Assembly (NCBI GenBank): GCA_016192075.1
Contig: JACPUU010000022.1
Coordinates: 62,001 to 126,000, forward strand
Reading direction: 5' to 3'
Length of the DNA: 64,000 nt
Source of the DNA: Bacteroidota bacterium
Lineage (GTDB): Bacteria > Bacteroidota > Bacteroidia > Flavobacteriales_D > Crocinitomicaceae
Shown here: piece after piece, positions 1 through 64,000 of the stretch
Position numbering within the stretch: the stretch's first letter is position 1
Layout of the letters: each line of letters begins with the position of its first letter
Notes under the pieces: generated by a model
Databases searched by the model: none
Seen by the model: only the letters and a program-made list of their open reading frames with translations
What the model was told of the DNA's origin: nothing
Translations under genes and position numbers: made by a program

Positions 1-677
1 CAGCCTGGCTGAGTCTGGTTGTGGCATTAGGTGTTTACCTGCTTATCCGGTTTAAAATCCGGTTCCGGTATTTGCTTATGGTTGGAGTTGCCGGACTGAT
101 TTACGCCGCCGCTTCATGGACACAAATTATGCATTCGCTGGAAAAAAACAACGCCGAACATGCGACTGAAAATATGGATGAGCGCCTGGAGTCGATGGCC
201 AACATTACCACCGATGCCTCTAACCTGGAACGCTTAAACCGTTGGTACTGCGCTGTGCGTATGTGGGAAGAAAGACCTGTCCTGGGCTGGGGACCAGGCA
301 CCTATGCCATGGTGTATGCTCCGTTTCAATTAGAATCACTTAAAACCATTATTTCAACCAACTCCGGAAATCGCGGAAATGCGCACTCTGAATATTTGGG
401 ACCGCTCTCAGAACAGGGATTACCAGGGTTGATACTGATGCTGGTGCTGGTGGGGTATATCTTTTACACTGCAATTACACTCTACATTCGCATGCCTGAC
501 GGTGATTTAAAACTAACTGTTCTGCTACTGACGCTGGGACTTGTGACCTATTTTGTACACGGCATTCTGAACAATTACCTGGATACCGATAAAGCAACCG
601 TTCCGGTTTGGGGATTTACGGCCATTATAGTGATGCTTGATTTGAAGTATAAAAGGGAGTCAGGAGTCAGGAATTAG
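1..677 (+). CDS. O-antigen ligase-like (Wzy_C) membrane protein, 5' end outside window
   Basis: The reading frame is open to the left edge of the window, so this is the C-terminal part of a longer protein. It has a membrane segment at once, then an extracellular-type loop with R-W-x(5)-W-x(7)-G-W-G-P-G-T and a following N-A-H-S-E-Y-L-G-x(4)-Q-G-L-P-G stretch, then two or three more membrane segments. This is the pattern of the Wzy_C family (O-antigen ligase or polymerase), which transfers or polymerises sugar chains at the periplasmic face of the inner membrane. Whether it is a ligase or a polymerase cannot be told. The last codons and the stop lie in a degenerate GAGTCAG-type intergenic repeat, so the C-terminus may have been altered by it. 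Confidence 0.8.
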   Translation, partial: AWLSLVVALGVYLLIRFKIRFRYLLMVGVAGLIYAAASWTQIMHSLEKNNAEHATENMDERLESMANITTDASNLERLNRWYCAVRMWEERPVLGWGPGTYAMVYAPFQLESLKTIISTNSGNRGNAHSEYLGPLSEQGLPGLILMLVLVGYIFYTAITLYIRMPDGDLKLTVLLLTLGLVTYFVHGILNNYLDTDKATVPVWGFTAIIVMLDLKYKRESGVRN

Positions 678-684
678 GAGTTCG
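658..684 (+). repeat. Degenerate short direct repeat (AGTCAGG/AATTAGG units)
   Basis: Units AGTCAGG, AGTCAGG and AATTAGG follow each other across the stop codon of the O-antigen ligase-like gene. A similar string, CAGGATTCAGGAGTTAG, occurs near 59482. The unit is short and degenerate, so origin by slippage is as likely as mobility. Confidence 0.4.
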
Positions 685-787
685 TTGACTTATATCCTTC
701 AACTGTTACTTTTCAAAACAAATTGAATTTCATTACCAACACTTGTCATTCAGCTAATATTCGCCAAATTTGTGTTCAGAAAAATTT

Positions 788-1555
788 ATGCCAAAGCGTC
801 CGCTTATATTAATCACAAACGATGACAGCATTGCTGCCAAAGGAATTGCTTCACTGGTTGAAGCCATGAAACCGCTCGGGGACATTCTGGTGGTGGCACC
901 GGATAAACCTCAAAGCGGCATGGGACATGCCATTACCATTCATTCACCGCTGCGCCTGTATGCATCAAACCAGTTCAGTGGAATTGATTCCTACACCTGT
1001 TCCGGCACACCGGTTGACTGTGTGAAACTGGCTATTTACGAAATTTTGAAACGCCGGCCTGATCTGTTGGTTTCAGGAATTAATCATGGCACCAATGCTT
1101 CTACCAATGTACTTTATTCAGGTACCATGTCTGCAGCAGTTGAAGGAGCAATAGAGTCTATACCATCCATTGGTTTCTCACTTCAAAGCCATGATGCGGA
1201 TGCTGACTTTGACGCATCGGTTCATTTTGCCACTAAAATTGCGCGCAGTGTTTTGAAAAATAAACTGCAGGCAGGTGTTTGCCTGAATGTCAACATACCC
1301 AAAGGAAAAATAAGTGATCTTGCGGGAATGAAAATTTGCCGCCAGGGAAGAGCTTTTTGGGAAGATTCTTTTGATAAACGCAAAGACCCTTCAGGAGCTG
1401 ATTACTACTGGCTCACCGGAAAATTTGAAACCAGTGACAAAGGAGAAGATACAGACATGTGGGCGCTGGAAAATAACTATGTATCGGTAGTTCCGACACA
1501 GTTTGATATGACCGCACATCATTTGATTTCACAACTTAATGAATGGGAATTCTGA
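788..1555 (+). CDS. surE: 5'/3'-nucleotidase SurE
   Basis: A 255-residue protein of normal SurE length. It begins MPKRPLILITNDDS, with the metal-binding NDD at residues 11-13. The SGINHGTN segment and the SGTMSAAVEGA segment typical of the family follow. SurE is a divalent-metal-dependent nucleoside monophosphate phosphatase that acts in the cytoplasm. An in-frame TTG at 770 would add six residues, but the ATG at 788 puts the conserved first strand at the usual distance from the N-terminus. The stop is two bases from the ATG of the following membrane protein, so the two are probably co-transcribed. Confidence 0.95.
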   Translation: MPKRPLILITNDDSIAAKGIASLVEAMKPLGDILVVAPDKPQSGMGHAITIHSPLRLYASNQFSGIDSYTCSGTPVDCVKLAIYEILKRRPDLLVSGINHGTNASTNVLYSGTMSAAVEGAIESIPSIGFSLQSHDADADFDASVHFATKIARSVLKNKLQAGVCLNVNIPKGKISDLAGMKICRQGRAFWEDSFDKRKDPSGADYYWLTGKFETSDKGEDTDMWALENNYVSVVPTQFDMTAHHLISQLNEWEF

Positions 1556-1557
1556 TT

Positions 1558-1851
1558 ATGGAAAAATACGATAAAACGATTTACGGTGTTATTGCAGGTT
1601 TGGTACTGCCTGTTATTGGTTTTTTTCTGTCATTTCTGATCAAAACCCGCGGAACATTGATCACCTTTGATGATTACTGGCAAATGACCATGCGCGGTGA
1701 TCACCAGCAGGATATCCTGATTTTTTGCCTGATCCCGAACATGTTTCTCTTCTACTTCACCAATTTCAGATGGAACACGTATAACATGACCAAAGGACTG
1801 GTTGGTGTAACCCTGATTTTAGGGCTGGCACTCTTTATTATTACACTGTAG
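1558..1851 (+). CDS. Small membrane protein of unknown function
   Basis: A 97-residue protein with three hydrophobic segments: about residues 6-28, 55-73 and 80-97. The middle loop is polar and carries TRGTLITFDDYW. I do not recognise a named domain. The ATG at 1558 follows the surE stop directly; an alternative ATG at 1543 would overlap surE. The tight coupling to surE suggests co-expression. The convergent small lipoprotein gene ends two bases beyond its stop. Confidence 0.7.
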   Translation: MEKYDKTIYGVIAGLVLPVIGFFLSFLIKTRGTLITFDDYWQMTMRGDHQQDILIFCLIPNMFLFYFTNFRWNTYNMTKGLVGVTLILGLALFIITL

Positions 1852-1852
1852 T

Positions 1853-2110
1853 TTATTCGCCGTCGGCAATTTTGCCGGCAACAGCAGGACATTTTTCTTC
1901 CAGGGCAAGGCTCCAACCTTCATCTGCAAAGGTTTCCGGATTGTATTTGGTCATAATTTCCAGGTCACATTCGTAGAAAAGAATGTCAAAATCACCTTCT
2001 TTTTCCATACAGGTGCAAAATTCATCGGCCGCTTTTCCCTGATCTTCGGTATAACTGGCACATGAACTCATTAACAACAAGGCTGTTGCAAAATAGAAAA
2101 TTGTCTTCAT
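1853..2110 (-). CDS. Small lipoprotein
   Basis: The start is placed at the ATG at 2110, giving MKTIFYFATALLLMSSCASY. This is a standard lipoprotein signal peptide with Cys17 as the acylated residue. A longer in-frame start at 2197 would bury this signal, so it is rejected. The mature part of about 69 residues is acidic and has three further cysteines (CTCM and a later ECD/KCP pair), possibly disulfide-bonded. No known domain is seen. It should sit in the outer or inner membrane facing the periplasm. Confidence 0.7.
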   Translation of the reverse strand: MKTIFYFATALLLMSSCASYTEDQGKAADEFCTCMEKEGDFDILFYECDLEIMTKYNPETFADEGWSLALEEKCPAVAGKIADGE

Positions 2111-2284
2111 AGCGTTTGGATTTGAAGCAAGATACAAAAAATCAGGAAAGAGGCAAGAGCGATGAGGAAGGCAAACGGAATCAGGTAAAAGTATCAAAAC
2201 CAGGATTAAGCAAGTCTACATAAGATGAGCGTTTAGCAAATGCCACCTCCTGGCTCTTTTCTTTTCCCTCTCGCCTTCTATTTA

Positions 2285-2587
2285 TTACTGAAAGAAGACA
2301 TCTTTAATCATTTCAAATCCGGCTTCTTCGTTCAGTCGTTTGACAATGACCGAACGCATTTGAAACAATTCATTTCGCATCACCGATGAATTGATTTTCA
2401 GGTAAAGTACTTCATCCCTGATTTCTTTAGATTCAGTTCTTTGTTCAACAGCATCCCCCATCAACGCACCCCATTTGGATAATACAGACGTTTCAAGCAT
2501 TTTACGGTCAAGTCCCATTGCCTTGAGGTATTGCTCAACTGCAATTTTCATTGAAATGCCATCTCCTTTTTTAGTTTGCCTGCTCAA
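2285..2587 (-). CDS. DUF721 (DciA-like) protein
   Basis: A 100-residue protein with the DUF721 pattern: a helical N-terminus, W-x(2)-LMG-x(2)-V-x-QRT, then a L-Y-L-K-I-N-S-S-V-x-R-N-E-L core. In other bacteria DciA loads the replicative helicase, and DUF721 genes commonly sit beside recF as here. The start overlaps the end of recF by 17 bases, indicating translational coupling. The role as helicase loader in this organism is inferred from family and context. Confidence 0.8.
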   Translation of the reverse strand: MSRQTKKGDGISMKIAVEQYLKAMGLDRKMLETSVLSKWGALMGDAVEQRTESKEIRDEVLYLKINSSVMRNELFQMRSVIVKRLNEEAGFEMIKDVFFQ

Positions 2588-3677
2588 CTTTTCCTCCTTC
2601 TACATTAAAAATACGCTGTTCTATTTTTGTATCCCTGAAAACTTTGTGAATCCGGTCAAGGTCTGTATCTGTTACAAATACCTGTCCGAATTCATGATCA
2701 GATACAAGTTTCATCAAATGCGTAACACGCTGGTGATCGAGCTTGTCAAAAACATCATCCAGCAATAAAATGGGTTTCATATCCAGTAACCGGCGTACAA
2801 TGTCAAACTGTGCCAGTTTCAGTGCTACCAAAAAAGATTTTTGCTGTCCTTGTGAGCCGTATTTTTTGATAGGCTGATTCTGGATTAAAAAAACCAGGTC
2901 GTCTTTATGAATACCCACTGATGTAAAGCCGGTAGCCATGTCTTTTCGTTCACTCCTTTTTAATTCAGTTTTGAAATCAAGCTCATTGAGCTGTGAGCGG
3001 TATTCAATGTGAATGGTTTCTTTTTTATTGGCAATCAAATCAAAATATTTCTGGCACACCGGTATAAAGTCAACCAGAAAATGATGTCTTTTTTCATGAA
3101 TTATTTTGCCCAGCTCAAGCAACTGAATATCCCATACATCAATGGTTTCAGCATCAAAAATACGCTGATCGTAAAACTGTTTCAGCAAAGCATTGCGCTG
3201 ATCAAGTACTTTATTATACCGCTGCAGCGTCTCCAGGTAGGAGCGGTCAAATTGTGAAACAATACTGTCAATAAAACGCCGCCTGGTTTCACTTCCCTCA
3301 GAAATAAGATTGGTATCGTAGGGCGAAATAACCACCGCCGGAAATAAACCAATGTGCTCAGAAAGGCGGTCGTATTCTTTTTTATTCCGCTTTACTTTTT
3401 TCTTTTGCCCGTTTTGAACAGAACAAGAAATTTCAACCGTTTTATCCCCCTTTTCATAAGTGCCCTGCAGCAGAAAAAACTTTTCGTTCATGCGGATATT
3501 CTGGCTATCGATCGGGTTCAGAAAACTCTTGCAAAATGAAAGGTAAAAAACTGCATCCAGCAGGTTTGTTTTTCCGGCTCCGTTATCGCCTACAAATACA
3601 TTGATCCCATCTGAAAATTCCAGTTGAGCTTCAGTATAATTCTTAAAATTGACCAGTGAAAGCGAGCTAAGGTACAT
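2571..3677 (-). CDS. recF: DNA replication and repair protein RecF
   Basis: At 368 residues it matches RecF length. The Walker A motif GDNGAGKTN lies near residues 30-38, the ABC signature region YGSQGQQKS near 275, and Walker B ILLLDDVFDKLD near 303. RecF binds gapped DNA and, with RecO and RecR, helps load RecA. The N-terminus MYLSSLSLVNFKNY is the classical RecF opening, so the start is secure. It leads an operon with the DUF721 gene. A Bacteroidota -7 box lies 17 bases upstream. Confidence 0.96.
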   Translation of the reverse strand: MYLSSLSLVNFKNYTEAQLEFSDGINVFVGDNGAGKTNLLDAVFYLSFCKSFLNPIDSQNIRMNEKFFLLQGTYEKGDKTVEISCSVQNGQKKKVKRNKKEYDRLSEHIGLFPAVVISPYDTNLISEGSETRRRFIDSIVSQFDRSYLETLQRYNKVLDQRNALLKQFYDQRIFDAETIDVWDIQLLELGKIIHEKRHHFLVDFIPVCQKYFDLIANKKETIHIEYRSQLNELDFKTELKRSERKDMATGFTSVGIHKDDLVFLIQNQPIKKYGSQGQQKSFLVALKLAQFDIVRRLLDMKPILLLDDVFDKLDHQRVTHLMKLVSDHEFGQVFVTDTDLDRIHKVFRDTKIEQRIFNVEGGKVEQAN

Positions 3678-3693
3678 GTTGCTAGGGGCTAAG

Positions 3694-3701
3694 CAAAGAT
3701 A
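3694..3701 (-). promoter_or_regulatory. Bacteroidota -7 promoter element for recF
   Basis: The minus strand reads TATCTTTG, matching the TAnnTTTG consensus of Bacteroidota sigma-70-type promoters, 17 bases before the recF ATG. No convincing -33 element was picked out. Confidence 0.5.
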
Positions 3702-3781
3702 GCTATAAAATAGTAATCTGGCGGCCGGTGTTTAAAAAGGCACCCGGACGAAAATTTACGGATGGCTCATTGCCAAAAACC

Positions 3782-5023
3782 CTACTCCTCCGGAATCATT
3801 TCACACAGGCATGCTTTGCCTTCGCCGGCAGTTTTTTCAACCAGTTTTCCGGTATGATCAAACCGGTAGAGGTAACCTGCTTTGCGGAATTCAATATAGT
3901 AGGCATCCGGCGCGTAGTACGATAAATTACAGAGACACTCGTATTCAAACGGCACAATAATTTCATTTTGCAAAGAGATTAAACCGTATTTTCCGTTTTT
4001 TACGGCATAATAACATTTGAAGGCGGCATCAGCTTTAAGCCGGGGACCGTATTCAATTGAGGTATAAACATTGGGAACAATTATTTTCATTTCCAGGTCC
4101 ATAACACCCCATTTGGAATTCTGTTTAAAAAAATAAAGGTTTCCCTCCAGTTCCAGTGCCTGGTATTTCTGAGAAATGGTTTCAAATTTTTCATTGACAA
4201 ACCAGGTATAATTTTCATCAGCAACCCTGTTTTTGGCAGTCAGAATCATGGGCAGGGTTTCATACCGGAGCGGAACAACAATGACGTTGGAACTATTAAT
4301 AAATCCCTTCTTCTTTCCGTTCTGCACAAAAATAAAATTGTCATTCCAGACATAATCATTCATCCATTCATAATTAAATGAAACAACTGTTTTACCCAGG
4401 TAATTCACCACACCACATTTGTCCAGTTCATTTTCCAACGGCAGCAGGCCGCTTGGGTTAAACCGGAAATTGAGCATTTTATAGGTGACACTTTCATACT
4501 TCATTGGCAGCAGTAATTTGAAATCAGAATTCACAATTCCAAATTTGATCTTGTCGGCAGAAACCAGGTAACTTCCCTTGTAATCATCCATCACATAAAA
4601 AGCGGTGTCTGTATTCAGCGTTGAATCAAGCCGTGTAATGGTTGTGCCTATTTTATACCGGAGTTCTCCCAGGGTGTCTTTCAGATTGGTAATAACCAGG
4701 TAGTGACCTGATTTTCGCGCATCAAACGGCCCGTCAAACACAAAGGGCTGTACCACGTTTCCGGCAGCATCAATCCCTCCCCATTTTTCTCCTTTTTTTA
4801 CCGGGTAACTGCCTTTTTGGGTTTTCTTTCCTTCAAAAAATAAAACCGACGAATCAGCCGCAGCTACTGTTTTACACCAGCACTGGTCATACACGTCTGT
4901 CCCTGCCCTTTTTGTCAGCGCTGAATCAACATACATTTCAAATCCGGTTTCTGATTTTTTGAAAAACTGCGCAACGGCACTGAACGAAATTAATACGGCT
5001 GTAAGGAGTAAACTAATTTTCAT
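3782..5023 (-). CDS. Exported WG-repeat protein
   Basis: A 413-residue protein starting at MKISLLLTAVLISFSAVAQ, a clear Sec signal peptide; an upstream in-frame start at 5071 would hide it. The mature protein contains at least five WG-type beta repeats, each with a (K/N)-x-(K)-(W/Y/F)-G-(I/V/L) turn followed by I-(V/I)-x-P-x-x-Y-E/F. Examples are KWGGIDAAGNVV, KFGIVNSDF, KKKGFINSSN, KWGVMDLEM and KYGLISLQN. WG-repeat proteins are presumed beta structures of unknown function, common in Bacteroidota. The last 25 residues hold a CLCE cysteine pair. Confidence 0.75.
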   Translation of the reverse strand: MKISLLLTAVLISFSAVAQFFKKSETGFEMYVDSALTKRAGTDVYDQCWCKTVAAADSSVLFFEGKKTQKGSYPVKKGEKWGGIDAAGNVVQPFVFDGPFDARKSGHYLVITNLKDTLGELRYKIGTTITRLDSTLNTDTAFYVMDDYKGSYLVSADKIKFGIVNSDFKLLLPMKYESVTYKMLNFRFNPSGLLPLENELDKCGVVNYLGKTVVSFNYEWMNDYVWNDNFIFVQNGKKKGFINSSNVIVVPLRYETLPMILTAKNRVADENYTWFVNEKFETISQKYQALELEGNLYFFKQNSKWGVMDLEMKIIVPNVYTSIEYGPRLKADAAFKCYYAVKNGKYGLISLQNEIIVPFEYECLCNLSYYAPDAYYIEFRKAGYLYRFDHTGKLVEKTAGEGKACLCEMIPEE

Positions 5024-5040
5024 GAATTTGCTATGATGAC

Positions 5041-5048
5041 CGAAGATA
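5041..5048 (-). promoter_or_regulatory. Possible -7 promoter element for the WG-repeat gene
   Basis: The minus strand reads TATCTTCG, one base off TAnnTTTG, 17 bases upstream of the chosen start at 5023. Its position supports that start. Confidence 0.35.
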
Positions 5049-5148
5049 CAAACTTCAACTGCAACTTTCATGCCCCGCGAAATTTGCTTTTGAACCGGCC
5101 ACCGTTAATGCATGCTGAAATCAGGATTGGATGCCGGAAAATACGGTT

Positions 5149-5559
5149 TTAACGGCTTTGCAAAAAAGACTGTAAAATAATGGTGGCGCTGATCTGATCA
5201 ACGAGTGCTTTGTTCTGGCGTTGTTTTTTAGAAAGTCCGCCGTCAATCATGGTCTGAAAAGCCATTTTAGACGTAAAACGCTCGTCTACCAGGTAGATTT
5301 TTTTATCGGGGAAAAGCTCTTCCAGCTTCTTTTTAAAATCACGCACCGGTTGAGAATTATGGGTATCAGATGTATCCATACGTTTGGGTTCACCCAGCAC
5401 AATGGCCTCAGCCTGGTTTTTCTGAAAATAACCGGTCAAAAATTTAAAAATATCGCGGGTATCTACCGTGGTCAGGCCGGATGCAATAATCTGCGATGGG
5501 TCAGTTTCTGCAATACCGCATCGCTTCAACCCATAATCAACCGCAATTATTTTTGGCAT
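5149..5559 (-). CDS. ruvX: Putative pre-16S rRNA nuclease / Holliday junction resolvase YqgF (RuvX)
   Basis: A 136-residue RNase H-fold protein of the YqgF family. It shows the first acidic strand IIAVDYGLKRCGIA (Asp7), the middle VLGEPKRMD motif and the DERFTS motif near residue 93, all conserved in YqgF and thought to build the metal site. In E. coli YqgF processes the 5' end of 16S rRNA. The lipoprotein gene upstream starts 11 bases before its coding region, so the two may be co-transcribed. Confidence 0.93.
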   Translation of the reverse strand: MPKIIAVDYGLKRCGIAETDPSQIIASGLTTVDTRDIFKFLTGYFQKNQAEAIVLGEPKRMDTSDTHNSQPVRDFKKKLEELFPDKKIYLVDERFTSKMAFQTMIDGGLSKKQRQNKALVDQISATIILQSFLQSR

Positions 5560-5569
5560 CTTTCAGAAA

Positions 5570-6154
5570 TTAGTGTCCTGCTGCAAATGCAGGCAGAAAA
5601 ATAGCGTTGACTGAATCTTTAAATTCAGGCAAAACCAGGTGTCCGTCAATATCTTCTACATCCACCACATCGTATTTTTTACCTTGCCATTCATGACGGA
5701 TAGCCACCACACCAATATCCGGATCATCATACCCGATCAGCAGGTTGTTGTAACCTGAATGCGTGGTGCGCATCTCCAACAAATGGCCGAAATACTGGTT
5801 AATGATTTTATATTTTCCAAAATATCCTTCTACAACAACCACCTGGTGAACCGGCGAATTAAATAAACCCGGTATCATTTCTACAATAAAACCATCACTC
5901 CAGGGGCGGTCAGGCCGGTATTTAAAAACCTGGAAAAATTCATTGCTGCATGGCGGCAAATGAGTTATGGTATCAACTGTGGTACACATTTGAAGCTGCT
6001 CCATAATTGGAATCACTTCCTCTTCCAGTTTCGGGTATCCATCAAAGATGATCATCGTATCTGATTGAAACTTTGTTTCACCTGATCCGGAATTTCCTCC
6101 GCATGAAAAAAGGAAAAATGAACCTAGAAAAAGACTGGTAGCAAAAAAACGCAT
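5570..6154 (-). CDS. Lipoprotein of unknown function
   Basis: A 194-residue protein with a lipoprotein signal MRFFATSLFLGSFFLFSCGG; the lipidated residue would be Cys18. The mature part has no repeat or membrane segment and no domain I can name. It sits 10 bases from the DUF2807 gene upstream and from ruvX downstream, so it lies inside a run of closely spaced minus-strand genes. Confidence 0.7.
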   Translation of the reverse strand: MRFFATSLFLGSFFLFSCGGNSGSGETKFQSDTMIIFDGYPKLEEEVIPIMEQLQMCTTVDTITHLPPCSNEFFQVFKYRPDRPWSDGFIVEMIPGLFNSPVHQVVVVEGYFGKYKIINQYFGHLLEMRTTHSGYNNLLIGYDDPDIGVVAIRHEWQGKKYDVVDVEDIDGHLVLPEFKDSVNAIFLPAFAAGH

Positions 6155-6164
6155 GAACTTGTTT

Positions 6165-6854
6165 TTATTCTTTCAACTTAATAATTTCACCGCCCAGTTT
6201 AATTGACTGTTCAAACTCTGCAGGGTTTCCTTTATAACTAATGGTTCCACCTGTTGTTACAGTAGCAACGAGTTTTTTAGTAGCATTAACGGTAATTGAT
6301 CCGCCGGCTGTTACTTTAGCGCTGGCTGATTCGGTAATCAATTGCCCTGCAGCCAATGTTCCGCCGGTGCTTACTTCCATTTCAGCCAGTGTTGCGGTGC
6401 CTGTGACATTGATTAAACCGTCATTGGCAATTTTCAGTTTTGCCGTGCCTGCTTCAATGTTACCTTTTACCTGCCCGCCCATGGAACAATTAAAAACAAT
6501 CACATCTCCCTTAAGGGTATTCGCAAGCGTAACACGTGCACCTCTTTTTGCTTCAATGTGGCTCACTTTTTTATAATAGATTGTTACATCCATATCCCGT
6601 TCTTTATAGGTATCTCCTTTGATTTTGATGTCAAGGGTTCCGCCTTCAACGGTAATGAGAATTTTATCATCGGTGATGTTGACATCGTCGTTTGAAACGG
6701 TTACTTTTTCTTCGGTTGATTCAACCATTGAAATGCGATAGTTACCGGTAACAACAACCGTGGTAAAAGGGTCTACCGTTTTTTCAATTTCACCTGCGCT
6801 GACTGCAGTTGCCAGGGATGCAAATACGATACTTAGTAAAAAATTCTTTTTCAT
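6165..6854 (-). CDS. DUF2807 (GIN-domain) exported protein
   Basis: A 229-residue protein with a cleavable signal peptide MKKNFLLSIVFASLATAVSA. The rest is a regular beta pattern: FTTVVVTGNYRISM at the start, then V-x-I-Y-Y-K-K-V-x-x-I-E-A-x-R-G-A and repeated G-G-x-(L/I)/ASAKVTAGGSI turns. This is the DUF2807 (putative auto-transporter adhesin head, GIN) signature common in Bacteroidota. Its function is unknown; a beta-solenoid at the cell surface or in the periplasm is expected. Only seven bases separate it from the upstream HMG-CoA lyase gene, suggesting one transcript. Confidence 0.85.
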   Translation of the reverse strand: MKKNFLLSIVFASLATAVSAGEIEKTVDPFTTVVVTGNYRISMVESTEEKVTVSNDDVNITDDKILITVEGGTLDIKIKGDTYKERDMDVTIYYKKVSHIEAKRGARVTLANTLKGDVIVFNCSMGGQVKGNIEAGTAKLKIANDGLINVTGTATLAEMEVSTGGTLAAGQLITESASAKVTAGGSITVNATKKLVATVTTGGTISYKGNPAEFEQSIKLGGEIIKLKE

Positions 6855-6861
6855 CTTGTGG

Positions 6862-7728
6862 TTATTTAGGGAATACGTTTAATGCAAGTTGCATGGATTT
6901 TTGAAATTCAGTTTCATCAATATCTGTACCAATCTTTCCGGTGTTAAAATACGCAATCATTTCTTCCGTTGGCATATTACCGGTTAATTCATCTTTCGCC
7001 ATCGGGCAGCCGCCAAAGCCTTTAATGGCGCCATCAAATCTGCGGCAGCCTGCCTTGTAAGCAGCATCTACTTTCTCCAATACGGTAAACGGTGTTGAAT
7101 GAAGATGCGCACCAAATGCTACTTGGGGCAGTTCCGGAATCAAGCCTCCAAACAAGTGTTTGATGTTGTCAGGATCAGAGACACCAATAGTATCTGACAA
7201 GGCCAGAATTTCAATGCCCAGTTTTTCATTTAATTTTTTACACCAGTTTGCCGCAACTTCAAGGCTCCAGGGATCACCGTAGGGATTTCCAAAAGCCATG
7301 GAGATGTATACCACCAATTTTTTTTTTGATCCAATGCACAATTGCTGAATTTCTTCAACCCGTGTCAGCGATTCTTCAATAGAGGAATTGGTATTTCGCT
7401 GCTGAAAAGTTTCAGAAATTGAAAACGGAAAGCCCAGGTAGGTGATTTCGTCAAACTTTACTGCATCTTCCGCGCCCCGCTTATTGGCTACAATAGCCAG
7501 CAGTTTTGAGCGGGTTGAAGAAAGATTAAGTCCGTTGAGCACCTCAGCCGTATCACGCAATTGCGGAATGGCTTTGGGAGAGACAAAACTTCCAAAATCA
7601 ATGGTATCAAACCCAACTTTTAAAAGCTGGTTGATGTAATTTATTTTAACGGCAGTTGGAATGAAATCATGCAGCCCCTGCATGGCGTCACGCGGACATT
7701 CAATCAGTTTTACGTTATCTGTTGCCAT
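6862..7728 (-). CDS. mvaB: Hydroxymethylglutaryl-CoA lyase
   Basis: A 288-residue TIM-barrel protein of the HMGL family. It begins [14 protein letters not shown] (the E-x-x-R/D-G/A-x-Q position of the family), has the metal-binding GAHLHST, and ends with the catalytic loop [13 protein letters not shown] carrying the active-site cysteine. The enzyme cleaves HMG-CoA to acetoacetate and acetyl-CoA in leucine and ketone-body breakdown. The usual E-x-x-R-D-G-x-Q motif reads ECPRDAMQ here. Its start overlaps the end of pyrD by 14 bases, so translation is probably coupled. Confidence 0.88.
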
Positions 7729-8749
7729 GAATCAATGCCTTATTAATGCGCTTTACCAGCGCCGGACCTTCGTAAATGAAACCGGTATAAACCTGCACCA
7801 GCGTTGCACCGGCATCAATCTTTTCAAGCGCATCAGCCGCTGAATGAATCCCTCCCACGCCAATAATCGGGAAAGCCTTACCTGATTTTTGTGAAAGATA
7901 ACGGATTACTTCTGTACTTCGCTCCCTCACCGGCCGGCCACTCAAACCACCGGCCTGCTCAACCACCTGTTTTTCAGAAAGCAGATTTTTTCGTTCAATG
8001 GTTGTGTTGGTGGCAATGACACCGGCAATTTTTGTTTCCGTCACAATTTCAATGATATCATCCAATTGCTCGTTGGTCAGATCAGGTGCAATTTTCAGCA
8101 ATATGGGTTTGGAATGAACTTTTGTACGATTGAGTGTTTGCAAACGGTTCAGTAATTTTTTCAATGGTTCTTTCTCCTGCAGATCACGCAAACCCGGTGT
8201 GTTAGGCGAACTAACATTAACCACAAAATAATCGACCTGATCAAACAGCGCCTCAAAACTCAGCACATAATCTTCTTCAGCCTGTTCGTTTGGTGTGACT
8301 TTATTTTTACCAATGTTTCCCCCAATCAGCAGGTTGCTTTTTTTTCTTTTTTGCAAACGAACCGCGATGGCATCAGCCCCATCATTGTTAAAACCCATCC
8401 GGTTAATAATTGCCTGATCTTTCTTCAAGCGAAAGAGCCGCGGTTTTGGATTCCCGGGCTGAGGTTTGGGTGTTACGGTACCAATTTCGATAAAGCCAAA
8501 TCCAAAATCACCCAGGTAATCCAGCATTCTGGCATTTTTGTCAAAACCTGCTGCAAGACCTACCGGGTTTATAAATTCAAGCCCAAAGAGATTTCTTTTC
8601 AGCGAATCGTGTTTGACCACATAGGCTTTTCTGCGGAAGAAACGTACCCCCGGAATGGCTGCTGTCAGGCGAATCATCCGAAAGGTAAAATGGTGCACGT
8701 TTTCAGGATCAAAGAGAAAGAGAAATGGCCTGATCAGGAATTTATACAT
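7715..8749 (-). CDS. pyrD: Dihydroorotate dehydrogenase (quinone), class 2
   Basis: At 344 residues with an N-terminal amphipathic helix region ([23 protein letters not shown]), this is the membrane-associated class 2 enzyme, which feeds electrons to quinone in pyrimidine synthesis. It has the [16 protein letters not shown] segment, [19 protein letters not shown], the catalytic serine region [11 protein letters not shown] near residue 180, and FPIIGVGGI at the C-terminal phosphate site. All are typical. It is the first gene of a short operon with HMG-CoA lyase. Confidence 0.96.
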
Positions 8750-8786
8750 GCCTTTTTTGATTTTAAGATGCTAACAAAATGGTGCA

Positions 8787-8794
8787 CAAATTTA
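8787..8794 (-). promoter_or_regulatory. Bacteroidota -7 promoter element for pyrD
   Basis: The minus strand reads TAAATTTG, an exact TAnnTTTG match, leaving a leader of about 30 bases before the pyrD ATG. Confidence 0.45.
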
Positions 8795-8869
8795 CAAAGC
8801 GGTGCGCTCTGAAAAAAATTAATCGTCTGAAATATTGGAAAGTTATGAACGGCTTTAGAGGGAAGGGCT

Positions 8870-8990
8870 ATGAACGCTTGCGTAGGAGCCAGATCTACGC
8901 TGATTTTTTTTTTGCGTTCCAATCCAGGATCTGCGACCATCAACGGCATTTTTCTGCGTCGCGAGACTTCGCGATCCGCGGGAAATTTTT
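8870..8990 (+). repeat. Dispersed intergenic repeat, copy A
   Basis: The stretch between pyrD and the DUF6089 gene (8750-9044) has no credible gene. It contains AACGCTTGCG followed by GCGTAGGAGCCAGAT and CGCTGAT, then CTGCGTCGCGAGACTTCGCG and GATCCGCGGGAA. The same modules recur near 54.6-54.9 kb in the same orientation and at 34.05-34.19 kb in reverse. An open frame across it (8779-9048) is an artefact of this repeat. Confidence 0.6.
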
Positions 8991-9044
8991 AATAACAGAA
9001 TCATTTTTAAACAGCCTCTATGAGAGAGACTGTTTCCCTTTTCC

Positions 9045-10013
9045 CTAATAACGTGCGCGATACTGGAATTTCATTTTTTTAGACCGTTGATAGGTAACGT
9101 TGCGGATCAGGGACACATTAAAGAAGAAATAGGCATCTTTCTGTTTTGAGTCTCCCCGCATCTGGCCGGGAGCGGTCCATGTTTCAAATTCACCCGAAGA
9201 CGGATCAGCAAAATACGCTGCCGTAGACCCGTATGCGTTATTAATAGCCGCATTGTCATAATAAACAGAACTCACATCATCCAGGTAATCGGTAAATGTT
9301 TTGGTGTAGGTTAGTTCAAACGATAAACGCCAGAGCGCATCCAAACCTATTTTGCAGCCTGCGCCAAACGGAATACCGAAGTTGACAAATTTATAGGGTT
9401 TCGGGCCACCGGGCAGGCCCTGTCCCTCAGTGTGCAATGGTCTGAGGTTTGTCCAGCCGCCGTCACCGGCCCCTTGCGGAATGTATCCAAAAACGGTAAA
9501 ACCGCTTAACAGGTATACCAGCGTATTTTTATTACGCATCCCTTTTAACCCGTAAATTTTATAGCGTTTACCAAAATGCTCGTTGTTAAAAATGATAAAC
9601 TCAAGTTGCTGTGAAAATTCAAAAATGTGCGTTCGCACAGTCAGATTGCGGTAATGCCGAGAAGGTTCATTGGTCAATGCATCATCGCCTTTCATGATTC
9701 CATACTCCAGTAGTGATTTGGTACAGATCCAGGGCCTGAGACGGTACCGGTAACCAATATGGCCTGATGGCCGTGTCACAACCCATTCAAGATCCATGGG
9801 GGAATAATCTGTTCCAATACGGTTAAGTCCGCCGAGGTCTCCCAGAAAGTTGGTGGCTCCAACGCCAAACAGAATTTCTTTGCGCTGATGTTTCCAGTAA
9901 TCAGAAGTTGTAAAATGGGTAGGCTGTCCGATGGAAAACTTTCCCAACGCAACCAATCCAACAACCAACGTTCCAATTTTCCGGATTAAGTTCACAACAA
10001 GTAAATAGCGCAC
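9045..10013 (-). CDS. DUF6089 / PorG-like outer-membrane beta-barrel protein
   Basis: About 322 residues, with a signal peptide ending near SIGQP and a beta-barrel pattern: E-I-L-F-G-V-G-A-T-N-F-L-G-D-L-G-G near the N-terminus, alternating aromatic strands, and SKQKDAYFFFNVSLIRN near the end. These are features of the DUF6089 family, which includes the T9SS outer-membrane component PorG. The first codon is GTG at 10013, but a GTG at 9995 (MNLIRKIGTLVVGL) would give a more typical signal peptide, so the start is uncertain. It lies downstream of, and on the same strand as, the ECF sigma/GldM-tailed gene pair. Confidence 0.7.
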   Translation of the reverse strand: MRYLLVVNLIRKIGTLVVGLVALGKFSIGQPTHFTTSDYWKHQRKEILFGVGATNFLGDLGGLNRIGTDYSPMDLEWVVTRPSGHIGYRYRLRPWICTKSLLEYGIMKGDDALTNEPSRHYRNLTVRTHIFEFSQQLEFIIFNNEHFGKRYKIYGLKGMRNKNTLVYLLSGFTVFGYIPQGAGDGGWTNLRPLHTEGQGLPGGPKPYKFVNFGIPFGAGCKIGLDALWRLSFELTYTKTFTDYLDDVSSVYYDNAAINNAYGSTAAYFADPSSGEFETWTAPGQMRGDSKQKDAYFFFNVSLIRNVTYQRSKKMKFQYRARY

Positions 10014-10117
10014 TAAGTTAAGGCAAATAATACCTGTTCTGCAAATTTTCAGGAAAAATTAACCCCTAGTTGTTAGTAAATTAACAGGTTGTCTGTGAAA
10101 GAATCAAGCTAAACCTT

Positions 10118-10909
10118 TTAGTTCAACAAAACATAACGGAGTGGATTCAGGCGGACAATAAAACCGTCCGACGTTTTACCCCGGATATTTTCAAAGTAGA
10201 TGGTCTCCCCTCTCTCTACCCCGTCAAGCGCCGTTTTCATTTGTTGATTCAGCTGATTGCTTTCTTCTTCAAACACTTTACCTCCCAAACCATCAATCAG
10301 ATGCAGTTCAAAATGAATAATACTTACATCTGAATTTGTAGTCAGTCCTTTATTATCCATCAGGTCTTCACGTGTTATATCGCCATTCATTTTTCCGTTG
10401 ATACGGGGAGTCAGATCCATTGGGTCAAAACCTGATTTCTGATTCTGATTTTCATCCGATTGATTAATGACAACCTGTTGCGGAACAGTTGTTTCAACGA
10501 TTTGTTCACTTTGATCTGAATTAATTATAGGTGTAATGTTTTTATCATTGACTTTGTGTTTTGTTTGAACCTGGTAAATTTCTGTCGTCTCTTCCTGCGT
10601 ACCCGTGGTTAAATTAACTGCCAGCAATTCGTGCGGCTTGTCTTTTTCGACAAGGCTGAGTGGCGGAGTGTCTGTTATTTCAGGCATGACAGACTCAACG
10701 GATGTGTCATCGGACCCCTGAAAAGCAATGGTTCCACCGACTATTAAGCCGATGGAAGCCATTCCTGCTGTTCCGAAAAACCATTTCGTTTTATAAAAAG
10801 GTTTTGACATGGTCTGATAGGTGACCATCAATTGACCAAAATTCATCCCGGCCTGAATTTCTTTAGACTCGAGTGGTGGTCTGTCAAGATTCATTTTTCT
10901 ATTTTTCAT
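10118..10909 (-). CDS. Single-pass membrane protein with GldM-like C-terminal domain, encoded with an ECF sigma factor
   Basis: A 263-residue protein. Residues 1-40 are polar and would be cytoplasmic, 42-63 (KWFFGTAGMASIGLIVGGTI) form one membrane segment, 70-190 are low-complexity and Gln/Thr-rich, and the last 60 residues form a compact domain. That domain reads F-E-L-H-L-I-D-G-x-G-G-K..., then LNQQMKTALDGVERGETIYFENIRG and DGFIVRLNPL. It resembles the C-terminal domain of GldM/PorM from the gliding and type IX secretion machine. Its start overlaps the sigma gene by 11 bases, the arrangement of a membrane anti-sigma or sensor partner. That role is inferred; no anti-sigma zinc motif is present. 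Confidence 0.6.
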   Translation of the reverse strand: MKNRKMNLDRPPLESKEIQAGMNFGQLMVTYQTMSKPFYKTKWFFGTAGMASIGLIVGGTIAFQGSDDTSVESVMPEITDTPPLSLVEKDKPHELLAVNLTTGTQEETTEIYQVQTKHKVNDKNITPIINSDQSEQIVETTVPQQVVINQSDENQNQKSGFDPMDLTPRINGKMNGDITREDLMDNKGLTTNSDVSIIHFELHLIDGLGGKVFEEESNQLNQQMKTALDGVERGETIYFENIRGKTSDGFIVRLNPLRYVLLN

Positions 10910-11480
10910 AACCTATTTCATTAAATAGTTTTTTCATTTTCTGGATTATCCGGTGTGCCTTTACTTTAGCATTGTTTTCAGTAATTTCAAGTATGTCACC
11001 GATTTCTTTAAACGATCGTTTTTCAAAAAAGCGCATTTCAATCATCTGAACTTCATCTTCACTCAATTCAGCAATTGCCTTAAGCAGGACCGTTCTGCTT
11101 TCTTCAGAGATGTCCTCTTCTATTTCTTCAATCATGTCAGACAAACTCACTGTTTCCACGTTAACAGTGCGTGTTGCCTTTTCATCACGGAATGATTGAT
11201 AGAGTTCACTTTTGGCAATGCGGTAGAGCCAGCTCGCAAATGGTACGCCGCGATACTCGTATTTCTGAATGTTATTCATTGCTTTCAGAAAAACCTGGCT
11301 GGTAATGTCGTGAGCCATATCTTTGTCATCCATCCGCTGATAGATGTACCGGAATATCTGCTCATAGTATTTATTGTAAAGCGGCTCGAAACTCCTCGGG
11401 TCCTCCTTGGCGCGCTTTATCCACTCAAGCTCCTGCAAAAGCCGGTCTTCAGTGTGATGATAAATAGGGTTAACTGGCAT
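10899..11480 (-). CDS. ECF-type RNA polymerase sigma factor
   Basis: A 193-residue sigma-70 family protein of group 4. Region 2 runs from FEPLYNKYYEQIFRYIYQRM through AHDITSQVFLKAM and FASWLYRIAKSELYQSFR; region 4 is LSEDEVQMIEMRFFEKRSFKEIGDILEITENNAKVKAHRI. The ATG at 11480 (MPVNPIYHH) is preferred to a TTG at 11525. It is encoded with a membrane protein carrying a GldM-like domain, so it may respond to envelope or secretion status. Target genes cannot be seen. Confidence 0.9.
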   Translation of the reverse strand: MPVNPIYHHTEDRLLQELEWIKRAKEDPRSFEPLYNKYYEQIFRYIYQRMDDKDMAHDITSQVFLKAMNNIQKYEYRGVPFASWLYRIAKSELYQSFRDEKATRTVNVETVSLSDMIEEIEEDISEESRTVLLKAIAELSEDEVQMIEMRFFEKRSFKEIGDILEITENNAKVKAHRIIQKMKKLFNEIGYEK

Positions 11481-11704
11481 AATTCTTTGTTTGGTTTTTA
11501 TTTCTTTGCACTCGTATAACGACAACCAATAACTTGGTTACGGATACGTAATCAATTTGTTTGCCATTTTTACTAAAACGTACAATTAAAGGGGTTTAGT
11601 ATGGAACAGCAAATAATCTGAATCTGCCCGCAGATACTAAGTCTGCTCTCTACAAGATACAAAATTCTTTGGTTGATTGCTCCGTTTAACTGAAATTCGT
11701 TTCC

Positions 11705-12319
11705 ATGCATCTGAAAAATCATTTACCAAAACTCACCGCTTGTTGCCTGGGAACAGTGTTTTGGGCATTTTGTGCAAATCTGCTGATTGAGTATTCAACA
11801 GAAAATTATCTTTATGATACGCTGCGCGATCTACCCGAAAAAGAAGCAGGCCTGGTTCTGGGAGCCGGAAAAAACGGAAAATACGGAATCAACCCCTATT
11901 TTGTTTACCGCATGGAAGCGGCGGCAGAACTCTATTTCAGTGGTAAAGTCAAAAAATTGATTGTCAGCGGTGACAATCATATCAAAACCTACGACGAAAC
12001 AACGGATATGGCTGAATACCTGATTGGACTAGGAGTGCCTGACAACGCTATCATCAGGGATTATGCCGGTTTCAGAACACTTGATTCAGTAGTGCGGGCA
12101 CAAAAAGTTTTCCATTGCAATTCGTTAATAATCGTCAGCCAGAAATTTCACAATCAACGCGCCGTTTTTATTGCACGTCACTATGGTATTGATGCTGTAG
12201 GCTATAATGCGCGGGACGTTGCTTCAAAAAGTAACCTGACCCACTGGAGGGAATTTGCTGCCAGATTTGGCGCGGTTCTTGATTTATATGTGCTGAATCG
12301 CCAACCTAAATTTTTGTAG
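11705..12319 (+). CDS. SanA/YdcF family (DUF218) membrane protein
   Basis: A 204-residue protein with one N-terminal membrane anchor (residues 8-29) followed by a periplasmic DUF218 domain. The landmarks are A-G-L-V-L-G-A-G-K, Y-R-M-E-A-A-A-E-L-Y, K-L-I-V-S-G-D-N, and T-x-D-M-A-E-Y-L-x-x-L-G-V-P. SanA of E. coli affects the envelope barrier against vancomycin at high temperature; the biochemical activity is unknown. It is transcribed divergently from the ECF sigma operon across a 224-base gap in which I saw no clear TAnnTTTG box for it. Confidence 0.88.
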   Translation: MHLKNHLPKLTACCLGTVFWAFCANLLIEYSTENYLYDTLRDLPEKEAGLVLGAGKNGKYGINPYFVYRMEAAAELYFSGKVKKLIVSGDNHIKTYDETTDMAEYLIGLGVPDNAIIRDYAGFRTLDSVVRAQKVFHCNSLIIVSQKFHNQRAVFIARHYGIDAVGYNARDVASKSNLTHWREFAARFGAVLDLYVLNRQPKFL

Positions 12320-12349
12320 GCCGTATAAGTATCTGAGCGATTGCTTTAT

Positions 12350-12357
12350 TACTTTCG
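12350..12357 (+). promoter_or_regulatory. Possible -7 element for the PKD lipoprotein gene
   Basis: The sequence reads TACTTTCG, one base off TAnnTTTG, 16 bases before the GTG start at 12374. It is the same variant seen before the glycosyltransferase gene at 30727. Confidence 0.35.
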
Positions 12358-12373
12358 CGTTAAAATTTGATTT

Positions 12374-12703
12374 GTGTTCAAACGATTTTTGTTTACCGTT
12401 TCAGTTTTACTGTGGCTGGTAGCTTGTAATAAGCCGCCTGAAGCATGCATTGATAACGGGCAGACAACTGCAAGTGTCGGCTCACCGGTCAGTTTTGTTT
12501 CATGCTCCAAACATACCCTGAGCCAGGACTGGTTTATGAGCGGACCTGCGGGTGCCCCTGAAAATACCATGGGCTGGTCAGATGCGCAATTCACACATAC
12601 CTTTACCGTCACAGGAACCTACGTGGTAACACTTAATGCGTACAGCAAGTTTTCTTTTTTGGGTGATGTAAGTACAACTACTCAAACCATTACGATTCAA
12701 TAA
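12374..12703 (+). CDS. Small PKD-like lipoprotein
   Basis: A 109-residue protein starting at GTG. It has a lipoprotein signal MFKRFLFTVSVLLWLVACNK (Cys18) and then a single Ig/PKD-type domain: ASVGSPVSFVSCSKH, a W-x-M-x-G-P turn, FTHTFTVTGTYVVTLNAYS and a final TTTQTITIQ strand. PKD domains are common in extracellular Bacteroidota proteins and bind ligands or act as spacers. No catalytic domain is attached. A cysteine pair inside the domain may form a disulfide. Confidence 0.7.
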   Translation: MFKRFLFTVSVLLWLVACNKPPEACIDNGQTTASVGSPVSFVSCSKHTLSQDWFMSGPAGAPENTMGWSDAQFTHTFTVTGTYVVTLNAYSKFSFLGDVSTTTQTITIQ

Positions 12704-12864
12704 TCGTTTCCAGTTTTTTTTGAATTTTGAATACCGATTCACGGATAATGAATTCAGAAGTAATGTGCAGATGCGTCATCCAAAAACCATTAAGATTCGT
12801 TATTCAGCATTGGACATTCACTATTTCAGACGGAATAGCGTAGCTGAACAGGAGAGCTAGGTAC

Positions 12865-14247
12865 TTAGAGCCTTTCGTAAGCTCCAATATCCGGTGCCCC
12901 CATATTGCGTGCTGTACCTTCAATATCCAGGGTGGTTGCCCATGCCGGATCAGCGGTGTTGTCAAGCGGAGAGCCCACCTCAAAATGAAAATCAGCATCA
13001 CCGGGTGCTGTAAATAACGGATCAGTATTCCAGCTTACATTGCTGAAGTTAGCGTAGGCGTAAATGGTTTCACGCTTTATGTGGCACTTGTTGAAAACAC
13101 AATCAAACGTGGCTCCCGGAATGGTGTCAACAGCTAATTCATCCACCGCAGTTCCGTAAAACACACAATTATCAAAACGGGAATTGGTAACAGGCCTGAC
13201 ATGAATGTTATTGTTTGCATCTTCATACCAGTTAATGATAACAACCGATGGTCCTACACGGCTGCCCGGCCAATAGTTTGCAACGGTACAGTTTCTGAAA
13301 TTATATTCACCCCCCACGTAAAGTAAAACAGAATAGGCTCCGGCATCTCCAAACACGCAGTTGTCTACATCTACTACACCACCGGCATTTACGTTCAGGT
13401 TAAAGAAATCAGAATTCTGAACAACTGAATTGGTCAGGTTAAGTGTTTGCAGGGCCTGCGTTGAATCAACCGTAATACCTACGGCGCCATTTTTAATAAA
13501 AGCATAGTTAATGGTAGAGGTATTGGCCTCAATAAGATGAATACCATACCATTGTCCGGGCACGTCATCGTAAAAACTCTCCAGGCGATCACCCTGAAAG
13601 GTTACTTCATTGTCCAGCTGCCCCTGAATATCGAGCGAACTCTTATAAACCAGCAGGCGTGAGTCTTTGTGGCAATAAACATTGGTTCCCTGCGGTATGG
13701 TCAGGGTCAGGTTAGAGTCAATACCGGGATACCCGACCGCTACAATTCCGTAAAGCACATGCGGTTTATCGTTGGCCCAGGTTCCGCTAACCACTTCATT
13801 GGCATGAAAATAGGCATCCTGCCCCCAGACATCGAGCTTAACATATTGATTCAGTCCGTTGGTCATAAAGCGGATGGAATCAGAGATCACAAGCGGATTT
13901 GTGGTGTTGTTGACTGCCAGCGTGACTTCAACAAAGGCAAAAATAGAATCGTTTTTAGGAATTTCAATATCCTGGTGATAGGTACCTGAAACCCCGTCAA
14001 TATTGATTCTGAAGGGTGATGAACTCCCCCCCATCAGCTCTATTTCGTTCACCAGAATCTTAGCATTGTTGTTATTGTAGACTTTAAACCGTTTAGTGGT
14101 AGAACCTACCGTTGTGAACACGGTGTCAAAAAGCACGGTATCGGTAGAAAAATCAAGATGTTCCTTGGTATACAGCTTATCTTTTTTACAGCCGGCGGTG
14201 GCTAAAAAAACAAGCGGAATAAATAGTATGAGCCAGCGGAAATTCAT
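12865..14247 (-). CDS. Large surface lipoprotein with right-handed beta-helix repeats
   Basis: A 460-residue lipoprotein. The start at 14247 gives MNFRWLILFIPLVFLATAGCKKD with a good lipobox (Cys20). An in-frame start at 14427 would add 60 residues, hide the signal and overlap the divergent rpmE2 gene. After an Ig-like N-terminal region come turns such as IHLIEANTSTINYAFIKNGAVGI, LNLTNSVVQNSDFFNL and VDVDNCVFGDAGAY, a parallel beta-helix pattern. It ends MGAPDIGAYERL, a motif typical of Bacteroidota choice-of-anchor/pectate-lyase-like proteins. No catalytic residues were identified; attachment or polysaccharide binding is possible. Confidence 0.75.
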   Translation of the reverse strand: MNFRWLILFIPLVFLATAGCKKDKLYTKEHLDFSTDTVLFDTVFTTVGSTTKRFKVYNNNNAKILVNEIELMGGSSSPFRINIDGVSGTYHQDIEIPKNDSIFAFVEVTLAVNNTTNPLVISDSIRFMTNGLNQYVKLDVWGQDAYFHANEVVSGTWANDKPHVLYGIVAVGYPGIDSNLTLTIPQGTNVYCHKDSRLLVYKSSLDIQGQLDNEVTFQGDRLESFYDDVPGQWYGIHLIEANTSTINYAFIKNGAVGITVDSTQALQTLNLTNSVVQNSDFFNLNVNAGGVVDVDNCVFGDAGAYSVLLYVGGEYNFRNCTVANYWPGSRVGPSVVIINWYEDANNNIHVRPVTNSRFDNCVFYGTAVDELAVDTIPGATFDCVFNKCHIKRETIYAYANFSNVSWNTDPLFTAPGDADFHFEVGSPLDNTADPAWATTLDIEGTARNMGAPDIGAYERL

Positions 14248-14259
14248 GAATAGTGCATG

Positions 14260-14267
14260 CAAAGGTA
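14260..14267 (-). promoter_or_regulatory. Bacteroidota -7 element for the beta-helix lipoprotein gene
   Basis: The minus strand reads TACCTTTG (TAnnTTTG), 13 bases upstream of the start chosen at 14247, which supports that start. Confidence 0.5.
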
Positions 14268-14330
14268 TATTACGCTGAAAGACTTTTTTTATTTTATCAA
14301 AGATTTTTATCCCAGGTAAAAAAAATGTAT

Positions 14331-14338
14331 TAAATTTG
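14331..14338 (+). promoter_or_regulatory. Bacteroidota -7 element for rpmE2
   Basis: TAAATTTG matches the -7 consensus exactly. A T-rich segment (TTTTTAT, 14304-14310) lies about 20 bases upstream. The leader to the rpmE2 ATG would be about 65 bases. Confidence 0.55.
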
Positions 14339-14409
14339 CACTCCAATTTTGAAGATTTGCCTTTTGCAGATTTCTGAAAATGGCAGAACAGAATTAAAAC
14401 TTTAACACA

Positions 14410-14670
14410 ATGAAAAAAGGAATTCATCCGGAAGAATACAGAACAGTTGTATTTAAAGACATGGTTAGTGAAACAGGCTGGATTGGCCGTTCTGCTGCGC
14501 CATCTAAAGAAAATATTACCTGGGAAGATGGTAACGAGTATCCTTTGATTAAATTAGATATCAGTTCACTGTCACACCCGTTTTTTACAGGTAAAATTCA
14601 GTATGTGGACACTGCAGGCCGTATCGATAAATTCAAAAACCGTTACGGTTCAAGCATGAAGAAAAAATAG
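14410..14670 (+). CDS. rpmE2: Type B 50S ribosomal protein L31
   Basis: An 86-residue protein of the zinc-free (type B) L31 class. It begins MKKGIHPEEYRTVVFKDM, contains SHPFFTGK and ends DRIDKFKNRYG-like with a basic tail, all diagnostic of L31. The CxxC pairs of type A L31 are absent. It has its own leader and is followed at once by a rho-independent terminator, so a large share of transcripts should end before the GlmU-family gene. Confidence 0.97.
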   Translation: MKKGIHPEEYRTVVFKDMVSETGWIGRSAAPSKENITWEDGNEYPLIKLDISSLSHPFFTGKIQYVDTAGRIDKFKNRYGSSMKKK

Positions 14671-14690
14671 TTTTTTTATCTTATCTTCGT

Positions 14691-14718
14691 AAAGCCTCAG
14701 TTATGAGGCTTTTTTTTT
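14691..14718 (+). terminator. Rho-independent terminator after rpmE2
   Basis: AAGCCTCA pairs with TGAGGCTT across a four-base loop, and a run of eight or more T follows. The hairpin begins 21 bases after the rpmE2 stop. Confidence 0.88.
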
Positions 14719-14736
14719 GCCTGTTTCTGACTATCT

Positions 14737-15876
14737 ATGAATCTACTCTTCCACGATAATAAACTGCATCTGGCCCTGGCCCCGCTAACACTGACCCGGC
14801 CCGTTTCTGAAATCCGCTTTGGTATACTTACAATTGGTGAAACCTGGTCAAAATTGCTCAAACCCGCTCAAACAGGCTTTATTACAGAAAAATACCTCTC
14901 CGTCAAATTCAAAAGTCTGCCGGGTAAAAATGCCCTGACCGTTGCCGGCAACATTAAGCCGGATAAAGAACTGGCCAAATGGGTGCTTGCGTTGAAACCG
15001 GGCGAAAAGCTGGAAGTCAACAACCGGTGGATTGCTTCAAACGGCGCAGCCAAAAAAACTATTCAAAAAACAAAATCAGACCTGCTTTTTATTGAGCATA
15101 GCTGGGATATTTTTCAAAAAAATGCAGCTGCCATTGCGCTTGATTTTGGCTTATTGACTGAAAAAAGAAAATCCCAGTCCGCAGGCAAAACCAATCAAAC
15201 GGTGAAATCGTCGCGCATTTTTATTGAAAAAGGCGCAAGGGTTAATTTTTGCATTCTCAACGCCTCAGAAGGCCCCATCTATATTGGAAAAGACGCCGAA
15301 ATTATGGAAGGTTCTGTTATACGCGGGCCTTTTGCGCTGTGTGAACACAGTACCGTAAAAATGGCGGCCAAAATCTACGGCCCCACCACCGTTGGTCCGT
15401 ATTGCAAAGTGGGCGGTGAAATTTCAAACTCGGTTTTTCAGGCTTATTCCAACAAAGGACACGACGGTTTCCTGGGCAATTCTGTAGTTGGTGAATGGTG
15501 TAATTTTGGCGCAGATACAAATTCGTCAAACCTGATGAATACGTATGGAAAACTGAAAATATATTCGTACCAGACCGGCAAGCAGGAGCAAACCAGCATT
15601 ACCTTCTGCGGGGTGATTATGGGAGATCATTCCAAAACAGGCATTAATACCATGCTCAACACGGCCACGGTTGTTGGGGTAAGTGCCAATATTTTTGGCG
15701 CCGGTTTTCCGGCCAAACACGTTCCCTCCTTTACCTGGGGCGGGGCCGAATCATCTACCCGCTTTAAACTTGACAAAGCCTTTGAAGTTGCCACCAATAT
15801 GATGCAGCGCCGTAACCTGGCACTGACAGCTGCTGACAAAAAAATACTAAGCCACCTGCATGGTCTGGCACAATGA
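14737..15876 (+). CDS. GlmU-family putative sugar nucleotidyltransferase with left-handed beta-helix
   Basis: A 379-residue protein. The N-terminal half begins MNLLFHDNKLHLALAPLTLTRPVSEIRFG, as in the Bacteroidota GlmU-like family. The C-terminal half is a hexapeptide left-handed beta-helix: IYIGKDAEIMEGSVIRGPFAL, AKIYGPTTVGPYCKVGGEISNSVF and SVVGEWCNFGADTNSSNL. The N-terminal domain lacks an obvious G-x-G-T-R-M nucleotide-binding signature of true GlmU, so the sugar and reaction are unknown. It follows rpmE2 and precedes lon, an order I recognise from other Bacteroidota. Confidence 0.85.
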   Translation: MNLLFHDNKLHLALAPLTLTRPVSEIRFGILTIGETWSKLLKPAQTGFITEKYLSVKFKSLPGKNALTVAGNIKPDKELAKWVLALKPGEKLEVNNRWIASNGAAKKTIQKTKSDLLFIEHSWDIFQKNAAAIALDFGLLTEKRKSQSAGKTNQTVKSSRIFIEKGARVNFCILNASEGPIYIGKDAEIMEGSVIRGPFALCEHSTVKMAAKIYGPTTVGPYCKVGGEISNSVFQAYSNKGHDGFLGNSVVGEWCNFGADTNSSNLMNTYGKLKIYSYQTGKQEQTSITFCGVIMGDHSKTGINTMLNTATVVGVSANIFGAGFPAKHVPSFTWGGAESSTRFKLDKAFEVATNMMQRRNLALTAADKKILSHLHGLAQ

Positions 15877-15975
15877 TTGACAATACAGGAACACTCTTTA
15901 TTTTGGCCCCAAAACGGGTCATTCGGGAGTTTTTTTCAGATGTTAAAATGACAAACTGACTGCAAAACTGAACTT

Positions 15976-18423
15976 ATGTCTGAACTTTTTGAAAACGATC
16001 TATTAGGACTCAACACAATTATTGACCAGGATCCGGAATTTATTCCACTTATCTCTGAAGAAGAAGAAAACCACATGAACAGTGAAGATGTTCCGGAGGT
16101 TCTTTCCATTCTTCCATTACGCAATAACGTACTTTTTCCGGGTGTGGTTATTCCCATTACCATTGGCCGCGACAAATCCATCCGGCTGATTGAAGACGCC
16201 TTTGCCACCACCAAAACCATTGGAGTATTGTCCCAGGTTAAATCAAGTATTGAAGACCCCGGTATCAATGATTTTAACCGCGTGGGTACCGTTGCACAAA
16301 TTGTGCGCAAATTAAAAATGCCGGATGGGTCTACCACCATCATCATTCAGGGAAAACGCCGCTTTCAGCTGGATAATTTTGTTCAGGATGTGCCTTACTT
16401 CAAAGCGCAGGTTACCGGCCTTCACGATGAAAAGCTGGACATGAAACAAGACAAAAACGTGGCACTTGTTTCATCCATGAAAGACATGGCTATCCGCATT
16501 ATCAAAGAATCACCCAACATTCCAACAGAAGCAACCTTTGCCATTAAAAACATAGAAAGTCCTACGTTCCTGGTCAACTTCATTGCCTCTAATCTTAGCA
16601 GTGAGCTTGATAAAAAACAACAATTGCTTGAGATCAATAATATAGGCAAACGCATTGAGGGAGTTATTGAACAACTGTCTTACGAGCTGAAAATGCTCAG
16701 CATGAAAAATGAAATTCAGTCCAAAGTAAAGATGGACATTGACCGCCAGCAGCGGGAATATTTTCTGAATCAGCAAATGCGTACCATACAGGATGAATTG
16801 GGCGACAACCCGGTTCAGAACGAAATTGGTGAATTTGAAAAACGGGCCAAACTCAAAAAATGGACCGACAAAGTTGAAAAGGCTTACCGCAAAGAGATTG
16901 CCAAACTAAGCCGGATGAACCCGCAGGGAGCTGAATATTCTGTGCAATTGAACTACATTGACCTATTGCTGGAACTACCCTGGAATGATTTTACACAAGA
17001 CAAATTTGATTTGAAAAATGCGGAACAGATTCTGGAACGTGATCATTTTGGATTGAAAAAAGTGAAAGAGCGGATTCTGGAATACCTGGCTGTTCTGAAA
17101 TTAAAAGGAGACATGAAATCACCGATTTTATGCCTTTACGGACCTCCGGGTGTTGGTAAAACATCCCTTGGAAAATCGGTTGCCGAGGCCCTTGGACGCA
17201 AATACGTGCGTATGTCGCTGGGTGGTTTGCATGATGAAGCTGAAATTCGCGGACACCGCAGAACATATATTGGTGCCATGCCGGGCCGCATTTTGCAAAA
17301 CATTAAAAAAGCAGGAACGTCAAACCCGGTTTTTGTGCTGGACGAAATTGACAAAATTGGCCGCGACTCACACGGGGACCCTTCTTCAGCCTTGCTGGAA
17401 GTTCTTGATCCGGAACAGAATTTTGCCTTCAATGACAATTTTGTAGAGCTTGATTACGATCTTTCAAAAGTACTTTTCATTGCCACGGCCAATAACCTTT
17501 CTGCCATTCAGGGGCCGCTGCGCGACCGGATGGAAATTATTGAAGTAAATGGTTATACCGTTGAAGAGAAAATTGAAATTGCCAAACGCCATTTAATTCC
17601 CAAACAGATTGAAGCGCACGGTATCACCAAAAAAGACGTCATTATTTCAGATGTTGTTCTTGAAAAAATTGTAGAAGATTACACTGCTGAATCAGGAGTA
17701 AGGACACTTGAGAAACGAATTGCCAAACTGGTGCGCAACCGCGCCAAACAAATTGCCATGAATGAAAAGGCAGCGGCTAAAATTTCAGTGAACGAACTTT
17801 TACAGATACTGGGCCCCTCACACAGCAAAGACAAATACATTGGCAATGATTTTGCCGGCGTAGTAACAGGCCTTGCCTGGACACAGGTTGGCGGAGACAT
17901 TCTCTACATTGAAACCAGCCTGTCTAAAGGAAAAGGAAAACTGACCCTGACCGGAAACCTGGGCGATGTGATGAAAGAATCTGCCGTGCTGGCACATCAG
18001 TTTTTAAAAGCCAATGCGGAAGAATTTGGATTAAATCCCGAGGTTTTTGACAAATACGATGTGCATGTACACGTACCTGAAGGGGCAACACCAAAAGACG
18101 GACCTTCGGCGGGAATTACCATGTTAACCTCTATCGCATCAGCCTTTACGCAGCGTAAGATCAAAAAATTCCTGGCAATGACCGGTGAAATTACACTTCG
18201 CGGATCAGTGCTGCCGGTTGGTGGAATCAAGGAAAAAATTCTGGCTGCCAAACGCGCCAACATCAAAGAAATTATTCTGAGCGCCAAAAACGAAAAAGAC
18301 GTTTCTGACATTGAACCGGGTTACATCAAAGGGCTTACATTTCATTATGTAGATACAATGAGTGAAGTTCTTGAAATTGCGTTATTGAATCAGAAAGTTT
18401 CAAGAGCAAAAAAAATCGACTAA
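15976..18423 (+). CDS. lon: ATP-dependent protease Lon
   Basis: An 815-residue LonA protease. The N-terminal substrate-recognition domain starts with LPLRNNVLFPGVVIPI near residue 49. The AAA+ domain has Walker A GPPGVGKTS at 389-397 and Walker B VFVLDEIDKI near 454. The C-terminal proteolytic domain has the catalytic serine in KDGPSAGITM (Ser711) and the lysine in GGIKEKILAAKRA (Lys754), 43 residues apart as in E. coli Lon. Lon degrades misfolded and regulatory proteins in the cytoplasm. A non-coding segment of about 100 bases precedes it, and no heat-shock element was recognised there. Confidence 0.98.
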   Translation: MSELFENDLLGLNTIIDQDPEFIPLISEEEENHMNSEDVPEVLSILPLRNNVLFPGVVIPITIGRDKSIRLIEDAFATTKTIGVLSQVKSSIEDPGINDFNRVGTVAQIVRKLKMPDGSTTIIIQGKRRFQLDNFVQDVPYFKAQVTGLHDEKLDMKQDKNVALVSSMKDMAIRIIKESPNIPTEATFAIKNIESPTFLVNFIASNLSSELDKKQQLLEINNIGKRIEGVIEQLSYELKMLSMKNEIQSKVKMDIDRQQREYFLNQQMRTIQDELGDNPVQNEIGEFEKRAKLKKWTDKVEKAYRKEIAKLSRMNPQGAEYSVQLNYIDLLLELPWNDFTQDKFDLKNAEQILERDHFGLKKVKERILEYLAVLKLKGDMKSPILCLYGPPGVGKTSLGKSVAEALGRKYVRMSLGGLHDEAEIRGHRRTYIGAMPGRILQNIKKAGTSNPVFVLDEIDKIGRDSHGDPSSALLEVLDPEQNFAFNDNFVELDYDLSKVLFIATANNLSAIQGPLRDRMEIIEVNGYTVEEKIEIAKRHLIPKQIEAHGITKKDVIISDVVLEKIVEDYTAESGVRTLEKRIAKLVRNRAKQIAMNEKAAAKISVNELLQILGPSHSKDKYIGNDFAGVVTGLAWTQVGGDILYIETSLSKGKGKLTLTGNLGDVMKESAVLAHQFLKANAEEFGLNPEVFDKYDVHVHVPEGATPKDGPSAGITMLTSIASAFTQRKIKKFLAMTGEITLRGSVLPVGGIKEKILAAKRANIKEIILSAKNEKDVSDIEPGYIKGLTFHYVDTMSEVLEIALLNQKVSRAKKID

Positions 18424-18522
18424 TCGGATTTGTTTTTGTTGCTGATGCGGCGGGCGTAAAACCTTTCACTGACTGATTACGCAATCTCCTGACAGGGATA
18501 ATTCCTTAATTACCAACCATGG

Positions 18523-18539
18523 TGACGGATAATCCGTCA
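18523..18539 (+). promoter_or_regulatory. Perfect palindrome upstream of the T9SS protein/peroxidase pair
   Basis: TGACGGAT and ATCCGTCA are exact inverted repeats separated by a single A, starting 100 bases past the lon stop and 31 bases before the next start. It has no T-run, so it looks like a possible operator for a dimeric regulator rather than a terminator. No regulator can be named. Confidence 0.35.
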
Positions 18540-18569
18540 GGTAAGAATATATCCTTTATCCCAAAACTT

Positions 18570-19478
18570 ATGAAAAAACAATTACTTGTATTTCTCTTTC
18601 TGCTCTTTTTGTATAGCGGTGCGCGTGCGCAATACCACACCCAGTATTTTGACGGTGCTGATACCAGTGCCTGGAGTGCCATCTTTGTAAACCTGGATAC
18701 AACCGGAATCTGGCAGGTTGGTCCGCCGCAGAAAATCATTTTTGAAAGTGCATCAACCATACCCAATGTATTGATCACCGATACCGTGAATACCTACCCT
18801 GATTCCGTCTCTGCATCTGCCTGGTTTACCATTCCTCCGGATTTACTTTCTGCAGGTGGTTTAGCCATTCAGTGGAATCAGAAACTGGATCTTGACACCA
18901 ACAAAGACGGAGCATTGGTTGAATTCTCTACTGATTCAGGTGCCACCTGGGAAAATGCATTTGGCAACCCGAGTGTCTATAATTTTTATGGCTGGTCGCC
19001 GGCCAATGAAGGATCCATTCCATCCGGTGAACTCTGTTTTACCGGCACTGATTCAACCTGGAAAAATGTCTGGCTTTGTTTTCTGTATGACTTTTTGTGG
19101 AACGTTGACAACCTGAGTGTCCGTTTCAGAATGGTGTCTGATTCGATAGAAACAAACCAGGAGGGCTGGATGATTGACAACCTGATGGTTGCTGAAACCT
19201 GGTTTCACCCGGTAATGGAGCAATCCAAACCTGATAATTTTAAATTGTATCCAACCATTACGGACAGAACCATCACACTTGAACAAATCAACCTATCACC
19301 CGATTTTATCCTTAACCAGGTTGCACTGCTGAGTATGAATGGCCAATTCATCCGGTCAATCCCTGTTTCATCCACATTAGAGGTAATTGACCTGGCTGAC
19401 ATTGCTCCCGGACGATACCTGCTGCTGATTGAAGCAAACGGTAAAAAAGAACTTCATGAAATTGTGATTGCGCGCTAA
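18570..19478 (+). CDS. Secreted protein with T9SS type A sorting domain
   Basis: A 302-residue protein. The ATG at 18570 gives a signal peptide MKKQLLVFLFLLFLYSGARAQ. The mature N-terminal 200 residues form a jelly-roll-like segment (FDGADTSAWSAIF, LEFSTDSGATWENAFG-type strands, W-M-I-D-N-L) similar to MAM/choice-of-anchor domains. The last 75 residues are a type IX secretion sorting domain: FKLYPTITDRTITL, VALLSMNGQFIRSI, IDLADIAPGRYLLLI and a basic end. The protein should be exported and surface-anchored or released by the T9SS. The peroxidase gene starts three bases after its stop. Confidence 0.85.
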   Translation: MKKQLLVFLFLLFLYSGARAQYHTQYFDGADTSAWSAIFVNLDTTGIWQVGPPQKIIFESASTIPNVLITDTVNTYPDSVSASAWFTIPPDLLSAGGLAIQWNQKLDLDTNKDGALVEFSTDSGATWENAFGNPSVYNFYGWSPANEGSIPSGELCFTGTDSTWKNVWLCFLYDFLWNVDNLSVRFRMVSDSIETNQEGWMIDNLMVAETWFHPVMEQSKPDNFKLYPTITDRTITLEQINLSPDFILNQVALLSMNGQFIRSIPVSSTLEVIDLADIAPGRYLLLIEANGKKELHEIVIAR

Positions 19479-19481
19479 AAC

Positions 19482-20573
19482 ATGCGTTTGTTTTTGGTTT
19501 TAAGCATACTGTGTGCCGGTTCATTTTTTCTTTTTTCAGGTGCTGAAAAGGGGAAACTGACACCCTACCCTTTTCCTGCCCCAACTGCTTTTCCGGTGAT
19601 GCCGCAAGCAGCAGAAAACCCGGTATCGGTAGAAGGTGCATTGCTTGGAAAATTTCTGTTCTACGATTCCACGTTGAGTAAAGACTATTCACTTTCGTGC
19701 GCATCGTGCCATAAACAGGAACATGCCTTCAGTGATTCACCGCAGCCTTTCAGTGCAGGTATTGACGGCCAAATTCAAAAACGGAATACACCCCCGCTTT
19801 TTAACCTTGCCTGGTATCCGGCTTATTTTTGGGATGGCCGCGCAGTGTCACTGGAAGACCAGGTTTTTTTTCCGGTACGTGATCATACTGAGATGAACCT
19901 TGACTGGGTTACCGCAACCAAACGAATACGGAAAAATAAATTTTACCGTGACCAGTTTGAACTTGTTTTTGGTCCGGTTGAAATAGACAGTGTGTTAATT
20001 TCAAAAGCCATTGCACAATTTGAACGCACCTTGATTTCATCCAATTCCAAATTTGACCGCGTTCTGCGCCGTGAAGATAAACTGACAAAAGAAGAGGCCC
20101 GCGGATTTGAAATTATGAATGATCAATCCATGGCTGACTGCCTGCATTGCCATTCTACCGATGCCAATGCCCTGGTCACATCGCTTAAATTCAGTAACAA
20201 TGGCCTGGACGCAGTGAGTGATGTCTATTCATTTGCAGATTATGGTCTTGGTGGTTATACCGGTAAGACTTCTGACTATGGTAAATTCAAAATTCCATCA
20301 CTTCGAAATATAGCACTGACTGCTCCCTACATGCACGACGGACGGTTCAAAACGCTGCGTGAGGTAATTGACTTTTACAGCAGCGGACTGAATCAAAGTG
20401 TGACACTTGATTCTAAAATGACACACATCCGGCAGCGCGGTGTTCAACTGACCGAATACGATAAAAACTGCCTGGAAGCATTTTTAAAAACACTTACCGA
20501 TTCTGTCTTTTGTTCAAATCCTGAATTTGCAAATCCATTTGCAGCTTCTGACTCAAAAACCAAATCACCCTGA
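19482..20573 (+). CDS. Dihaem cytochrome c peroxidase (MauG/CcpA family)
   Basis: A 363-residue exported protein with an N-terminal hydrophobic signal. It has two haem c attachment sites, CASCH near residue 75 and CLHCH near residue 221, and the typical ALGKFLFYD-x-x-LS start, NTPPLFNLAWYPAYFWDGR and PYMHDGRF segments. The family reduces hydrogen peroxide in the periplasm or modifies protein side chains; which applies here is not decided by sequence. The three-base gap to the T9SS protein gene suggests an operon. Confidence 0.93.
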   Translation: MRLFLVLSILCAGSFFLFSGAEKGKLTPYPFPAPTAFPVMPQAAENPVSVEGALLGKFLFYDSTLSKDYSLSCASCHKQEHAFSDSPQPFSAGIDGQIQKRNTPPLFNLAWYPAYFWDGRAVSLEDQVFFPVRDHTEMNLDWVTATKRIRKNKFYRDQFELVFGPVEIDSVLISKAIAQFERTLISSNSKFDRVLRREDKLTKEEARGFEIMNDQSMADCLHCHSTDANALVTSLKFSNNGLDAVSDVYSFADYGLGGYTGKTSDYGKFKIPSLRNIALTAPYMHDGRFKTLREVIDFYSSGLNQSVTLDSKMTHIRQRGVQLTEYDKNCLEAFLKTLTDSVFCSNPEFANPFAASDSKTKSP

Positions 20574-20650
20574 ATTTTATGTACCCTCACAACATGTTTT
20601 GAAATGAACGCTGCGGCACTTTTTCGGTTCCGGAATCCGGCCAAAAGCTG

Positions 20651-20658
20651 TAGCTTTG
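20651..20658 (+). promoter_or_regulatory. Bacteroidota -7 element for the propeller-like secreted protein
   Basis: TAGCTTTG is an exact TAnnTTTG match 27 bases before the ATG at 20686. Confidence 0.5.
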
Positions 20659-20685
20659 TTTTGATACTAAATCACTTTTACCGCT

Positions 20686-22497
20686 ATGAAATTTTCAGTT
20701 AACCCGGCATTCATTTTTGTACTGTGCTTTCTGCCGCTTACCACATCTGCTCAATGGCAGAATACCGGAACGCCTGCATTTTCTGCCGGACAGGCACAGT
20801 ATACGAGCCTGGCAACCTATGCCGGAACACCCTATGTTGCTTACCGTGATTTAGCCAACGCTAACCGGTGCACCGTTATGAAACACGATGGTGCCAATTG
20901 GGTGAACGTTGGTTCGCCTGCGTTCTCAGGCGGCGGCGCACTCTATACCAGCCTTGCCATTGACAACGGCTTTCCGTTTGTGGCGTATGTAGACGGTTCC
21001 AGCGTCAACCGGGTAACTGTAAAGGCGTTCAACGGCAGCAGCTGGATCACCGTTGGTACCGTTGGTTTTTCAGGCGACAATACCAGTTTTGTAAATCTGA
21101 AGTTTGACGGTTCAACACCGTATGTTGCTTACCAGGACGGATCAAACGGCAATAAAGTTTCGGTTATGAAATTTGACGGCGTTAATTGGATACAGGTTGG
21201 CACTGCCGGTTTTTCAGCCGATGTTGCATCTGAAATTTCATTGACCATGCTGGGCACAACACCTTATGTTTCATTCAAAGATGCAGCTGCTTCCAACGAA
21301 CTTTCAGTCATGTATTTTGACGGGACAGCGTGGCAATACCTGGGCACACAGGGAATCACTTCGGGTGGTGTGGGTAGAACATCTGTTGCCAATAACGGCA
21401 CTGAAATCTTTGTGGCTTTTGAAGATGTTGCCAACGCAGACAAACTGACGGTTATGAAATACGCCGGCACCTGGCAATTAGTTGGCACAGCTGGCTTTTC
21501 AGCCGGTGCAGCAGATTATATTGACCTCGAATTTCTGGGCACTGATCCCTACGTTGCTTACCAGGACCAGTCGTATGGATTCAGAGCAAATGTGATGTGG
21601 TTTGATGGTACCAGTTGGTTAGAAATTGGCGTGCCGGGTTTTACACCTTCACAGGCTTTGTATACATCGCTTGCGTTTGACGGGGGTTATCCGCTCGTTG
21701 CTTTTCAGGATTATGATGGCGGAACGTACAAAGCATCTGTGATGAAATACGAGCCGTGTTTTGATGCCGATATGCCGTCTTTATCACTGAGCCAAACCAC
21801 CATTTGTAAAAACATGCCACTCACACTGTCCATCACTTCAGGTAATCTCAACAGCGCTGATTACTGGAGTGTTTATACCGGCAGCTGTGGCGGAACATTT
21901 GTTGGAAGTTTTGCTGGAAGTTCAGCCGTACTTTTACCACAAGGCAATGTCACTTATTATGTAAGGGGTGAGCCGGCCTGCGTAACCCCGGTTTCCTGCG
22001 CAAGTATTGGTGTTACTGTTATTCCTATAGATTCTTCGGTCACTGTATCAGGCGGAACAATGACCGCTGTATCAACCGGCGGAACCTATGAATGGCTGAA
22101 CTGCTCAACCGGTTACAGTGTTATTCCCGGACAAACCGGACAAAGTTTTACAGTACCTGCAAACGGATCATACGCGTTAAAAATTTCTGAAAACGGCTGC
22201 GTGGATACAAGTGCCTGCTACACGTTTACAGGTACCGGATTTATGCCTGAAGAAATACCTGATTTTGCAATTTATCCAAATCCGGCTACGAATGTCATTA
22301 CTATAACCGGTTCTGATTTTTCAGAAATTACCATTATTCGCATTCTGGATCTGAAAGGACAGGAATGTTTGCAGGAAATAATTAATTCAGCCACTGCAAT
22401 TACGCTGGATGTGTCCGGCTTATCGGCCGGAATTTACCAGGTTCAGCTATTGACTGAAACACAAATTCAGTCAACACAACTTGTTATTCAAAATTAA
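20686..22497 (+). CDS. Secreted repeat protein (probable seven-bladed propeller) with T9SS sorting domain
   Basis: A 603-residue protein with signal peptide (cleavage near SAQW). Residues 23-360 contain seven repeats of about 48 residues, each with W-x-x-(V/L)-G-(T/S)-x-(G/A)-F-(S/T), then Y-T/S-L, then P-(Y/F)-V-(A/S)-(Y/F)-x-D and V-M-K/Y-F-D-G. Seven such units suggest a beta-propeller. Residues 365-500 are a cysteine-containing Ig-like or SprB-like region, and the end (FAIYPNPATNVITI ... LSAGIYQVQLL) is a type A T9SS sorting domain. The ligand and role are unknown; a surface adhesin or sugar binder is possible. Confidence 0.85.
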   Translation: MKFSVNPAFIFVLCFLPLTTSAQWQNTGTPAFSAGQAQYTSLATYAGTPYVAYRDLANANRCTVMKHDGANWVNVGSPAFSGGGALYTSLAIDNGFPFVAYVDGSSVNRVTVKAFNGSSWITVGTVGFSGDNTSFVNLKFDGSTPYVAYQDGSNGNKVSVMKFDGVNWIQVGTAGFSADVASEISLTMLGTTPYVSFKDAAASNELSVMYFDGTAWQYLGTQGITSGGVGRTSVANNGTEIFVAFEDVANADKLTVMKYAGTWQLVGTAGFSAGAADYIDLEFLGTDPYVAYQDQSYGFRANVMWFDGTSWLEIGVPGFTPSQALYTSLAFDGGYPLVAFQDYDGGTYKASVMKYEPCFDADMPSLSLSQTTICKNMPLTLSITSGNLNSADYWSVYTGSCGGTFVGSFAGSSAVLLPQGNVTYYVRGEPACVTPVSCASIGVTVIPIDSSVTVSGGTMTAVSTGGTYEWLNCSTGYSVIPGQTGQSFTVPANGSYALKISENGCVDTSACYTFTGTGFMPEEIPDFAIYPNPATNVITITGSDFSEITIIRILDLKGQECLQEIINSATAITLDVSGLSAGIYQVQLLTETQIQSTQLVIQN

Positions 22498-22505
22498 AAC
22501 CCGGT

Positions 22506-22721
22506 ATGAAAGAATATAAAAAAACAAGTCCTGACGGCAACGATGTGACCATTTTATGGGATGCTGAAAAATGCACTCACTCGGGTATATGCGCCAGAGG
22601 TTTATCAGCTGTATTCAAACCCAAAGAAAGACCCTGGATTCAAACTGAAAATGCAGACAAAGAAGAAATTGTTGCCCAGGTTTTGAAATGTCCAAGTGGT
22701 GCGCTTTCTATAAAAAAGTGA
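22506..22721 (+). CDS. YjdI-like single-cluster Fe-S protein
   Basis: A 71-residue protein of the divergent ferredoxin family Fer4_19/YjdI. The cysteines are arranged as AEKCTHSGICARGL and VLKCPSGALSIKK, with the usual KPWI-like tail segment RPWIQ. It may bind one 4Fe-4S or 3Fe-4S cluster as a small electron carrier. The ATG lies eight bases after the propeller gene stop, so it may be read through from it, though the two have no clear link. Confidence 0.85.
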   Translation: MKEYKKTSPDGNDVTILWDAEKCTHSGICARGLSAVFKPKERPWIQTENADKEEIVAQVLKCPSGALSIKK

Positions 22722-22817
22722 GCTGCCTGGCTGATCTTAACGCTGCTCTGCGCAGAAAATAAACTGCCACACTAAACCTTTCTCCCGGATTAGTGTCCAA
22801 GCATAAATTACTGAACC

Positions 22818-23729
22818 ATGCGTTTTCAAAATTCATTTGTTGTGCTTTGCCTTTCAGGCGGAGTACTGTTTTTTTCCAGCTTCTATTTTTCAACCATTTC
22901 CCATCAGCCTGTTGCCGGCAAACAGCAGCAGGGGTTTGACCTGACGCGGCCCGTGTCCGTTCAGACATTGCCTTTGGAGTTACTTGAAATATCTGGGCTG
23001 ACAGATATTTCAGAAAACAAAATTGCCTGCGTGCAGGATGAGAAAGGAATTATTTACACGTACAACATAACCACGCAAAAAATTGAAACGCAGATTGCCT
23101 TTGCACCTGATTCCGATTACGAAGGACTCACCCGGGTAGGTGATGTACTCTATACCCTGTCGAGTGACGGAACCTTGTTTGAAACGAAAATGGTCCGCAA
23201 AAAACCACAAACAAAAACCTACGCCCTCCATTTACCTTCGGCAGACAATGAAGGACTTTGTTACGATGAAAAAAATCACCGGCTGCTGATAGCTCCCAAA
23301 AGCAAACTGGGGAAAGGGCCAGAATTTAAAGACACACGTGCCATTTTTATTTTTGATTTGCGAAAAAAGGAACTGGAACGTGAACCGCTTTTCTATTTCA
23401 GTGTGGAAGAAATTTATGCTCTGGCTGCATCAAAAAATCTCGAACCTGATCCGGTTCTGAAAAAAAACGGCGAACCAAAAATTCAGCAGAATTTCAGACC
23501 TTCATCCCTGGCGGTGCATCCGCAGACTGGTGCCATTTATATAATCTCAGCCGAAGATTTTGGCCTGGCAATTTTTTCTGAAACCGGCGAACTCAAAAAC
23601 TACTTTGCTCTGGACAAAACCCGTTTTACCAAATCAGAAGGCATTACTTTTTTACCAAACGGTCAACTGGTTATTACCAATGAAGGAGTAGATGGCAATG
23701 CAACGCTGCTGGTGTTTGAGGAGGGGTAG
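22818..23729 (+). CDS. SdiA-regulated family exported protein
   Basis: A 303-residue protein with an N-terminal signal/anchor (about residues 8-24). The mature part matches the SdiA-regulated (YjiK) pattern: LELLEISGLTDI, a DYEGLTRVGDVLYTLSSDGTL segment, DNEGLCYD, RPSSLAVHPQTGAIYIIS and KSEGITFLPNGQLVITNEG. The family folds as a beta-propeller and has no firm biochemical role. It is near the left edge of the A+T-rich block but has the base composition of the rest of the window. Confidence 0.82.
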   Translation: MRFQNSFVVLCLSGGVLFFSSFYFSTISHQPVAGKQQQGFDLTRPVSVQTLPLELLEISGLTDISENKIACVQDEKGIIYTYNITTQKIETQIAFAPDSDYEGLTRVGDVLYTLSSDGTLFETKMVRKKPQTKTYALHLPSADNEGLCYDEKNHRLLIAPKSKLGKGPEFKDTRAIFIFDLRKKELEREPLFYFSVEEIYALAASKNLEPDPVLKKNGEPKIQQNFRPSSLAVHPQTGAIYIISAEDFGLAIFSETGELKNYFALDKTRFTKSEGITFLPNGQLVITNEGVDGNATLLVFEEG

Positions 23730-23834
23730 GAATGGCTTTAGTGTGGTGTATTGCGGAGCGGGATCATCATTTCACCATAAAGCAGTAACTTGTCTTCAGT
23801 TCGAAAAGAAACTTTTTAAGCCCTGTTATTCTAT

Positions 23835-24554
23835 ATGAAAGAACTTAACATTTGGAGATCCACTTTTGCAACCCTTCTCTATTACGCGTTAATGCTGCTT
23901 TTGGTCTACGGGCTAAGTTTTGTGCTTGTTAGTTCACTATCCCGTTGGCCATCAGTTCATCAATCACCCTGGTTTAATACTTTAGTCAATGCTTTAGTTA
24001 GCTTGACGTTTCTTATTTTAACAATTTGCTTTGTCCGCTGGTATGGCTTTAAAACAACAATAGTACCAAAATCGGTAAAGAACATTAATTGGGCGCTATT
24101 AATCTTCATTTTCATACTTGGATTAAGCTATTTTTACATAGACCTTCTTTTTATTAAGGGACTATCATTGATAGAAATCTTTGAATCACCGGAAATCAAA
24201 ACAGGCAATACTGACTTTCATTATTCAGACTTGCCCTGGCTAACTACTTTAGTTATTTTGGCACCTCTGAATGAAGAAATATTCTTTCATGGATTTATTA
24301 TGGAAGGAATGCTTAGAAAAAAAAACAACTACCAGGCTTTAATAATCTCCTCAGCCTTGTTTGCACTGGTTCATTATTATCCAGGTGACACTATAAATAA
24401 CAATGTGCAACGAATTATCATCGTGTTTCTATTTTCCCTATGTGCCGGTGCATTTTACTGGAAATCCAGGTATGTTATTTACCCAATAGTTTTTCATGCA
24501 ACGACGAATTTGGTATCCGTTGCAGCTCAATATGTGGAAATGCCTTTCCTTTGA
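23835..24554 (+). CDS. CPBP family intramembrane metalloprotease
   Basis: A 239-residue protein with six to seven membrane segments. It carries the CPBP (Abi/CAAX protease) motifs: NEEIFFHGF near residue 145 with the glutamate pair, ALVHYYPGD with a histidine, and FHATTNLV near the end. Enzymes of this type cleave prenylated or other membrane proteins, and some give immunity to self-made bacteriocins. Its base composition is visibly lower in GC than the preceding genes (row 24001-24060 counts 21 G+C of 60). It is the first gene of the A+T-rich block. Confidence 0.88.
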   Translation: MKELNIWRSTFATLLYYALMLLLVYGLSFVLVSSLSRWPSVHQSPWFNTLVNALVSLTFLILTICFVRWYGFKTTIVPKSVKNINWALLIFIFILGLSYFYIDLLFIKGLSLIEIFESPEIKTGNTDFHYSDLPWLTTLVILAPLNEEIFFHGFIMEGMLRKKNNYQALIISSALFALVHYYPGDTINNNVQRIIIVFLFSLCAGAFYWKSRYVIYPIVFHATTNLVSVAAQYVEMPFL

Positions 24555-24570
24555 AGAAAGTTCTGGATAG

Positions 24571-24665
24571 CTAAAAATCACCCTCTAAGCGCGTGACACA
24601 ATCATGCAGATATTCATCCACTTCATTCTCATCAATTGCATCTGCCCACCCCGTTACAGTCATCG
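24571..24665 (-). pseudogene. Short peptide fragment within the left repeat (possible RAYT transposase remnant)
   Basis: On the minus strand an ATG near 24663 opens a frame to a TAG at about 24571, giving a 30-residue peptide with V-T-G-W-A-D-x-I-x-x-x-E-V-x-x-Y-L-x-D-C. This spacing (F/V-T-x-T-x-x-GW-x-D ... E ... D-C/S) resembles the N-terminal segment of Bacteroidota IS200-like REP-associated tyrosine transposases. The catalytic HUH and tyrosine parts are absent. Identification rests on a short pattern and is weak. Confidence 0.3.
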
Positions 24666-24763
24666 TCAAAACAGGATGCTTAACTTTTTATTTGAAATTT
24701 GCGTTAGGGGATTACAAATCCCCGGAATATTGCTTTAGCGCAGGATAAGATATCCTGCGCAGC
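24603..24763. repeat. 160-bp direct repeat, left copy
   Basis: This stretch matches 28483-28642 closely over its whole length, including identical runs such as ATTCATCCACTTCATTCTCA and GCGTTAGGGGATTACAAATC. It contains two hairpins: GGGGATT/AATCCCC around ACA (24717-24733), and GCGCAGGATA/TATCCTGCGC (24738-24760). The minus strand encodes a 30-codon frame whose product contains GWADAIDENEVDEY; the other copy encodes GWADSIDENEVDEY in the same place. It may be the decayed remnant of a REP-associated element. Confidence 0.75.
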
Positions 24764-24825
24764 CAGATAGCTTCAGTGTGGTGCATGGCCAAGCTCACGA
24801 CGCTTTTAATACACTAAAAAATCTT

Positions 24826-26499
24826 TTACAACTTGATTTCAGATTTTGTTCCATTCCTCAAAATTTTTAGCACGCTATCTAACACAACATCTCTGTTAAG
24901 TTTAATATCATCGACTGAAGGCTTAATTACAATGTCCGGCACAATTCCTATACGCTGCGTGACCGCACCATTCGGATAGAATATCCCGATACCGGACATC
25001 GATGTCTTCAAATTCATCAGGAGTTTCAAATCTGAAACATTGCCATCAGCTCCTGAAGTTTGACTACCAACCGTGATACAGTTGGTATAACTTTGGAGGC
25101 ACATTGCTGTAAACTCGGCATGACTCTGCGTTTGTTCATTAATCAACAGAACTATTTTGCCTTCAAAGTATCCGGTACTTTTTTTCTTTGAGCCTCCGCA
25201 ATGCAACAGACCAGACCACTTAAAGCGTCCCGGATACTTAAAATCAGGAACCAAAATCTTAACAAAGGGTACTCTTTCAGGATTTAAATAATCTGCGATT
25301 GCATAAAGAGTTCCATTCGGGTAGTTTCGCAAGTCGAAAATAATCGCCTCAAGATTTAGAAAACTACGCATCATATCAGCTACGTCTTCCTTTTCCAGGA
25401 TCCCCATGTTAACGTAGCCAATTTTTGAGTCAATTTTATTCCAGGCGGCCTCATCTGACGGGGGTGGACCTTTCATCTCCTGATATTTAATGCACTGAAT
25501 AGTAACATCAAGCGCTACACTATCTCTAAGAATTTTCAAACCAGCTGTATCCTTTTTAGAAAAAATAATCAGGCTGGTTATATTTCTATCTTTTGCAGAA
25601 TTGTTAGATCCAGAAGTATATCTACCCAATTGTTCTCTTTTTTCTGACATGGAAATTCCATTCATTTCAACAATCTCATCCCCTAACCTTAAGTAATTCG
25701 TGTCAGTATGCACCGTATCTTTCAAAAAGCAAACAATGACCTTATCATCAATAATCTGCACCTGGGCAGGTAAATAATAATGTCCTATCACTTCAAAAAA
25801 TAATGGTGAAAAGAGCCCTGCATGGCTATCATTTAGCTTTGCGATAAGCCCCGCTAAAGCCAATTGATATGTCAAAGCATTGTAAGCCTGCTCAAACTCC
25901 GGTATGCTCAAAAACAAGGTCGAGTCCCAATCCTCATCCATTTGATATTTGTACGGAAAAAAATACTCAACAGCATTCCAGTATCTGAATAATTCAAGCA
26001 GCCGGTATTCATTTGAAGGAAAACCCATTCCGCCGTAATTCTTCTCCCCAGACATATTAATTCCACCGACTCCATTCTCCCGGGCATAACGATTAAATCC
26101 CTGATTACGGTTTTGTTCAAGTCCATCCAGCACAGAAATTAACTGAGGAGAAAAAACACGTTGATCATCAGTCCAACGGAGATCAAAATTTTCATTAAAC
26201 CAATCTGGATTTATACTATCGCATGTTTCACACGTTGGCACTGTCCCTAAGGATAAGATAGAACTAAACGCCACCTGGTTCAGTTCATCCCAGGTTTTTG
26301 CTTCCTCAACAAACGGTAAAAATTTTATCAGCGCATAATCCCAGTCATATTTTCCGGTTGCTACTTGTGGGTGATAGTATTTTAAAAACCCCCATACCTT
26401 GCAGGTCATGGCCAGTTTCTCAACTTCGGAGGGATTATCCTGCGCATGCATATTTTGAGTAGTGCTCAGTACTACCGATACGAACAAAATTCGAATCAT
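24826..26499 (-). CDS. S41 family C-terminal-processing-like peptidase
   Basis: A 557-residue exported protein; the start at 26499 gives MIRILFVSVVLSTTQNMHAQ as signal peptide, and an upstream start at 26553 would obscure it. The N-terminal region has CKVWGFLKYYHPQVATGKYDWD, shared by Bacteroidota S41 peptidases. A PDZ-like segment follows (YLRLGDEIVEMNGISM). The catalytic domain contains IIFDLRNYPNG, VLLINEQTQSHAEFTA with the candidate nucleophile serine, and TVGSQTSGADGN. Substrates are unknown. The gene is clearly A+T-rich (row 25561-25620 counts 17 G+C of 60) and lies between the two copies of a 160-bp direct repeat. Confidence 0.85.
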   Translation of the reverse strand: MIRILFVSVVLSTTQNMHAQDNPSEVEKLAMTCKVWGFLKYYHPQVATGKYDWDYALIKFLPFVEEAKTWDELNQVAFSSILSLGTVPTCETCDSINPDWFNENFDLRWTDDQRVFSPQLISVLDGLEQNRNQGFNRYARENGVGGINMSGEKNYGGMGFPSNEYRLLELFRYWNAVEYFFPYKYQMDEDWDSTLFLSIPEFEQAYNALTYQLALAGLIAKLNDSHAGLFSPLFFEVIGHYYLPAQVQIIDDKVIVCFLKDTVHTDTNYLRLGDEIVEMNGISMSEKREQLGRYTSGSNNSAKDRNITSLIIFSKKDTAGLKILRDSVALDVTIQCIKYQEMKGPPPSDEAAWNKIDSKIGYVNMGILEKEDVADMMRSFLNLEAIIFDLRNYPNGTLYAIADYLNPERVPFVKILVPDFKYPGRFKWSGLLHCGGSKKKSTGYFEGKIVLLINEQTQSHAEFTAMCLQSYTNCITVGSQTSGADGNVSDLKLLMNLKTSMSGIGIFYPNGAVTQRIGIVPDIVIKPSVDDIKLNRDVVLDSVLKILRNGTKSEIKL

Positions 26500-26608
26500 A
26501 ACACCGCGCTTAAATAACCTTTTTGCCTTACCTGGTACTACCATAATATACAACCATGAATGTAAAATACTAAAAAAATTATCATTCCTTTCTTAATCGG
26601 GTTTTCCC

Positions 26609-26616
26609 TATCTTTG
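26609..26616 (+). promoter_or_regulatory. Bacteroidota -7 element for the esterase-like gene
   Basis: TATCTTTG matches TAnnTTTG exactly, 90 bases upstream of the chosen ATG at 26706 and divergent from the S41 peptidase gene. Confidence 0.45.
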
Positions 26617-26705
26617 AAAGAAGTACAATTTCTTTTATTAGAAGAATACTATTACGACCAAATTTGAGTTATCTGACCAAAGAATATTTCGTTAAGAATA
26701 ATACT

Positions 26706-27653
26706 ATGATTAACCAAATTTCTCCTTTTCTGATTCTTCTGCTGTTCTCCTGTGCAAATGATGCCTGTGATTTTAAATTCGATGGAATTAATCCAGACGT
26801 GCAGGAGGTTTATGAAACATTTGACCAGGTAGATTCACTCCAGGGCAACATTACACATTTGGATTGGCAAAGCACCTGTTTGAATGAAACCAGGATGGTT
26901 TCCATATACCAGCCACCCAATTATGATTCTGGCAACACATACGGTGTACTGTTTGTCACAGATGATATTGGTGCGTATATTCCCTATTTTGTGGAGTCTT
27001 TAATTCTTGAAAAAAAGATTGAACCCTTATTCATTGTCGGGATCTATAACAGACATGAACAACCCGTTGATTCTGTTTTTGGTCATTTTAATTATGATTT
27101 CCGGAATATGGAATTCATGAAAGAAGAAGTCTTGTACCGTTCTCTGAAGGATGAAAAAATGAAAGCTGGTATGCAATTTCAGACGCCATCGGTATCAGAA
27201 GCGGTTGACAGCATTTCTGAACCCGTTCTTTATGGAATAGTTGAGCACAGGTACGAGCGGTTTTGCGCATTCATAAATAACGAAGTGGTTCCATACATGA
27301 AGAATCATTATTCCATGGCTGAAGAAAAAGAGCAATGGTCTATCGGAGGCCTTTCAAGCGGCGGCGCTTTTATGTATAACTATTCCTGCGATCATCCGCA
27401 TATATTTGGAAATACGATTGTGATGTCTCCTGCCGGTCCATTTGATGATTATGACTTCTCGCATGCTGCAACCAATTATTTTATTGCAGCCGGAAACCAG
27501 GAGCCATTCATCAAAGAAAGCCTGAACTACCTGGATATATTTGATTCGTTGAAGATTCCTTACATCCACTATACATACAATGCGGGGCATGATGCGAACA
27601 TGTGGCTTACGTTTTATCTGGAATCACTGAAAAAAATTTATTGCAGAAAATAA
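26706..27653 (+). CDS. Lipoprotein esterase of the alpha/beta hydrolase (esterase D / Fes-like) family
   Basis: A 315-residue protein. The ATG at 26706 gives a lipoprotein signal MINQISPFLILLLFSCANDA (Cys16), which favours it over a TTG at 26664. The mature part is an esterase-fold domain: RMVSIYQPPNYDSGNTYGVLFVTDD, the nucleophile elbow GGLSSGGAFMY, and a C-terminal HDANMW histidine. This matches the putative esterase family (esterase D, enterochelin esterase, IroE). The substrate is unknown. The next lipoprotein gene starts three bases after its stop. Confidence 0.82.
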   Translation: MINQISPFLILLLFSCANDACDFKFDGINPDVQEVYETFDQVDSLQGNITHLDWQSTCLNETRMVSIYQPPNYDSGNTYGVLFVTDDIGAYIPYFVESLILEKKIEPLFIVGIYNRHEQPVDSVFGHFNYDFRNMEFMKEEVLYRSLKDEKMKAGMQFQTPSVSEAVDSISEPVLYGIVEHRYERFCAFINNEVVPYMKNHYSMAEEKEQWSIGGLSSGGAFMYNYSCDHPHIFGNTIVMSPAGPFDDYDFSHAATNYFIAAGNQEPFIKESLNYLDIFDSLKIPYIHYTYNAGHDANMWLTFYLESLKKIYCRK

Positions 27654-27655
27654 TC

Positions 27656-28462
27656 ATGCGTTCTTCTCCATTTATACTTGCTCTTTTCATATCAATTGTT
27701 TCTTGTAACAATTCAGCCGATTATATTCTTGTCTCTGAAGACGGAATTTTTGTTGAGCAATTTGATTCAACCAATCAGGATGAAAACAAATACAATGAAA
27801 ATAACACCATCTATAAGCCGGGTACTAAATTCCGGTATAGCTTCGAATACCTGACGCCTGAAAATGAAAAATACTATTTCAAAGTCCATAATCACGAATG
27901 GGAATTTGTCAAAGCTGAACAAGCTGATGTTTCAACTATTAAAGATATTACCATAAAAGTAGAGCATGGTAATCCGATAAGTAAGGAAATACCGGATTAT
28001 AATCAAACAATTTTATGCTATAAACTTGGAATTGACACGACATATTCCATTTCCTGGTCTGGTGTAATTGAAAATGAAAAAAATGTATGGATGCATCCGC
28101 CCCGTGATTTTTTATTCATGATCCTCGAACTAAATCCTTTTCCATTTATCCAGGCACCTTATGAAATTGGAAACACATGGACCTGGTCGCTTCAAATTGG
28201 CAGCCAGTGGGGCGATAAACGATGGAAAACATGGAGAACGGGTATTAAAAATAAATACCTCTATGAAATAGTCGATAAACAAACGATCGAAACAGAAATC
28301 GGTGAACTCGAATGTTTCATTATTGACGGAAGAGCAAAAAGCGAATTGGGAGAAACGCGACTCAGGTCCTATTTTAATACGGAATATGGTTTTGTAAAAC
28401 TAAACTACACTAACATTGACAGTAGTAAAATAAATCTTGAATTGGTTAAGTTTCAGGAATAA
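27656..28462 (+). CDS. Lipoprotein of unknown function
   Basis: A 268-residue lipoprotein with signal MRSSPFILALFISIVSCNNS (Cys17). The mature region is beta-rich with PGTKFRYSFEYLTP, YEIGNTWTWSLQIGSQWGDK and ETEIGELECFIIDGRAKS. This resembles proteins that sense or bind at the outer membrane, but I recognise no named family. It is co-transcribed with the esterase gene and has the same low GC (row 27901-27960 counts 18 of 60). It ends 20 bases before the right copy of the 160-bp repeat. Confidence 0.65.
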   Translation: MRSSPFILALFISIVSCNNSADYILVSEDGIFVEQFDSTNQDENKYNENNTIYKPGTKFRYSFEYLTPENEKYYFKVHNHEWEFVKAEQADVSTIKDITIKVEHGNPISKEIPDYNQTILCYKLGIDTTYSISWSGVIENEKNVWMHPPRDFLFMILELNPFPFIQAPYEIGNTWTWSLQIGSQWGDKRWKTWRTGIKNKYLYEIVDKQTIETEIGELECFIIDGRAKSELGETRLRSYFNTEYGFVKLNYTNIDSSKINLELVKFQE

Positions 28463-28482
28463 CTTACCCTTGCCGCCCCTCC

Positions 28483-28642
28483 TGCGCAGGATATTCATCC
28501 ACTTCATTCTCATCAATTGAATCTGCCCACCCCTTTATGGTCACAGTCAAAAAAGTATACTTACTTTTTATTTGAGTTTTGCGTTAGGGGATTACAAATC
28601 CCCGGAATATTGCTTTTGCGCAGGATAAATATCCTGCGCAGC
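28483..28642. repeat. 160-bp direct repeat, right copy
   Basis: This is the partner of 24603-24763, in the same orientation, 3880 bases away. It contains the same GGGGATT-ACA-AATCCCC hairpin and a tight GCGCAGGATA-AA-TATCCTGCGC hairpin. The minus-strand peptide frame continues through GWADSIDENEVDEY but then diverges from the left copy and lacks the ATG. Confidence 0.75.
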
Positions 28643-28711
28643 AACTCGCGCGCGGCCCGGTAGCTATTGTTTCACGCGGTGCTTTGCAGCAGCGGGATGT
28701 TCTACACGTCT

Positions 28712-29899
28712 TTACCGTGTCAACGTAAAATCATCTTTACTCACTTTATGCAACCCTACTTCCAGCGTATCATTCCGGAATTTGCCCTTGAGCCCTACGT
28801 ATGCATCTACCAGCGCTGTAATTGCCATGGTATCAGTGCCGCGGTCAAGTTTGTTTTTAAGTACCACAAACCGGTTTGCTGAATCAACTTCAACCCCATA
28901 TTGCAGACGCATATCACTGTAGCATTTAATTTCAGCGCCGTTGTCATATTTTATGGTCACTTTTTTCCAGTCGTCCAGGGTCAGTTCGGGGGTTGATTTG
29001 CGATTAAAAAAATAAACGGTATAGGTGCCCCTGATTCCGGTGTCGGTGTAATAGGTTTCGATACGGTTCCGGTATTCCAGGTGCGAAATGGAATAATACA
29101 GAATAAGTGCTGCTATCACCAGACCCTTTACCAGGTTTTTGACCCTGTTCCATTGTTTAAACCGGAATAACGGCTGATGAATTTTTGGTTCGGTAGCTTT
29201 GTTCAGCACGAGCATATTCCATAGTCTTCGTGCATCGAGACTAATCAAAAAGAGGGCTAAAACAAAAAGGTGCGATGAAAATACTTTGACTGAAATGTCA
29301 TAGAAAAAATTCAGAGCCACCACATTCAACATGACCGCTGCAGTAGTTAAAGCCCCTAATGTCTGCGTTTTTCTGAAAAGCAAAAACAGGCCTGCAAGCA
29401 ACTCCAGTATTCCTGAAAACAGGGTATATCCCTTTGAATAAGACATCATAACCCATACCAGCCCCATGGGAGACAAATCACCCAATGGTTGATCCAGTTC
29501 TGCAACCTGTATCTCTCCAAACTGAACAAAAAATAATTTTGTGAACCCATAGATCATCATTTCATTGATCAGAAAGTAACGGACCCCAATTACAAACCAC
29601 CCGAAGAAACGCTCGTAATTTTTTCGCCGGCGGTCAAGTACGCTCCACACCGTGGTAATAAGGACAGCCGCAGTAACGAACAAGGTATACAACACAAGGT
29701 AGCCGCTGAAACTGTAGCCGTAGCTGTATGGCCGTGGTCCTACCTTGACAGATAAGATATTGCGGGCAAACCATTCGATCATATAATCCCAAAACGACCA
29801 GGTGTCAAAAAAGAAATTGGTATGGGCAATTGTTGAAAATAAAAGCAGATAGGCCACAAAAAAGCGGAAAGTGATTTTCTTAGCCGGACTCCAGGTCAT
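28712..29899 (-). CDS. DoxX-like polytopic membrane protein
   Basis: A 395-residue protein with seven to eight membrane segments in the first 290 residues and a soluble C-terminal domain of about 100 residues. The central part GYTLFSGILELLAGLFLLFRKTQTLGALTTAAVMLNVVALNFFYD resembles the DoxX fold (G-x-x-E-L-x-x-G-x-x-L-L ... T-x-G-A). The C-terminal tail (WKKVTIKYDNGAEIKCYSDMRLQYGVEVD) looks beta-rich and periplasmic or extracytoplasmic. Function is unknown; DoxX-like proteins have been linked to quinone or redox chemistry, not tested here. Confidence 0.72.
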   Translation of the reverse strand: MTWSPAKKITFRFFVAYLLLFSTIAHTNFFFDTWSFWDYMIEWFARNILSVKVGPRPYSYGYSFSGYLVLYTLFVTAAVLITTVWSVLDRRRKNYERFFGWFVIGVRYFLINEMMIYGFTKLFFVQFGEIQVAELDQPLGDLSPMGLVWVMMSYSKGYTLFSGILELLAGLFLLFRKTQTLGALTTAAVMLNVVALNFFYDISVKVFSSHLFVLALFLISLDARRLWNMLVLNKATEPKIHQPLFRFKQWNRVKNLVKGLVIAALILYYSISHLEYRNRIETYYTDTGIRGTYTVYFFNRKSTPELTLDDWKKVTIKYDNGAEIKCYSDMRLQYGVEVDSANRFVVLKNKLDRGTDTMAITALVDAYVGLKGKFRNDTLEVGLHKVSKDDFTLTR

Positions 29900-29968
29900 A
29901 GGAACAGTTTATACAGAAAGGTAAGAAAGTAAAACGACAAAGGCAATTGGATTATTATACCCGATACG

Positions 29969-30700
29969 TCAGGCTTTTACCTTAAACACAAAATTCTGCT
30001 TCTGCTTGTGTTTGATTGGATCATACAATTCCAGCTTCTCATTCACGGAGACATAAATTTTGTAATTGATCTCCTGCAAAAGTTTAAAGCAGTTATCACG
30101 ATTTTCATTGGCCCAAAGTTCCATGTAAACAACCGGTTTATCTCTGAGTAACACTCGGGTAGCACCTTTAAGTGCAAAGTATTCAAAATTTTCAATGTCC
30201 ATTTTAATGCCGGCAATTTTGCGCGTGCCGGTAATGTGATCCAGCGTATCGCACGATACCGTCACAATTTCGCCGGTATTCCATTCTTTGATCGAATCGT
30301 GCACTACGTGGGCAAGGCCCTGCATACGCACCTTATGATCTACCGGCAGCACCATATCCAGTTCTTTTTTGGTTTCCCCTACTGCCAGCGGAACAAGCTC
30401 TACATTTTTCAGCTCGTATTTTTCAGTGATCTTTTTCAGCACCACAAAATTGGACGGCATGGGTTCAATAGCCAGCACTGTTTTTTCAGGGAAACGTTTG
30501 GCCAGGTGGTAGGTCATAATACCAATGTTGGCGCCCACATCGAGAATATCACCTTCGGCCGGAATTTCATCCATGAACACAAAAAAATCCTTCTCCTTTC
30601 GGTCATTTTTCAGCGTGCGTATCTTGTACTTCGCAAATACAAATAAGTAATTGCGATAGCCCAGTATTTTCTGCAATATGAGTTTAACCCTGTTTTTCAC
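29969..30700 (-). CDS. FkbM family SAM-dependent methyltransferase
   Basis: A 243-residue protein from the GTG at 30700 (MKNRVKLILQKILGYRNYLF). The longer frame back to 30850 would overlap the divergent glycosyltransferase gene. It has the SAM site ILDVGANIGIMTYHLAKRFP, VLAIEPMPSNFVVLKKI, and the FkbM late motif IKMDIENFEYFALKGA followed by YMELW. FkbM enzymes methylate hydroxyls on sugars or natural products. Its neighbour across the shared promoter region is a glycosyltransferase, which fits surface glycan decoration. Confidence 0.85.
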   Translation of the reverse strand: MKNRVKLILQKILGYRNYLFVFAKYKIRTLKNDRKEKDFFVFMDEIPAEGDILDVGANIGIMTYHLAKRFPEKTVLAIEPMPSNFVVLKKITEKYELKNVELVPLAVGETKKELDMVLPVDHKVRMQGLAHVVHDSIKEWNTGEIVTVSCDTLDHITGTRKIAGIKMDIENFEYFALKGATRVLLRDKPVVYMELWANENRDNCFKLLQEINYKIYVSVNEKLELYDPIKHKQKQNFVFKVKA

Positions 30701-30706
30701 TGGTTG

Positions 30707-30714
30707 CAAAAGTA
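30707..30714 (-). promoter_or_regulatory. Bacteroidota -7 element for the FkbM methyltransferase gene
   Basis: The minus strand reads TACTTTTG (TAnnTTTG) seven bases before the chosen GTG at 30700, so a transcript starting at the usual distance would have almost no leader. Confidence 0.45.
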
Positions 30715-30726
30715 CTAAGAATCTCT

Positions 30727-30734
30727 TACTTTCG
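30727..30734 (+). promoter_or_regulatory. Possible -7 element for the glycosyltransferase gene
   Basis: TACTTTCG, a one-base variant of TAnnTTTG, lies six bases before the ATG at 30740. With 30707-30714 it forms a compact divergent promoter pair. Confidence 0.38.
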
Positions 30735-30739
30735 TACCT

Positions 30740-31858
30740 ATGCGAATTGCTGTTAATGCCCGGTTTCTGCTTAAACACAAAATGGAAGGTTTTGGCTGGT
30801 ACTCGTATGAGACCCTGAAACGCATTACCCGGGCACATCCCGAGCACCAATTCATTTTCTTTTTTGACCGGCCTTTTGATCCCAAATTTGTTTTTGCCAA
30901 AAACGTAGAACCGGTTGTTTTACATCCGCAGGCCAGGCATCCCATTCTTTTTAAAATCTGGTTTAACTATTCAGTCGCACGGGCACTGAAAAAATATAAA
31001 GCAGATCTTTTCTTTTCCCCTGACGGTTATTTGTCACTAAAAACAGCTATTCCGCAAATTGGTGTGATCCACGATTTAAATTTTGAGCATTACCCGAAGG
31101 ATTTGCCCAAATCAGCCCTCCGTTACCTGAGAACCTACTTTCCGCTTTTTGCCAGAAAAGCAGCCCATTTGCTGACCGTTTCTGATTTCTCAAAGCAGGA
31201 TATCAGCCGTATTTACAAAATAGATTCATCTAAAATAACCGTGGCGCACAACGGTGCCAGTGAGGTTTTTAAGCCGGTTTCCAATGTTGAAAAACACCTT
31301 ATCCGCGATGAATTTACCGGCGGTTTACCGTACATAGTATTTGTGGGTGCACTGCATCCGCGCAAAAACCTGGTGCGGCTGCTACTGGCCTTTGACCAAT
31401 TCAAAAAAGAGACTCTATCAGAAACAAAACTGCTGATTGTGGGTGAAAATTTATGGCGTTCAAAAAAACTGAATTTGCCTGAAATGCAGTTTAAAGGTGA
31501 TGTCGTTTTTACCGGTCATCAATCACCCGAAAAGCTTGCCCTCCTTGTTGCCTCGGCAAAATTCATGGCCTTTGTTTCGTATTTTGAAGGTTTCGGAATT
31601 CCAATTGTAGAAGCCATGCAGGCGGGCTGCCCGGTGCTGGCAGGTGATAAAACCTCGTTGCCTGAAGTTGCCGGTGATGCAGCACTTTATTGTAACCCCT
31701 TTGATGTGGCAGATATTGCCAGAGGTATTACCGAACTTGACAAAAATGAATCATTGCGGGAAGCATTGATTCAAAAAGGGCTTGAACGCAGCAAGAAATT
31801 CTCGTGGAATTTTACAGCCGAAAAAATAGGTGAAGTACTGCGCAAATTTGACCGGTAG
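30740..31858 (+). CDS. Family 4 (GT-B) glycosyltransferase
   Basis: A 372-residue GT-B enzyme. The N-terminus MRIAVNARFLLKHKMEGFGWYSYETLKRI has the glycine-containing acceptor loop. The C-terminal half has the donor-site signature FVGALHPRKNL followed by EGFGIPIVEAMQAGCPV, whose EX7E-type glutamates bind the nucleotide sugar phosphate. Enzymes of this family add mannose, glucose or similar sugars to lipopolysaccharide or capsule in the cytoplasm. It is divergent from the FkbM methyltransferase. Confidence 0.92.
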   Translation: MRIAVNARFLLKHKMEGFGWYSYETLKRITRAHPEHQFIFFFDRPFDPKFVFAKNVEPVVLHPQARHPILFKIWFNYSVARALKKYKADLFFSPDGYLSLKTAIPQIGVIHDLNFEHYPKDLPKSALRYLRTYFPLFARKAAHLLTVSDFSKQDISRIYKIDSSKITVAHNGASEVFKPVSNVEKHLIRDEFTGGLPYIVFVGALHPRKNLVRLLLAFDQFKKETLSETKLLIVGENLWRSKKLNLPEMQFKGDVVFTGHQSPEKLALLVASAKFMAFVSYFEGFGIPIVEAMQAGCPVLAGDKTSLPEVAGDAALYCNPFDVADIARGITELDKNESLREALIQKGLERSKKFSWNFTAEKIGEVLRKFDR

Positions 31859-31928
31859 TTTAGCCCATCACTGACAAAGATCAGTGCTTTAACTGACCAA
31901 TAAAGCCTGACCGGGAATACATCACGCT

Positions 31929-31936
31929 TATCTTTG
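31929..31936 (+). promoter_or_regulatory. Bacteroidota -7 element with a start codon at the expected transcript start
   Basis: TATCTTTG is followed after four bases by the ATG at 31941, which places the codon at or next to the predicted transcription start and suggests a leaderless message. Confidence 0.5.
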
Positions 31937-31940
31937 ATCC

Positions 31941-32339
31941 ATGAAAATACCTCAGACATTTGAACAGGGAATGCATATCGGTGAACTGCATGAAGACCAC
32001 CGCAACTGGATTCTGGAGCTGGATTTCTATAAAAAGGAAATTGTTTTTTTTCAGCACCTGCTGGAAGATTTTGCACGAAATCAGAAAACAAATGCCCAAA
32101 ACGCGGCCATTGAACAATTTCAGAATAAACTGATTCTGCAAAATGAGCAGGCTGATATTATGCTGCATTACGTTCACGAACAGGAAACTAAACTGCAGAA
32201 TTTTATCAAAACCCACGAAAGCAACATTGAATTTATTACCTTTAAGGATCACAAAACGGCGCGTGACAAAATGAGCATGCACCGTAAGTTATATGCCGCC
32301 ATGAAACAGGAATTCTATCACGGTATTACATTAAAATAA
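31941..32339 (+). CDS. Small helical protein of unknown function
   Basis: A 132-residue, strongly helical, charged protein without signal peptide or membrane segment. Hydrophobic heptad-like spacing runs through LHEDHRNWILELDFYKKEIVFFQHLLEDF and FQNKLILQNEQADIMLHYVHEQETKLQNFI, consistent with a helical bundle or coiled coil. Several histidines (HEDH, HYVHEQ) are spaced as in hemerythrin-like bundles, but the full metal-ligand pattern is not evident. It lies eight bases from the next unknown gene, so the two are probably co-expressed. Confidence 0.65.
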   Translation: MKIPQTFEQGMHIGELHEDHRNWILELDFYKKEIVFFQHLLEDFARNQKTNAQNAAIEQFQNKLILQNEQADIMLHYVHEQETKLQNFIKTHESNIEFITFKDHKTARDKMSMHRKLYAAMKQEFYHGITLK

Positions 32340-32347
32340 CAGATGCT

Positions 32348-32713
32348 ATGAACAAAATAATCATTAACGACTCTCAGCGCCTGAGTGAAATCAAAAAGGC
32401 TTTCAGTGACAAATTTCCACATTTGAAAATTGAGTTTTTTTCAGATGAGCACAAAGTTGGTGAAGCCAATGCGCGCAGGGCCATGTACGATGATTCGCTT
32501 ACGCTGAAAGAGATCCGCAAAAACCACACATCCGGAGAACTCAGTATTGACGGACACCAGAAGACAAGCACGTTTGAAGGTAATTTTCACGATCACTTTG
32601 GTGTAACCGTGCAGGTTTTCAGAAGATCGGGTAATTTGTGGCTTCAAACCACCACCACCGACGACTGGTCACTTACGCACCAGGAAAATACCGGGAAAGA
32701 ATTTGACAACTAG
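32348..32713 (+). CDS. Conserved small cytoplasmic protein of unknown function
   Basis: A 121-residue protein with an alpha/beta pattern: [42 protein letters not shown] at the start, [47 protein letters not shown] at the end. The F-P-x-L-K-I-E-F-F and V-Q-V-F-R-x-S-G-x-x-W-L-x-T-T-x-T-D-x-W stretches look like a family I have seen in other Bacteroidota without a named function. It shares a probable transcript with the helical gene upstream. Its stop overlaps the stop region of the convergent smpB gene by four bases. Confidence 0.7.
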
Positions 32714-33156
32714 TGTTTCAGCGCGCGGTCCATATCGCGTTTGGTGTCTTTTTCTTTAAGTGATTCACGTTTGTCATGGAGTTTTTTACCCCGTGCCAGG
32801 TGAATTTTTACTTTCACTAAATTCTTTTCGTTGAGAAAAGCAACGGTTGGTACAATAGTCAGTCCCTTATCCTTGAGTTTGCGTTCAATTTTGTTTAATT
32901 CTGTTTTATTCAGCAAAAGTTTGCGGTCACGCTTAGGCAGGTGATTATTGTAGGTTCCCTGCTCATATTCGGCAATAAACATGTTGCGGATAAATAATTC
33001 ACCGTTTATGAGAATGCAGAATGATTCAGCAATACTGCCTTTGCCGGTGCGCAGTGATTTTATTTCAGTACCGGTTAAAACAATTCCGGCCAGGTAATCA
33101 TCCAGCAATTCGTATTCAAATTTTGCGCGTTTATTTTTCAGATCAATTCCTGCCAT
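32710..33156 (-). CDS. smpB: SsrA-binding protein SmpB
   Basis: A 148-residue protein of normal SmpB length from the ATG at 33156 ([21 protein letters not shown]). A longer frame to 33264 would add 36 residues not expected in the family. It shows [19 protein letters not shown], the tmRNA-binding core [22 protein letters not shown] and the basic tail [28 protein letters not shown]. SmpB binds tmRNA and directs rescue of stalled ribosomes. The tmRNA gene itself was not seen in the window. Confidence 0.97.
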
Positions 33157-33236
33157 GCTGCTGCAAATGTCCGAATTTTTTCGCGACCCCCGGAAGCAAA
33201 TGCACTTAATTTCAACGGACATACGGTGTTTTTTCT

Positions 33237-33244
33237 TATATTTG
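33237..33244 (+). promoter_or_regulatory. Bacteroidota -7 element for the YqgE/AlgH gene
   Basis: TATATTTG matches TAnnTTTG, six bases before the ATG at 33251. This supports that start and again suggests a very short or absent leader. Confidence 0.5.
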
Positions 33245-33250
33245 TTTAGC

Positions 33251-33841
33251 ATGTTTGACCTCAACGTCTATAACACCCTTGAACCCAAGAAAGGACGGCT
33301 GCTTATCACAGAGCCTTTTATGGTGAATGACTATTTTCACCGTTCTGTCATTCTGCTTTGTGAACACAATGAAGATGGTTCTTTTGGTTTTGTGCTCAAC
33401 AATTACAGTGATATCAAGCTTTCACAATTTGACAACATGACAGAGGTTGAACCCTACTGTGATGATTTTCGCATCAGCATTGGCGGACCGGTAAGTTCAA
33501 AGAACCTGTATTACATTCACACGCTTGGTGATTTGTTACCCGATAGCATTCATGTTACCCACAACATTTATGCCGGCGGTGATTTCGAAATTCTCAAAGA
33601 AAAAATTGCCAAAGGTGAGGTTTCGGCGGACCAGGTTCGTTTCTTTTTAGGCTATTCAGGCTGGGTAGAAAAACAACTCAACGGGGAGTTGAAACAAAAC
33701 AGCTGGTTGGTTGCAGACATTGATCATCCGGACGATATCATGGATGTAAACTATGAAGGCATCTGGAAAGATTACATGCAGAAACAAGGCGGTAAATACA
33801 AAGTATTTGCCAATTTCCCGAAAGATCCGGCTCTGAATTAA
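33251..33841 (+). CDS. YqgE/AlgH family protein (DUF179)
   Basis: A 196-residue protein from the ATG at 33251; a longer frame from 33155 would run through the smpB promoter region. The pattern is diagnostic: [40 protein letters not shown] near the N-terminus, [19 protein letters not shown] in the middle and [17 protein letters not shown] near residue 140. The family is widespread with no proven activity; in Pseudomonas it is linked to alginate regulation. It is divergent from smpB. Confidence 0.9.
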
Positions 33842-34046
33842 TTTTCTCCCGTCTTTTTAGATTTGATTATTCCCCCCTATTTTCCTGTTTACCCTTCAAC
33901 AGTCAATGTACGGTGTTCAATATTCGATATTCCATTTGAATCAGAAACATCGATCAGGGAATGTAGAATGGTGAAGGTAGTACTGTCAATCTGACCTCTA
34001 AGGAACTGTTAGGATTTTTTAAACCTTCAAAAGAAGGGGTCTATTC
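33842..34046. other. Intergenic stretch without a gene
   Basis: Together with the element that follows, this is a gap of about 430 bases between the YqgE gene and the TPR gene, whose coding regions converge. I see no open frame, terminator hairpin or promoter box in this first half. Both flanking genes end here, so the region is mostly downstream sequence. Confidence 0.5.
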
Positions 34047-34194
34047 TCCCGCAGATCGCGAGGTGTCGCGACGCGGATAAAATACGCAGAATACGCAGAT
34101 TGCTGTTATATGCAAACCAAATTTGCGCCTTATCTGGCGCCTACGCTAAAGCTTCAGCGCAAGCGTTGCGGAAAAATCTGCGCGATCTGCGGGA
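34047..34194. repeat. MITE-like element with 14-bp perfect terminal inverted repeats (copy B)
   Basis: The left end TCCCGCAGATCGCG (34047-34060) is the exact inverse of CGCGATCTGCGGGA (34181-34194). The interior has no credible gene. Read on the minus strand it contains AACGCTTGCG and GCGTAGGCGCCAGAT, shared with copies A (8.9 kb) and C (54.6 kb), and near its end a CGCGTCGCGACACCTCGCG segment like the one in copy A. Length and structure fit a non-autonomous mobile element. No target-site duplication was established. Confidence 0.65.
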
Positions 34195-34273
34195 AATCAA
34201 AATGATGACACCGTAAAAGCTGATTATAGTACTACTTTTCGAAATTAAATTTCCTAACCGCTACTAAGACAGC

Positions 34274-35494
34274 CTAAACCCCTTCAATCAGGTACTTTTC
34301 AATGTATTCCATCGAACGGGTCCTGTTCTCTTCATGAGACATAAAATCTTTGAACTGCGGGTAAATGTCTACGTGAAACAATGAAATAAACACATAACAA
34401 TCCAGGTATCCGTCTTCCATGGCTTTGAAGCCAAAATTCAGTATTTCGGGCAGTTCAGATTCATGTTCTTCAAACATTTTGCGGTATGAGTAAACTTCAA
34501 GGTATTTATCGTCTGTTATACCATTGGGTTCAATAATTCCGTCTTCACTGCAGTATTTGCTGATCTCTTCTTTAGCCTCGCGGTAAGTAGCAAAAAAGCC
34601 GCTCAGTTCTTTCTGCTCATCGTCTTTCATGTTATTTGGGTAGAAAAAGCGGATAAACCGGTGCTCATTCAGCTTCTTGTTTTCTACCTCCAGAATATTA
34701 TATAACCGCATTTTCACATCAACCCCCGGATAAACGGTGAACGCCTCCAGGCACTCTTTTTTAGCCCGGTAATACAGGCCTTTTTTCATCAGCGCATCTA
34801 CAATGTGATTGCGTGGTTCCAGCAAATCAGGGTGCATTTCTTTGGCCATGGTAAAATAAACAATGGCACTGTCATAATCTTCACGCGCCCAAAAGGTATC
34901 ACCCAAATAAAGCATTGCCTCATAATAGGTCGAATCTTCATTCAGCGCCTTGCGGTAATTCAGTTCAGCCAATTCAAAATCTTCTTTTTCAAAAAATTCT
35001 TCACCTTCTTTGAAATACGATTTCGCTTTTTCACTCACCGCTGTATCAGGGTTATAATCTACCAGGTAATTGCGCAGGTAAATTTCACCGGTCATGGAAG
35101 ATGATTCCAGCGTACTTTTTCTACAGACATTTAAAAAAGATTCTTTGTAGGCATTTTTCAGTTCTTCAAAAATGTTATAGAACGATGAATCCACTTCACT
35201 GCCGTCTGAACTGGTTATTTCAATTTCCATGTCATTGTAACGGGCATAACGCATGTACTCCATTTCTACCCACATTTCATAGGCCTCGTAGGAGCTGCCA
35301 TCTTCACTGTTAACGGCTTTGTAAATGTACTTCACCAGCAAATCAATTCCGTCGTCATAATCTTTATTCAGAAACACCTTAACCGCCTTTTGAATTTGTT
35401 TATCGGATTGGCTGTAAGAAGTCCCCAGAAATAGTGAGAATAGCAGCGTTAAGGCTAAACTGCGGGTTATTTTTTTTAATCTTTTGCGTTCCAT
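34274..35494 (-). CDS. Exported tetratricopeptide-repeat protein
   Basis: A 406-residue protein with signal peptide ending near TSYSQ. TPR-type helices are visible around residues 165-250, for example AKSYFKEGEEFFEKEDFELAELNYRKALNEDSTYYEAMLYLGDTFWAREDYDSAIVYF with the W/Y-A-L-G spacing. The C-terminal 150 residues are helical without a recognised family. TPR proteins in the periplasm usually scaffold complexes. Its start overlaps the aminotransferase gene by 19 bases. Confidence 0.75.
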   Translation of the reverse strand: MERKRLKKITRSLALTLLFSLFLGTSYSQSDKQIQKAVKVFLNKDYDDGIDLLVKYIYKAVNSEDGSSYEAYEMWVEMEYMRYARYNDMEIEITSSDGSEVDSSFYNIFEELKNAYKESFLNVCRKSTLESSSMTGEIYLRNYLVDYNPDTAVSEKAKSYFKEGEEFFEKEDFELAELNYRKALNEDSTYYEAMLYLGDTFWAREDYDSAIVYFTMAKEMHPDLLEPRNHIVDALMKKGLYYRAKKECLEAFTVYPGVDVKMRLYNILEVENKKLNEHRFIRFFYPNNMKDDEQKELSGFFATYREAKEEISKYCSEDGIIEPNGITDDKYLEVYSYRKMFEEHESELPEILNFGFKAMEDGYLDCYVFISLFHVDIYPQFKDFMSHEENRTRSMEYIEKYLIEGV

Positions 35495-36327
35495 TTTTCG
35501 TTGAGTCTGTCAATAAGTTGACTTGAAAGATAATTAATATAGTGCTTGGTGCGGTAACTGCCTACCCAAATAATTCCTTCAATGGCATTGGTCAGAAAAA
35601 CCTCATCTGCCACTAACAGGTTTTGCGGTGAAATATTGCATTCGTAAACCTTAATGTTGTGTGCCAGGGCCAGGTTGATGATTTGCATGCGCATGGTTCC
35701 GCCCAGGCAGCCTGAATCAAGCCCGGGTGTATATAAAACGCCGTTTGAAACAATAAAAAGGTTGGCGCTGCCTCCCTCAATTATTCCCATGCGGTCATTC
35801 TGAATCAGTAAATCGTCAAGACCCGTTTCACGGGCGCGCAGCTTGGCCATAATATACAACAGGCCGTTTTTTGTTTTGAAAGAAGAGAGCTTGTTAATCT
35901 GCTTTTTCATATCTTCAAACTGATCAATTTTATACCCTGCTTCATTCAATAAAAACCCGTTATTGGGCAGTGAATTTGCTTCAATAAAATATTCCACTTC
36001 ATTGTTATGCGGCATGTAAAACCCGCCCTGTTTGCGGTCAATTGAAAGCCTTATCCGGCCGCCCTTTTCAATGTTATTCTGCTGGCAAAGCGCCTGAATT
36101 TCTTCTTCAAAAAACTGCAGTGAAAACTTTTCAGGCACAGTCATGCGCAGCATTTTCATACCCTCACTCAGCCGTTTCAGGTGATTTTCAAGATTGATGG
36201 GCTTGCCATTCACTACACGAATTGACTCAAACAAACCATCACCATAGATATAAGCCCTGTTTCCCGATCTGATTGAATACGAATCAGCCGGAATCATTAC
36301 CCCATTGTTATTGACGTATGCGCTCAC
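35476..36327 (-). CDS. Class IV aminotransferase (PabC/Ilv-like)
   Basis: A 283-residue PLP enzyme of fold type IV. It has SGNRAYIYGDGLFESIRVVNGKPINLENHLKRL at the N-terminus, the PLP-lysine region LSSFKTKNGLLYIMAK, and a late EGGSANLFIVSNGVLYTPGLDSGCLGGTMR loop. These features fit aminodeoxychorismate lyase (PabC) or branched-chain/D-amino-acid aminotransferases; the exact substrate cannot be told. It overlaps the rhomboid gene by four bases (ATGA type) and the TPR gene by 19, so the three form a tight operon. Confidence 0.85.
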   Translation of the reverse strand: MSAYVNNNGVMIPADSYSIRSGNRAYIYGDGLFESIRVVNGKPINLENHLKRLSEGMKMLRMTVPEKFSLQFFEEEIQALCQQNNIEKGGRIRLSIDRKQGGFYMPHNNEVEYFIEANSLPNNGFLLNEAGYKIDQFEDMKKQINKLSSFKTKNGLLYIMAKLRARETGLDDLLIQNDRMGIIEGGSANLFIVSNGVLYTPGLDSGCLGGTMRMQIINLALAHNIKVYECNISPQNLLVADEVFLTNAIEGIIWVGSYRTKHYINYLSSQLIDRLNEKWNAKD

Positions 36328-36977
36328 AAACTAAAATTATGAAAAAAGTTCAGTAAAATATGATAATCGACAATACTTATAAAGACAAGGCCGAAAATGG
36401 CACCCGCTATGTGTGCATCATGCGCAATGCCGGTTCCGCCCCTTTTTGCCAGAAAGTACTCAGAGACAAGTAATAACGGCCCAAAGATATAAGCGGGAAT
36501 GCCCAGCGTGGGTGGTAATGGAAAAACCGTCAGCTCAGCCATCGGGTTCATCAGAATATACCCAAACATGACCGCTGATACAGCCCCTGAAGCCCCCAGC
36601 GAATTATAATACGGGTTGTCACGGTGACGGTAAATGGACCAGAGCGTTGAAAACAGAATGCCTCCCAGGTAAAGCAATCCAAAATAAAGATACCCTTTGG
36701 CATCAAACCGCTTAACAAGCTCAGGTTCAAGACTGTATTCAAACCCCGGATGCGTCTCTGGAGTAACCTGCACGGCAAAAACGTATAGGGCAAACATGTT
36801 AAAGCTCAGATGCACCACATCTGCATGAATAAAAGCATGTGTAAAACACCGGTACCAGCTTCCATGATGAACCACGTCAAACGGATTCAGCATCATGCGC
36901 TCCCTGAACCCGGTATCATTAAAAGCCTTAACGGAAACAAGAATGGTTACCGCTAATAATAAATAAGTAATGTACAT
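36324..36977 (-). CDS. Rhomboid family intramembrane serine protease (first of two)
   Basis: A 217-residue protein with about six membrane segments. The rhomboid landmarks are HADVVHLSFNMFALYVFA (H-x3-N type), the nucleophile motif NSLGASGAVSAVMFGY, and HDAHIAGAIFGLVF with the catalytic histidine. Rhomboids cut transmembrane helices within the lipid bilayer. Its physiological substrate is not known. It leads the operon with the aminotransferase and TPR protein. A second rhomboid gene lies at 52960. Confidence 0.88.
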   Translation of the reverse strand: MYITYLLLAVTILVSVKAFNDTGFRERMMLNPFDVVHHGSWYRCFTHAFIHADVVHLSFNMFALYVFAVQVTPETHPGFEYSLEPELVKRFDAKGYLYFGLLYLGGILFSTLWSIYRHRDNPYYNSLGASGAVSAVMFGYILMNPMAELTVFPLPPTLGIPAYIFGPLLLVSEYFLAKRGGTGIAHDAHIAGAIFGLVFISIVDYHILLNFFHNFSL

Positions 36978-37013
36978 TTGTCAACCCGGTTTTTTCGGCG
37001 TACTTCTTTTAAC

Positions 37014-37021
37014 TATATTCG
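37014..37021 (+). promoter_or_regulatory. Possible -7 element for the L,D-transpeptidase gene
   Basis: TATATTCG, a one-base variant of TAnnTTTG, ends 15 bases before the ATG at 37037. Confidence 0.38.
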
Positions 37022-37036
37022 ATTAATATTTCCCGA

Positions 37037-38635
37037 ATGAATAACTACTTACGTATACTGATTATTTCACTTTTCGTTACAATTTATGCCTGCTCAGGCA
37101 GCAATACCCCTCTTGAAGAAGAGCAAATAGAGCTGAGTGAGTCCATGCATGAAAAGTTTGGTTCCATGAACCAGCTTGTGTATGGTGGTGATACCCTGCT
37201 GGCCGGACCAGATGTGCTTTCTTATTACAAAAACAAGGATTTTGTTCCGCTGTGGATTCGTAAAGACTCGCTGACCGATGCCGGAACCGAAATGCTGGAC
37301 TTTGTTAAAAACGCCCGTGATTATGGGCTTTTGCCTGAAATGTATCATTATTCCACCCTTACGCAAATGATTGACTCTTCGCTGATGGATGCTGAAATGC
37401 TGCTTTCCAACGCTTTCTTTTTGTTTACAACCCACCTGAGTGTGGGCTGCGTGGAAGAAACAACACTCGCGTATACCTGGAAAAAAGACTCCCTGGATTT
37501 TAAACCGGAAGATGAACTTGAAAAAGTACGGAACGGTACCCCGGTAGCAGACATTGTTGCTGCTGTTCAACCTGATTTTTGGGAGTATAAACAACTTCAG
37601 CAGGGGCTGGCGGCATTTCTCGATCTTTATCCGCTTGACACCAACCATTACACCATTCCTGCTTTTAAAGAAGATTCTGTAAGCTGTTACAAAGCGGCCC
37701 GTGAAGCCCTTATAGGACATGCCTTCTTAGACAGTACCGAAGCGGCTGATGATTCTGTTTTCCTCGAAAAGCTGAAAATTTTTCAGAGTTTCAACGGTTT
37801 AAAAGACGATGCCATTGTGGGTAAATGGACCGGAAAAGCACTTGAAAAAAGCAACCTGGACCGCTTTTACCAGGCCGCTGCAAGTCTTGAAAAATGGCGC
37901 TGGAGAGACGCGTTTCCGGCCAAGTACATTCGCGTGAACATTCCCGAATTTACCCTGTATTTTGTTGAAGACGGCCAAACCAAACGCAAACACCGGGTGG
38001 TGGTTGGTGCCATGGATACGCCTACCCCTGAGTTTCATGCAACGATGGAACGTATGATCACCAACCCGTTCTGGAGCGTACCTTTTTCCATTGCATCCAC
38101 AGAAATTTTGTACGGCGCCAGAAAAGATACCGCCTACTTCAACAAACGCGGGTACAAAGTATTCCAAAACGGCGAGCAGGTTGATCCGGCAAGTATTAAC
38201 TGGAGCAGCGTTAAAGAAGGCAGTTTCGGATACCGTGTCAGGCAGGATGCCGGTGGCGGAAACAGCCTTGGCCGAATCAAATTTCTGTTTCCGAATGAAC
38301 ATGCCGTTTTTATTCATGACACCCCTTCCAAAAATCTTTTTGCAAATGATGTAAGGGCTTATTCACACGGCTGTATTCGTTTACATCAGCCGTATGAACT
38401 GGCAAAAGAAATGTTGCGGTCAGACGGCAATACGCTGGTGCCCGACTCACTTGAGAGTATTATCAACCGGGGCATTCAGCGCACCATTGAACTGAAACAA
38501 CCTTTTGAAGTATTCATTGAGTACTATACCGCCAGCGGTGACAGCTCTGCCACTATTAAATTTCATCCGGACATTTATGGACGCGATGAAAAATACCTGA
38601 AAAATTCGTTCAAAAAGTTTAATCCTCACATCTGA
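37037..38635 (+). CDS. L,D-transpeptidase (YcbB-like), probable lipoprotein
   Basis: A 532-residue protein. The N-terminus MNNYLRILIISLFVTIYACSGS suggests a lipoprotein (Cys19). After a scaffold domain there is a peptidoglycan-binding-like segment (FLEKLKIFQSFNGLKDDAIVGKWTGKALE). The catalytic YkuD domain has IRVNIPEFTLYFVEDG and the active-site SHGCIRLHQPYELAKEML with Cys446. Enzymes of this type make 3-3 crosslinks in peptidoglycan or anchor proteins to it. The domain order (scaffold, binding, catalytic) matches LdtD/YcbB. Confidence 0.92.
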   Translation: MNNYLRILIISLFVTIYACSGSNTPLEEEQIELSESMHEKFGSMNQLVYGGDTLLAGPDVLSYYKNKDFVPLWIRKDSLTDAGTEMLDFVKNARDYGLLPEMYHYSTLTQMIDSSLMDAEMLLSNAFFLFTTHLSVGCVEETTLAYTWKKDSLDFKPEDELEKVRNGTPVADIVAAVQPDFWEYKQLQQGLAAFLDLYPLDTNHYTIPAFKEDSVSCYKAAREALIGHAFLDSTEAADDSVFLEKLKIFQSFNGLKDDAIVGKWTGKALEKSNLDRFYQAAASLEKWRWRDAFPAKYIRVNIPEFTLYFVEDGQTKRKHRVVVGAMDTPTPEFHATMERMITNPFWSVPFSIASTEILYGARKDTAYFNKRGYKVFQNGEQVDPASINWSSVKEGSFGYRVRQDAGGGNSLGRIKFLFPNEHAVFIHDTPSKNLFANDVRAYSHGCIRLHQPYELAKEMLRSDGNTLVPDSLESIINRGIQRTIELKQPFEVFIEYYTASGDSSATIKFHPDIYGRDEKYLKNSFKKFNPHI

Positions 38636-38642
38636 CTTGATT

Positions 38643-40703
38643 ATGAAACCTCCCGTTGCCTTAAAGAAACCTACCATTCTATCCAAGCACGGCGATAAAC
38701 GGATTGACAATTATTTCTGGATGAAAGACCGCGAAAATCCGGAAGTAATCAGTTACCTGAAAAAAGAAAACGCCTACGGTAAAAGTGTTCTGAAACCCAC
38801 TGCCAAATTGCAGGAAAAACTTTACCGGGAAATGAAAGCCCGGATGAAGGAAGAAGAATCAACTGCACCTTATTTCAAAAACGGCTATTGGTATTATGAA
38901 CGTTATGAAAAGAAAAAAGAACACCCGGTTTATTGCCGTAAAAAAGAGACGCTAAAAGCACCTGAAGAAATTATTTTTGATGCCAACAGTCACGCAAAAA
39001 AACACACCTATTATGAACTGGTGTCTTTTGCCGTAAGTCAGGATAATCAATGGCTGGCATTTGCAGAAGACCTCACCGGCAGAAGGCTGTACCGCATCAG
39101 TTTCAAAAACCTGCGCACCGGCAAAATCAGTCCGGATACAATTGAAAATACCGGAAGTGACTTGGCCTGGCACAACGATAATGAATCACTTTATTACACG
39201 CTGAAAGACACCACAACCCTCAGGCCTTTTAGCGTCAAAAAACACCGCCTGGGCGGCAAACGTGACCAGCTTGTGTTTGAAGAAAAAGACGACACCTTTA
39301 TCTGCGGCATTTCAAAATCAAAAGACGATACCCTGCTTTTTTTAGGGTCCTACAGTTCAACCACCACTGAATTCCGCTTCAAATCAGCCGGTGACAACCT
39401 GGATTTTCAGCTTTTTCTCAAGCGCAGTAAAGGACACGAGTATTACCCTGAATCGTCAGGTGACCAGTTTATCATAAAAACCAATCATCGGGCGCCCAAT
39501 TTTAAACTGGTTTCGTGCCCGCAGTCAAAACGCGGACTGAAATCATGGAAACTGATTCAGAAACATGACTCAGAAGTTTTGATTGAAGATTTTGAAGTGT
39601 ATGAAAAATACCTGGCCGTTCAGGAAAAAAAAGAAGGCCTGACGCGATTGCGCATATACAATACCAAAAATTACCGTTACCGTTTTATTCCACCATTTGA
39701 ACAAACCTATACGCTGTACATAGGCGTAAACCCCGAGTACAATGCAGAAACGCTGCGTATTGGATACAGCAGTCTGACAACCCCGCATACAACGTATGAC
39801 ATTCACCTGAAATCACTTGAAAAAACCATTGCAGGCCAAACCAAAGTGCTGGGTGGATTTAAATCCAAAGATTACAAATCAGAACGCATCTGGATCAAAT
39901 CACACGACGGGGTTAAAATTCCGGTATCGCTGGTTTACCATAAAGATCATTTTACGCGCCGCGGAAAAAACCCGCTGCTGCTTTATGCCTATGGGTCTTA
40001 TGGTTCAACCATTGACCCTTACTTCAGTTCAGCCCGGCTGAGTTTGCTTAACCGCGGTTTTGTTTTTGCCATTGCACACATACGCGGCGGTGAAGATTTG
40101 GGCCGGCACTGGTATGACAACGGAAAACTACTGAAAAAGAAAAATACCTTTCTGGACTTTATTGCCTGTGCTGAAAACCTGGTCAGGCTCAAGTATGCCG
40201 ATAAAGAAAAAGTTTTTGCCATGGGCGGCAGCGCCGGCGGTTTATTAATGGGTGCAATTGCCAACATGCAGCCCCAACTGTGGGCGGGTATTGTGTCTAA
40301 CGTGCCGTTTGTAGATGTGGTAACCACCATGCTCGATGACACCATTCCGCTAACAACCGGCGAATACGATGAATGGGGAAACCCCAATGAAAAAAAATAT
40401 TACCATTACATGAAAGCCTATTCACCGTATGATAATATTGAAGCCAAAAACTATCCGCCAATGCTTATCACCAGTGGATTGCATGATTCACAGGTTCAAT
40501 ACTGGGAGCCTACCAAATATGTAGCCCGGCTGCGTGAGCTCAAAACAGATAACCATATTCTGATACTGCACACCAACATGAAAGCCGGCCACGGAGGCTT
40601 ACCCGGAAGGTTTGAACACCTGCGGGAAATTGCGCTGGAATATGCTTTCATTCTATTTGTTTTGAGCAAATCTGCCGGATCTGAGAATATTAATTATATT
40701 TGA
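38643..40703 (+). CDS. ptrB: Oligopeptidase B-type S9 prolyl oligopeptidase
   Basis: A 686-residue cytoplasmic-type protein. The ATG at 38643 is preferred to a TTG at 38637. The N-terminal part is a seven-bladed propeller (FWMKDRENPEVISYLKKENAYGK and further blades). The catalytic triad is readable as Ser530 in MGGSAGGLLMG, Asp615 in SGLHDSQVQYWEP and His650 in KAGHGG, close to the positions in E. coli OpdB. It cleaves small peptides after basic residues. Its start is seven bases after the L,D-transpeptidase stop. Confidence 0.92.
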   Translation: MKPPVALKKPTILSKHGDKRIDNYFWMKDRENPEVISYLKKENAYGKSVLKPTAKLQEKLYREMKARMKEEESTAPYFKNGYWYYERYEKKKEHPVYCRKKETLKAPEEIIFDANSHAKKHTYYELVSFAVSQDNQWLAFAEDLTGRRLYRISFKNLRTGKISPDTIENTGSDLAWHNDNESLYYTLKDTTTLRPFSVKKHRLGGKRDQLVFEEKDDTFICGISKSKDDTLLFLGSYSSTTTEFRFKSAGDNLDFQLFLKRSKGHEYYPESSGDQFIIKTNHRAPNFKLVSCPQSKRGLKSWKLIQKHDSEVLIEDFEVYEKYLAVQEKKEGLTRLRIYNTKNYRYRFIPPFEQTYTLYIGVNPEYNAETLRIGYSSLTTPHTTYDIHLKSLEKTIAGQTKVLGGFKSKDYKSERIWIKSHDGVKIPVSLVYHKDHFTRRGKNPLLLYAYGSYGSTIDPYFSSARLSLLNRGFVFAIAHIRGGEDLGRHWYDNGKLLKKKNTFLDFIACAENLVRLKYADKEKVFAMGGSAGGLLMGAIANMQPQLWAGIVSNVPFVDVVTTMLDDTIPLTTGEYDEWGNPNEKKYYHYMKAYSPYDNIEAKNYPPMLITSGLHDSQVQYWEPTKYVARLRELKTDNHILILHTNMKAGHGGLPGRFEHLREIALEYAFILFVLSKSAGSENINYI

Positions 40704-40706
40704 TTC

Positions 40707-40724
40707 ATACGGTAATTACCGTAT
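40707..40724 (+). promoter_or_regulatory. Perfect 18-bp palindrome between ptrB and the secreted-protein gene
   Basis: ATACGGTAATTACCGTAT is its own reverse complement. It begins four bases after the oligopeptidase stop and 63 bases before the ATG of the next gene, followed by a weaker AACCCTTTTAAAAGGTT inverted repeat. Possible operator; no T-run follows, so it is not a terminator. Confidence 0.4.
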
Positions 40725-40786
40725 AGTCAAACCCTTTTAAAAGGTTTTAATTTGCCTTGTTAGTTAAAATTAAACGCACGATTGTT

Positions 40787-41305
40787 ATGAAAAATTTAGT
40801 ATCAGCCCTGGCCGTTTCAGGCCTTATGTTTTCCGGTGCAGTGGCTTTCGCCGGTGAAACTTATGAAAGTGAAGAAGCCCGGATTAAAATTACGTTTCCG
40901 GACGAATACGAAATCGAAAAAGAGGTGGATGACGAGACCGGTACTATTACCTTCTCGCTGTCATGCTCATACGGTGACATGCTTCTGATTGGAAATGTAT
41001 TCATTTATACTGAAGCCGTTTCTGAAGACGATAACCTGTATGAAGAAGGTGCAGAAGTATTGCGTATCTGCGAAGCTTTTGGTTCTAAATTCAGCAGCAA
41101 ATTTATCTCAAGCTGGAGCGTGGGTGAAGATTCTGGCCTGATCAGCAGTATGAAATGCAGCGGTGATTTCAAAGGATACATTGGAAATTACTACGTTATT
41201 ATCCAGGACACGTTTGAGTGGCAATTTTTGGTATTAGGCTATAAAAAGACATTCGACACAGGTGTTGAAGCCCGCTTCATCAACTCATTTGAAATTCTGG
41301 AATAA
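40787..41305 (+). CDS. Exported protein of unknown function
   Basis: A 172-residue protein with a signal peptide MKNLVSALAVSGLMFSGAVAFAG from the ATG at 40787. The mature part begins YESEEARIKITFPDEYEIEKEV and is beta-rich and acidic, with three cysteines (SCSYG, RICEAF, KCSGD). The pattern F-P-x-x-Y-x-x-x-x-x-x-x-x-T-G-x-x-x-x-x-x-x-C resembles small proteins common in Bacteroidota, but I cannot name a family. A terminator follows 26 bases after the stop. It is preceded by a palindrome that could regulate it. Confidence 0.65.
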   Translation: MKNLVSALAVSGLMFSGAVAFAGETYESEEARIKITFPDEYEIEKEVDDETGTITFSLSCSYGDMLLIGNVFIYTEAVSEDDNLYEEGAEVLRICEAFGSKFSSKFISSWSVGEDSGLISSMKCSGDFKGYIGNYYVIIQDTFEWQFLVLGYKKTFDTGVEARFINSFEILE

Positions 41306-41330
41306 TTCCCGGTTCACTGAATAAAAAATT

Positions 41331-41365
41331 GAAAAGCTCCTTTGTAAACCGAAGGAGCTTTTTTT
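41331..41365. terminator. Bidirectional hairpin terminator between the secreted protein and dnaE
   Basis: AAAAGCTCCTT pairs with AAGGAGCTTTT around a nine-base loop. T-runs flank it on both strands, and it overlaps the last bases of dnaE, so it can serve both convergent genes. Confidence 0.85.
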
Positions 41366-44300
41366 ACGCCTCCAGCTTACATTCAAAAATCCGCATCTCT
41401 TCTATTTTGCGGATAAATTCATTATCCGGATTTACCTTGACCGAACGCGATGGCATTTTCAACGTTGTACTGGTTTTGTGATCACGCACATGAAATTTCA
41501 ACTGGCAATTACCCGTGTGGGCCAGAATAAGTGAATACAAATCGTCAATACTCTGATCGGTGATATCAGCATACTCGGCTGAAAGAACAATGGCACGGGT
41601 TCTTTTTTCACGAAGCTCGGCCAGAATTTCCATTGACAGAATTTTGAACTCAACCCCATCACCAAATTTGCGCGGCTGAACTTTACCGGTCATATAAACA
41701 AATGTTCCGGCACTGAGCATGTGCTTAAACTTCATGTATGAGTCACTGAACAAAAACTGTTTGCTGGTATCCGAATAATCTTCAATATCAAAGGTTCCAA
41801 AAGGAGCCCCGTGTTTGGTTGTGCGGTGCTGTACATTTGTTACAATACCCGCCACGCGTATTTCCTGGTTCAGGAATTCTTCTACCCGGTTGAGATCACC
41901 TACCGTTCCTTTGCAGAAACTTTCCATTTCCAGTTTATAATCATCCAGCGGATGGCCTGAAATGTAAATACCAACCACTTCTTTTTCTTTACTCAGTTTG
42001 GTCAGTGCCGGCCACTCAGCTACACGTGCCGGTTCGGGGGCAGGTGTTTCCACAGCCGATGATCCGCCAAAAAGTGATACCTGGCTTGGATCTTCCCCTT
42101 CCTGCGTTTTGGCACCAAATTTCAGCACGTTTTCAAGAAATACCCTGCCTGAAGAATCTTCTGTAAAATACTGGGCGCGGTTTATTGTGCCAAACGAATC
42201 AAAGGCACCGGCCAGTGCCAGGCTTTCAAAAACACGTTTGTTGCAGGTTCTTAAATTAACGCGTGATGCAAAATCAAAAATGGTTTTGAACTCGCCATTT
42301 TCACGGGCTTCCAGAATGGCATCAACAGGTTTGCTGCCTACTCCTTTAATAGCACCCAACCCAAACCGGATTGCACCCGCCTTATTTACCGTAAATTTAT
42401 ATTCTGACTCATTGACATCAGGTCCCAGAACCGGAATGTGTGCCCGCTTACACTCTTCCATAAAGAATGAAACGGTTTTAATATCATTCATGTTATTGCT
42501 GAGTACAGAGGCCATGTACTCAGCCGGGTAATGAGCCTTCAGGTAAGCTGTTTGGTAAGCTACCCAGGCGTAACAGGTAGAGTGTGATTTGTTAAAGGCA
42601 TACGATGCAAATGCTTCCCAATCGGTCCACATTTTTTCGAGCACTTTACGGTCATGTCCTTTGCCTGCTCCCTGATCGAGGAATTTGGGTTTCATTTTGG
42701 CCAGCAGGTCAAAACTCTTTTTCCCCATGGCCTTACGCAGTGTATCGGCCTCACCTTTTGAAAATCCGGCGAGACTTTGTGAGAGCAACATTACCTGCTC
42801 CTGGTAAACCGTAATTCCATAGGTTTCTGCCAGGTATTCCTTACTTGCCTCAATGTCGTAAACAATAGGTTCCTGGCCGTGTTTTCGTTTAATGAACGAT
42901 GGAATATACTCCAATGGTCCGGGACGATAAAGCGCGTTCATGGCAATCAAATCTGCAAAAACGGTCGGCTTTAATTCACGCAGGTATTTTTGCATACCGG
43001 GTGACTCGTACTGAAATATTCCAACTGTTTCGCCGCGTTGAAAAAGTTCATACGTCTTTACATCATCTACCGGAAAATTGTCCGGATCAAGATCAACGTC
43101 ATGTCTGCCTTTGATTATTTTAACCGCGTCTTTAATCAGCGTGAGTGTTTTCAACCCCAGAAAGTCCATCTTCAGCAAACCGGCATCTTCAGCAACCGAG
43201 TTATCAAACTGGGTGCAATACATGTCTGAATCTTTGGCAAGCGCTACCGGAACAAAGTTGGTGATATCATCAGGGGTAATGATAACACCGCAGGCATGAA
43301 TACCGGTATTACGCATAGAACCTTCCAGCAAAACAGCCTGTTTCACAACCTCGCTGCGCAGGTCTTTTCCTTTTGAAATTTCACGCAGCTCCAGTGATTT
43401 ATTTATATCATCCTGGTTGTTTTTTAATTTTTCAGAAAGTTCAACCTGGTCCAGCGTCATGATCTGGTTCAGGGACAAATCAGGAATCAATTTAGCCAGT
43501 TTATCAGCCTCATGCAGCGGTAAATCAAGCACCCGCGCCGTATCACGGATAGATGATTTTGCAGCCATGGTACCGTAGGTAATGATTTGGGCAACCTGGT
43601 TTGATCCGTATTTTTTAATTACCCAATCAATTACTTTCTGACGGCCTTCATCATCAAAGTCAATATCAATATCGGGCATAGACACCCGCTCAGGATTCAA
43701 AAAACGCTCAAAGAGGAGATCGTACTTAATGGGATCAACATTGGTAATTCCGGTACAATACGCCACCGCTGATCCGGCAGCTGAACCCCGGCCGGGGCCC
43801 ACTGAAACACCCATTTCACGAGCAGCGTTGCAAAAATCCTGTACAATCAGAAAGTAGCCCGGGTAACCGGTATTGGCAATGGTGGCCAGCTCAAAATCAA
43901 GCCGCTCTTTTAATGGCTCAGTAATTTCACCGTATCTTTTTTCAGCACCTTTATAGGTGAGAAAACGGAGGTAATTATTCTCTCCGCGCTTTCCGCTATC
44001 TGCCAGGTCAGCCGGGTCTTTAAACTCTTCCGGAATGTCAAATGCGGGCAACAATATTTCCCGCGACAAGCTATAGGGTTCACATTTGGAAACAATTTCA
44101 TTGGTGTTTTCAATGGCCTCAGGCAGATCTGTAAAAAGCTGTTTCATTTCGTCCTGCGACTTGAAATAAAACTCATTATTCCTGAGTCCAAAGCGGTGCC
44201 CTCTTCCGCTGCCGACTGGTGTTGATTTTAACTCACCATCTTTGATACATAGCAAAATATCGTGTGCGTTTGCATCTTTTTTATCCAGGTAATAGTTGGT

Positions 44301-45731
44301 ATTGGCAGCAACAATTTTGACCTGGTGTTTTTCATGAAACTGAAGCAGGGTTTCATTCACGCGCTTTTCTTCTTCTGAACCGTGACGATTTATTTCAAGG
44401 TAAAAATCGTCTCCAAAGGTTTCTTTCCACCACAACAGCGATTCTTCAGCCTGGTTCTCTCCCACATTCAGAATCAGGGAAGGAATTTCACCATTAACGG
44501 CACCGGACAGTACAATGAGGTCTGATTTATAGGTACTGATCACATCACGGTCAATGCGCGGCACATAATAAAACCCTTCGGTATAAGCTATAGAGGCCAT
44601 TTTGGCCAGGTTGTGGTATCCTTTTTTATTGCGGGCCAGAAAAATAACCTGGTAGCCGTTGTCTTTGTTTGTTTTCTCCAGGCGGTTTCTGCAAACATTA
44701 AACTCGCAGCCAACAATGGGTAACAACTTCTTTTTTTCAAAAGGTTCTCCCTTTTCAGCGGCCAGCTTGGCCTGCGCGTCTATTGACTTATTGTAACCCA
44801 ACACTTCCTTGACAAACTGAAAAGCGGCCATCATATTACCGGTATCAGTCAATGCAACCGCGGGGCAGTTGTATTCTGCCGCACGTTTAACCAGGCTTTT
44901 AATGTGCGTTGTGGATTGAAGAATTGAAAACTGGGTGTGGTTATGTAAGTGCGAATACTCCGTTGCGGCTAATCTTGCCGCATTGCCTGACATGTCAATG
45001 ACTTTGGCCTCCTGCTTTGAAGAACTGGCCTGTTTCAGTTTTTCACTCTCGCCTTTTAAGTTCAGGTGTGTAAGCCCGAATGGTTTTATTCTATCGGTAT
45101 TGTGCGTTCTGAAATCGTGCAGGTAGTTTTCTGAATTCTGAAGTTCACTGACTGTAAACCCACCGGTGCGCACCAGTTCAAAGAAACAGCGTGAGGTGGC
45201 CTCCACGTCGGCAGTTGCATTGTGAGCTTCTTCAAACGGCTGATCAAAAAGTTTAGAATGAAGTTCGGTCAGCGTCGGCAGCTTAAATTTACCGCCGCGT
45301 CCACCCGGGAGCTGGCAAAGATCTGCTGTTTTTTCAGTACAGGTATCGAGCACGGGAATTTGCCCCAGAGTCGTTTCAATGCCCATGCGGTGAAACTCAC
45401 AGCCAACAATGTTCAGGTCAAATCCCAGGTTTTGCCCGACAACAAATTTTGTTTTGCGCAAAACGGCATTAAACTCATTCAGTACATCAGCCAGTGAAAT
45501 ACCGGCAGTTTGTGCCAGTTCGGTTGAAATTCCGTGTACTTTTTCTGCATCGTACGGAATGTTATAGCCATCTGGTTTAACAAGAAAATCACGGTGTTCA
45601 ACCAATTGTCCCCATTCGTCATGCAGCTGCCAGGCAATCTGAACACATCTGGGCCAGTTACCGGTATCGGTTATGGGAGCATTCCAGCTTTTGGGAAGCC
45701 CGGTGGTTTCAGTATCAAATATCAGGTACAT
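41364..45731 (-). CDS. dnaE: DNA polymerase III alpha subunit with N-terminal proofreading exonuclease domain
   Basis: A 1455-residue protein, about 300 longer than E. coli DnaE. Residues 1-190 form a DnaQ-type 3'-5' exonuclease: FDTETTG (Asp6, Glu8), GQNLGFDLNI, and EAHNATADVEAT near 166-177. The PHP domain begins YSHLHNHTQFSILQS near 260. The polymerase core has PGRGSAAGSAVAYC and the catalytic PDIDIDF. A helix-hairpin-helix region, then an OB-fold (VAGIVTNVQHRTTKHGAPFGTF), complete it. It is the replicative polymerase. The fused exonuclease would provide proofreading in cis; such fusions occur in other Bacteroidota. Confidence 0.96.
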   Translation of the reverse strand: MYLIFDTETTGLPKSWNAPITDTGNWPRCVQIAWQLHDEWGQLVEHRDFLVKPDGYNIPYDAEKVHGISTELAQTAGISLADVLNEFNAVLRKTKFVVGQNLGFDLNIVGCEFHRMGIETTLGQIPVLDTCTEKTADLCQLPGGRGGKFKLPTLTELHSKLFDQPFEEAHNATADVEATSRCFFELVRTGGFTVSELQNSENYLHDFRTHNTDRIKPFGLTHLNLKGESEKLKQASSSKQEAKVIDMSGNAARLAATEYSHLHNHTQFSILQSTTHIKSLVKRAAEYNCPAVALTDTGNMMAAFQFVKEVLGYNKSIDAQAKLAAEKGEPFEKKKLLPIVGCEFNVCRNRLEKTNKDNGYQVIFLARNKKGYHNLAKMASIAYTEGFYYVPRIDRDVISTYKSDLIVLSGAVNGEIPSLILNVGENQAEESLLWWKETFGDDFYLEINRHGSEEEKRVNETLLQFHEKHQVKIVAANTNYYLDKKDANAHDILLCIKDGELKSTPVGSGRGHRFGLRNNEFYFKSQDEMKQLFTDLPEAIENTNEIVSKCEPYSLSREILLPAFDIPEEFKDPADLADSGKRGENNYLRFLTYKGAEKRYGEITEPLKERLDFELATIANTGYPGYFLIVQDFCNAAREMGVSVGPGRGSAAGSAVAYCTGITNVDPIKYDLLFERFLNPERVSMPDIDIDFDDEGRQKVIDWVIKKYGSNQVAQIITYGTMAAKSSIRDTARVLDLPLHEADKLAKLIPDLSLNQIMTLDQVELSEKLKNNQDDINKSLELREISKGKDLRSEVVKQAVLLEGSMRNTGIHACGVIITPDDITNFVPVALAKDSDMYCTQFDNSVAEDAGLLKMDFLGLKTLTLIKDAVKIIKGRHDVDLDPDNFPVDDVKTYELFQRGETVGIFQYESPGMQKYLRELKPTVFADLIAMNALYRPGPLEYIPSFIKRKHGQEPIVYDIEASKEYLAETYGITVYQEQVMLLSQSLAGFSKGEADTLRKAMGKKSFDLLAKMKPKFLDQGAGKGHDRKVLEKMWTDWEAFASYAFNKSHSTCYAWVAYQTAYLKAHYPAEYMASVLSNNMNDIKTVSFFMEECKRAHIPVLGPDVNESEYKFTVNKAGAIRFGLGAIKGVGSKPVDAILEARENGEFKTIFDFASRVNLRTCNKRVFESLALAGAFDSFGTINRAQYFTEDSSGRVFLENVLKFGAKTQEGEDPSQVSLFGGSSAVETPAPEPARVAEWPALTKLSKEKEVVGIYISGHPLDDYKLEMESFCKGTVGDLNRVEEFLNQEIRVAGIVTNVQHRTTKHGAPFGTFDIEDYSDTSKQFLFSDSYMKFKHMLSAGTFVYMTGKVQPRKFGDGVEFKILSMEILAELREKRTRAIVLSAEYADITDQSIDDLYSLILAHTGNCQLKFHVRDHKTSTTLKMPSRSVKVNPDNEFIRKIEEMRIFECKLEA

Positions 45732-45810
45732 GCTATTCAGGAAAGGGAGCCCTAAATTACCAAAACGTCCTCAAATTTCTAACTGAAGTTATAAAGAGAT
45801 ACAAACAAAA

Positions 45811-45840
45811 AAAGGCCCCGGAATAAATTCCGGAGCCCTT
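45811..45840 (-). terminator. Rho-independent terminator after the Ser/Thr-rich lipoprotein gene
   Basis: On the minus strand GGCTCCGGAAT pairs with ATTCCGGGGCC across AA-type loop bases with one mismatch, then a run of eight T follows. It ends transcripts of the lipoprotein gene before dnaE. Confidence 0.8.
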
Positions 45841-45866
45841 TATTTTTACACGAAGTAAATCGTGAA

Positions 45867-46649
45867 TTATTTAACGATTGTCAATGTGATAGTCAGGTCA
45901 GAAGTGTAAACATCATCTGCAGATGTTGTAGTTGAACCTCCGTAAGGAGTTACACTGTTAGTTCCTGAATCAGATTCCATCATTTTCAGGATCATTTCTT
46001 TTCCTTTCAACTGATCAATTTCAAATGTAGCCTGCATTTCACCGCTGTGGTAAGTATTGGTGCTGGCATTCAAATCTCCGTTAGTTGTAACTACAGTGCT
46101 GTTTGCTGAGTTAGTTTCAACGGTAGTTGTTTGGTTGCTTGAAGAAGTACTTGTTGTGTTAACAACAATTCTTTCTTTGTTTTTGTACTCATCTTTAACT
46201 TTTCCAACAAAGCTCCAGTTACCAGATTCACTCCAGGTTGAAACAGTTGTGTAAGTGTAGGTATACGTTACACCAAACCAATCCTGTGTTTGAACAGAAA
46301 CAGTTGTTGTGTTCCAGGTAGCTTTATAGGTACCGTCTTTTTCAAACGTATAAGAACCATCGTTCAATGTTGTAGTTGAAGTAGATGTGGTAGTGGTTCC
46401 TGAACTTTGATCAAAATCAGAGTAAGTTGAAGTAATAACATCACCTGACATTGTTTTGTTCGACGACTGTGAATCACCATTGGATTCAGTGTTTGTTGAA
46501 GTGAAGGTATAGCCTGTTACATCCCATTCACCAGCAACGCGTGCTTTTCTCGAAGAAAGGCTCAAAAAAGGGTCATTTTCTCCTTTTTTACATGAAGGAG
46601 TTGCGAGGAGCAATGCTCCGGCGGCTAACATTAAAATTGATTTTTTCAT
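45867..46649 (-). CDS. Ser/Thr-rich lipoprotein with lipocalin-like fold
   Basis: A 260-residue lipoprotein, signal MKKSILMLAAGALLLATPSC (Cys20). The mature part starts with a short linker SLSSRKARVAGEWDVTGYTF, the G-x-W opening seen in Bacteroidota lipocalin-like lipoproteins. It is then very rich in Ser and Thr (TTTTSTSTTTLN, TSTSSSNQTTTVETNS) and ends with DVYTSDLTITLTIVK. A beta-barrel is likely and no ligand is known. The Thr/Ser tracts could be O-glycosylated, since Bacteroidota glycosylate D-S/T-x sites. It has its own terminator. Confidence 0.7.
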   Translation of the reverse strand: MKKSILMLAAGALLLATPSCKKGENDPFLSLSSRKARVAGEWDVTGYTFTSTNTESNGDSQSSNKTMSGDVITSTYSDFDQSSGTTTTSTSTTTLNDGSYTFEKDGTYKATWNTTTVSVQTQDWFGVTYTYTYTTVSTWSESGNWSFVGKVKDEYKNKERIVVNTTSTSSSNQTTTVETNSANSTVVTTNGDLNASTNTYHSGEMQATFEIDQLKGKEMILKMMESDSGTNSVTPYGGSTTTSADDVYTSDLTITLTIVK

Positions 46650-46728
46650 ATTACACTTTAAATTTAGTACTTGCTTTATTAATACGCGAATTTAACCAAA
46701 AGGTTGGAACCTCCAAGAAAAAGGCGCA

Positions 46729-46763
46729 AAAAAAGCCGCTGACAAGTTAGTTGTCAACGGCTT
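46729..46763 (-). terminator. Rho-independent terminator after the peroxiredoxin gene
   Basis: On the minus strand AAGCCGTTGACAA pairs with TTGTCAGCGGCTT (one G-T wobble) around a five-base loop, followed by a T-run. Confidence 0.88.
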
Positions 46764-46786
46764 ATATTTTTCCGAACGTTATAATC

Positions 46787-47419
46787 TTAGTGAGCAGCAA
46801 GATAGCTGGCAACACCGTCGTGAGTAGCCTTCATACCTTCCTCTCCTTTTGTCCAGTTGGCAGGGCAAACCTCACCATTCTCTTCATTGAACTGGAGTGC
46901 ATCTACCATTCGCAATGCTTCATCCACATTTCTTCCCAAAGGCAGGTCATTTACAAGCTGGTGGCGCACAATTCCTTTTTTGTCAATCAGAAATAAACCG
47001 CGGTAAGCAATCATGGTATCTGTAGCAGTCAACGCACCGTTTTCATCATATTGATACTCGCCCAGCAATACATCGTAAGCATCGGCTATGGTTTTATTGG
47101 TGTCGGCAATAATCGGGTAGGTAATTCCTTTAATTCCGCCATTTTTTTTATCCATCTGCAACCAGCCCCAGTGTGACTCTTCGGTATCTGTTGAGCACGC
47201 AACCAGTTTGGTACCTCTTTTCTCAAACTCAGCCAGTTTTGCCTGAAAAGCATGTAATTCACTTGGACATACAAACGTAAAATCTTTTGGGTAAAAGAAC
47301 AGTATAACATGATTCTTTCCCAGGTACTGATCCAGTGAAAAACCCTGAACCACTTCTCCCCCGTTAACTACTGCCGGAGCAGTAAATGACGGAGCTTTTT
47401 TTCCTACTAATACAGCCAT
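46787..47419 (-). CDS. Typical 2-Cys peroxiredoxin (AhpC/TSA)
   Basis: A 210-residue peroxiredoxin. The peroxidatic cysteine is Cys51 in FYPKDFTFVCPSEL, and the resolving cysteine is Cys185 in NGEVCPANW, as in the eukaryote-like typical 2-Cys (Prx1) class. It reduces hydrogen and organic peroxides with thioredoxin or AhpF-type partners in the cytoplasm. No ahpF is adjacent. It has its own -7 box and terminator, so it is monocistronic. Confidence 0.95.
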   Translation of the reverse strand: MAVLVGKKAPSFTAPAVVNGGEVVQGFSLDQYLGKNHVILFFYPKDFTFVCPSELHAFQAKLAEFEKRGTKLVACSTDTEESHWGWLQMDKKNGGIKGITYPIIADTNKTIADAYDVLLGEYQYDENGALTATDTMIAYRGLFLIDKKGIVRHQLVNDLPLGRNVDEALRMVDALQFNEENGEVCPANWTKGEEGMKATHDGVASYLAAH

Positions 47420-47463
47420 TATTTCTAAGTTTTAAAAAATTAATTTGTTTACAATTATACGGA

Positions 47464-47471
47464 CAAAGTTA
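47464..47471 (-). promoter_or_regulatory. Bacteroidota -7 element for the peroxiredoxin gene
   Basis: The minus strand reads TAACTTTG (TAnnTTTG), giving a leader of about 40 bases before the ATG at 47419. Confidence 0.5.
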
Positions 47472-47531
47472 GGCAGAATTTTGTCCCGGAAAAATTGAAT
47501 TTTTTTATGATGCAATAGATTCAGTCTATGC

Positions 47532-48230
47532 TTAACTCATAAGAACGCCAATACCAAATCCCAGCAGAATTGAAACCAGCTTCATGATGTTGAGTTTATG
47601 CCCCTCACTCGACTCAAAAATGATGGTGGTGGAAATGTGCAGAAACATACCAATGGCAATGCCCAGAATCCAGGACGGATCAAGATGCAGTGTATTCAGT
47701 ACAAACTCACCCGAAACAAGCCCCAGCGGTGCGGTAAGACTGAATAATCCGACAAAAATCCAGGATTTCAGACGGGAAAGCCCTGACGCATTAAAAATGG
47801 TTTTGAGCGCAATGGCTTCTGGTATTTTGTGCAGTATCACGCCCCAGTATAAACTGCCTGTATGCGCATGATCGTGCACATTAACCGGCATCACCTCTAT
47901 AAAGGAATGTACGGAAAGACTCAAAAAGATGGCTATTGGAAAAAAGCTATGCCCGTCCTGGTGCACATGCGTGTGGCCGTGCTCTGCGCCCTTCGAAAAA
48001 TATTCCAGCGTCAGCTGCAGCAAAAAACCTACCAGAATAAAATAGCCAATGGTGTTTCCATTTAAATGATAGGATTCAGGCAGAATGTGTGTAAAAATAA
48101 TGGTGAGCAAAAAGCCGCCGCTGAAAGAAAGCAGCAATTTAAAGTTTGCCCGTTTTCTGAACAGATCTACCAGCAATGATCCGGTAAACACTGCCACAAA
48201 AAGTAAAAAAATCTGAAGATACAGCGTCAT
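47532..48230 (-). CDS. ZIP family divalent metal transporter
   Basis: A 232-residue protein with seven to eight membrane segments. It has the ZIP signature helices LSLSVHSFIEVMPV and ILHKIPEAIALKTIF with the metal-binding HKIPE, and a histidine-rich loop GAEHGHTHVHQDGH between segments 3 and 4. The family imports zinc or iron into the cytoplasm; the metal here is unproven. The methyltransferase gene upstream starts five bases away, so they form an operon. Confidence 0.9.
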   Translation of the reverse strand: MTLYLQIFLLFVAVFTGSLLVDLFRKRANFKLLLSFSGGFLLTIIFTHILPESYHLNGNTIGYFILVGFLLQLTLEYFSKGAEHGHTHVHQDGHSFFPIAIFLSLSVHSFIEVMPVNVHDHAHTGSLYWGVILHKIPEAIALKTIFNASGLSRLKSWIFVGLFSLTAPLGLVSGEFVLNTLHLDPSWILGIAIGMFLHISTTIIFESSEGHKLNIMKLVSILLGFGIGVLMS

Positions 48231-48235
48231 TCCAT

Positions 48236-48964
48236 TTATTTTTTAACCGCAACCAATACCAGGCGTTCAGAAACAGCGGGTGCAAATGTACCAAGATTAT
48301 AATCACCAAAAACAGCCTGCAGGTGAAATCCGGTTTTTTGCAGCATTTGTTCAAAATCATACCGTTTCAGCAACTGAACCCGCTCTGTAAACTCATGCAC
48401 CTTACCTGAATCTTCAAAACGGATGGTTTTATAAATGCACCCGTTTTTAATCACCTTGTTGATTGTGAAATTTACCTGTTCACAGGTCTTCTCTTCATGA
48501 TTAACCAGGTCATGCTCTACTTTCACTGCATTCATAAAATCAATAACCAGCAGTCCACCGGGTTTCAACATTTGATGTGCAGCGTGCAGCACCGCCAGGT
48601 TATCTTCCAGTTTCTCAAAATAGCCAAAACTGGTAAACAGGTTCAGAATAAGGTCAAATTGCTGATTCTCCAGGGGGCAGCGCATATCCTGTACCCTGAA
48701 CCGCAGGTGATCGTTTGTGAATTTTTGAGCGTAACTGATTGAATTGGGTGAAAGATCAACCCCGGTGACATCAAACCCCAGACTGTTCAGATAAACAGCG
48801 TGTCTTCCTTTACCACAAGCGAGGTCAAGAATGCGTGAATTTTTGGGAATAGTCAAATATCCCGTGAGGTTATTCAGAAAATTCTCAGCTTCTGATGCAT
48901 TGCGGTTTTTATAGAGGATGTGGTAATAGGTACTGTCAAACCACGATTCGAACCAATCAGCCAT
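48236..48964 (-). CDS. Class I SAM-dependent methyltransferase
   Basis: A 242-residue protein with the seven-strand methyltransferase motif I RILDLACGKGRHAVYLNSLGFDVTGVDLS, motif II region FRVQDMRCPL, and FDLILNLFTSFGYFE followed by HQMLKPGGLLVIDFMN. The substrate cannot be told from sequence; the family includes small-molecule and rRNA enzymes. A TAnnTTTG box 12 bases upstream drives it and probably the ZIP transporter downstream. Confidence 0.88.
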   Translation of the reverse strand: MADWFESWFDSTYYHILYKNRNASEAENFLNNLTGYLTIPKNSRILDLACGKGRHAVYLNSLGFDVTGVDLSPNSISYAQKFTNDHLRFRVQDMRCPLENQQFDLILNLFTSFGYFEKLEDNLAVLHAAHQMLKPGGLLVIDFMNAVKVEHDLVNHEEKTCEQVNFTINKVIKNGCIYKTIRFEDSGKVHEFTERVQLLKRYDFEQMLQKTGFHLQAVFGDYNLGTFAPAVSERLVLVAVKK

Positions 48965-48975
48965 GCTTTTTTATG

Positions 48976-48983
48976 CAAAAATA
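48976..48983 (-). promoter_or_regulatory. Bacteroidota -7 element for the methyltransferase/ZIP operon
   Basis: The minus strand reads TATTTTTG (TAnnTTTG) 12 bases before the ATG at 48964. Confidence 0.5.
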
Positions 48984-49045
48984 AGACAGAAATGTGCTAA
49001 ATCCGAAAAAAACAGCGCAATGTCAGGTAGGAAATTATAATTTTA

Positions 49046-49053
49046 TATATTTG
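49046..49053 (+). promoter_or_regulatory. Bacteroidota -7 element for the siaB-siaC operon
   Basis: TATATTTG matches TAnnTTTG. A transcript starting at the usual spacing would begin near 49060, which argues for the GTG at 49071 as the first codon of siaB rather than the TTG at 49056. Confidence 0.5.
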
Positions 49054-49070
49054 TCTTGCACAAAAACGAG

Positions 49071-49616
49071 GTGAACCAGGTTTACGAGATATATAAAAAA
49101 CTTGAAGAGCGAAATGTTCTTTTGTCTTTTAAAGGCATGATTACATCCGAACTTCTGACTACGATTCTTCAGATCATGGAGTCCAAGATGGATCACATTG
49201 ATGAGAATCCAAAGGTCAAAAAGAAGGTTTTTAATATTCTGGTTGAGTGTCTCCAAAACCTTTATCATCACATTGACCAGGACGATTTTGTTCACGTTCC
49301 TGCTGAAGAGCGTTCTGCTTTGCTGATGATTGCCAAAATCGGTGATTCATACCAGATCACAACCGGAAACTACATGAAAGCATCTGATGTTCCGGTTTTA
49401 AAAGAAAAGCTGGACCTGGTGAATGGTATGGATAAGGAAGAGTTGAAGGCCTATTACAAACAGGTATTGAGTGAAGGCAACATGTCATCCAAAGGTACTG
49501 CAGGTTTAGGTATGATTGATATTGCACGAAAATCAGGAGAGAAGCTGGAATATGAGTTTCTTCCGATAAATGATAGAACAAGTTTTTTTAGTTTAACAGT
49601 AAAAATAGCAGAATAA
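49071..49616 (+). CDS. SiaB-like protein kinase (DUF6272)
   Basis: A GHKL-type kinase of about 181 residues from the GTG at 49071 (a TTG at 49056 is possible). It begins VYEIYKKLEERNVLLSFKG, has the N-box VECLQNLYHHIDQD and a G-box-like SSKGTAGLGMIDIARKSG, and ends in FFSLTVKIAE. SiaB phosphorylates the partner SiaC in Pseudomonas. The siaC-like gene follows 13 bases later. No SiaA phosphatase or SiaD diguanylate cyclase is seen within the window. Confidence 0.85.
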   Translation: MNQVYEIYKKLEERNVLLSFKGMITSELLTTILQIMESKMDHIDENPKVKKKVFNILVECLQNLYHHIDQDDFVHVPAEERSALLMIAKIGDSYQITTGNYMKASDVPVLKEKLDLVNGMDKEELKAYYKQVLSEGNMSSKGTAGLGMIDIARKSGEKLEYEFLPINDRTSFFSLTVKIAE

Positions 49617-49629
49617 CACAGAGTGATAT

Positions 49630-50013
49630 ATGGAAAATCTAATTCTTGAAGGATCAGCAAAAACGCCAACTGTAAAATTTGATGCCGGCAACGGTGTACT
49701 TGAGTTGAAAGGAAGATCAATTCCTGAAAATTCAATTGAGTTTTACAAACCTTTGAACGACTGGATTGACGCTTACGGTACAAGCCCTAAGCCAAATACA
49801 ATTGTTGAAATTAAGTTGGAGTATTTCAATACTTCATCGTCAAAATGTATTTTGGATCTTTTCAAACAGTTGGAAAAACTGAACAGTGGAAACACAGAAG
49901 TTAAAGTCAACTGGTATTTTGAAGAGGACGATGAAGATATGGAAGAAGCCGGCGAAGATTATCAGGCTATCATCGATCTTCCGTTCAAGATGATCGAAGT
50001 AGAAGAAATCTAA
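49630..50013 (+). CDS. SiaC-like regulatory phosphoprotein (DUF1987)
   Basis: A 127-residue protein of the DUF1987/SiaC family with the conserved core EYFNTSSSKCILDLFKQLEKL and the C-terminal acidic stretch FEEDDEDMEEAGEDYQ. The Thr in NTSSSK is residue 68, the same number as the phosphorylated Thr68 of Pseudomonas SiaC. The protein is expected to be phosphorylated by the SiaB-like kinase encoded just upstream and to bind an unknown target. It is followed two bases later by coaE. Confidence 0.88.
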   Translation: MENLILEGSAKTPTVKFDAGNGVLELKGRSIPENSIEFYKPLNDWIDAYGTSPKPNTIVEIKLEYFNTSSSKCILDLFKQLEKLNSGNTEVKVNWYFEEDDEDMEEAGEDYQAIIDLPFKMIEVEEI

Positions 50014-50015
50014 GA

Positions 50016-50603
50016 TTGGATTCAACTATAACAGTCGGGATAACCGGTGGTATCGGTGCGGGCAAATCCATTGTTTGTCGCATCTTAAGTATCATGGGTT
50101 ATCCCGTTTTTTATTCCGATACTGAAGCCCGGGAAATTCTTGATACACATCCGGCAGCAATTACGCAAATCACCCGGCTTTTTGGCCCGCAGGCATACGT
50201 ATCAGGCAAATTAAACCGGGAGTTTATTGCAGAAAAAGTATTTGGAAATGACGCGCTGCTTCAACAACTCAATGCCATTTCACATCCACTGGTCAGGCAG
50301 GCATTTGAAACCTGGAAAAAGGCACAGAAAAGCGACCTGGTTTTTAATGAGGCCGCTATTCTTTTTGAAACCGGATCGTACAAAAATTTTGATTTTACCA
50401 TACTCGTAACCGCGCCGGAAGAAATACGCATCAAGCGTTTGCTGGAAAGAGACCAGACTGATGCGGCAAAAATAAAATCACGCATTGCCACCCAATGGCC
50501 CGATGCGCAAAAAATACCGCTTGCCTCGTTTACGGTAAGCAATGATGATGTTCATCCGCTTATTCCGCAAATTCAAATGATCCTCCAAAAAATTACGCCA
50601 TGA
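50016..50603 (+). CDS. coaE: Dephospho-CoA kinase
   Basis: A 195-residue P-loop kinase beginning MDSTITVGITGGIGAGKSIVCRIL, with Walker A GITGGIGAGKS and the DTEAREIL and LFGPQAY segments of the CoaE family. It phosphorylates dephospho-CoA in the last step of coenzyme A synthesis. No ATG occurs near, so the start is the TTG two bases after siaC; this arrangement suggests translational coupling. It overlaps nnrD by four bases (ATGA). Confidence 0.95.
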   Translation: MDSTITVGITGGIGAGKSIVCRILSIMGYPVFYSDTEAREILDTHPAAITQITRLFGPQAYVSGKLNREFIAEKVFGNDALLQQLNAISHPLVRQAFETWKKAQKSDLVFNEAAILFETGSYKNFDFTILVTAPEEIRIKRLLERDQTDAAKIKSRIATQWPDAQKIPLASFTVSNDDVHPLIPQIQMILQKITP

Positions 50604-52069
50604 GCTATCCTCTTTTTTCACCTGAAAATATCCGGCTCTGGGATCAGCACACCATGCAGCATGAACCTATCACATCTGCCGATCTGATGGAGCGCGCCGC
50701 CACGCAATGCACCAAGCACCTGCTGGCCACCAACCTGTTTCACTCGGCTGCTGTTTTCTGCGGTATTGGTAATAATGGCGGAGACGGACTGGTTATTGCC
50801 CGTTTACTGGCTGAAAGAGGTATTCATGTTTCAGTATTCATTGTTCAATTCTCAGAAAATCACACGGCCGATTTTGACCTGAACCAGGGGCGGCTGCCAA
50901 AACAAAACATCACACAACATGTTTTGACAGCGGCAGATTATACGTTTTCAACCGATGCTGATCTGATTGTCGATGCCATTTTCGGGTCAGGCCTGAACAA
51001 ACCCGTTTCAGGGTGGGTAGGCAAACTTATTGATACCATCAACAACCTGTCTCAGCCTGTCATTGCCATTGATATTCCCAGCGGATTATTTTGCCAGGAC
51101 AACCGCGCAAATGATTTTAAACACGTCATCAGGGCCAGTCAAACCATTTCATTTCAGACACCCAAAATGGCTTTTCTGTATGCTGAATACAGCAAGTACA
51201 CCGGAGATTTTAAAGTAGTAGACATTGGATTGTCTGATGATTTTAAAGCCACATCCTTTGCTGAATTTATCACACGAAAAGATGTTAAGCTGCGCCGGCG
51301 GCATACCTTTTCTCACAAAGGCACAAACGGATATCTTTTTCTGATTGCAGGTTTTCAGCAGTATGCCGGTGCTGCAATACTGGCCTCCAGGGCAGCTATG
51401 CGAACCGGCTGCGGATATGTAGCGGTACATTGCAGTGTGCAAAATCAAACCATTCTTCAAACCAGTATTCCTGAATGCCTCTACATTGATCAGATACATG
51501 ATTCATTTCCGGAAAAAACGCATGCAGTTGGCATTGGCCCCGGACTTGGGACAGATGAACATGCGCTGAACCTGCTTACCCGGACTCTTTCTGCAACTTA
51601 TCCACTGGTATTGGATGCTGACGCCCTGAACCTGCTTTCATCCAATCGAACGCTGATTGAAAAAATTCCGGCAGGCAGTATTCTGACTCCGCATGCGGCT
51701 GAATTGAAACGTCTCATCGGCTCTTTTTCTTCACCGGAAGAGACACTGGATAAACAGGTTGAATTTTCAGTAGCACACAAGGTCTTTATTATTCAAAAAG
51801 GCGCTTACTCTAAAATCACCACCCCTGAAGGCAAAATTTTTGTGAACGGAAGCGGGAACCCCGGCATGGGTACAGCCGGTATGGGTGATGTACTTACCGG
51901 CATTATCGGATCAATGCTGGCACAACGTTATAGCGCAGAGGAAGCCGCCATTTTTGGCACCTTCATTCACGGCTATTCAGCTGACCTGGTAAAAAGGGAG
52001 CATGGTGAAAATGGAATGATTGCCTCAGACGTGATTGATTTTTTGCCTAAAGCCATGAACTCACTTTAG
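50600..52069 (+). CDS. nnrD: Bifunctional NAD(P)H-hydrate epimerase / dehydratase
   Basis: A 489-residue fusion. Residues 1-215 are the YjeF-N epimerase domain, with GIGNNGGDGLVIARLLAERG, IVDAIFGSGLNKP and VIAIDIPSG. Residues 230-489 are the ADP-dependent dehydratase (NnrD) with FLIAGFQQYAGAAILASRAAMRTG, GIGPGLG, LDADALNLL, LTPHAAELKRLIG and NGSGNPGMGTAGMGDVLTGIIGSML. It repairs hydrated NADH and NADPH. Its stop overlaps the convergent barrel gene by four bases. Confidence 0.95.
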   Translation: MSYPLFSPENIRLWDQHTMQHEPITSADLMERAATQCTKHLLATNLFHSAAVFCGIGNNGGDGLVIARLLAERGIHVSVFIVQFSENHTADFDLNQGRLPKQNITQHVLTAADYTFSTDADLIVDAIFGSGLNKPVSGWVGKLIDTINNLSQPVIAIDIPSGLFCQDNRANDFKHVIRASQTISFQTPKMAFLYAEYSKYTGDFKVVDIGLSDDFKATSFAEFITRKDVKLRRRHTFSHKGTNGYLFLIAGFQQYAGAAILASRAAMRTGCGYVAVHCSVQNQTILQTSIPECLYIDQIHDSFPEKTHAVGIGPGLGTDEHALNLLTRTLSATYPLVLDADALNLLSSNRTLIEKIPAGSILTPHAAELKRLIGSFSSPEETLDKQVEFSVAHKVFIIQKGAYSKITTPEGKIFVNGSGNPGMGTAGMGDVLTGIIGSMLAQRYSAEEAAIFGTFIHGYSADLVKREHGENGMIASDVIDFLPKAMNSL

Positions 52070-52878
52070 AAACGGAGAACCAACCCGGCATTAATGCCCA
52101 CACTGTACATTTTGTGATCCATTGAAATGGTTTTGGTCGAATAGGTATTCAGCAAATGCCTTCTGAATTCAGGATACAGCGTAAACCCAACGTGTTTAAT
52201 GTTGTATTGAATACCCATTCCTGCCGTGATCATCAGATTAAAGGTTGCAAAACCGTCTTTTTCTACCTGCAGCTCACGGTCAACTTTTGTTCCTTCAGCA
52301 GTTGTATAGCTGCTTTCATAGTGAATATTCAAAATATTCAGCGGTGCCAAACCCGCAAAACCAAATACCTGCAGTTTTTGCCCGTACGAATAACGCAGCC
52401 TCACTGGTAAAGCCATTTGCCGGTAGGTATTCTGATACGTAAATGTTGAGTCGGTCAGTGAGTCTTCAAACGTATAGTTTTCACCATTTCCATAATACGA
52501 AAAACCAATATCAAGGTGAAGGTGTCCTGTCAGTTTCATCACCAGGCCCAGGTTAAAACCTCCGTTGTACGATGATGTTTGTGATTCCCAATCCTGGTAA
52601 TAATGCGCTGTCGACTGGTCTTCAAACGAACGGTAGGTATACTGAAACAGGCCGCCTATGTAGAAATCACTCCCGGTCAGCGAATCTTCAGAGAAAGAAG
52701 AAGCCGTTTCTGTTTTCTCTTTTTTTTCCTTCTTGTCCGTTGTTCCGGTTTCATCGGGATTTACATTTCCGTTTGTGATTTGTGACGACGCCATTACAGA
52801 TACCAGCACCAGCAAAAATGCCAAAACCGCCTTAAATCCAAAACCGTCAGACAAAATTCGTTTATCTTTGAATACCAT
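52066..52878 (-). CDS. Outer-membrane beta-barrel protein
   Basis: A 270-residue protein with a signal peptide after a longer basic N-region (FKAVLAFLLVLVSVMASSQ), then a charged low-complexity linker rich in Lys/Glu (DKKEKKEKTETA). The rest shows alternating aromatic beta strands (FYIGGLFQYTYRSF, HLHLDIGFSYYGNG, ALPVRLRYSYGQKLQVFGFAGLAP) ending with SVGINAGLVLRF, the C-terminal aromatic typical of barrels. This is the porin-family/OmpA-like small barrel group of Bacteroidota. Function unknown. Its ATG lies immediately beyond a TAnnTTTG box. Confidence 0.78.
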   Translation of the reverse strand: MVFKDKRILSDGFGFKAVLAFLLVLVSVMASSQITNGNVNPDETGTTDKKEKKEKTETASSFSEDSLTGSDFYIGGLFQYTYRSFEDQSTAHYYQDWESQTSSYNGGFNLGLVMKLTGHLHLDIGFSYYGNGENYTFEDSLTDSTFTYQNTYRQMALPVRLRYSYGQKLQVFGFAGLAPLNILNIHYESSYTTAEGTKVDRELQVEKDGFATFNLMITAGMGIQYNIKHVGFTLYPEFRRHLLNTYSTKTISMDHKMYSVGINAGLVLRF

Positions 52879-52882
52879 AAAA

Positions 52883-52890
52883 CAAAGGTA
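52883..52890 (-). promoter_or_regulatory. Bacteroidota -7 element for the beta-barrel gene
   Basis: The minus strand reads TACCTTTG (TAnnTTTG) and ends four bases before the ATG at 52878, so the message may be leaderless. Confidence 0.48.
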
Positions 52891-52959
52891 AACAATATCA
52901 CAGAAACTCAGAGCCCGGTTGATCCTGCATCCCCGGGTATTTAGTTAAAGGAAACAACT

Positions 52960-53511
52960 ATGAAAATTACGTTTAATTCACCGGTTATTCTGACCTTTTC
53001 CATTCTTTGCGCAGCTGTTTATTTACTTACCGGCCCCATGGGATTGCTGTCTGATTCGTTTAAACTGCTGCCGGGTTGGAATTTATCCAGTCCCGGCTGG
53101 TATTTCAGATTGTTTTCGCACACCATGGGACACGCCAGTACCGAACACCTGATGGGTAACCTGGCATTCATACTTTTAATTGGCCCCATTGTAGAGGAAA
53201 AATACGGCGCCAAAAACCTGGTCATTATGATGCTTTCAACCGCCCTGGTTACGTCTGTTCTTCACCTTTCGTTTTTTGACCATGGCCTTTTGGGTGCCAG
53301 CGGCATTGTATTTATGCTGATATTAGTTGTCTCACTTGTTAATTTCAGAAGCAAAGAGATTCCACTCACATTTATCCTGGTCGTGATTATTTTTATTGGA
53401 AAAGAGATTATGGATAGCATGCAGGACGATGGTGTATCTCACTTTGCGCACATTGTTGGCGGCATTACAGGTGCTGTTTTCGGCTTTACCCTGGGAAGCA
53501 AAAAAGCTTAA
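52960..53511 (+). CDS. Rhomboid family intramembrane serine protease (second)
   Basis: A 183-residue protein with six membrane segments. It has HASTEHLMGNLAFILLIG (H-x3-N type), the nucleophile motif GLLGASGIVFML, and SHFAHIVGGITGAVFGF with the catalytic histidine. It is shorter than the rhomboid at 36324 and only distantly similar. Substrate unknown. It stands alone, 108 bases before the MoxR gene. Confidence 0.9.
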   Translation: MKITFNSPVILTFSILCAAVYLLTGPMGLLSDSFKLLPGWNLSSPGWYFRLFSHTMGHASTEHLMGNLAFILLIGPIVEEKYGAKNLVIMMLSTALVTSVLHLSFFDHGLLGASGIVFMLILVVSLVNFRSKEIPLTFILVVIIFIGKEIMDSMQDDGVSHFAHIVGGITGAVFGFTLGSKKA

Positions 53512-53591
53512 TCACTGCCTTAAACGGCAGACAAGCTTGTTAAGAAATGTTTCGTTTGGCTGATCCTGACAGAATCACCGATCTTTTTTAC

Positions 53592-53599
53592 TATTTTTG
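53592..53599 (+). promoter_or_regulatory. Bacteroidota -7 element for the MoxR ATPase gene
   Basis: TATTTTTG matches TAnnTTTG, 19 bases before the ATG at 53619. Confidence 0.5.
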
Positions 53600-53618
53600 A
53601 GACAGCACAAATTCAGTT

Positions 53619-54584
53619 ATGGACAAAATTTCAGACAAAGAGGGCGTTGATCTGCTCGTAAAAAAATATACCGAACTTAAAGGTGAAATTCACAAGGTTA
53701 TCGTCGGACAGGATGCCGTAGTTGACCAGGTGTTAAAGTCCATTTTCAGCAACGGGCACAGTTTGCTGGTTGGGGTTCCGGGTCTTGCAAAAACACTGCT
53801 CATTCAAACAATTTCTGATTCGCTGGGACTGAGTTTTAAACGTATTCAGTTTACACCCGACCTGATGCCGTCTGATATTATCGGTTCTGAAATTCTGGAT
53901 GAATCACGCAATTTTAAATTCATCAAAGGGCCCGTTTTTGCCAATATCATTCTGGCTGACGAGATAAACCGTACCCCGCCTAAAACGCAAGCAGCACTGC
54001 TGGAAGCCATGCAGGAAAAAACAGTAACGGCCGCCGGTCACAAATACACACTGGACAAACCCTTTTTTGTATTGGCCACGCAAAACCCTATTGAGCAGGA
54101 GGGAACGTACCCGCTGCCGGAAGCGCAGCTCGACCGTTTTATGTTCAACATTTGGGTAGATTATCCAAGTTTTGAGGAAGAGATTTCAATTGTCAAAAAC
54201 ACGACAACCGATAAACAAATTACACTTAGCCCTATTCTGAATGGTGACGAAATTATGTACTTCCAGAATCTGATTCGCCGCATTCCGGTGCCTGACGCAG
54301 TGTATGATTATGCGGTAAAACTGGTTAGCAAAACCCGTATGAACTCGCCTCTGACACATGATCTGACAAAAAAATACCTGGATTGGGGTGCGGGCCCGCG
54401 TGCATCACAATACCTCATTATCGGCGCCAAATGTCAGGCCGCTATCAATGGTAAATATTCACCTGATATTGAAGATGTAAAAGCCATTGCCCACCCTATT
54501 CTCAGACACCGTATTGTGCGCAATTACCGCGCAGAGGCAGAAGGTTATACTGTTGAGAAGATCATTGATGAGTTGATGAAATAA
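53619..54584 (+). CDS. MoxR family AAA+ ATPase
   Basis: A 321-residue AAA+ protein: Walker A GVPGLAKTLLIQT near 53, GSEILDESRNFKFIKGPVFANIILADEINRTPPKTQAALLEAMQE with Walker B and the MoxR insert, and sensor region LATQNPIEQEGTYPLPEAQLDRFMF. MoxR ATPases act as chaperones that help assemble or activate other proteins, often encoded with DUF58 and von Willebrand-A genes. Here no such gene follows; the next 500 bases are non-coding, so its usual partners are missing locally. Confidence 0.95.
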   Translation: MDKISDKEGVDLLVKKYTELKGEIHKVIVGQDAVVDQVLKSIFSNGHSLLVGVPGLAKTLLIQTISDSLGLSFKRIQFTPDLMPSDIIGSEILDESRNFKFIKGPVFANIILADEINRTPPKTQAALLEAMQEKTVTAAGHKYTLDKPFFVLATQNPIEQEGTYPLPEAQLDRFMFNIWVDYPSFEEEISIVKNTTTDKQITLSPILNGDEIMYFQNLIRRIPVPDAVYDYAVKLVSKTRMNSPLTHDLTKKYLDWGAGPRASQYLIIGAKCQAAINGKYSPDIEDVKAIAHPILRHRIVRNYRAEAEGYTVEKIIDELMK

Positions 54585-54597
54585 TTAATTTTTCCTG

Positions 54598-54926
54598 CAA
54601 CGCTTGCGCCAAAGCTCATTGCCTTCGCGCAGCCGCTACGGCATAGCAAGGTCAGCATAGGCGCACGGCATAGCAAGGTCAGCGTAGGAGCCAGATTTTC
54701 GCTGATAAAACTCGCAGATTGACGCGGATTTTTTCATCAAATTACTTCATGTAGTCTGGATTTTTTTGAGCTTTTTCGGCAAAAAAAAGTTCAAATTATA
54801 TAGAAAAAAAGGCCCCCTAAGACACCCAAGCACAATGATTCACTAAGATTGCTCTTGCAAATAAAAACACATTGATCTGCGGCAATCAGCGCAAAAAAAT
54901 CTGCGTTGATCTGCGGGAATTACTAT
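54598..54926 (+). repeat. Dispersed intergenic repeat, copy C, with internal 27-bp duplication
   Basis: The gap from the MoxR gene to purB (54585-55111) has no credible gene. It contains AACGCTTGCG, then ACGGCATAGCAAGGTCAGC twice (54638-54656 and 54665-54683, 27 bases apart), then GCGTAGGAGCCAGAT with CGCTGAT, CGCAGATTGACGCGGATTTT, and finally ATCTGCG and GATCTGCGGGAAT near 54897-54920. The modules match copies A (8.9 kb) and B (34.05-34.19 kb). The remainder, 54927-55084, shows nothing notable. Confidence 0.6.
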
Positions 54927-55084
54927 TTCTGCAGGCCTTGCCTGATTTTCAAAAAGTCGTTCAGCCGAATCCTTAACCTGAATAAGTAAGCTGTGATACA
55001 AAGTATTAAAAATCAGCACACGCAAGGTTTTCTAACCTCTTTATAATCGACAGTTAAACTTTCCCGAATTCACTGAAAAAGCCC

Positions 55085-55092
55085 TATCTTTG
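55085..55092 (+). promoter_or_regulatory. Bacteroidota -7 element for purB
   Basis: TATCTTTG is an exact TAnnTTTG match, 19 bases before the ATG at 55112. Confidence 0.52.
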
Positions 55093-55111
55093 ACCCTTCT
55101 AAATTTTGTGT

Positions 55112-56461
55112 ATGAATACCTTAAAAGCAATTTCACCCGTTGATGGCAGATACCGCGATAAAGTGGAGAACCTGGCCGCGTATTTTTCAGAATTTGCACT
55201 GATCAAATACCGTGTTATGGTGGAAGTGGAGTATTTCATTGCCCTCACTGAAATGAACATTAAAGTATTGAACGATTTTCCCAAAAAGAAAACCGATGAG
55301 CTGCGCAAAATCTACCTGAGTTTTTCTGAAAAAGATGCTGAAAAAATAAAGGCGACTGAAAAAATCACCAATCACGATGTAAAAGCAGTTGAATATTTTA
55401 TCAAAGAAAAACTGGCAAAACTTGGCTTGTCCAAATACGAAGAATTTGTTCACTTCGGGCTTACCTCGCAGGATATCAACAACACGGCCATTCCTATTTC
55501 ATTGAAAGATGCAATTTATGAAGAATACCTGCCGCTTTTAGATCAGCTCATTCATACCCTGAATGATTATGCGCAGACCTGGAAAAACATCCCCATGCTT
55601 GCAAGAACTCACGGTCAGCCTGCATCTCCAACACGGCTGGGAAAAGAAATGTACGTTTTTGTAGAACGGCTTGATGTTCAGAAAAGGCAACTGCTTGCCG
55701 TTCCGTTCTCTGCTAAATTCGGCGGCGCCACCGGGAACATGAATGCACACTATGTTGCTTTTCCTGAAATTGACTGGGTGTTTTTTGCCAATAATTTTGT
55801 CAATAATACCCTGCAGGTCGAACGCAGCCAGACAACAACACAAATTGAGCATTATGACAACGCAGCGGCTTTGTTTGATGCGCTGAAACGGATCAACTCC
55901 ATTATTCTGGACCTGGACAGGGACATGTGGACCTACATTTCAATGGATTATTTTAAACAGCAAATCAAAAAAGGCGAAATCGGATCATCAGCCATGCCGC
56001 ATAAAGTTAACCCGATTGACTTTGAAAATTCAGAAGGAAATATTGGAATTGCCAACGCACTTTTTGAGCACCTGGCTTCTAAACTTCCGGTATCAAGACT
56101 TCAGCGTGACCTTACTGATTCAACCGTGCTCCGAAATGTGGGAATGCCCATTGCGCATACTATTATCGCTCTCCAGTCAACACTGAAAGGCCTTGGAAAA
56201 CTGGTATTAAATGAAAAGAGACTGAACGAAGACCTGGAAGAGAACTGGGCCGTTGTTGCAGAGGCCATTCAAACCGTTTTGCGTCGTGAAGGTTTTTCAA
56301 AACCGTACGAAGCGTTGAAAGAACTGACTCGTACCAATCAGGCCATTACCAAAGAGAGCATTTCAATTTTTATTGAAGAACTAAAAGTTACTGAAAAAGT
56401 AAAAAAAGAACTGCGCAAAATTACCCCGCAGAATTTTACGGGGATTAATATGGTGGTGTAA
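55112..56461 (+). CDS. purB: Adenylosuccinate lyase
   Basis: A 449-residue protein of normal PurB length. The ATG at 55112 (MNTLKAISPVDGRYRDKV) is preferred over an upstream TTG at 55106. It shows the lyase signature GSSAMPHKVNPIDFENSEGN near residue 293, ARTHGQPASPTRLGKEM and TSQDINNTAI. PurB catalyses two steps: SAICAR to AICAR and adenylosuccinate to AMP. It stands alone with its own promoter box. Confidence 0.96.
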   Translation: MNTLKAISPVDGRYRDKVENLAAYFSEFALIKYRVMVEVEYFIALTEMNIKVLNDFPKKKTDELRKIYLSFSEKDAEKIKATEKITNHDVKAVEYFIKEKLAKLGLSKYEEFVHFGLTSQDINNTAIPISLKDAIYEEYLPLLDQLIHTLNDYAQTWKNIPMLARTHGQPASPTRLGKEMYVFVERLDVQKRQLLAVPFSAKFGGATGNMNAHYVAFPEIDWVFFANNFVNNTLQVERSQTTTQIEHYDNAAALFDALKRINSIILDLDRDMWTYISMDYFKQQIKKGEIGSSAMPHKVNPIDFENSEGNIGIANALFEHLASKLPVSRLQRDLTDSTVLRNVGMPIAHTIIALQSTLKGLGKLVLNEKRLNEDLEENWAVVAEAIQTVLRREGFSKPYEALKELTRTNQAITKESISIFIEELKVTEKVKKELRKITPQNFTGINMVV

Positions 56462-56497
56462 GGGAATTAAATTCAAAACGTTTACAATGTTGTTAAA

Positions 56498-56564
56498 GTC
56501 ATGCTGAACTCGTTTCAGCATCTGTACAACCATTGAAAAGATTCTGAGACAAGCTCAGGATGAC
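56498..56564. repeat. Palindromic intergenic repeat after purB
   Basis: GTCATGCTGAACTCGTTTCA at the left (56498 on) is an imperfect inverse of the right arm TGAGACAAGCTCAGGATGAC (to 56564), together a 67-bp element with arms of about 26 bases and a 15-base centre. I recognise this GTCATNCTGA-type pair as a common intergenic repeat in Bacteroidota genomes; the transcript should form a long hairpin. Confidence 0.6.
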
Positions 56565-56620
56565 TCCTTGAAAAAGCGTTTTGAATGTTGTTCAGCAGGA
56601 TGGGTATTGAAATACGCTTT

Positions 56621-56854
56621 TCAGAACGAAGCCAGCTTACGCTTCATTTCTTCTTTATCGGTTGAAGACAAATGCGCATGTGATTCATGCTTGTGCAGCG
56701 ATTTCAGAATTTTACCCAGAATTTTAGAATCAGACTCATACCTGCGGCAAAGATCACAAATCATCAGGTGAAATTTAAGGCTGAGTTTTTCCCAAAGTGA
56801 GAGTTTACTCACTTCCCGTTTTTCAATGATATAGGATGCTTTACGGCAACTCAT
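56621..56854 (-). CDS. Small zinc-finger anti-sigma-like protein
   Basis: A 77-residue protein with MSCRKASYIIEKREV at the N-terminus and FHLMICDLCRRYESD in the middle. The C...H-x3-C-x2-C arrangement matches the zinc-binding anti-sigma (ZAS) domain. No membrane segment is present, so it would be cytoplasmic and may act as a soluble redox or metal sensor. Its start overlaps the sigma gene end by four bases (ATGA), the classic sigma/anti-sigma arrangement. Confidence 0.75.
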   Translation of the reverse strand: MSCRKASYIIEKREVSKLSLWEKLSLKFHLMICDLCRRYESDSKILGKILKSLHKHESHAHLSSTDKEEMKRKLASF

Positions 56855-57411
56855 GCTTTAAACCATTTTCGTTCAAGACACTCACGCAGCTGCAATTTGG
56901 CGCGGTGTACAATAACCCACAGGTTGGACGGTGTTATTTCATGTTCCTTACAAACATCGTCTGATTCTTTTTCTTCAACCAGTTTATCCAGTACAATGCC
57001 TTTCCATTTACCGGGCAGCAGCTCAATGCAATTGGTAATAGCTTGCTGCAGTTCCTGGTTGTCCAATGCCTCTTCCATCTCTGAATAATTTCCTTTGGGT
57101 GCAGCCTCCGGAAGCCAATGCCCTACCTTACCCTTTTCACTGAAAAAATGAGAGAGCGGGGTTGTTTTACGGGCCTCTTTCTGGCGGTAATAGTCAATAA
57201 TTTTACGTTTCAGAATAGAAATTAACCAGGTTTTGACTGAGCTTTTGCCTTCAAAATTTTCAGCCGCTTTAATACCTGCCAGAAATGTTTCCTGCACAAA
57301 ATCCTTAGCCAGATCGGCATCATCTACCCGGGCAATGGCAAATGCATAAAGCGCATCAGCGTATTGATCAACCCATTCAGAAGTGTTAATATGACTGGTG
57401 GTTTGTGACAT
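56851..57411 (-). CDS. ECF-type RNA polymerase sigma factor (second)
   Basis: A 186-residue sigma-70 family group 4 protein. Region 2 is YADALYAFAIARVDDADLAKDFVQETFLAGIKAAENFEGKSSVKTWLISILKRKIIDYYRQ; region 4 is LLPGKWKGIVLDKLVEEKESDDVCKEHEITPSNLWVIVHRAKLQLRECL. The start MSQTTSHIN follows a TAnnTTTG box by eight bases. It is coupled to a soluble zinc-finger partner and shows little sequence resemblance to the sigma factor at 10899. Its regulon cannot be inferred. Confidence 0.88.
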   Translation of the reverse strand: MSQTTSHINTSEWVDQYADALYAFAIARVDDADLAKDFVQETFLAGIKAAENFEGKSSVKTWLISILKRKIIDYYRQKEARKTTPLSHFFSEKGKVGHWLPEAAPKGNYSEMEEALDNQELQQAITNCIELLPGKWKGIVLDKLVEEKESDDVCKEHEITPSNLWVIVHRAKLQLRECLERKWFKA

Positions 57412-57419
57412 TGGTATCT

Positions 57420-57427
57420 CAAATATA
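57420..57427 (-). promoter_or_regulatory. Bacteroidota -7 element for the second ECF sigma gene
   Basis: The minus strand reads TATATTTG eight bases before the ATG at 57411, again leaving little or no leader. Confidence 0.5.
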
Positions 57428-57573
57428 AGGAAAGGGATTGGTTTAAGCGTATTCCACTTGCCAACAAGGTGAAATGATAAATCTACTCAAACATACAGGA
57501 GTTTTTTTTAAGACTTAAAAGCACAGAGGTTTCAATAAATTGTTGCCACGAATAAAAAACAAACTTCAGGCAA

Positions 57574-57608
57574 CAAAAAAACCGCCCTCCAAATCCGGAG
57601 AGCGGTTT
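57574..57608 (-). terminator. Rho-independent terminator at the end of the beta-oxidation operon
   Basis: On the minus strand AAACCGCTCTCC pairs with GGAGGGCGGTTT (one G-T wobble) around a six-base loop, followed by a T-run. It lies 28 bases past the acyl-CoA dehydrogenase stop. Confidence 0.9.
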
Positions 57609-57635
57609 CCAGTTTTCAGGTTTGTACCTTTAATT

Positions 57636-59456
57636 TTATCCCTGATTCACCGCATCAGACAAACAATACTCATTTTTAGCAATCAGCTTTTGAGCAATGG
57701 CCTGGCGGGCATCTTTGGTATTGTATGGTTCTATTTTGGTGAAGCGTTTCAGCCCCATCATCATCATACGCAATTCATCTTCGGTAACAAAAGCCATCAA
57801 CGCATCTTTGCCGGATTTGTTGATGCGGTCTGCAGCGTCAAAAATGAATGTTCTGACAATGGCAATATATTCCTGGCAGGCAGCTTCTCCTTTAATTTTT
57901 ACCATTTTTTCAACGCGTAGCAGAACCGATTCAGCAACGTATACATCATTCAGCATATCGGCTACATTCATCAGAATTTCCTGCTGTTTGGAAAGCTCCA
58001 TCATCAGTTTCTGAACTGCTGTGCCGGCTACCATCAATACCGCTTTTTTGAAATTGCGGATGTATGCTTTTTCAGCATCAAAAAGAGCTCCGCTGCTTTC
58101 TCCAAAATCAGGAATACTCATTAGTTCATTGGCAACAGCCATGGCCGGTGTCATTAAATCCAATTCTCCTTTCATGGCTTTTTTCAGAACCATGTCAACG
58201 GTCAGCAACCGGTTAATTTCATTGGTACCTTCAAAAATACGGTTGATGCGTGAATCACGGTAAGCACGCTCAACCGGCGATTCTGCCGAGAAGCCCATAC
58301 CACCATAAATCTGCACCGACTCATCTACACAAAAATCCAGTACTTCAGAGCCAACTACTTTCAGCATGGCACATTCAGGGGCAAACTGTTCAATTCCTTT
58401 CAGGGTTGCTTTTTGTTTGTCCATCCCTTCTTTCATGTACCCTTCAATGGCTGCTTCAATATCAAACGCAGCACGGTAAGTGGCTGATTCCAGCGCAAAT
58501 GTACGCACAGCCATTTCAGCAATTTTATGACGAATTGCACCATATTTAGAAATGGATCTTCCAAACTGCTCACGCTCGTTCGAATAATTCACCGCATGAT
58601 TGATAACGGCTTTTGATCCGCCCAAAACACCGCCCGCAAGCTTAATACGACCAATGTTAAGAATGTTCAGCGCAATTTTGAATCCCTGGTTTCGTTCACC
58701 CAATAAATTTTCAGCCGGTACTTTAACGTTGTTAAAAAATACCTGGCGGGTAGAAGATCCTTTAATACCCATTTTCTTTTCCTCAGCATTTAACGAAATG
58801 CCTTCAGAATTTGCCTCTACAATAAAGCCGGTAAGATTTTCATCCCCTTCAATTTTAGCAAAAACGGTAAACAGGTTCGCAAATCCACCATTGGTGATCC
58901 ACATTTTTTGTCCGTTCAGCGTATAGAATTTTCCATCAGCTGACAGCACTGCTTTTGTTTTACCCGAGTTGGCGTCAGAACCTGAGCCCGGCTCAGTAAG
59001 ACAATATGCTGCTTTCCATTCGCCGGTAGCTAATTTTGGAATGTATTTTTTCTTTTGTGCATCGTTTCCGTAATACAAAATAGGCAATGTTCCAATTCCG
59101 GTATGTGCCCCGTAGGCAACCGAAAATGAATGGCCGCGACCGGTGTATTCGGTTGCCAGCAGGGAGGTTGGAAAATCAACACCCATTCCGCCAAAATCAG
59201 CAGGAACAGACATTCCCAGCATTCCCAATTCTCCGGCTTTATCCAGCAGTTTTTGCATCAACCCTTCTTCCTGGTGATCAATTTTATCAAGGTTAGGTAA
59301 AACCTCTGCTTTGATAAAATCAAGGCACATCTGGGCAATCATTTTTTGCTCTTCGGTGTAATCTTCAGGCGTAAATATATTTTCACAAGCGGTTTCCCGG
59401 ATGATGAATTCTCCTCCTTTGATTGGTTTTTTAATCTCGTTCATAGTCGTAGTCAT
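57636..59456 (-). CDS. Acyl-CoA dehydrogenase with extended C-terminus
   Basis: A 606-residue flavoprotein. The ACAD core has YCLTEPGSGSDANSGKTKA, KMWITNGGFANLFTVFAK, and YGGMGFSAESPVERAYRDSRINRIFEGTNEINR with the catalytic-base glutamate region FEGTNEI. About 180 residues follow it, as in the VLCAD/ACAD9-like long enzymes. It oxidises acyl-CoA to enoyl-CoA in the first beta-oxidation step. It is the last gene of the operon. Two start codons, MTTTM, lie at 59456 and 59444. Confidence 0.93.
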   Translation of the reverse strand: MTTTMNEIKKPIKGGEFIIRETACENIFTPEDYTEEQKMIAQMCLDFIKAEVLPNLDKIDHQEEGLMQKLLDKAGELGMLGMSVPADFGGMGVDFPTSLLATEYTGRGHSFSVAYGAHTGIGTLPILYYGNDAQKKKYIPKLATGEWKAAYCLTEPGSGSDANSGKTKAVLSADGKFYTLNGQKMWITNGGFANLFTVFAKIEGDENLTGFIVEANSEGISLNAEEKKMGIKGSSTRQVFFNNVKVPAENLLGERNQGFKIALNILNIGRIKLAGGVLGGSKAVINHAVNYSNEREQFGRSISKYGAIRHKIAEMAVRTFALESATYRAAFDIEAAIEGYMKEGMDKQKATLKGIEQFAPECAMLKVVGSEVLDFCVDESVQIYGGMGFSAESPVERAYRDSRINRIFEGTNEINRLLTVDMVLKKAMKGELDLMTPAMAVANELMSIPDFGESSGALFDAEKAYIRNFKKAVLMVAGTAVQKLMMELSKQQEILMNVADMLNDVYVAESVLLRVEKMVKIKGEAACQEYIAIVRTFIFDAADRINKSGKDALMAFVTEDELRMMMMGLKRFTKIEPYNTKDARQAIAQKLIAKNEYCLSDAVNQG

Positions 59457-59513
59457 ATTAATTCAGTTTTATTTTCTTTTTCAGGATTCAGGAGTTAGCT
59501 GCTCTACTAAATT

Positions 59514-59972
59514 CTATAATTCAATATACATCAACTTATGAGGACCAATAACAGGTACTTCATAAATGTCTCCAAGCACTTTAAAATTCAATTTTTCGTA
59601 AAATCCGGTTGCTTTCAGGCGTGCATCACACCACAGCAATTTCACACCACGTTCTTTCAACTCTCTGATTCCACGGGCCACTATCGCCGCACCGGTTCCG
59701 GTTCCCTGAATTTCAGGATCAGTGGCCATAGCGCGCAAACGATATTGATTTTTTTCTTCAAATTTTGGATTTACTTCCACCAAAAAAGAAGCGGTTCCAA
59801 CTACTTTTCCATCTTTCATTGCTCCGACATGAAAGGCTCCCGGCTCTGTATCTGACGGCAAGGAACAATTTTCAACAACCTCTTTATGCGGCCATAGAAC
59901 TTTCAGACGCAATGCCCGGATATCACGGGGATCAATAATCTTAATTTCAATTTTTGTTTCTGTTTGATTCAT
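59514..59972 (-). CDS. GNAT family N-acetyltransferase
   Basis: A 152-residue GNAT-fold protein with the acetyl-CoA-binding loop RAMATDPEIQGTGTGAAIVARGIRELKERG and a late strand LLWCDARLKATGFYEKLNFKV. The substrate is unknown. It lies three bases from the thiolase gene and 57 from the dehydrogenase, so it is embedded in the beta-oxidation operon, which may mean that it uses or controls acyl-CoA, but that is inference. Confidence 0.82.
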   Translation of the reverse strand: MNQTETKIEIKIIDPRDIRALRLKVLWPHKEVVENCSLPSDTEPGAFHVGAMKDGKVVGTASFLVEVNPKFEEKNQYRLRAMATDPEIQGTGTGAAIVARGIRELKERGVKLLWCDARLKATGFYEKLNFKVLGDIYEVPVIGPHKLMYIEL

Positions 59973-59975
59973 GTT

Positions 59976-61154
59976 TTATAATACCTCAATAACACCGGCT
60001 GCACCCTGACCTGTACCCACGCACATGGTCACTACACCGTATTTTTTATTTCGTTTTTTTAATTCGTTGATGATTTGTACCGACAATTTTCCACCGGTGC
60101 AACCAAGCGGATGCCCCAGCGCAATGGCACCGCCGTTTACATTTACAATTTCAGGATTAATGCCTGTTTCACGAATAACGGCCAGTGATTGTGATGCAAA
60201 AGCCTCATTCAGTTCAACCAAATCAATATCGCTCAATTTGAGTCCGGCCATTTTTACTGCACCCGGAATTGCTTCTACCGGACCAATTCCCATAATACGC
60301 GGCTCAACTCCTACTACTTTGTATGAAAGCAAACGGGCAATGGGCTGAACGTTTAATTTTTTCACCATCTCTTCAGACATGATCATCAAAAAAGCAGCAC
60401 CGTCAGACATCTGCGATGAATTACCTGCCGTTACTGATCCTTTGGCATCAAATACCGGTTTAAGTGATGCCAGTGCATCATAGGTTGTTTCTTTACGCGG
60501 ACCTTCATCGTGTTTAACCACGTTTACTTTTTCGGCCCGTTTTCCGTTGGCATCCAGGTAAATTTCTGTTACGTTAACCGGAACAATGTCATCGTTGAAT
60601 CGGCCCTCAGCTTGTGCTTTCAGCGCTTTCAGGTGTGACTGCAACGAAAACTGATCCTGCTCATCACGTGATATTTTATATTGCGTGGCAACTGCCTCAG
60701 CGGTTGTACCCATTCCCCAATACCAATCAGGATGTACTTTTGAAACTTTTGGATTGGGAACAACCCGCCAGCCACCCATTTCAATTGCAGACATGGATTC
60801 TGCACCACCGGCAATAATTATTTCAGCCATTCCCGCCTGAATTTTGGCGGTTGCAATTGCCATGGATTCAAGACCTGACGAACAATAACGGTTTACAGTC
60901 ATACCCGGCACTTTGTCTGTATCCAACCCCATGAGTGAAATCAAGCGGGCCACATTGAGCCCCTGTTCAGCCTCAGGCATTGCATTTCCCACAATTACAT
61001 CATCAATCTGGTTTTTGTCCAGGTTTGGTATCTGGGCAACCAGGTGTTTAATCACATCGGCAGCCAGGTCATCAGGCCGGGTAAACCTGAATCCACCGCG
61101 TTTTGCCTTACCAACCGCCGTGCGGTAACCTTTTACAATATATGCTGTTCTCAT
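59976..61154 (-). CDS. fadA: Acetyl-CoA acyltransferase (3-ketoacyl-CoA thiolase)
   Basis: A 392-residue thiolase. The nucleophile is Cys91 in NRYCSSGLESMAIA, His348 is in GHPLGCTGG, and Cys378 is in MCVGTGQGAA, the complete thiolase triad. It cleaves 3-ketoacyl-CoA to acetyl-CoA and a shortened acyl-CoA. It lies between the multifunctional hydratase/dehydrogenase gene and the GNAT gene. A 73-base spacer precedes it in the operon. Confidence 0.95.
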   Translation of the reverse strand: MRTAYIVKGYRTAVGKAKRGGFRFTRPDDLAADVIKHLVAQIPNLDKNQIDDVIVGNAMPEAEQGLNVARLISLMGLDTDKVPGMTVNRYCSSGLESMAIATAKIQAGMAEIIIAGGAESMSAIEMGGWRVVPNPKVSKVHPDWYWGMGTTAEAVATQYKISRDEQDQFSLQSHLKALKAQAEGRFNDDIVPVNVTEIYLDANGKRAEKVNVVKHDEGPRKETTYDALASLKPVFDAKGSVTAGNSSQMSDGAAFLMIMSEEMVKKLNVQPIARLLSYKVVGVEPRIMGIGPVEAIPGAVKMAGLKLSDIDLVELNEAFASQSLAVIRETGINPEIVNVNGGAIALGHPLGCTGGKLSVQIINELKKRNKKYGVVTMCVGTGQGAAGVIEVL

Positions 61155-61227
61155 ATAATTTTTTTTTATCCTCCGAAACTTGCGCCACCGCTGAAACTAT
61201 AGGCGGCACGCGGTTAGTGAAGGAGGA
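61155..61227 (-). promoter_or_regulatory. Spacer with inverted repeat around an SD-like GGAGG before fadA
   Basis: On the minus strand ATCCTCC near the start of the spacer pairs with GGAGGAT about 18 bases before the fadA ATG. If the transcript folds this way, a GGAGG stretch that could act as ribosome binding site would be hidden. Bacteroidota rarely use strong SD sites, so the effect is uncertain. Confidence 0.3.
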
Positions 61228-63630
61228 TTAATTTCTCAATATTTTACCTTTTGTTACAATAGACTGAATGCGCTCCAGTGTTTTCTTTTTTGTACACAAA
61301 TCCAAAAATGCTTTTCGTTCCAGATCAAGCAGGTATTGTTCATCTACTTCGGATACTTCAGACAAGTCTCCGCCGGACAATACAAACCCTAATTTTTCAG
61401 AGATGTATGCATCGTGTTCAGAAATGTAATGCCCTTCTTTCATTGTACCGGCACCAACATATACGATACCTAACCCCTCCTGCCCCAGAACTGTAATGTT
61501 TTTAGGTTTGGCAGGCTGGGTATAGCCGGCATTATAAAGCGCCAGACACGCTTCTTTGGCACGCGTCAGCTGATAATCACGGTCAACTACAATTTCATCA
61601 ATTCCTTTTCTCAGATATCCAAGTTCAAATGCTTCTTCAGCCGAGGTAGAAACTTTTGCCTGTCCAATGGTAAGAAAGCTGTCGCGGAAACGGTTAATGC
61701 GCACATCTCCCGGTTTCATAGAATCAGAAAGCCGTTTCGCAAATTCTTTGGTTCCGCCACCACCCGGTATTAAGCCCACACCAAATTCAACAAGTCCCAT
61801 ATACAACTCAGCGTGTGCAATTACTTTATCAGCGTGCATAGACATTTCACAGCCGCCGCCCAATGCCATGTTATGCGGTGCTACAATTACCGGGCACGAT
61901 GAATAACGTACACGCATCATGGTATCCTGGAATTGTTTAATGGCAAAATTTAACTCGTCATACTCCTGGTCGGCCGCCATCATGAAAATCAAACCAACGT
62001 TTGCGCCCGCAGAAAAATTCTGACCGGTGTTGGAAATAACAACGCCTTTGTATTCTGTTTCAGCCAGGTCAATGGCTTTATTGATACCTTGTAATACGCC
62101 GCCGCCAATGGTATTCATTTTGGTATGAAATTCCACATTCAGAATTCCGTCTCCCAAATGCACAATATGACAATCTGCATTTTTCCAAACCGTGTTGGTG
62201 TCTCTCAAATTATCCAGGAACAGTAAGTTTTCAGTTCCAGGAATTGATTTATAGGTTTCGCTGGTAATGTCATAAAATTTGCGCACACCATTTTCTATTC
62301 TGAAGAATGATTTATTACCCGCAGCAATCATTTTTGTGACCCAGGCAGCCGGTGTTTTGCCATGTTCTTTCATCATGGCTATGCCTTTTTCAACACCCAG
62401 AATATCCCAGGTTTCAAAAGGGCCTAACTCCCAGCCAAAGCCGGCCTTGAGCGCATCGTCAATTTTATAAATATCATCGGTAATTTCAGGTATGCGGTAG
62501 GATACATACGAGAATAAACCTGAAAATAATTTTCTGAAAAACTGTCCAGCTTTGTCCTGTGCACCTAACAACATTTTGGTACGTGTTGCCAGATCATCTA
62601 CCGTTTTGGTTTGCGACAGAATTGGAAAATCAGATTTTTTCTTTGGTTCGTACTCCAGTGTTTTCAAATTCAGGGAGAGAATTTCGCTGTCAGCTCCTTT
62701 TGAAACTTTTTTGTAAAATCCTTGTTTTGTTTTTGAACCCAGCCATTTATTATCTATCATTTTTTTGATGTACGAAGGCAGTTTAAACTGGTCTTTTTCT
62801 TCGTCATTCGGTAAGTTGGCTGCCAGACCATTGGCCACGTGAACAAGCGTATCAAGCCCTACCACATCACAGGTTCTGAAGGTTGCTGATTTGGGTCTTC
62901 CTAAAACAGGTCCGGTTAATTTATCCACCTCATCAATGGTTAAGTCCATTTCTTCAACGGTGTGGAACAAAGACATAATAGCGTAAACACCTACCCGGTT
63001 GGCAATAAACGCCGGCGTATCTTTACACAATACGGTTTTCTTACCCAGGAAACGGGCGCCGTAATGCATCAGAAAATCGACAATTGCAGGATCTGTTTTT
63101 GGTGTTGGAATAATTTCAAGCAAACGCAGATAGCGTGGTGGATTAAAGAAATGCGTTCCGCAGAAATTTTTCTGAAAATCATCACTTCGTCCTTCTAACA
63201 TCAGGTGAATTGGAATACCGGATGTATTGGACGATATCAGCGTGCCTGGTTTTCTGAACCTGTCTGCTTTTTCAAGAATGAGCTGCTTAATATCCAGGCG
63301 TTCAACAACCACTTCAATAACCCAATCGTATGCATTTATTTTTGCAAAATCATCGTCAAAATTTCCGGTGGTGATTCTTTTTGCAAATACCGCATGATAA
63401 AGCGGGGCCGGTTTTGATTTAATGCAGTTGGTTAATGAATCATTGACAATGCGGTTTCTGACATTTTTATGCTCCAGGGATAGTCCTGACGCTTTTTCTT
63501 TATCATTCAGTTCACGCGGAACCATATCGAGCAATAACACTTCACAACCAATATTTGCAAAGTGGCAGGCAATGGCAGATCCCATAACACCTGAACCAAG
63601 AACCGCTACTTTTTTAATTTTTCTATTCAT
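61228..63630 (-). CDS. Fused 3-hydroxyacyl-CoA dehydrogenase / enoyl-CoA hydratase
   Basis: An 800-residue multifunctional enzyme. The N-terminal half is the dehydrogenase: VAVLGSGVMGSAIACHFANIGCEVLLLD (NAD fold) and FCGTHFFNPPRYLRLLEIIPTPKT. The C-terminal part is the hydratase/isomerase, with FSAGANVGLIFMM and PHNMALGGGCEMSMHADKVIAHAELYMGLVEFGVGLIPGGGGTKE containing the catalytic acidic residues. The domain order is reversed relative to E. coli FadB. It performs the second and third steps of beta-oxidation. It overlaps the marR gene by four bases. Confidence 0.92.
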   Translation of the reverse strand: MNRKIKKVAVLGSGVMGSAIACHFANIGCEVLLLDMVPRELNDKEKASGLSLEHKNVRNRIVNDSLTNCIKSKPAPLYHAVFAKRITTGNFDDDFAKINAYDWVIEVVVERLDIKQLILEKADRFRKPGTLISSNTSGIPIHLMLEGRSDDFQKNFCGTHFFNPPRYLRLLEIIPTPKTDPAIVDFLMHYGARFLGKKTVLCKDTPAFIANRVGVYAIMSLFHTVEEMDLTIDEVDKLTGPVLGRPKSATFRTCDVVGLDTLVHVANGLAANLPNDEEKDQFKLPSYIKKMIDNKWLGSKTKQGFYKKVSKGADSEILSLNLKTLEYEPKKKSDFPILSQTKTVDDLATRTKMLLGAQDKAGQFFRKLFSGLFSYVSYRIPEITDDIYKIDDALKAGFGWELGPFETWDILGVEKGIAMMKEHGKTPAAWVTKMIAAGNKSFFRIENGVRKFYDITSETYKSIPGTENLLFLDNLRDTNTVWKNADCHIVHLGDGILNVEFHTKMNTIGGGVLQGINKAIDLAETEYKGVVISNTGQNFSAGANVGLIFMMAADQEYDELNFAIKQFQDTMMRVRYSSCPVIVAPHNMALGGGCEMSMHADKVIAHAELYMGLVEFGVGLIPGGGGTKEFAKRLSDSMKPGDVRINRFRDSFLTIGQAKVSTSAEEAFELGYLRKGIDEIVVDRDYQLTRAKEACLALYNAGYTQPAKPKNITVLGQEGLGIVYVGAGTMKEGHYISEHDAYISEKLGFVLSGGDLSEVSEVDEQYLLDLERKAFLDLCTKKKTLERIQSIVTKGKILRN

Positions 63631-64000
63631 TTCTGATTCTCTTTTTTATCTACTAATAACTCTGTGAGTAATTCATCAATTTTATAACTTACATCGAAAA
63701 AGGCTGCAACTTTAGCTTTTGGAATGCGGTCATACAATTTCTGGTTAAAATCCAAAACCACATCGCGGGCAATTTTTCGCTTTTCAATACCTTCTTCAGT
63801 CAAAAAAACCAACGATTTGCGTTTATCCACTTTATCGGGTTCACGGTAAATAAGCCCTTTGTCTTCCATGCTTTTCAGCGTACGTGATAAACTCGTAGGC
63901 TCCATTCCCATTTTAGGTCCGAGGGATGTACTCGGTGTTCCGTCCCGCTCCACATTCATCAAAATGAATCCCCACGAAAAGGTCATCTTATATTTGGCCG
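63627..64000 (-). CDS. MarR family transcriptional regulator, 5' end outside window
   Basis: The frame is open to the right edge of the window, so the N-terminus is missing. The visible part is a winged helix: SLGPKMGMEPTSLSRTLKSMEDKGLIYREPDKVDKRKSLVFLTEEG, the recognition helix and wing of MarR proteins, followed by a dimerisation helix. As the first gene of the beta-oxidation operon it is a likely local regulator, probably sensing acyl-CoA or fatty acid; that is inferred from position. Confidence 0.85.
   Translation of the reverse strand, partial: AKYKMTFSWGFILMNVERDGTPSTSLGPKMGMEPTSLSRTLKSMEDKGLIYREPDKVDKRKSLVFLTEEGIEKRKIARDVVLDFNQKLYDRIPKAKVAAFFDVSYKIDELLTELLVDKKENQK

Follow-up and report, generated by a model that had tools for sequence, protein, structure and literature searches.

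The locus described here lies in a window of 64,000 nucleotides, the whole stretch of DNA that was analyzed, from a 4.65-Mb genome whose closest named relatives, judged by the sigma factor sequence, belong to Crocinitomix. Three minus-strand genes follow one another: an ECF sigma factor gene (10899..11480; 193 amino acids from an ATG at 11480), a membrane protein gene (10118..10909; 263 amino acids), hereafter MP, coding for a putative anti-sigma factor whose tip is a GldM domain 4 (D4), and a gene for a DUF6089/PorG-like outer-membrane barrel (9045..10013; 322 amino acids), the conserved third member of the cluster. The sigma and MP genes overlap by 11 bp, and the barrel gene starts about 100 bp after the MP gene. 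This layout had been proposed in an initial annotation made from the sequence, and it is borne out here more strongly than first claimed. The barrel gene is followed by two genes that we take to be pyrD-like and HMG-CoA-lyase-like, labels assigned without library comparison.

The sigma protein matches Pfam Sigma70_r2 (8.3e-14) and Sigma70_r4 (5e-10) as well as TIGR02937 (1.1e-25), and it contains regions 2 and 4 only, as an ECF factor does by definition; an alignment made from 21 relatives further supports the gene call. Searching the genome contigs with the single sigma sequence gave 60 pattern matches and zero relatives, and the search was redone as a profile search with alignment A1, the best 80 of 475 matches being kept. 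Upstream of the sigma gene, at 11515..11542 on the minus strand, there is a promoter-like site, CGTAACCAA-N12-CGTTAT(A), which is conserved family-wide and has a matrix score of 20.1. The strict two-part pattern is present in 45 of 94 distinct sigma upstream regions compared with a mean of 1.25 after shuffling; the matrix, to which 89 of 91 upstream regions contributed, has the consensus TGTAACSAA-N12/13-CGTTAT. A two-part layout of this kind is typical of ECF promoters, and the conservation of the site in front of the sigma gene itself points to autoregulation as the likely case.

MP can be divided into four parts, all on the minus strand. Residues 1–45 (10775..10909) form a conserved cytoplasmic segment, which would be the sigma-binding part and in which R10 and F24 are invariant across 43 sequences. 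Residues 47–62 (10724..10771) form the single N-terminal hydrophobic helix of the AlphaFold2 model and are taken as the membrane helix, so that MP, with its topology judged from sequence, is the one-pass membrane protein that had been proposed. Residues 63–161 (10427..10723), with pLDDT mostly about 50, are probably a disordered tether; across 50 fused rows, duplicates included, its length is 69–123 residues with a median of 96. Assuming 0.34 nm per residue, the 99-residue tether of the window protein could stretch to ~33 nm, versus the roughly 18 nm of the PorM/GldM arm (PMC5790014). MP thus has the genomic features of a transmembrane anti-sigma factor: its gene comes immediately after that of sigma and is coupled to it, and the protein has a cytoplasmic N-terminus and one helix.

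The fourth part, residues 162–263 (10121..10426, minus strand), corresponds to D4 of PorM/GldM by profile comparison, AlphaFold2 model, and structure alignment. By sequence alone the likeness is sub-threshold. MP matches Pfam GldM_4th at E 0.048 and 14.7 bits, below the curated cut-off of 24.6 bits; four of six D4-like relatives scanned also match it (E 0.00025–0.058), the best at 22.1 bits (L040) and all under the cut-off, and MP has no match to the GldM equivalog TIGR03517 at E up to 1. A GldM_4th search of the host genome found nothing at E 0.001 despite the presence of two other gldM genes, both over the TIGR03517 cut-off; this negative result, therefore, carries no information. A family profile and the model make the likeness firm. 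Profile A4, built from 22 regulator D4 sequences and free of GldM, was compared with 177,635 distinct PDB sequences, and the top five were all C-terminal parts of PorM/GldM, albeit each at only E 0.04–0.52; hhalign of A4 with the GldM C-terminus gave a probability of 94.9 and E 4.5e-8. In the AlphaFold2 model, pLDDT is about 95 over residues 162–263. With this model Foldseek matched solved D4 at E 1.6e-5, and its seven matches under E 0.001 were all PorM/GldM; with a second structure aligner, four PorM/GldM entries had Z scores of 14.7, 14.4, 14.3, and 13.0 over 97–102 residues, the next unrelated chain scoring 5.9. The model thereby confirms that the MP C-terminus has the full D4 fold, and the structure prediction suggested in the initial annotation comes out as GldM-like, for a domain wider than the residues 200–263 named there. 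PorM/GldM and MP share the fold over the full domain length at 13–18% identity; MP, however, lacks GldM domains 1–3 and has the tether in place of the rigid arm of PorM/GldM.

Relatives present the same parts in different arrangements, and in several related genera two genes close to each other encode the membrane part and D4. MP matches were found in 35 of 59 genomes (own genome included), and in seven of the 35 the N-terminal part of MP (about residues 1–85) matches a frame of ~540–640 residues while the C-terminal part matches a separate nearby gene; fused and split forms both come after the same sigma. We distinguish three architectures: form A, the window type, with N-segment, helix, tether, and D4 fused in one MP; form B, a long MP accompanied by a secreted D4 protein encoded by its own gene and, in many cases, by another small protein, observed in the order sigma, long MP, separate secreted D4, barrel; and form C, a minimal MP of 59–110 amino acids (12 proteins) comprising the cytoplasmic segment, the helix, and a short tail only. 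The ectodomain of the split-form MP is ZU5-like (Z 9.5–10.4 to ankyrin ZU5); a profile of the long form (A3) had four matches among PDB sequences at E 0.28–0.84, which we took as chance.

The neighborhood survey covered 91 distinct sigma loci, with subsets having at least 1.5 kb (83 loci) or at least 4.5 kb (68 loci) downstream. The next gene after sigma encodes the MP N-terminal segment in 80 of 83 loci, and in 83 of 101 rows at most 10 nt separate the two genes. This segment is the constant partner of sigma and therefore fits the expectation for an anti-sigma factor, and it is likely to be the anti-sigma part of MP. D4 occurs within four genes of sigma in 54 of 68 loci, in 32 of these as the fused form, and the barrel within six genes also in 54 of 68; each is missing in 14 of 68. 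By these counts D4 and barrel are common, not universal, and since either can be missing, neither is essential to the sigma switch. The pyrD gene is found within eight genes of sigma in 55 of 68 loci, and a D4-like protein is found away from sigma too (L054). On a tree built from 83 sigmas, no fewer than seven changes are required to explain the fused state, of which the well-supported branches force only two; repeated independent fusion of anti-sigma and D4 is possible from this distribution, and it is not taken as established.

The barrel matches DUF6089 at 8.8e-6, over the Pfam cut-off, and NCBIfam T9SS_PorG at 5.8e-20 with 72 bits, below the equivalog cut-off of 130 bits; against PDB sequences its only match was to a cytochrome at E 0.043. 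There are four further full-length PorG-like genes in the host genome, one of them over the cut-off (168.8 bits), with weaker matches in two large frames, and the nearest relative of the window barrel among them is a paralog on contig C7 with 67% identity. Of the proposed PorG/DUF6089-like assignment, then, the DUF6089 membership and the relationship to PorG stand; judged by profile score the window barrel is not the PorG equivalog, another gene of the same genome passing that cut-off. Two T9SS cargo genes had also been placed within 10 kb of the cluster. One of them, at 20686–22497, is over the Por_Secre_tail cut-off, whereas the other, at 18519–19478, reaches only 16.8 bits against a cut-off of 27. 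Cargo tails of this type number at least 150 in the host genome (150 of the 219 candidates scored), and two or more would fall into 20 kb by chance with a probability of ~14%. This abundance rules out cargo clustering as evidence for a T9SS link.

We looked for the promoter motif elsewhere by counting and by scoring. In seven genomes the strict pattern has 16 matches and the reversed control also 16. Four of the 16 precede the sigma gene, three a gldJ-like gene after a porP-like gene, four the gene for a large unnamed exported protein, here P1150 (in one case with a smaller gene intervening), and five lie elsewhere. A looser pattern gave 21 matches in the host genome versus 40 for the control, and a second pattern gave 71 versus 81 in 60 family genomes; 59 of the 71 places were read, some shared with the seven-genome set and 20 inside a called gene, and the largest downstream groups were GldJ/GldK-like (7), P1150 (5), and sigma (4 clear). 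The counts are at background and, therefore, only recurrence at orthologous genes is informative. A large regulon deduced from motif counts is ruled out, there being no excess over the reversed pattern. P1150 is likewise rejected as a family-wide target, the strict site being present at only 3 of the 30 loci inspected (L280, L282, and L285); at a fourth locus (L284) the site is further upstream with another gene between. P1150 has no match among PDB sequences.

Recurrence is what we see at gldK. We located GldK in 42 of 44 genomes, and 39 were scored for an upstream site (33 plus a second batch of six: G009 24.5, G022 17.1, G041 0.1, G042 5.7, G046 4.3, and G052 14.6) with a matrix trained on sigma promoters only; G007 was left out where its contig ends, and G012 and G021 because their upstream sequence was absent from the set. 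All 22 scored family genomes, own genome included, reach 14 upstream of gldK, 20 of them reach 16, and 17 reach 18. Among 836 other upstream regions, a background excluding sigma, MP, and GldK-like genes, 1.7% reach 14 and 0.5% reach 16. The site of the host genome is TGTAACCAAATCATAAGATTCGCGTTAA; the spacer at gldK is 13–14 versus 12–13 in sigma promoters, that is, it tends to be one base longer. Because this site is shared by every scored family genome at such a low background rate, we consider that the sigma factor probably controls the T9SS motor operon gldK(LMN). The question of whether the regulon holds T9SS or envelope genes, raised in the initial annotation, is thus answered positively at the level of promoter sequence, the predicted targets including gldK(LMN), gldJ-like genes, and other exported proteins.

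Could gldK(LMN) be driven instead by a different ECF factor with the same −35/−10 preferences, the promoter likeness being a common ECF consensus? Two family genomes, G001 and G023, have no close sigma ortholog (match of only 40–43%) and yet retain a gldK site scoring 23.0, and therefore another sigma may read the site in these genomes. In other families of the order, where the score reaches 14 in two of five genomes with the sigma (in one, G051, the sigma has only 45% identity), one genome without it, G052, also has a site at 14.6. The matrix, run over 22 sigma loci of which several were placed unreliably (weak or no tblastn match), gives 18.1 in front of one further ECF gene in the host genome (L077). 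Furthermore, the authors of a Flavobacterium psychrophilum study allow for several ECF factors on the motif SM6, which covers T9SS genes (PMC9723704). Against this, in the other 11 of the 12 other-family genomes without the sigma the gldK upstream region stays below 14, and in front of the closest paralogous sigma gene 15 of 18 loci show another element, TGTTACTTT; the gldK site, therefore, fits a window-type sigma and not that paralog. We regard a different ECF factor as unlikely.

Taking these observations together, our preferred reading is that of an autoregulated pair of ECF sigma and trans-envelope anti-sigma factor that controls the T9SS motor and monitors it by means of a duplicate of the motor tip; we give it a probability of roughly 55%. 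Weighing against it are, besides the sites of G001, G023, G052, and L077 mentioned above, the longer gldK spacer, the background-level motif counts, the loci lacking D4 or barrel, and the D4-like protein found apart from sigma. The sigma factor would transcribe its own operon, gldK(LMN), and a few further envelope genes, for which the promoter evidence is strong. MP residues 1–45 or so would hold sigma at the inner membrane, as position, gene overlap, and conservation suggest. The ~100-residue disordered tether would let D4 reach the outer-membrane side, where D4 of the homologous PorM binds PorN. PorM-D4 alone suffices for PorN binding in two-hybrid tests (PMC5790014), and because of this the MP D4 tip may, by analogy, read the GldN/GldK ring. 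Docking and undocking of D4 on this ring, possibly together with the PorG-like barrel, would alter the hold on sigma and set the output of the motor genes. In this way the cell may sense the condition of its secretion machine and tune its production accordingly. A more specific version, which we put forward only tentatively, is that the tethered D4 competes with the D4 of GldM for the GldN/GldK ring or the barrel, counts motor-free rings, and adjusts gldKLMN; if so, a secretion machine would regulate its own assembly, using a duplicate of its rotor tip to sense which docking sites are vacant.

The same cluster could be an ordinary envelope-stress ECF/anti-sigma pair, in which D4 is a generic ligand-binding β-sandwich, the T9SS genes are part of a wider regulon, and the machine is not sensed. 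We hold this to be rather improbable. In its favor, several motif matches precede other genes with signal-peptide-like starts (by eye), 14 of the 68 loci have no D4 within four genes, and the input shifted during evolution, as seen from the ZU5-like ectodomain of the split form and the near lack of one in the minimal form. On the other hand, the domain that was recruited is specifically D4, whose PorM relative binds PorN; it sits beside a PorG-like barrel, and the promoter is common with gldK. Alternatively, MP could be a T9SS accessory, such as a ring decoy or adaptor, that is merely cotranscribed with sigma and does not bind it. If MP D4 behaves like PorM-D4 (PMC5790014), D4 alone would do for ring binding. 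But the part kept in all MP forms is the cytoplasmic segment with the helix and not D4, and the gene after the paralogous sigma likewise codes for a short, similarly built protein in 15 of the 18 loci read; this makes the accessory role very unlikely in our opinion.

The proposed pair of sigma and MP can be compared with three known systems. In Bacteroides, the Dma proteins act as trans-envelope anti-sigma factors in which a tether leads to a terminal barrel (PMC13088901). MP resembles Dma in its predicted build, namely an N-terminal anti-sigma part, one membrane helix, a long disordered tether, and a C-terminal domain for the outer-membrane side; both have a cognate ECF sigma in the same operon, and both are found in Bacteroidota only. 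They differ in that Dma ends in a β-barrel whereas MP ends in PorM/GldM D4, a barrel (PorG-like) being encoded by a separate gene, and in that Dma2 controls vesicles and glycan loci whereas the predicted targets of sigma and MP are T9SS motor genes. MP would be a second kind of trans-envelope anti-sigma factor beside Dma. In Porphyromonas gingivalis, SigP with PorX/PorY controls T9SS component genes (PMC4800418, PMC7712824), so that PorXY-SigP and, by prediction, the window sigma are alike in placing T9SS component genes under an ECF sigma. The response regulator PorX, however, binds SigP, which is missing when PorX is absent; no anti-sigma factor figures in the available description of SigP, and the motif proposed for SigP differs, whereas the window sigma gene is followed by the gene of a membrane partner with a motor domain. 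The suggestion of a wiring different from SigP/PorX is plausible because the window sigma has this membrane partner of its own. In F. psychrophilum, SM6, with an ECF-type −10 and a CGT box, precedes gldN, porU, a PorG homolog, and the ECF/anti-sigma pair THC0290_1774/1773; the authors suggest that this pair regulates the SM6 set, though they warn that more than one ECF factor may use it (PMC9723704). The two systems share a CGT-containing promoter box of ECF type, and T9SS genes and the ECF/anti-sigma pair itself are among the targets, by prediction in the window's case, but THC0290_1774/1773 is described in the available text without D4 or tether, and MP has both. An ECF/anti-sigma pair over T9SS genes is already a known idea, and what seems new here is the proposed sensor made of a motor tip, its occurrence in split as well as fused form, and a gldK promoter found across the family; among the matches listed in a search of the open-access literature, no title or abstract opening named an anti-sigma factor with a GldM domain. 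The locus bears on how Bacteroidota match the expression of T9SS and gliding-motor genes to the state of the machine: it supplies a specific sigma, a likely anti-sigma, a gldK promoter in every scored family genome, and a proposed sensor domain related to one with an established binding partner, PorN. Cultured species, e.g., Crocinitomix catalasitica and Taishania pollutisoli, would allow each step to be examined.

A further observation concerns the leader of the sigma mRNA in relatives. A hairpin with the octaloop WCUGCAAG is found before the sigma start codon in 43 of 90 distinct leaders, against 0.1 of 90 in shuffled leaders, and is absent in the clade of the window itself; no Rfam match was found for it in nine loci. 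Pairs 1–4 hold in 43, 43, 42, and 42 of the 43 leaders, with several changes on both sides, versus 38, 36, 31, and 5 of 43 in a control in which the 3′ arm was shifted by a single base.

Two further genes are preceded, in relatives, by the motif that is conserved upstream of the ECF sigma gene. One encodes a large exported protein of ~1150 residues (L216:944-4432 in a relative; G000:C10:82785-86192 in the window's own genome), here called P1150, which is present in 42 of the 44 genomes searched; in some of the genomes closely related to that of the window, the sigma motif precedes its gene. The copies of P1150 that were scanned matched no Pfam or NCBIfam family, and no match to P1150 was found in the PDB. 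The other is a lipoprotein-like gene of ~190-220 residues lying a few genes downstream of the DUF6089/PorG-like barrel gene (window 5570-6154; in relatives, for example, L121, L130, L138 and L140); the motif stands upstream of it in several relatives, at the top of the background list under promoter-matrix scoring. The correspondence between the gene of the relatives and window 5570-6154 was judged by eye.

In the long form of the putative anti-sigma membrane protein (L034:5941-7632 and the other long proteins of alignment A3), the ectodomain contains a ZU5-like sandwich, with Z scores of 9.5-10.4 to ankyrin ZU5 and 8.9 to a GAIN domain; Pfam gave no credible family for the two long proteins scanned. 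In one relative, the gene for the long putative anti-sigma protein and the separate gene for the GldM domain 4 homolog lie on either side of one for an FGE-sulfatase-fold protein (L040:7490-8347). The FGE-sulfatase fold is also that of GldK and GldJ.

In relatives, 43 of 90 distinct 5' leaders of sigma operons share a hairpin whose pairs covary and whose octaloop, WCUGCAAG, is conserved (e.g., L117:6944-6975 and L034:5312-5343). This hairpin is absent from the window, and Rfam returned no match to it at the nine loci scanned.

Of 18 loci read for the closest paralog of the sigma factor in relatives (L384-L400), 15 show a different upstream element, TGTTACTTT. A one-pass protein of 66-120 residues, similar in build to the putative anti-sigma protein, comes after the paralogous sigma gene in 15 of 18; in four loci this is followed in turn by a PorP-like gene, a label assigned by eye. 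The own-genome copy of this paralog (L097, G000:C2:124000-137000) may be decayed: by ORF calling, its first ~50 residues are without a common start codon, and it lacks a small membrane partner downstream.

Elsewhere in the same genome, the gldKLMN cluster (L093, G000:C16:79000-93000) has a second gldM gene immediately 3' of gldN, and both gldM genes of the cluster exceed the GldM cut-off. Among the own-genome paralogs of the window's barrel, the most alike (67% identity) lies in L095 (G000:C7:247500-258500), and near it are two genes that resemble, by eye, LytTR-type response regulators.
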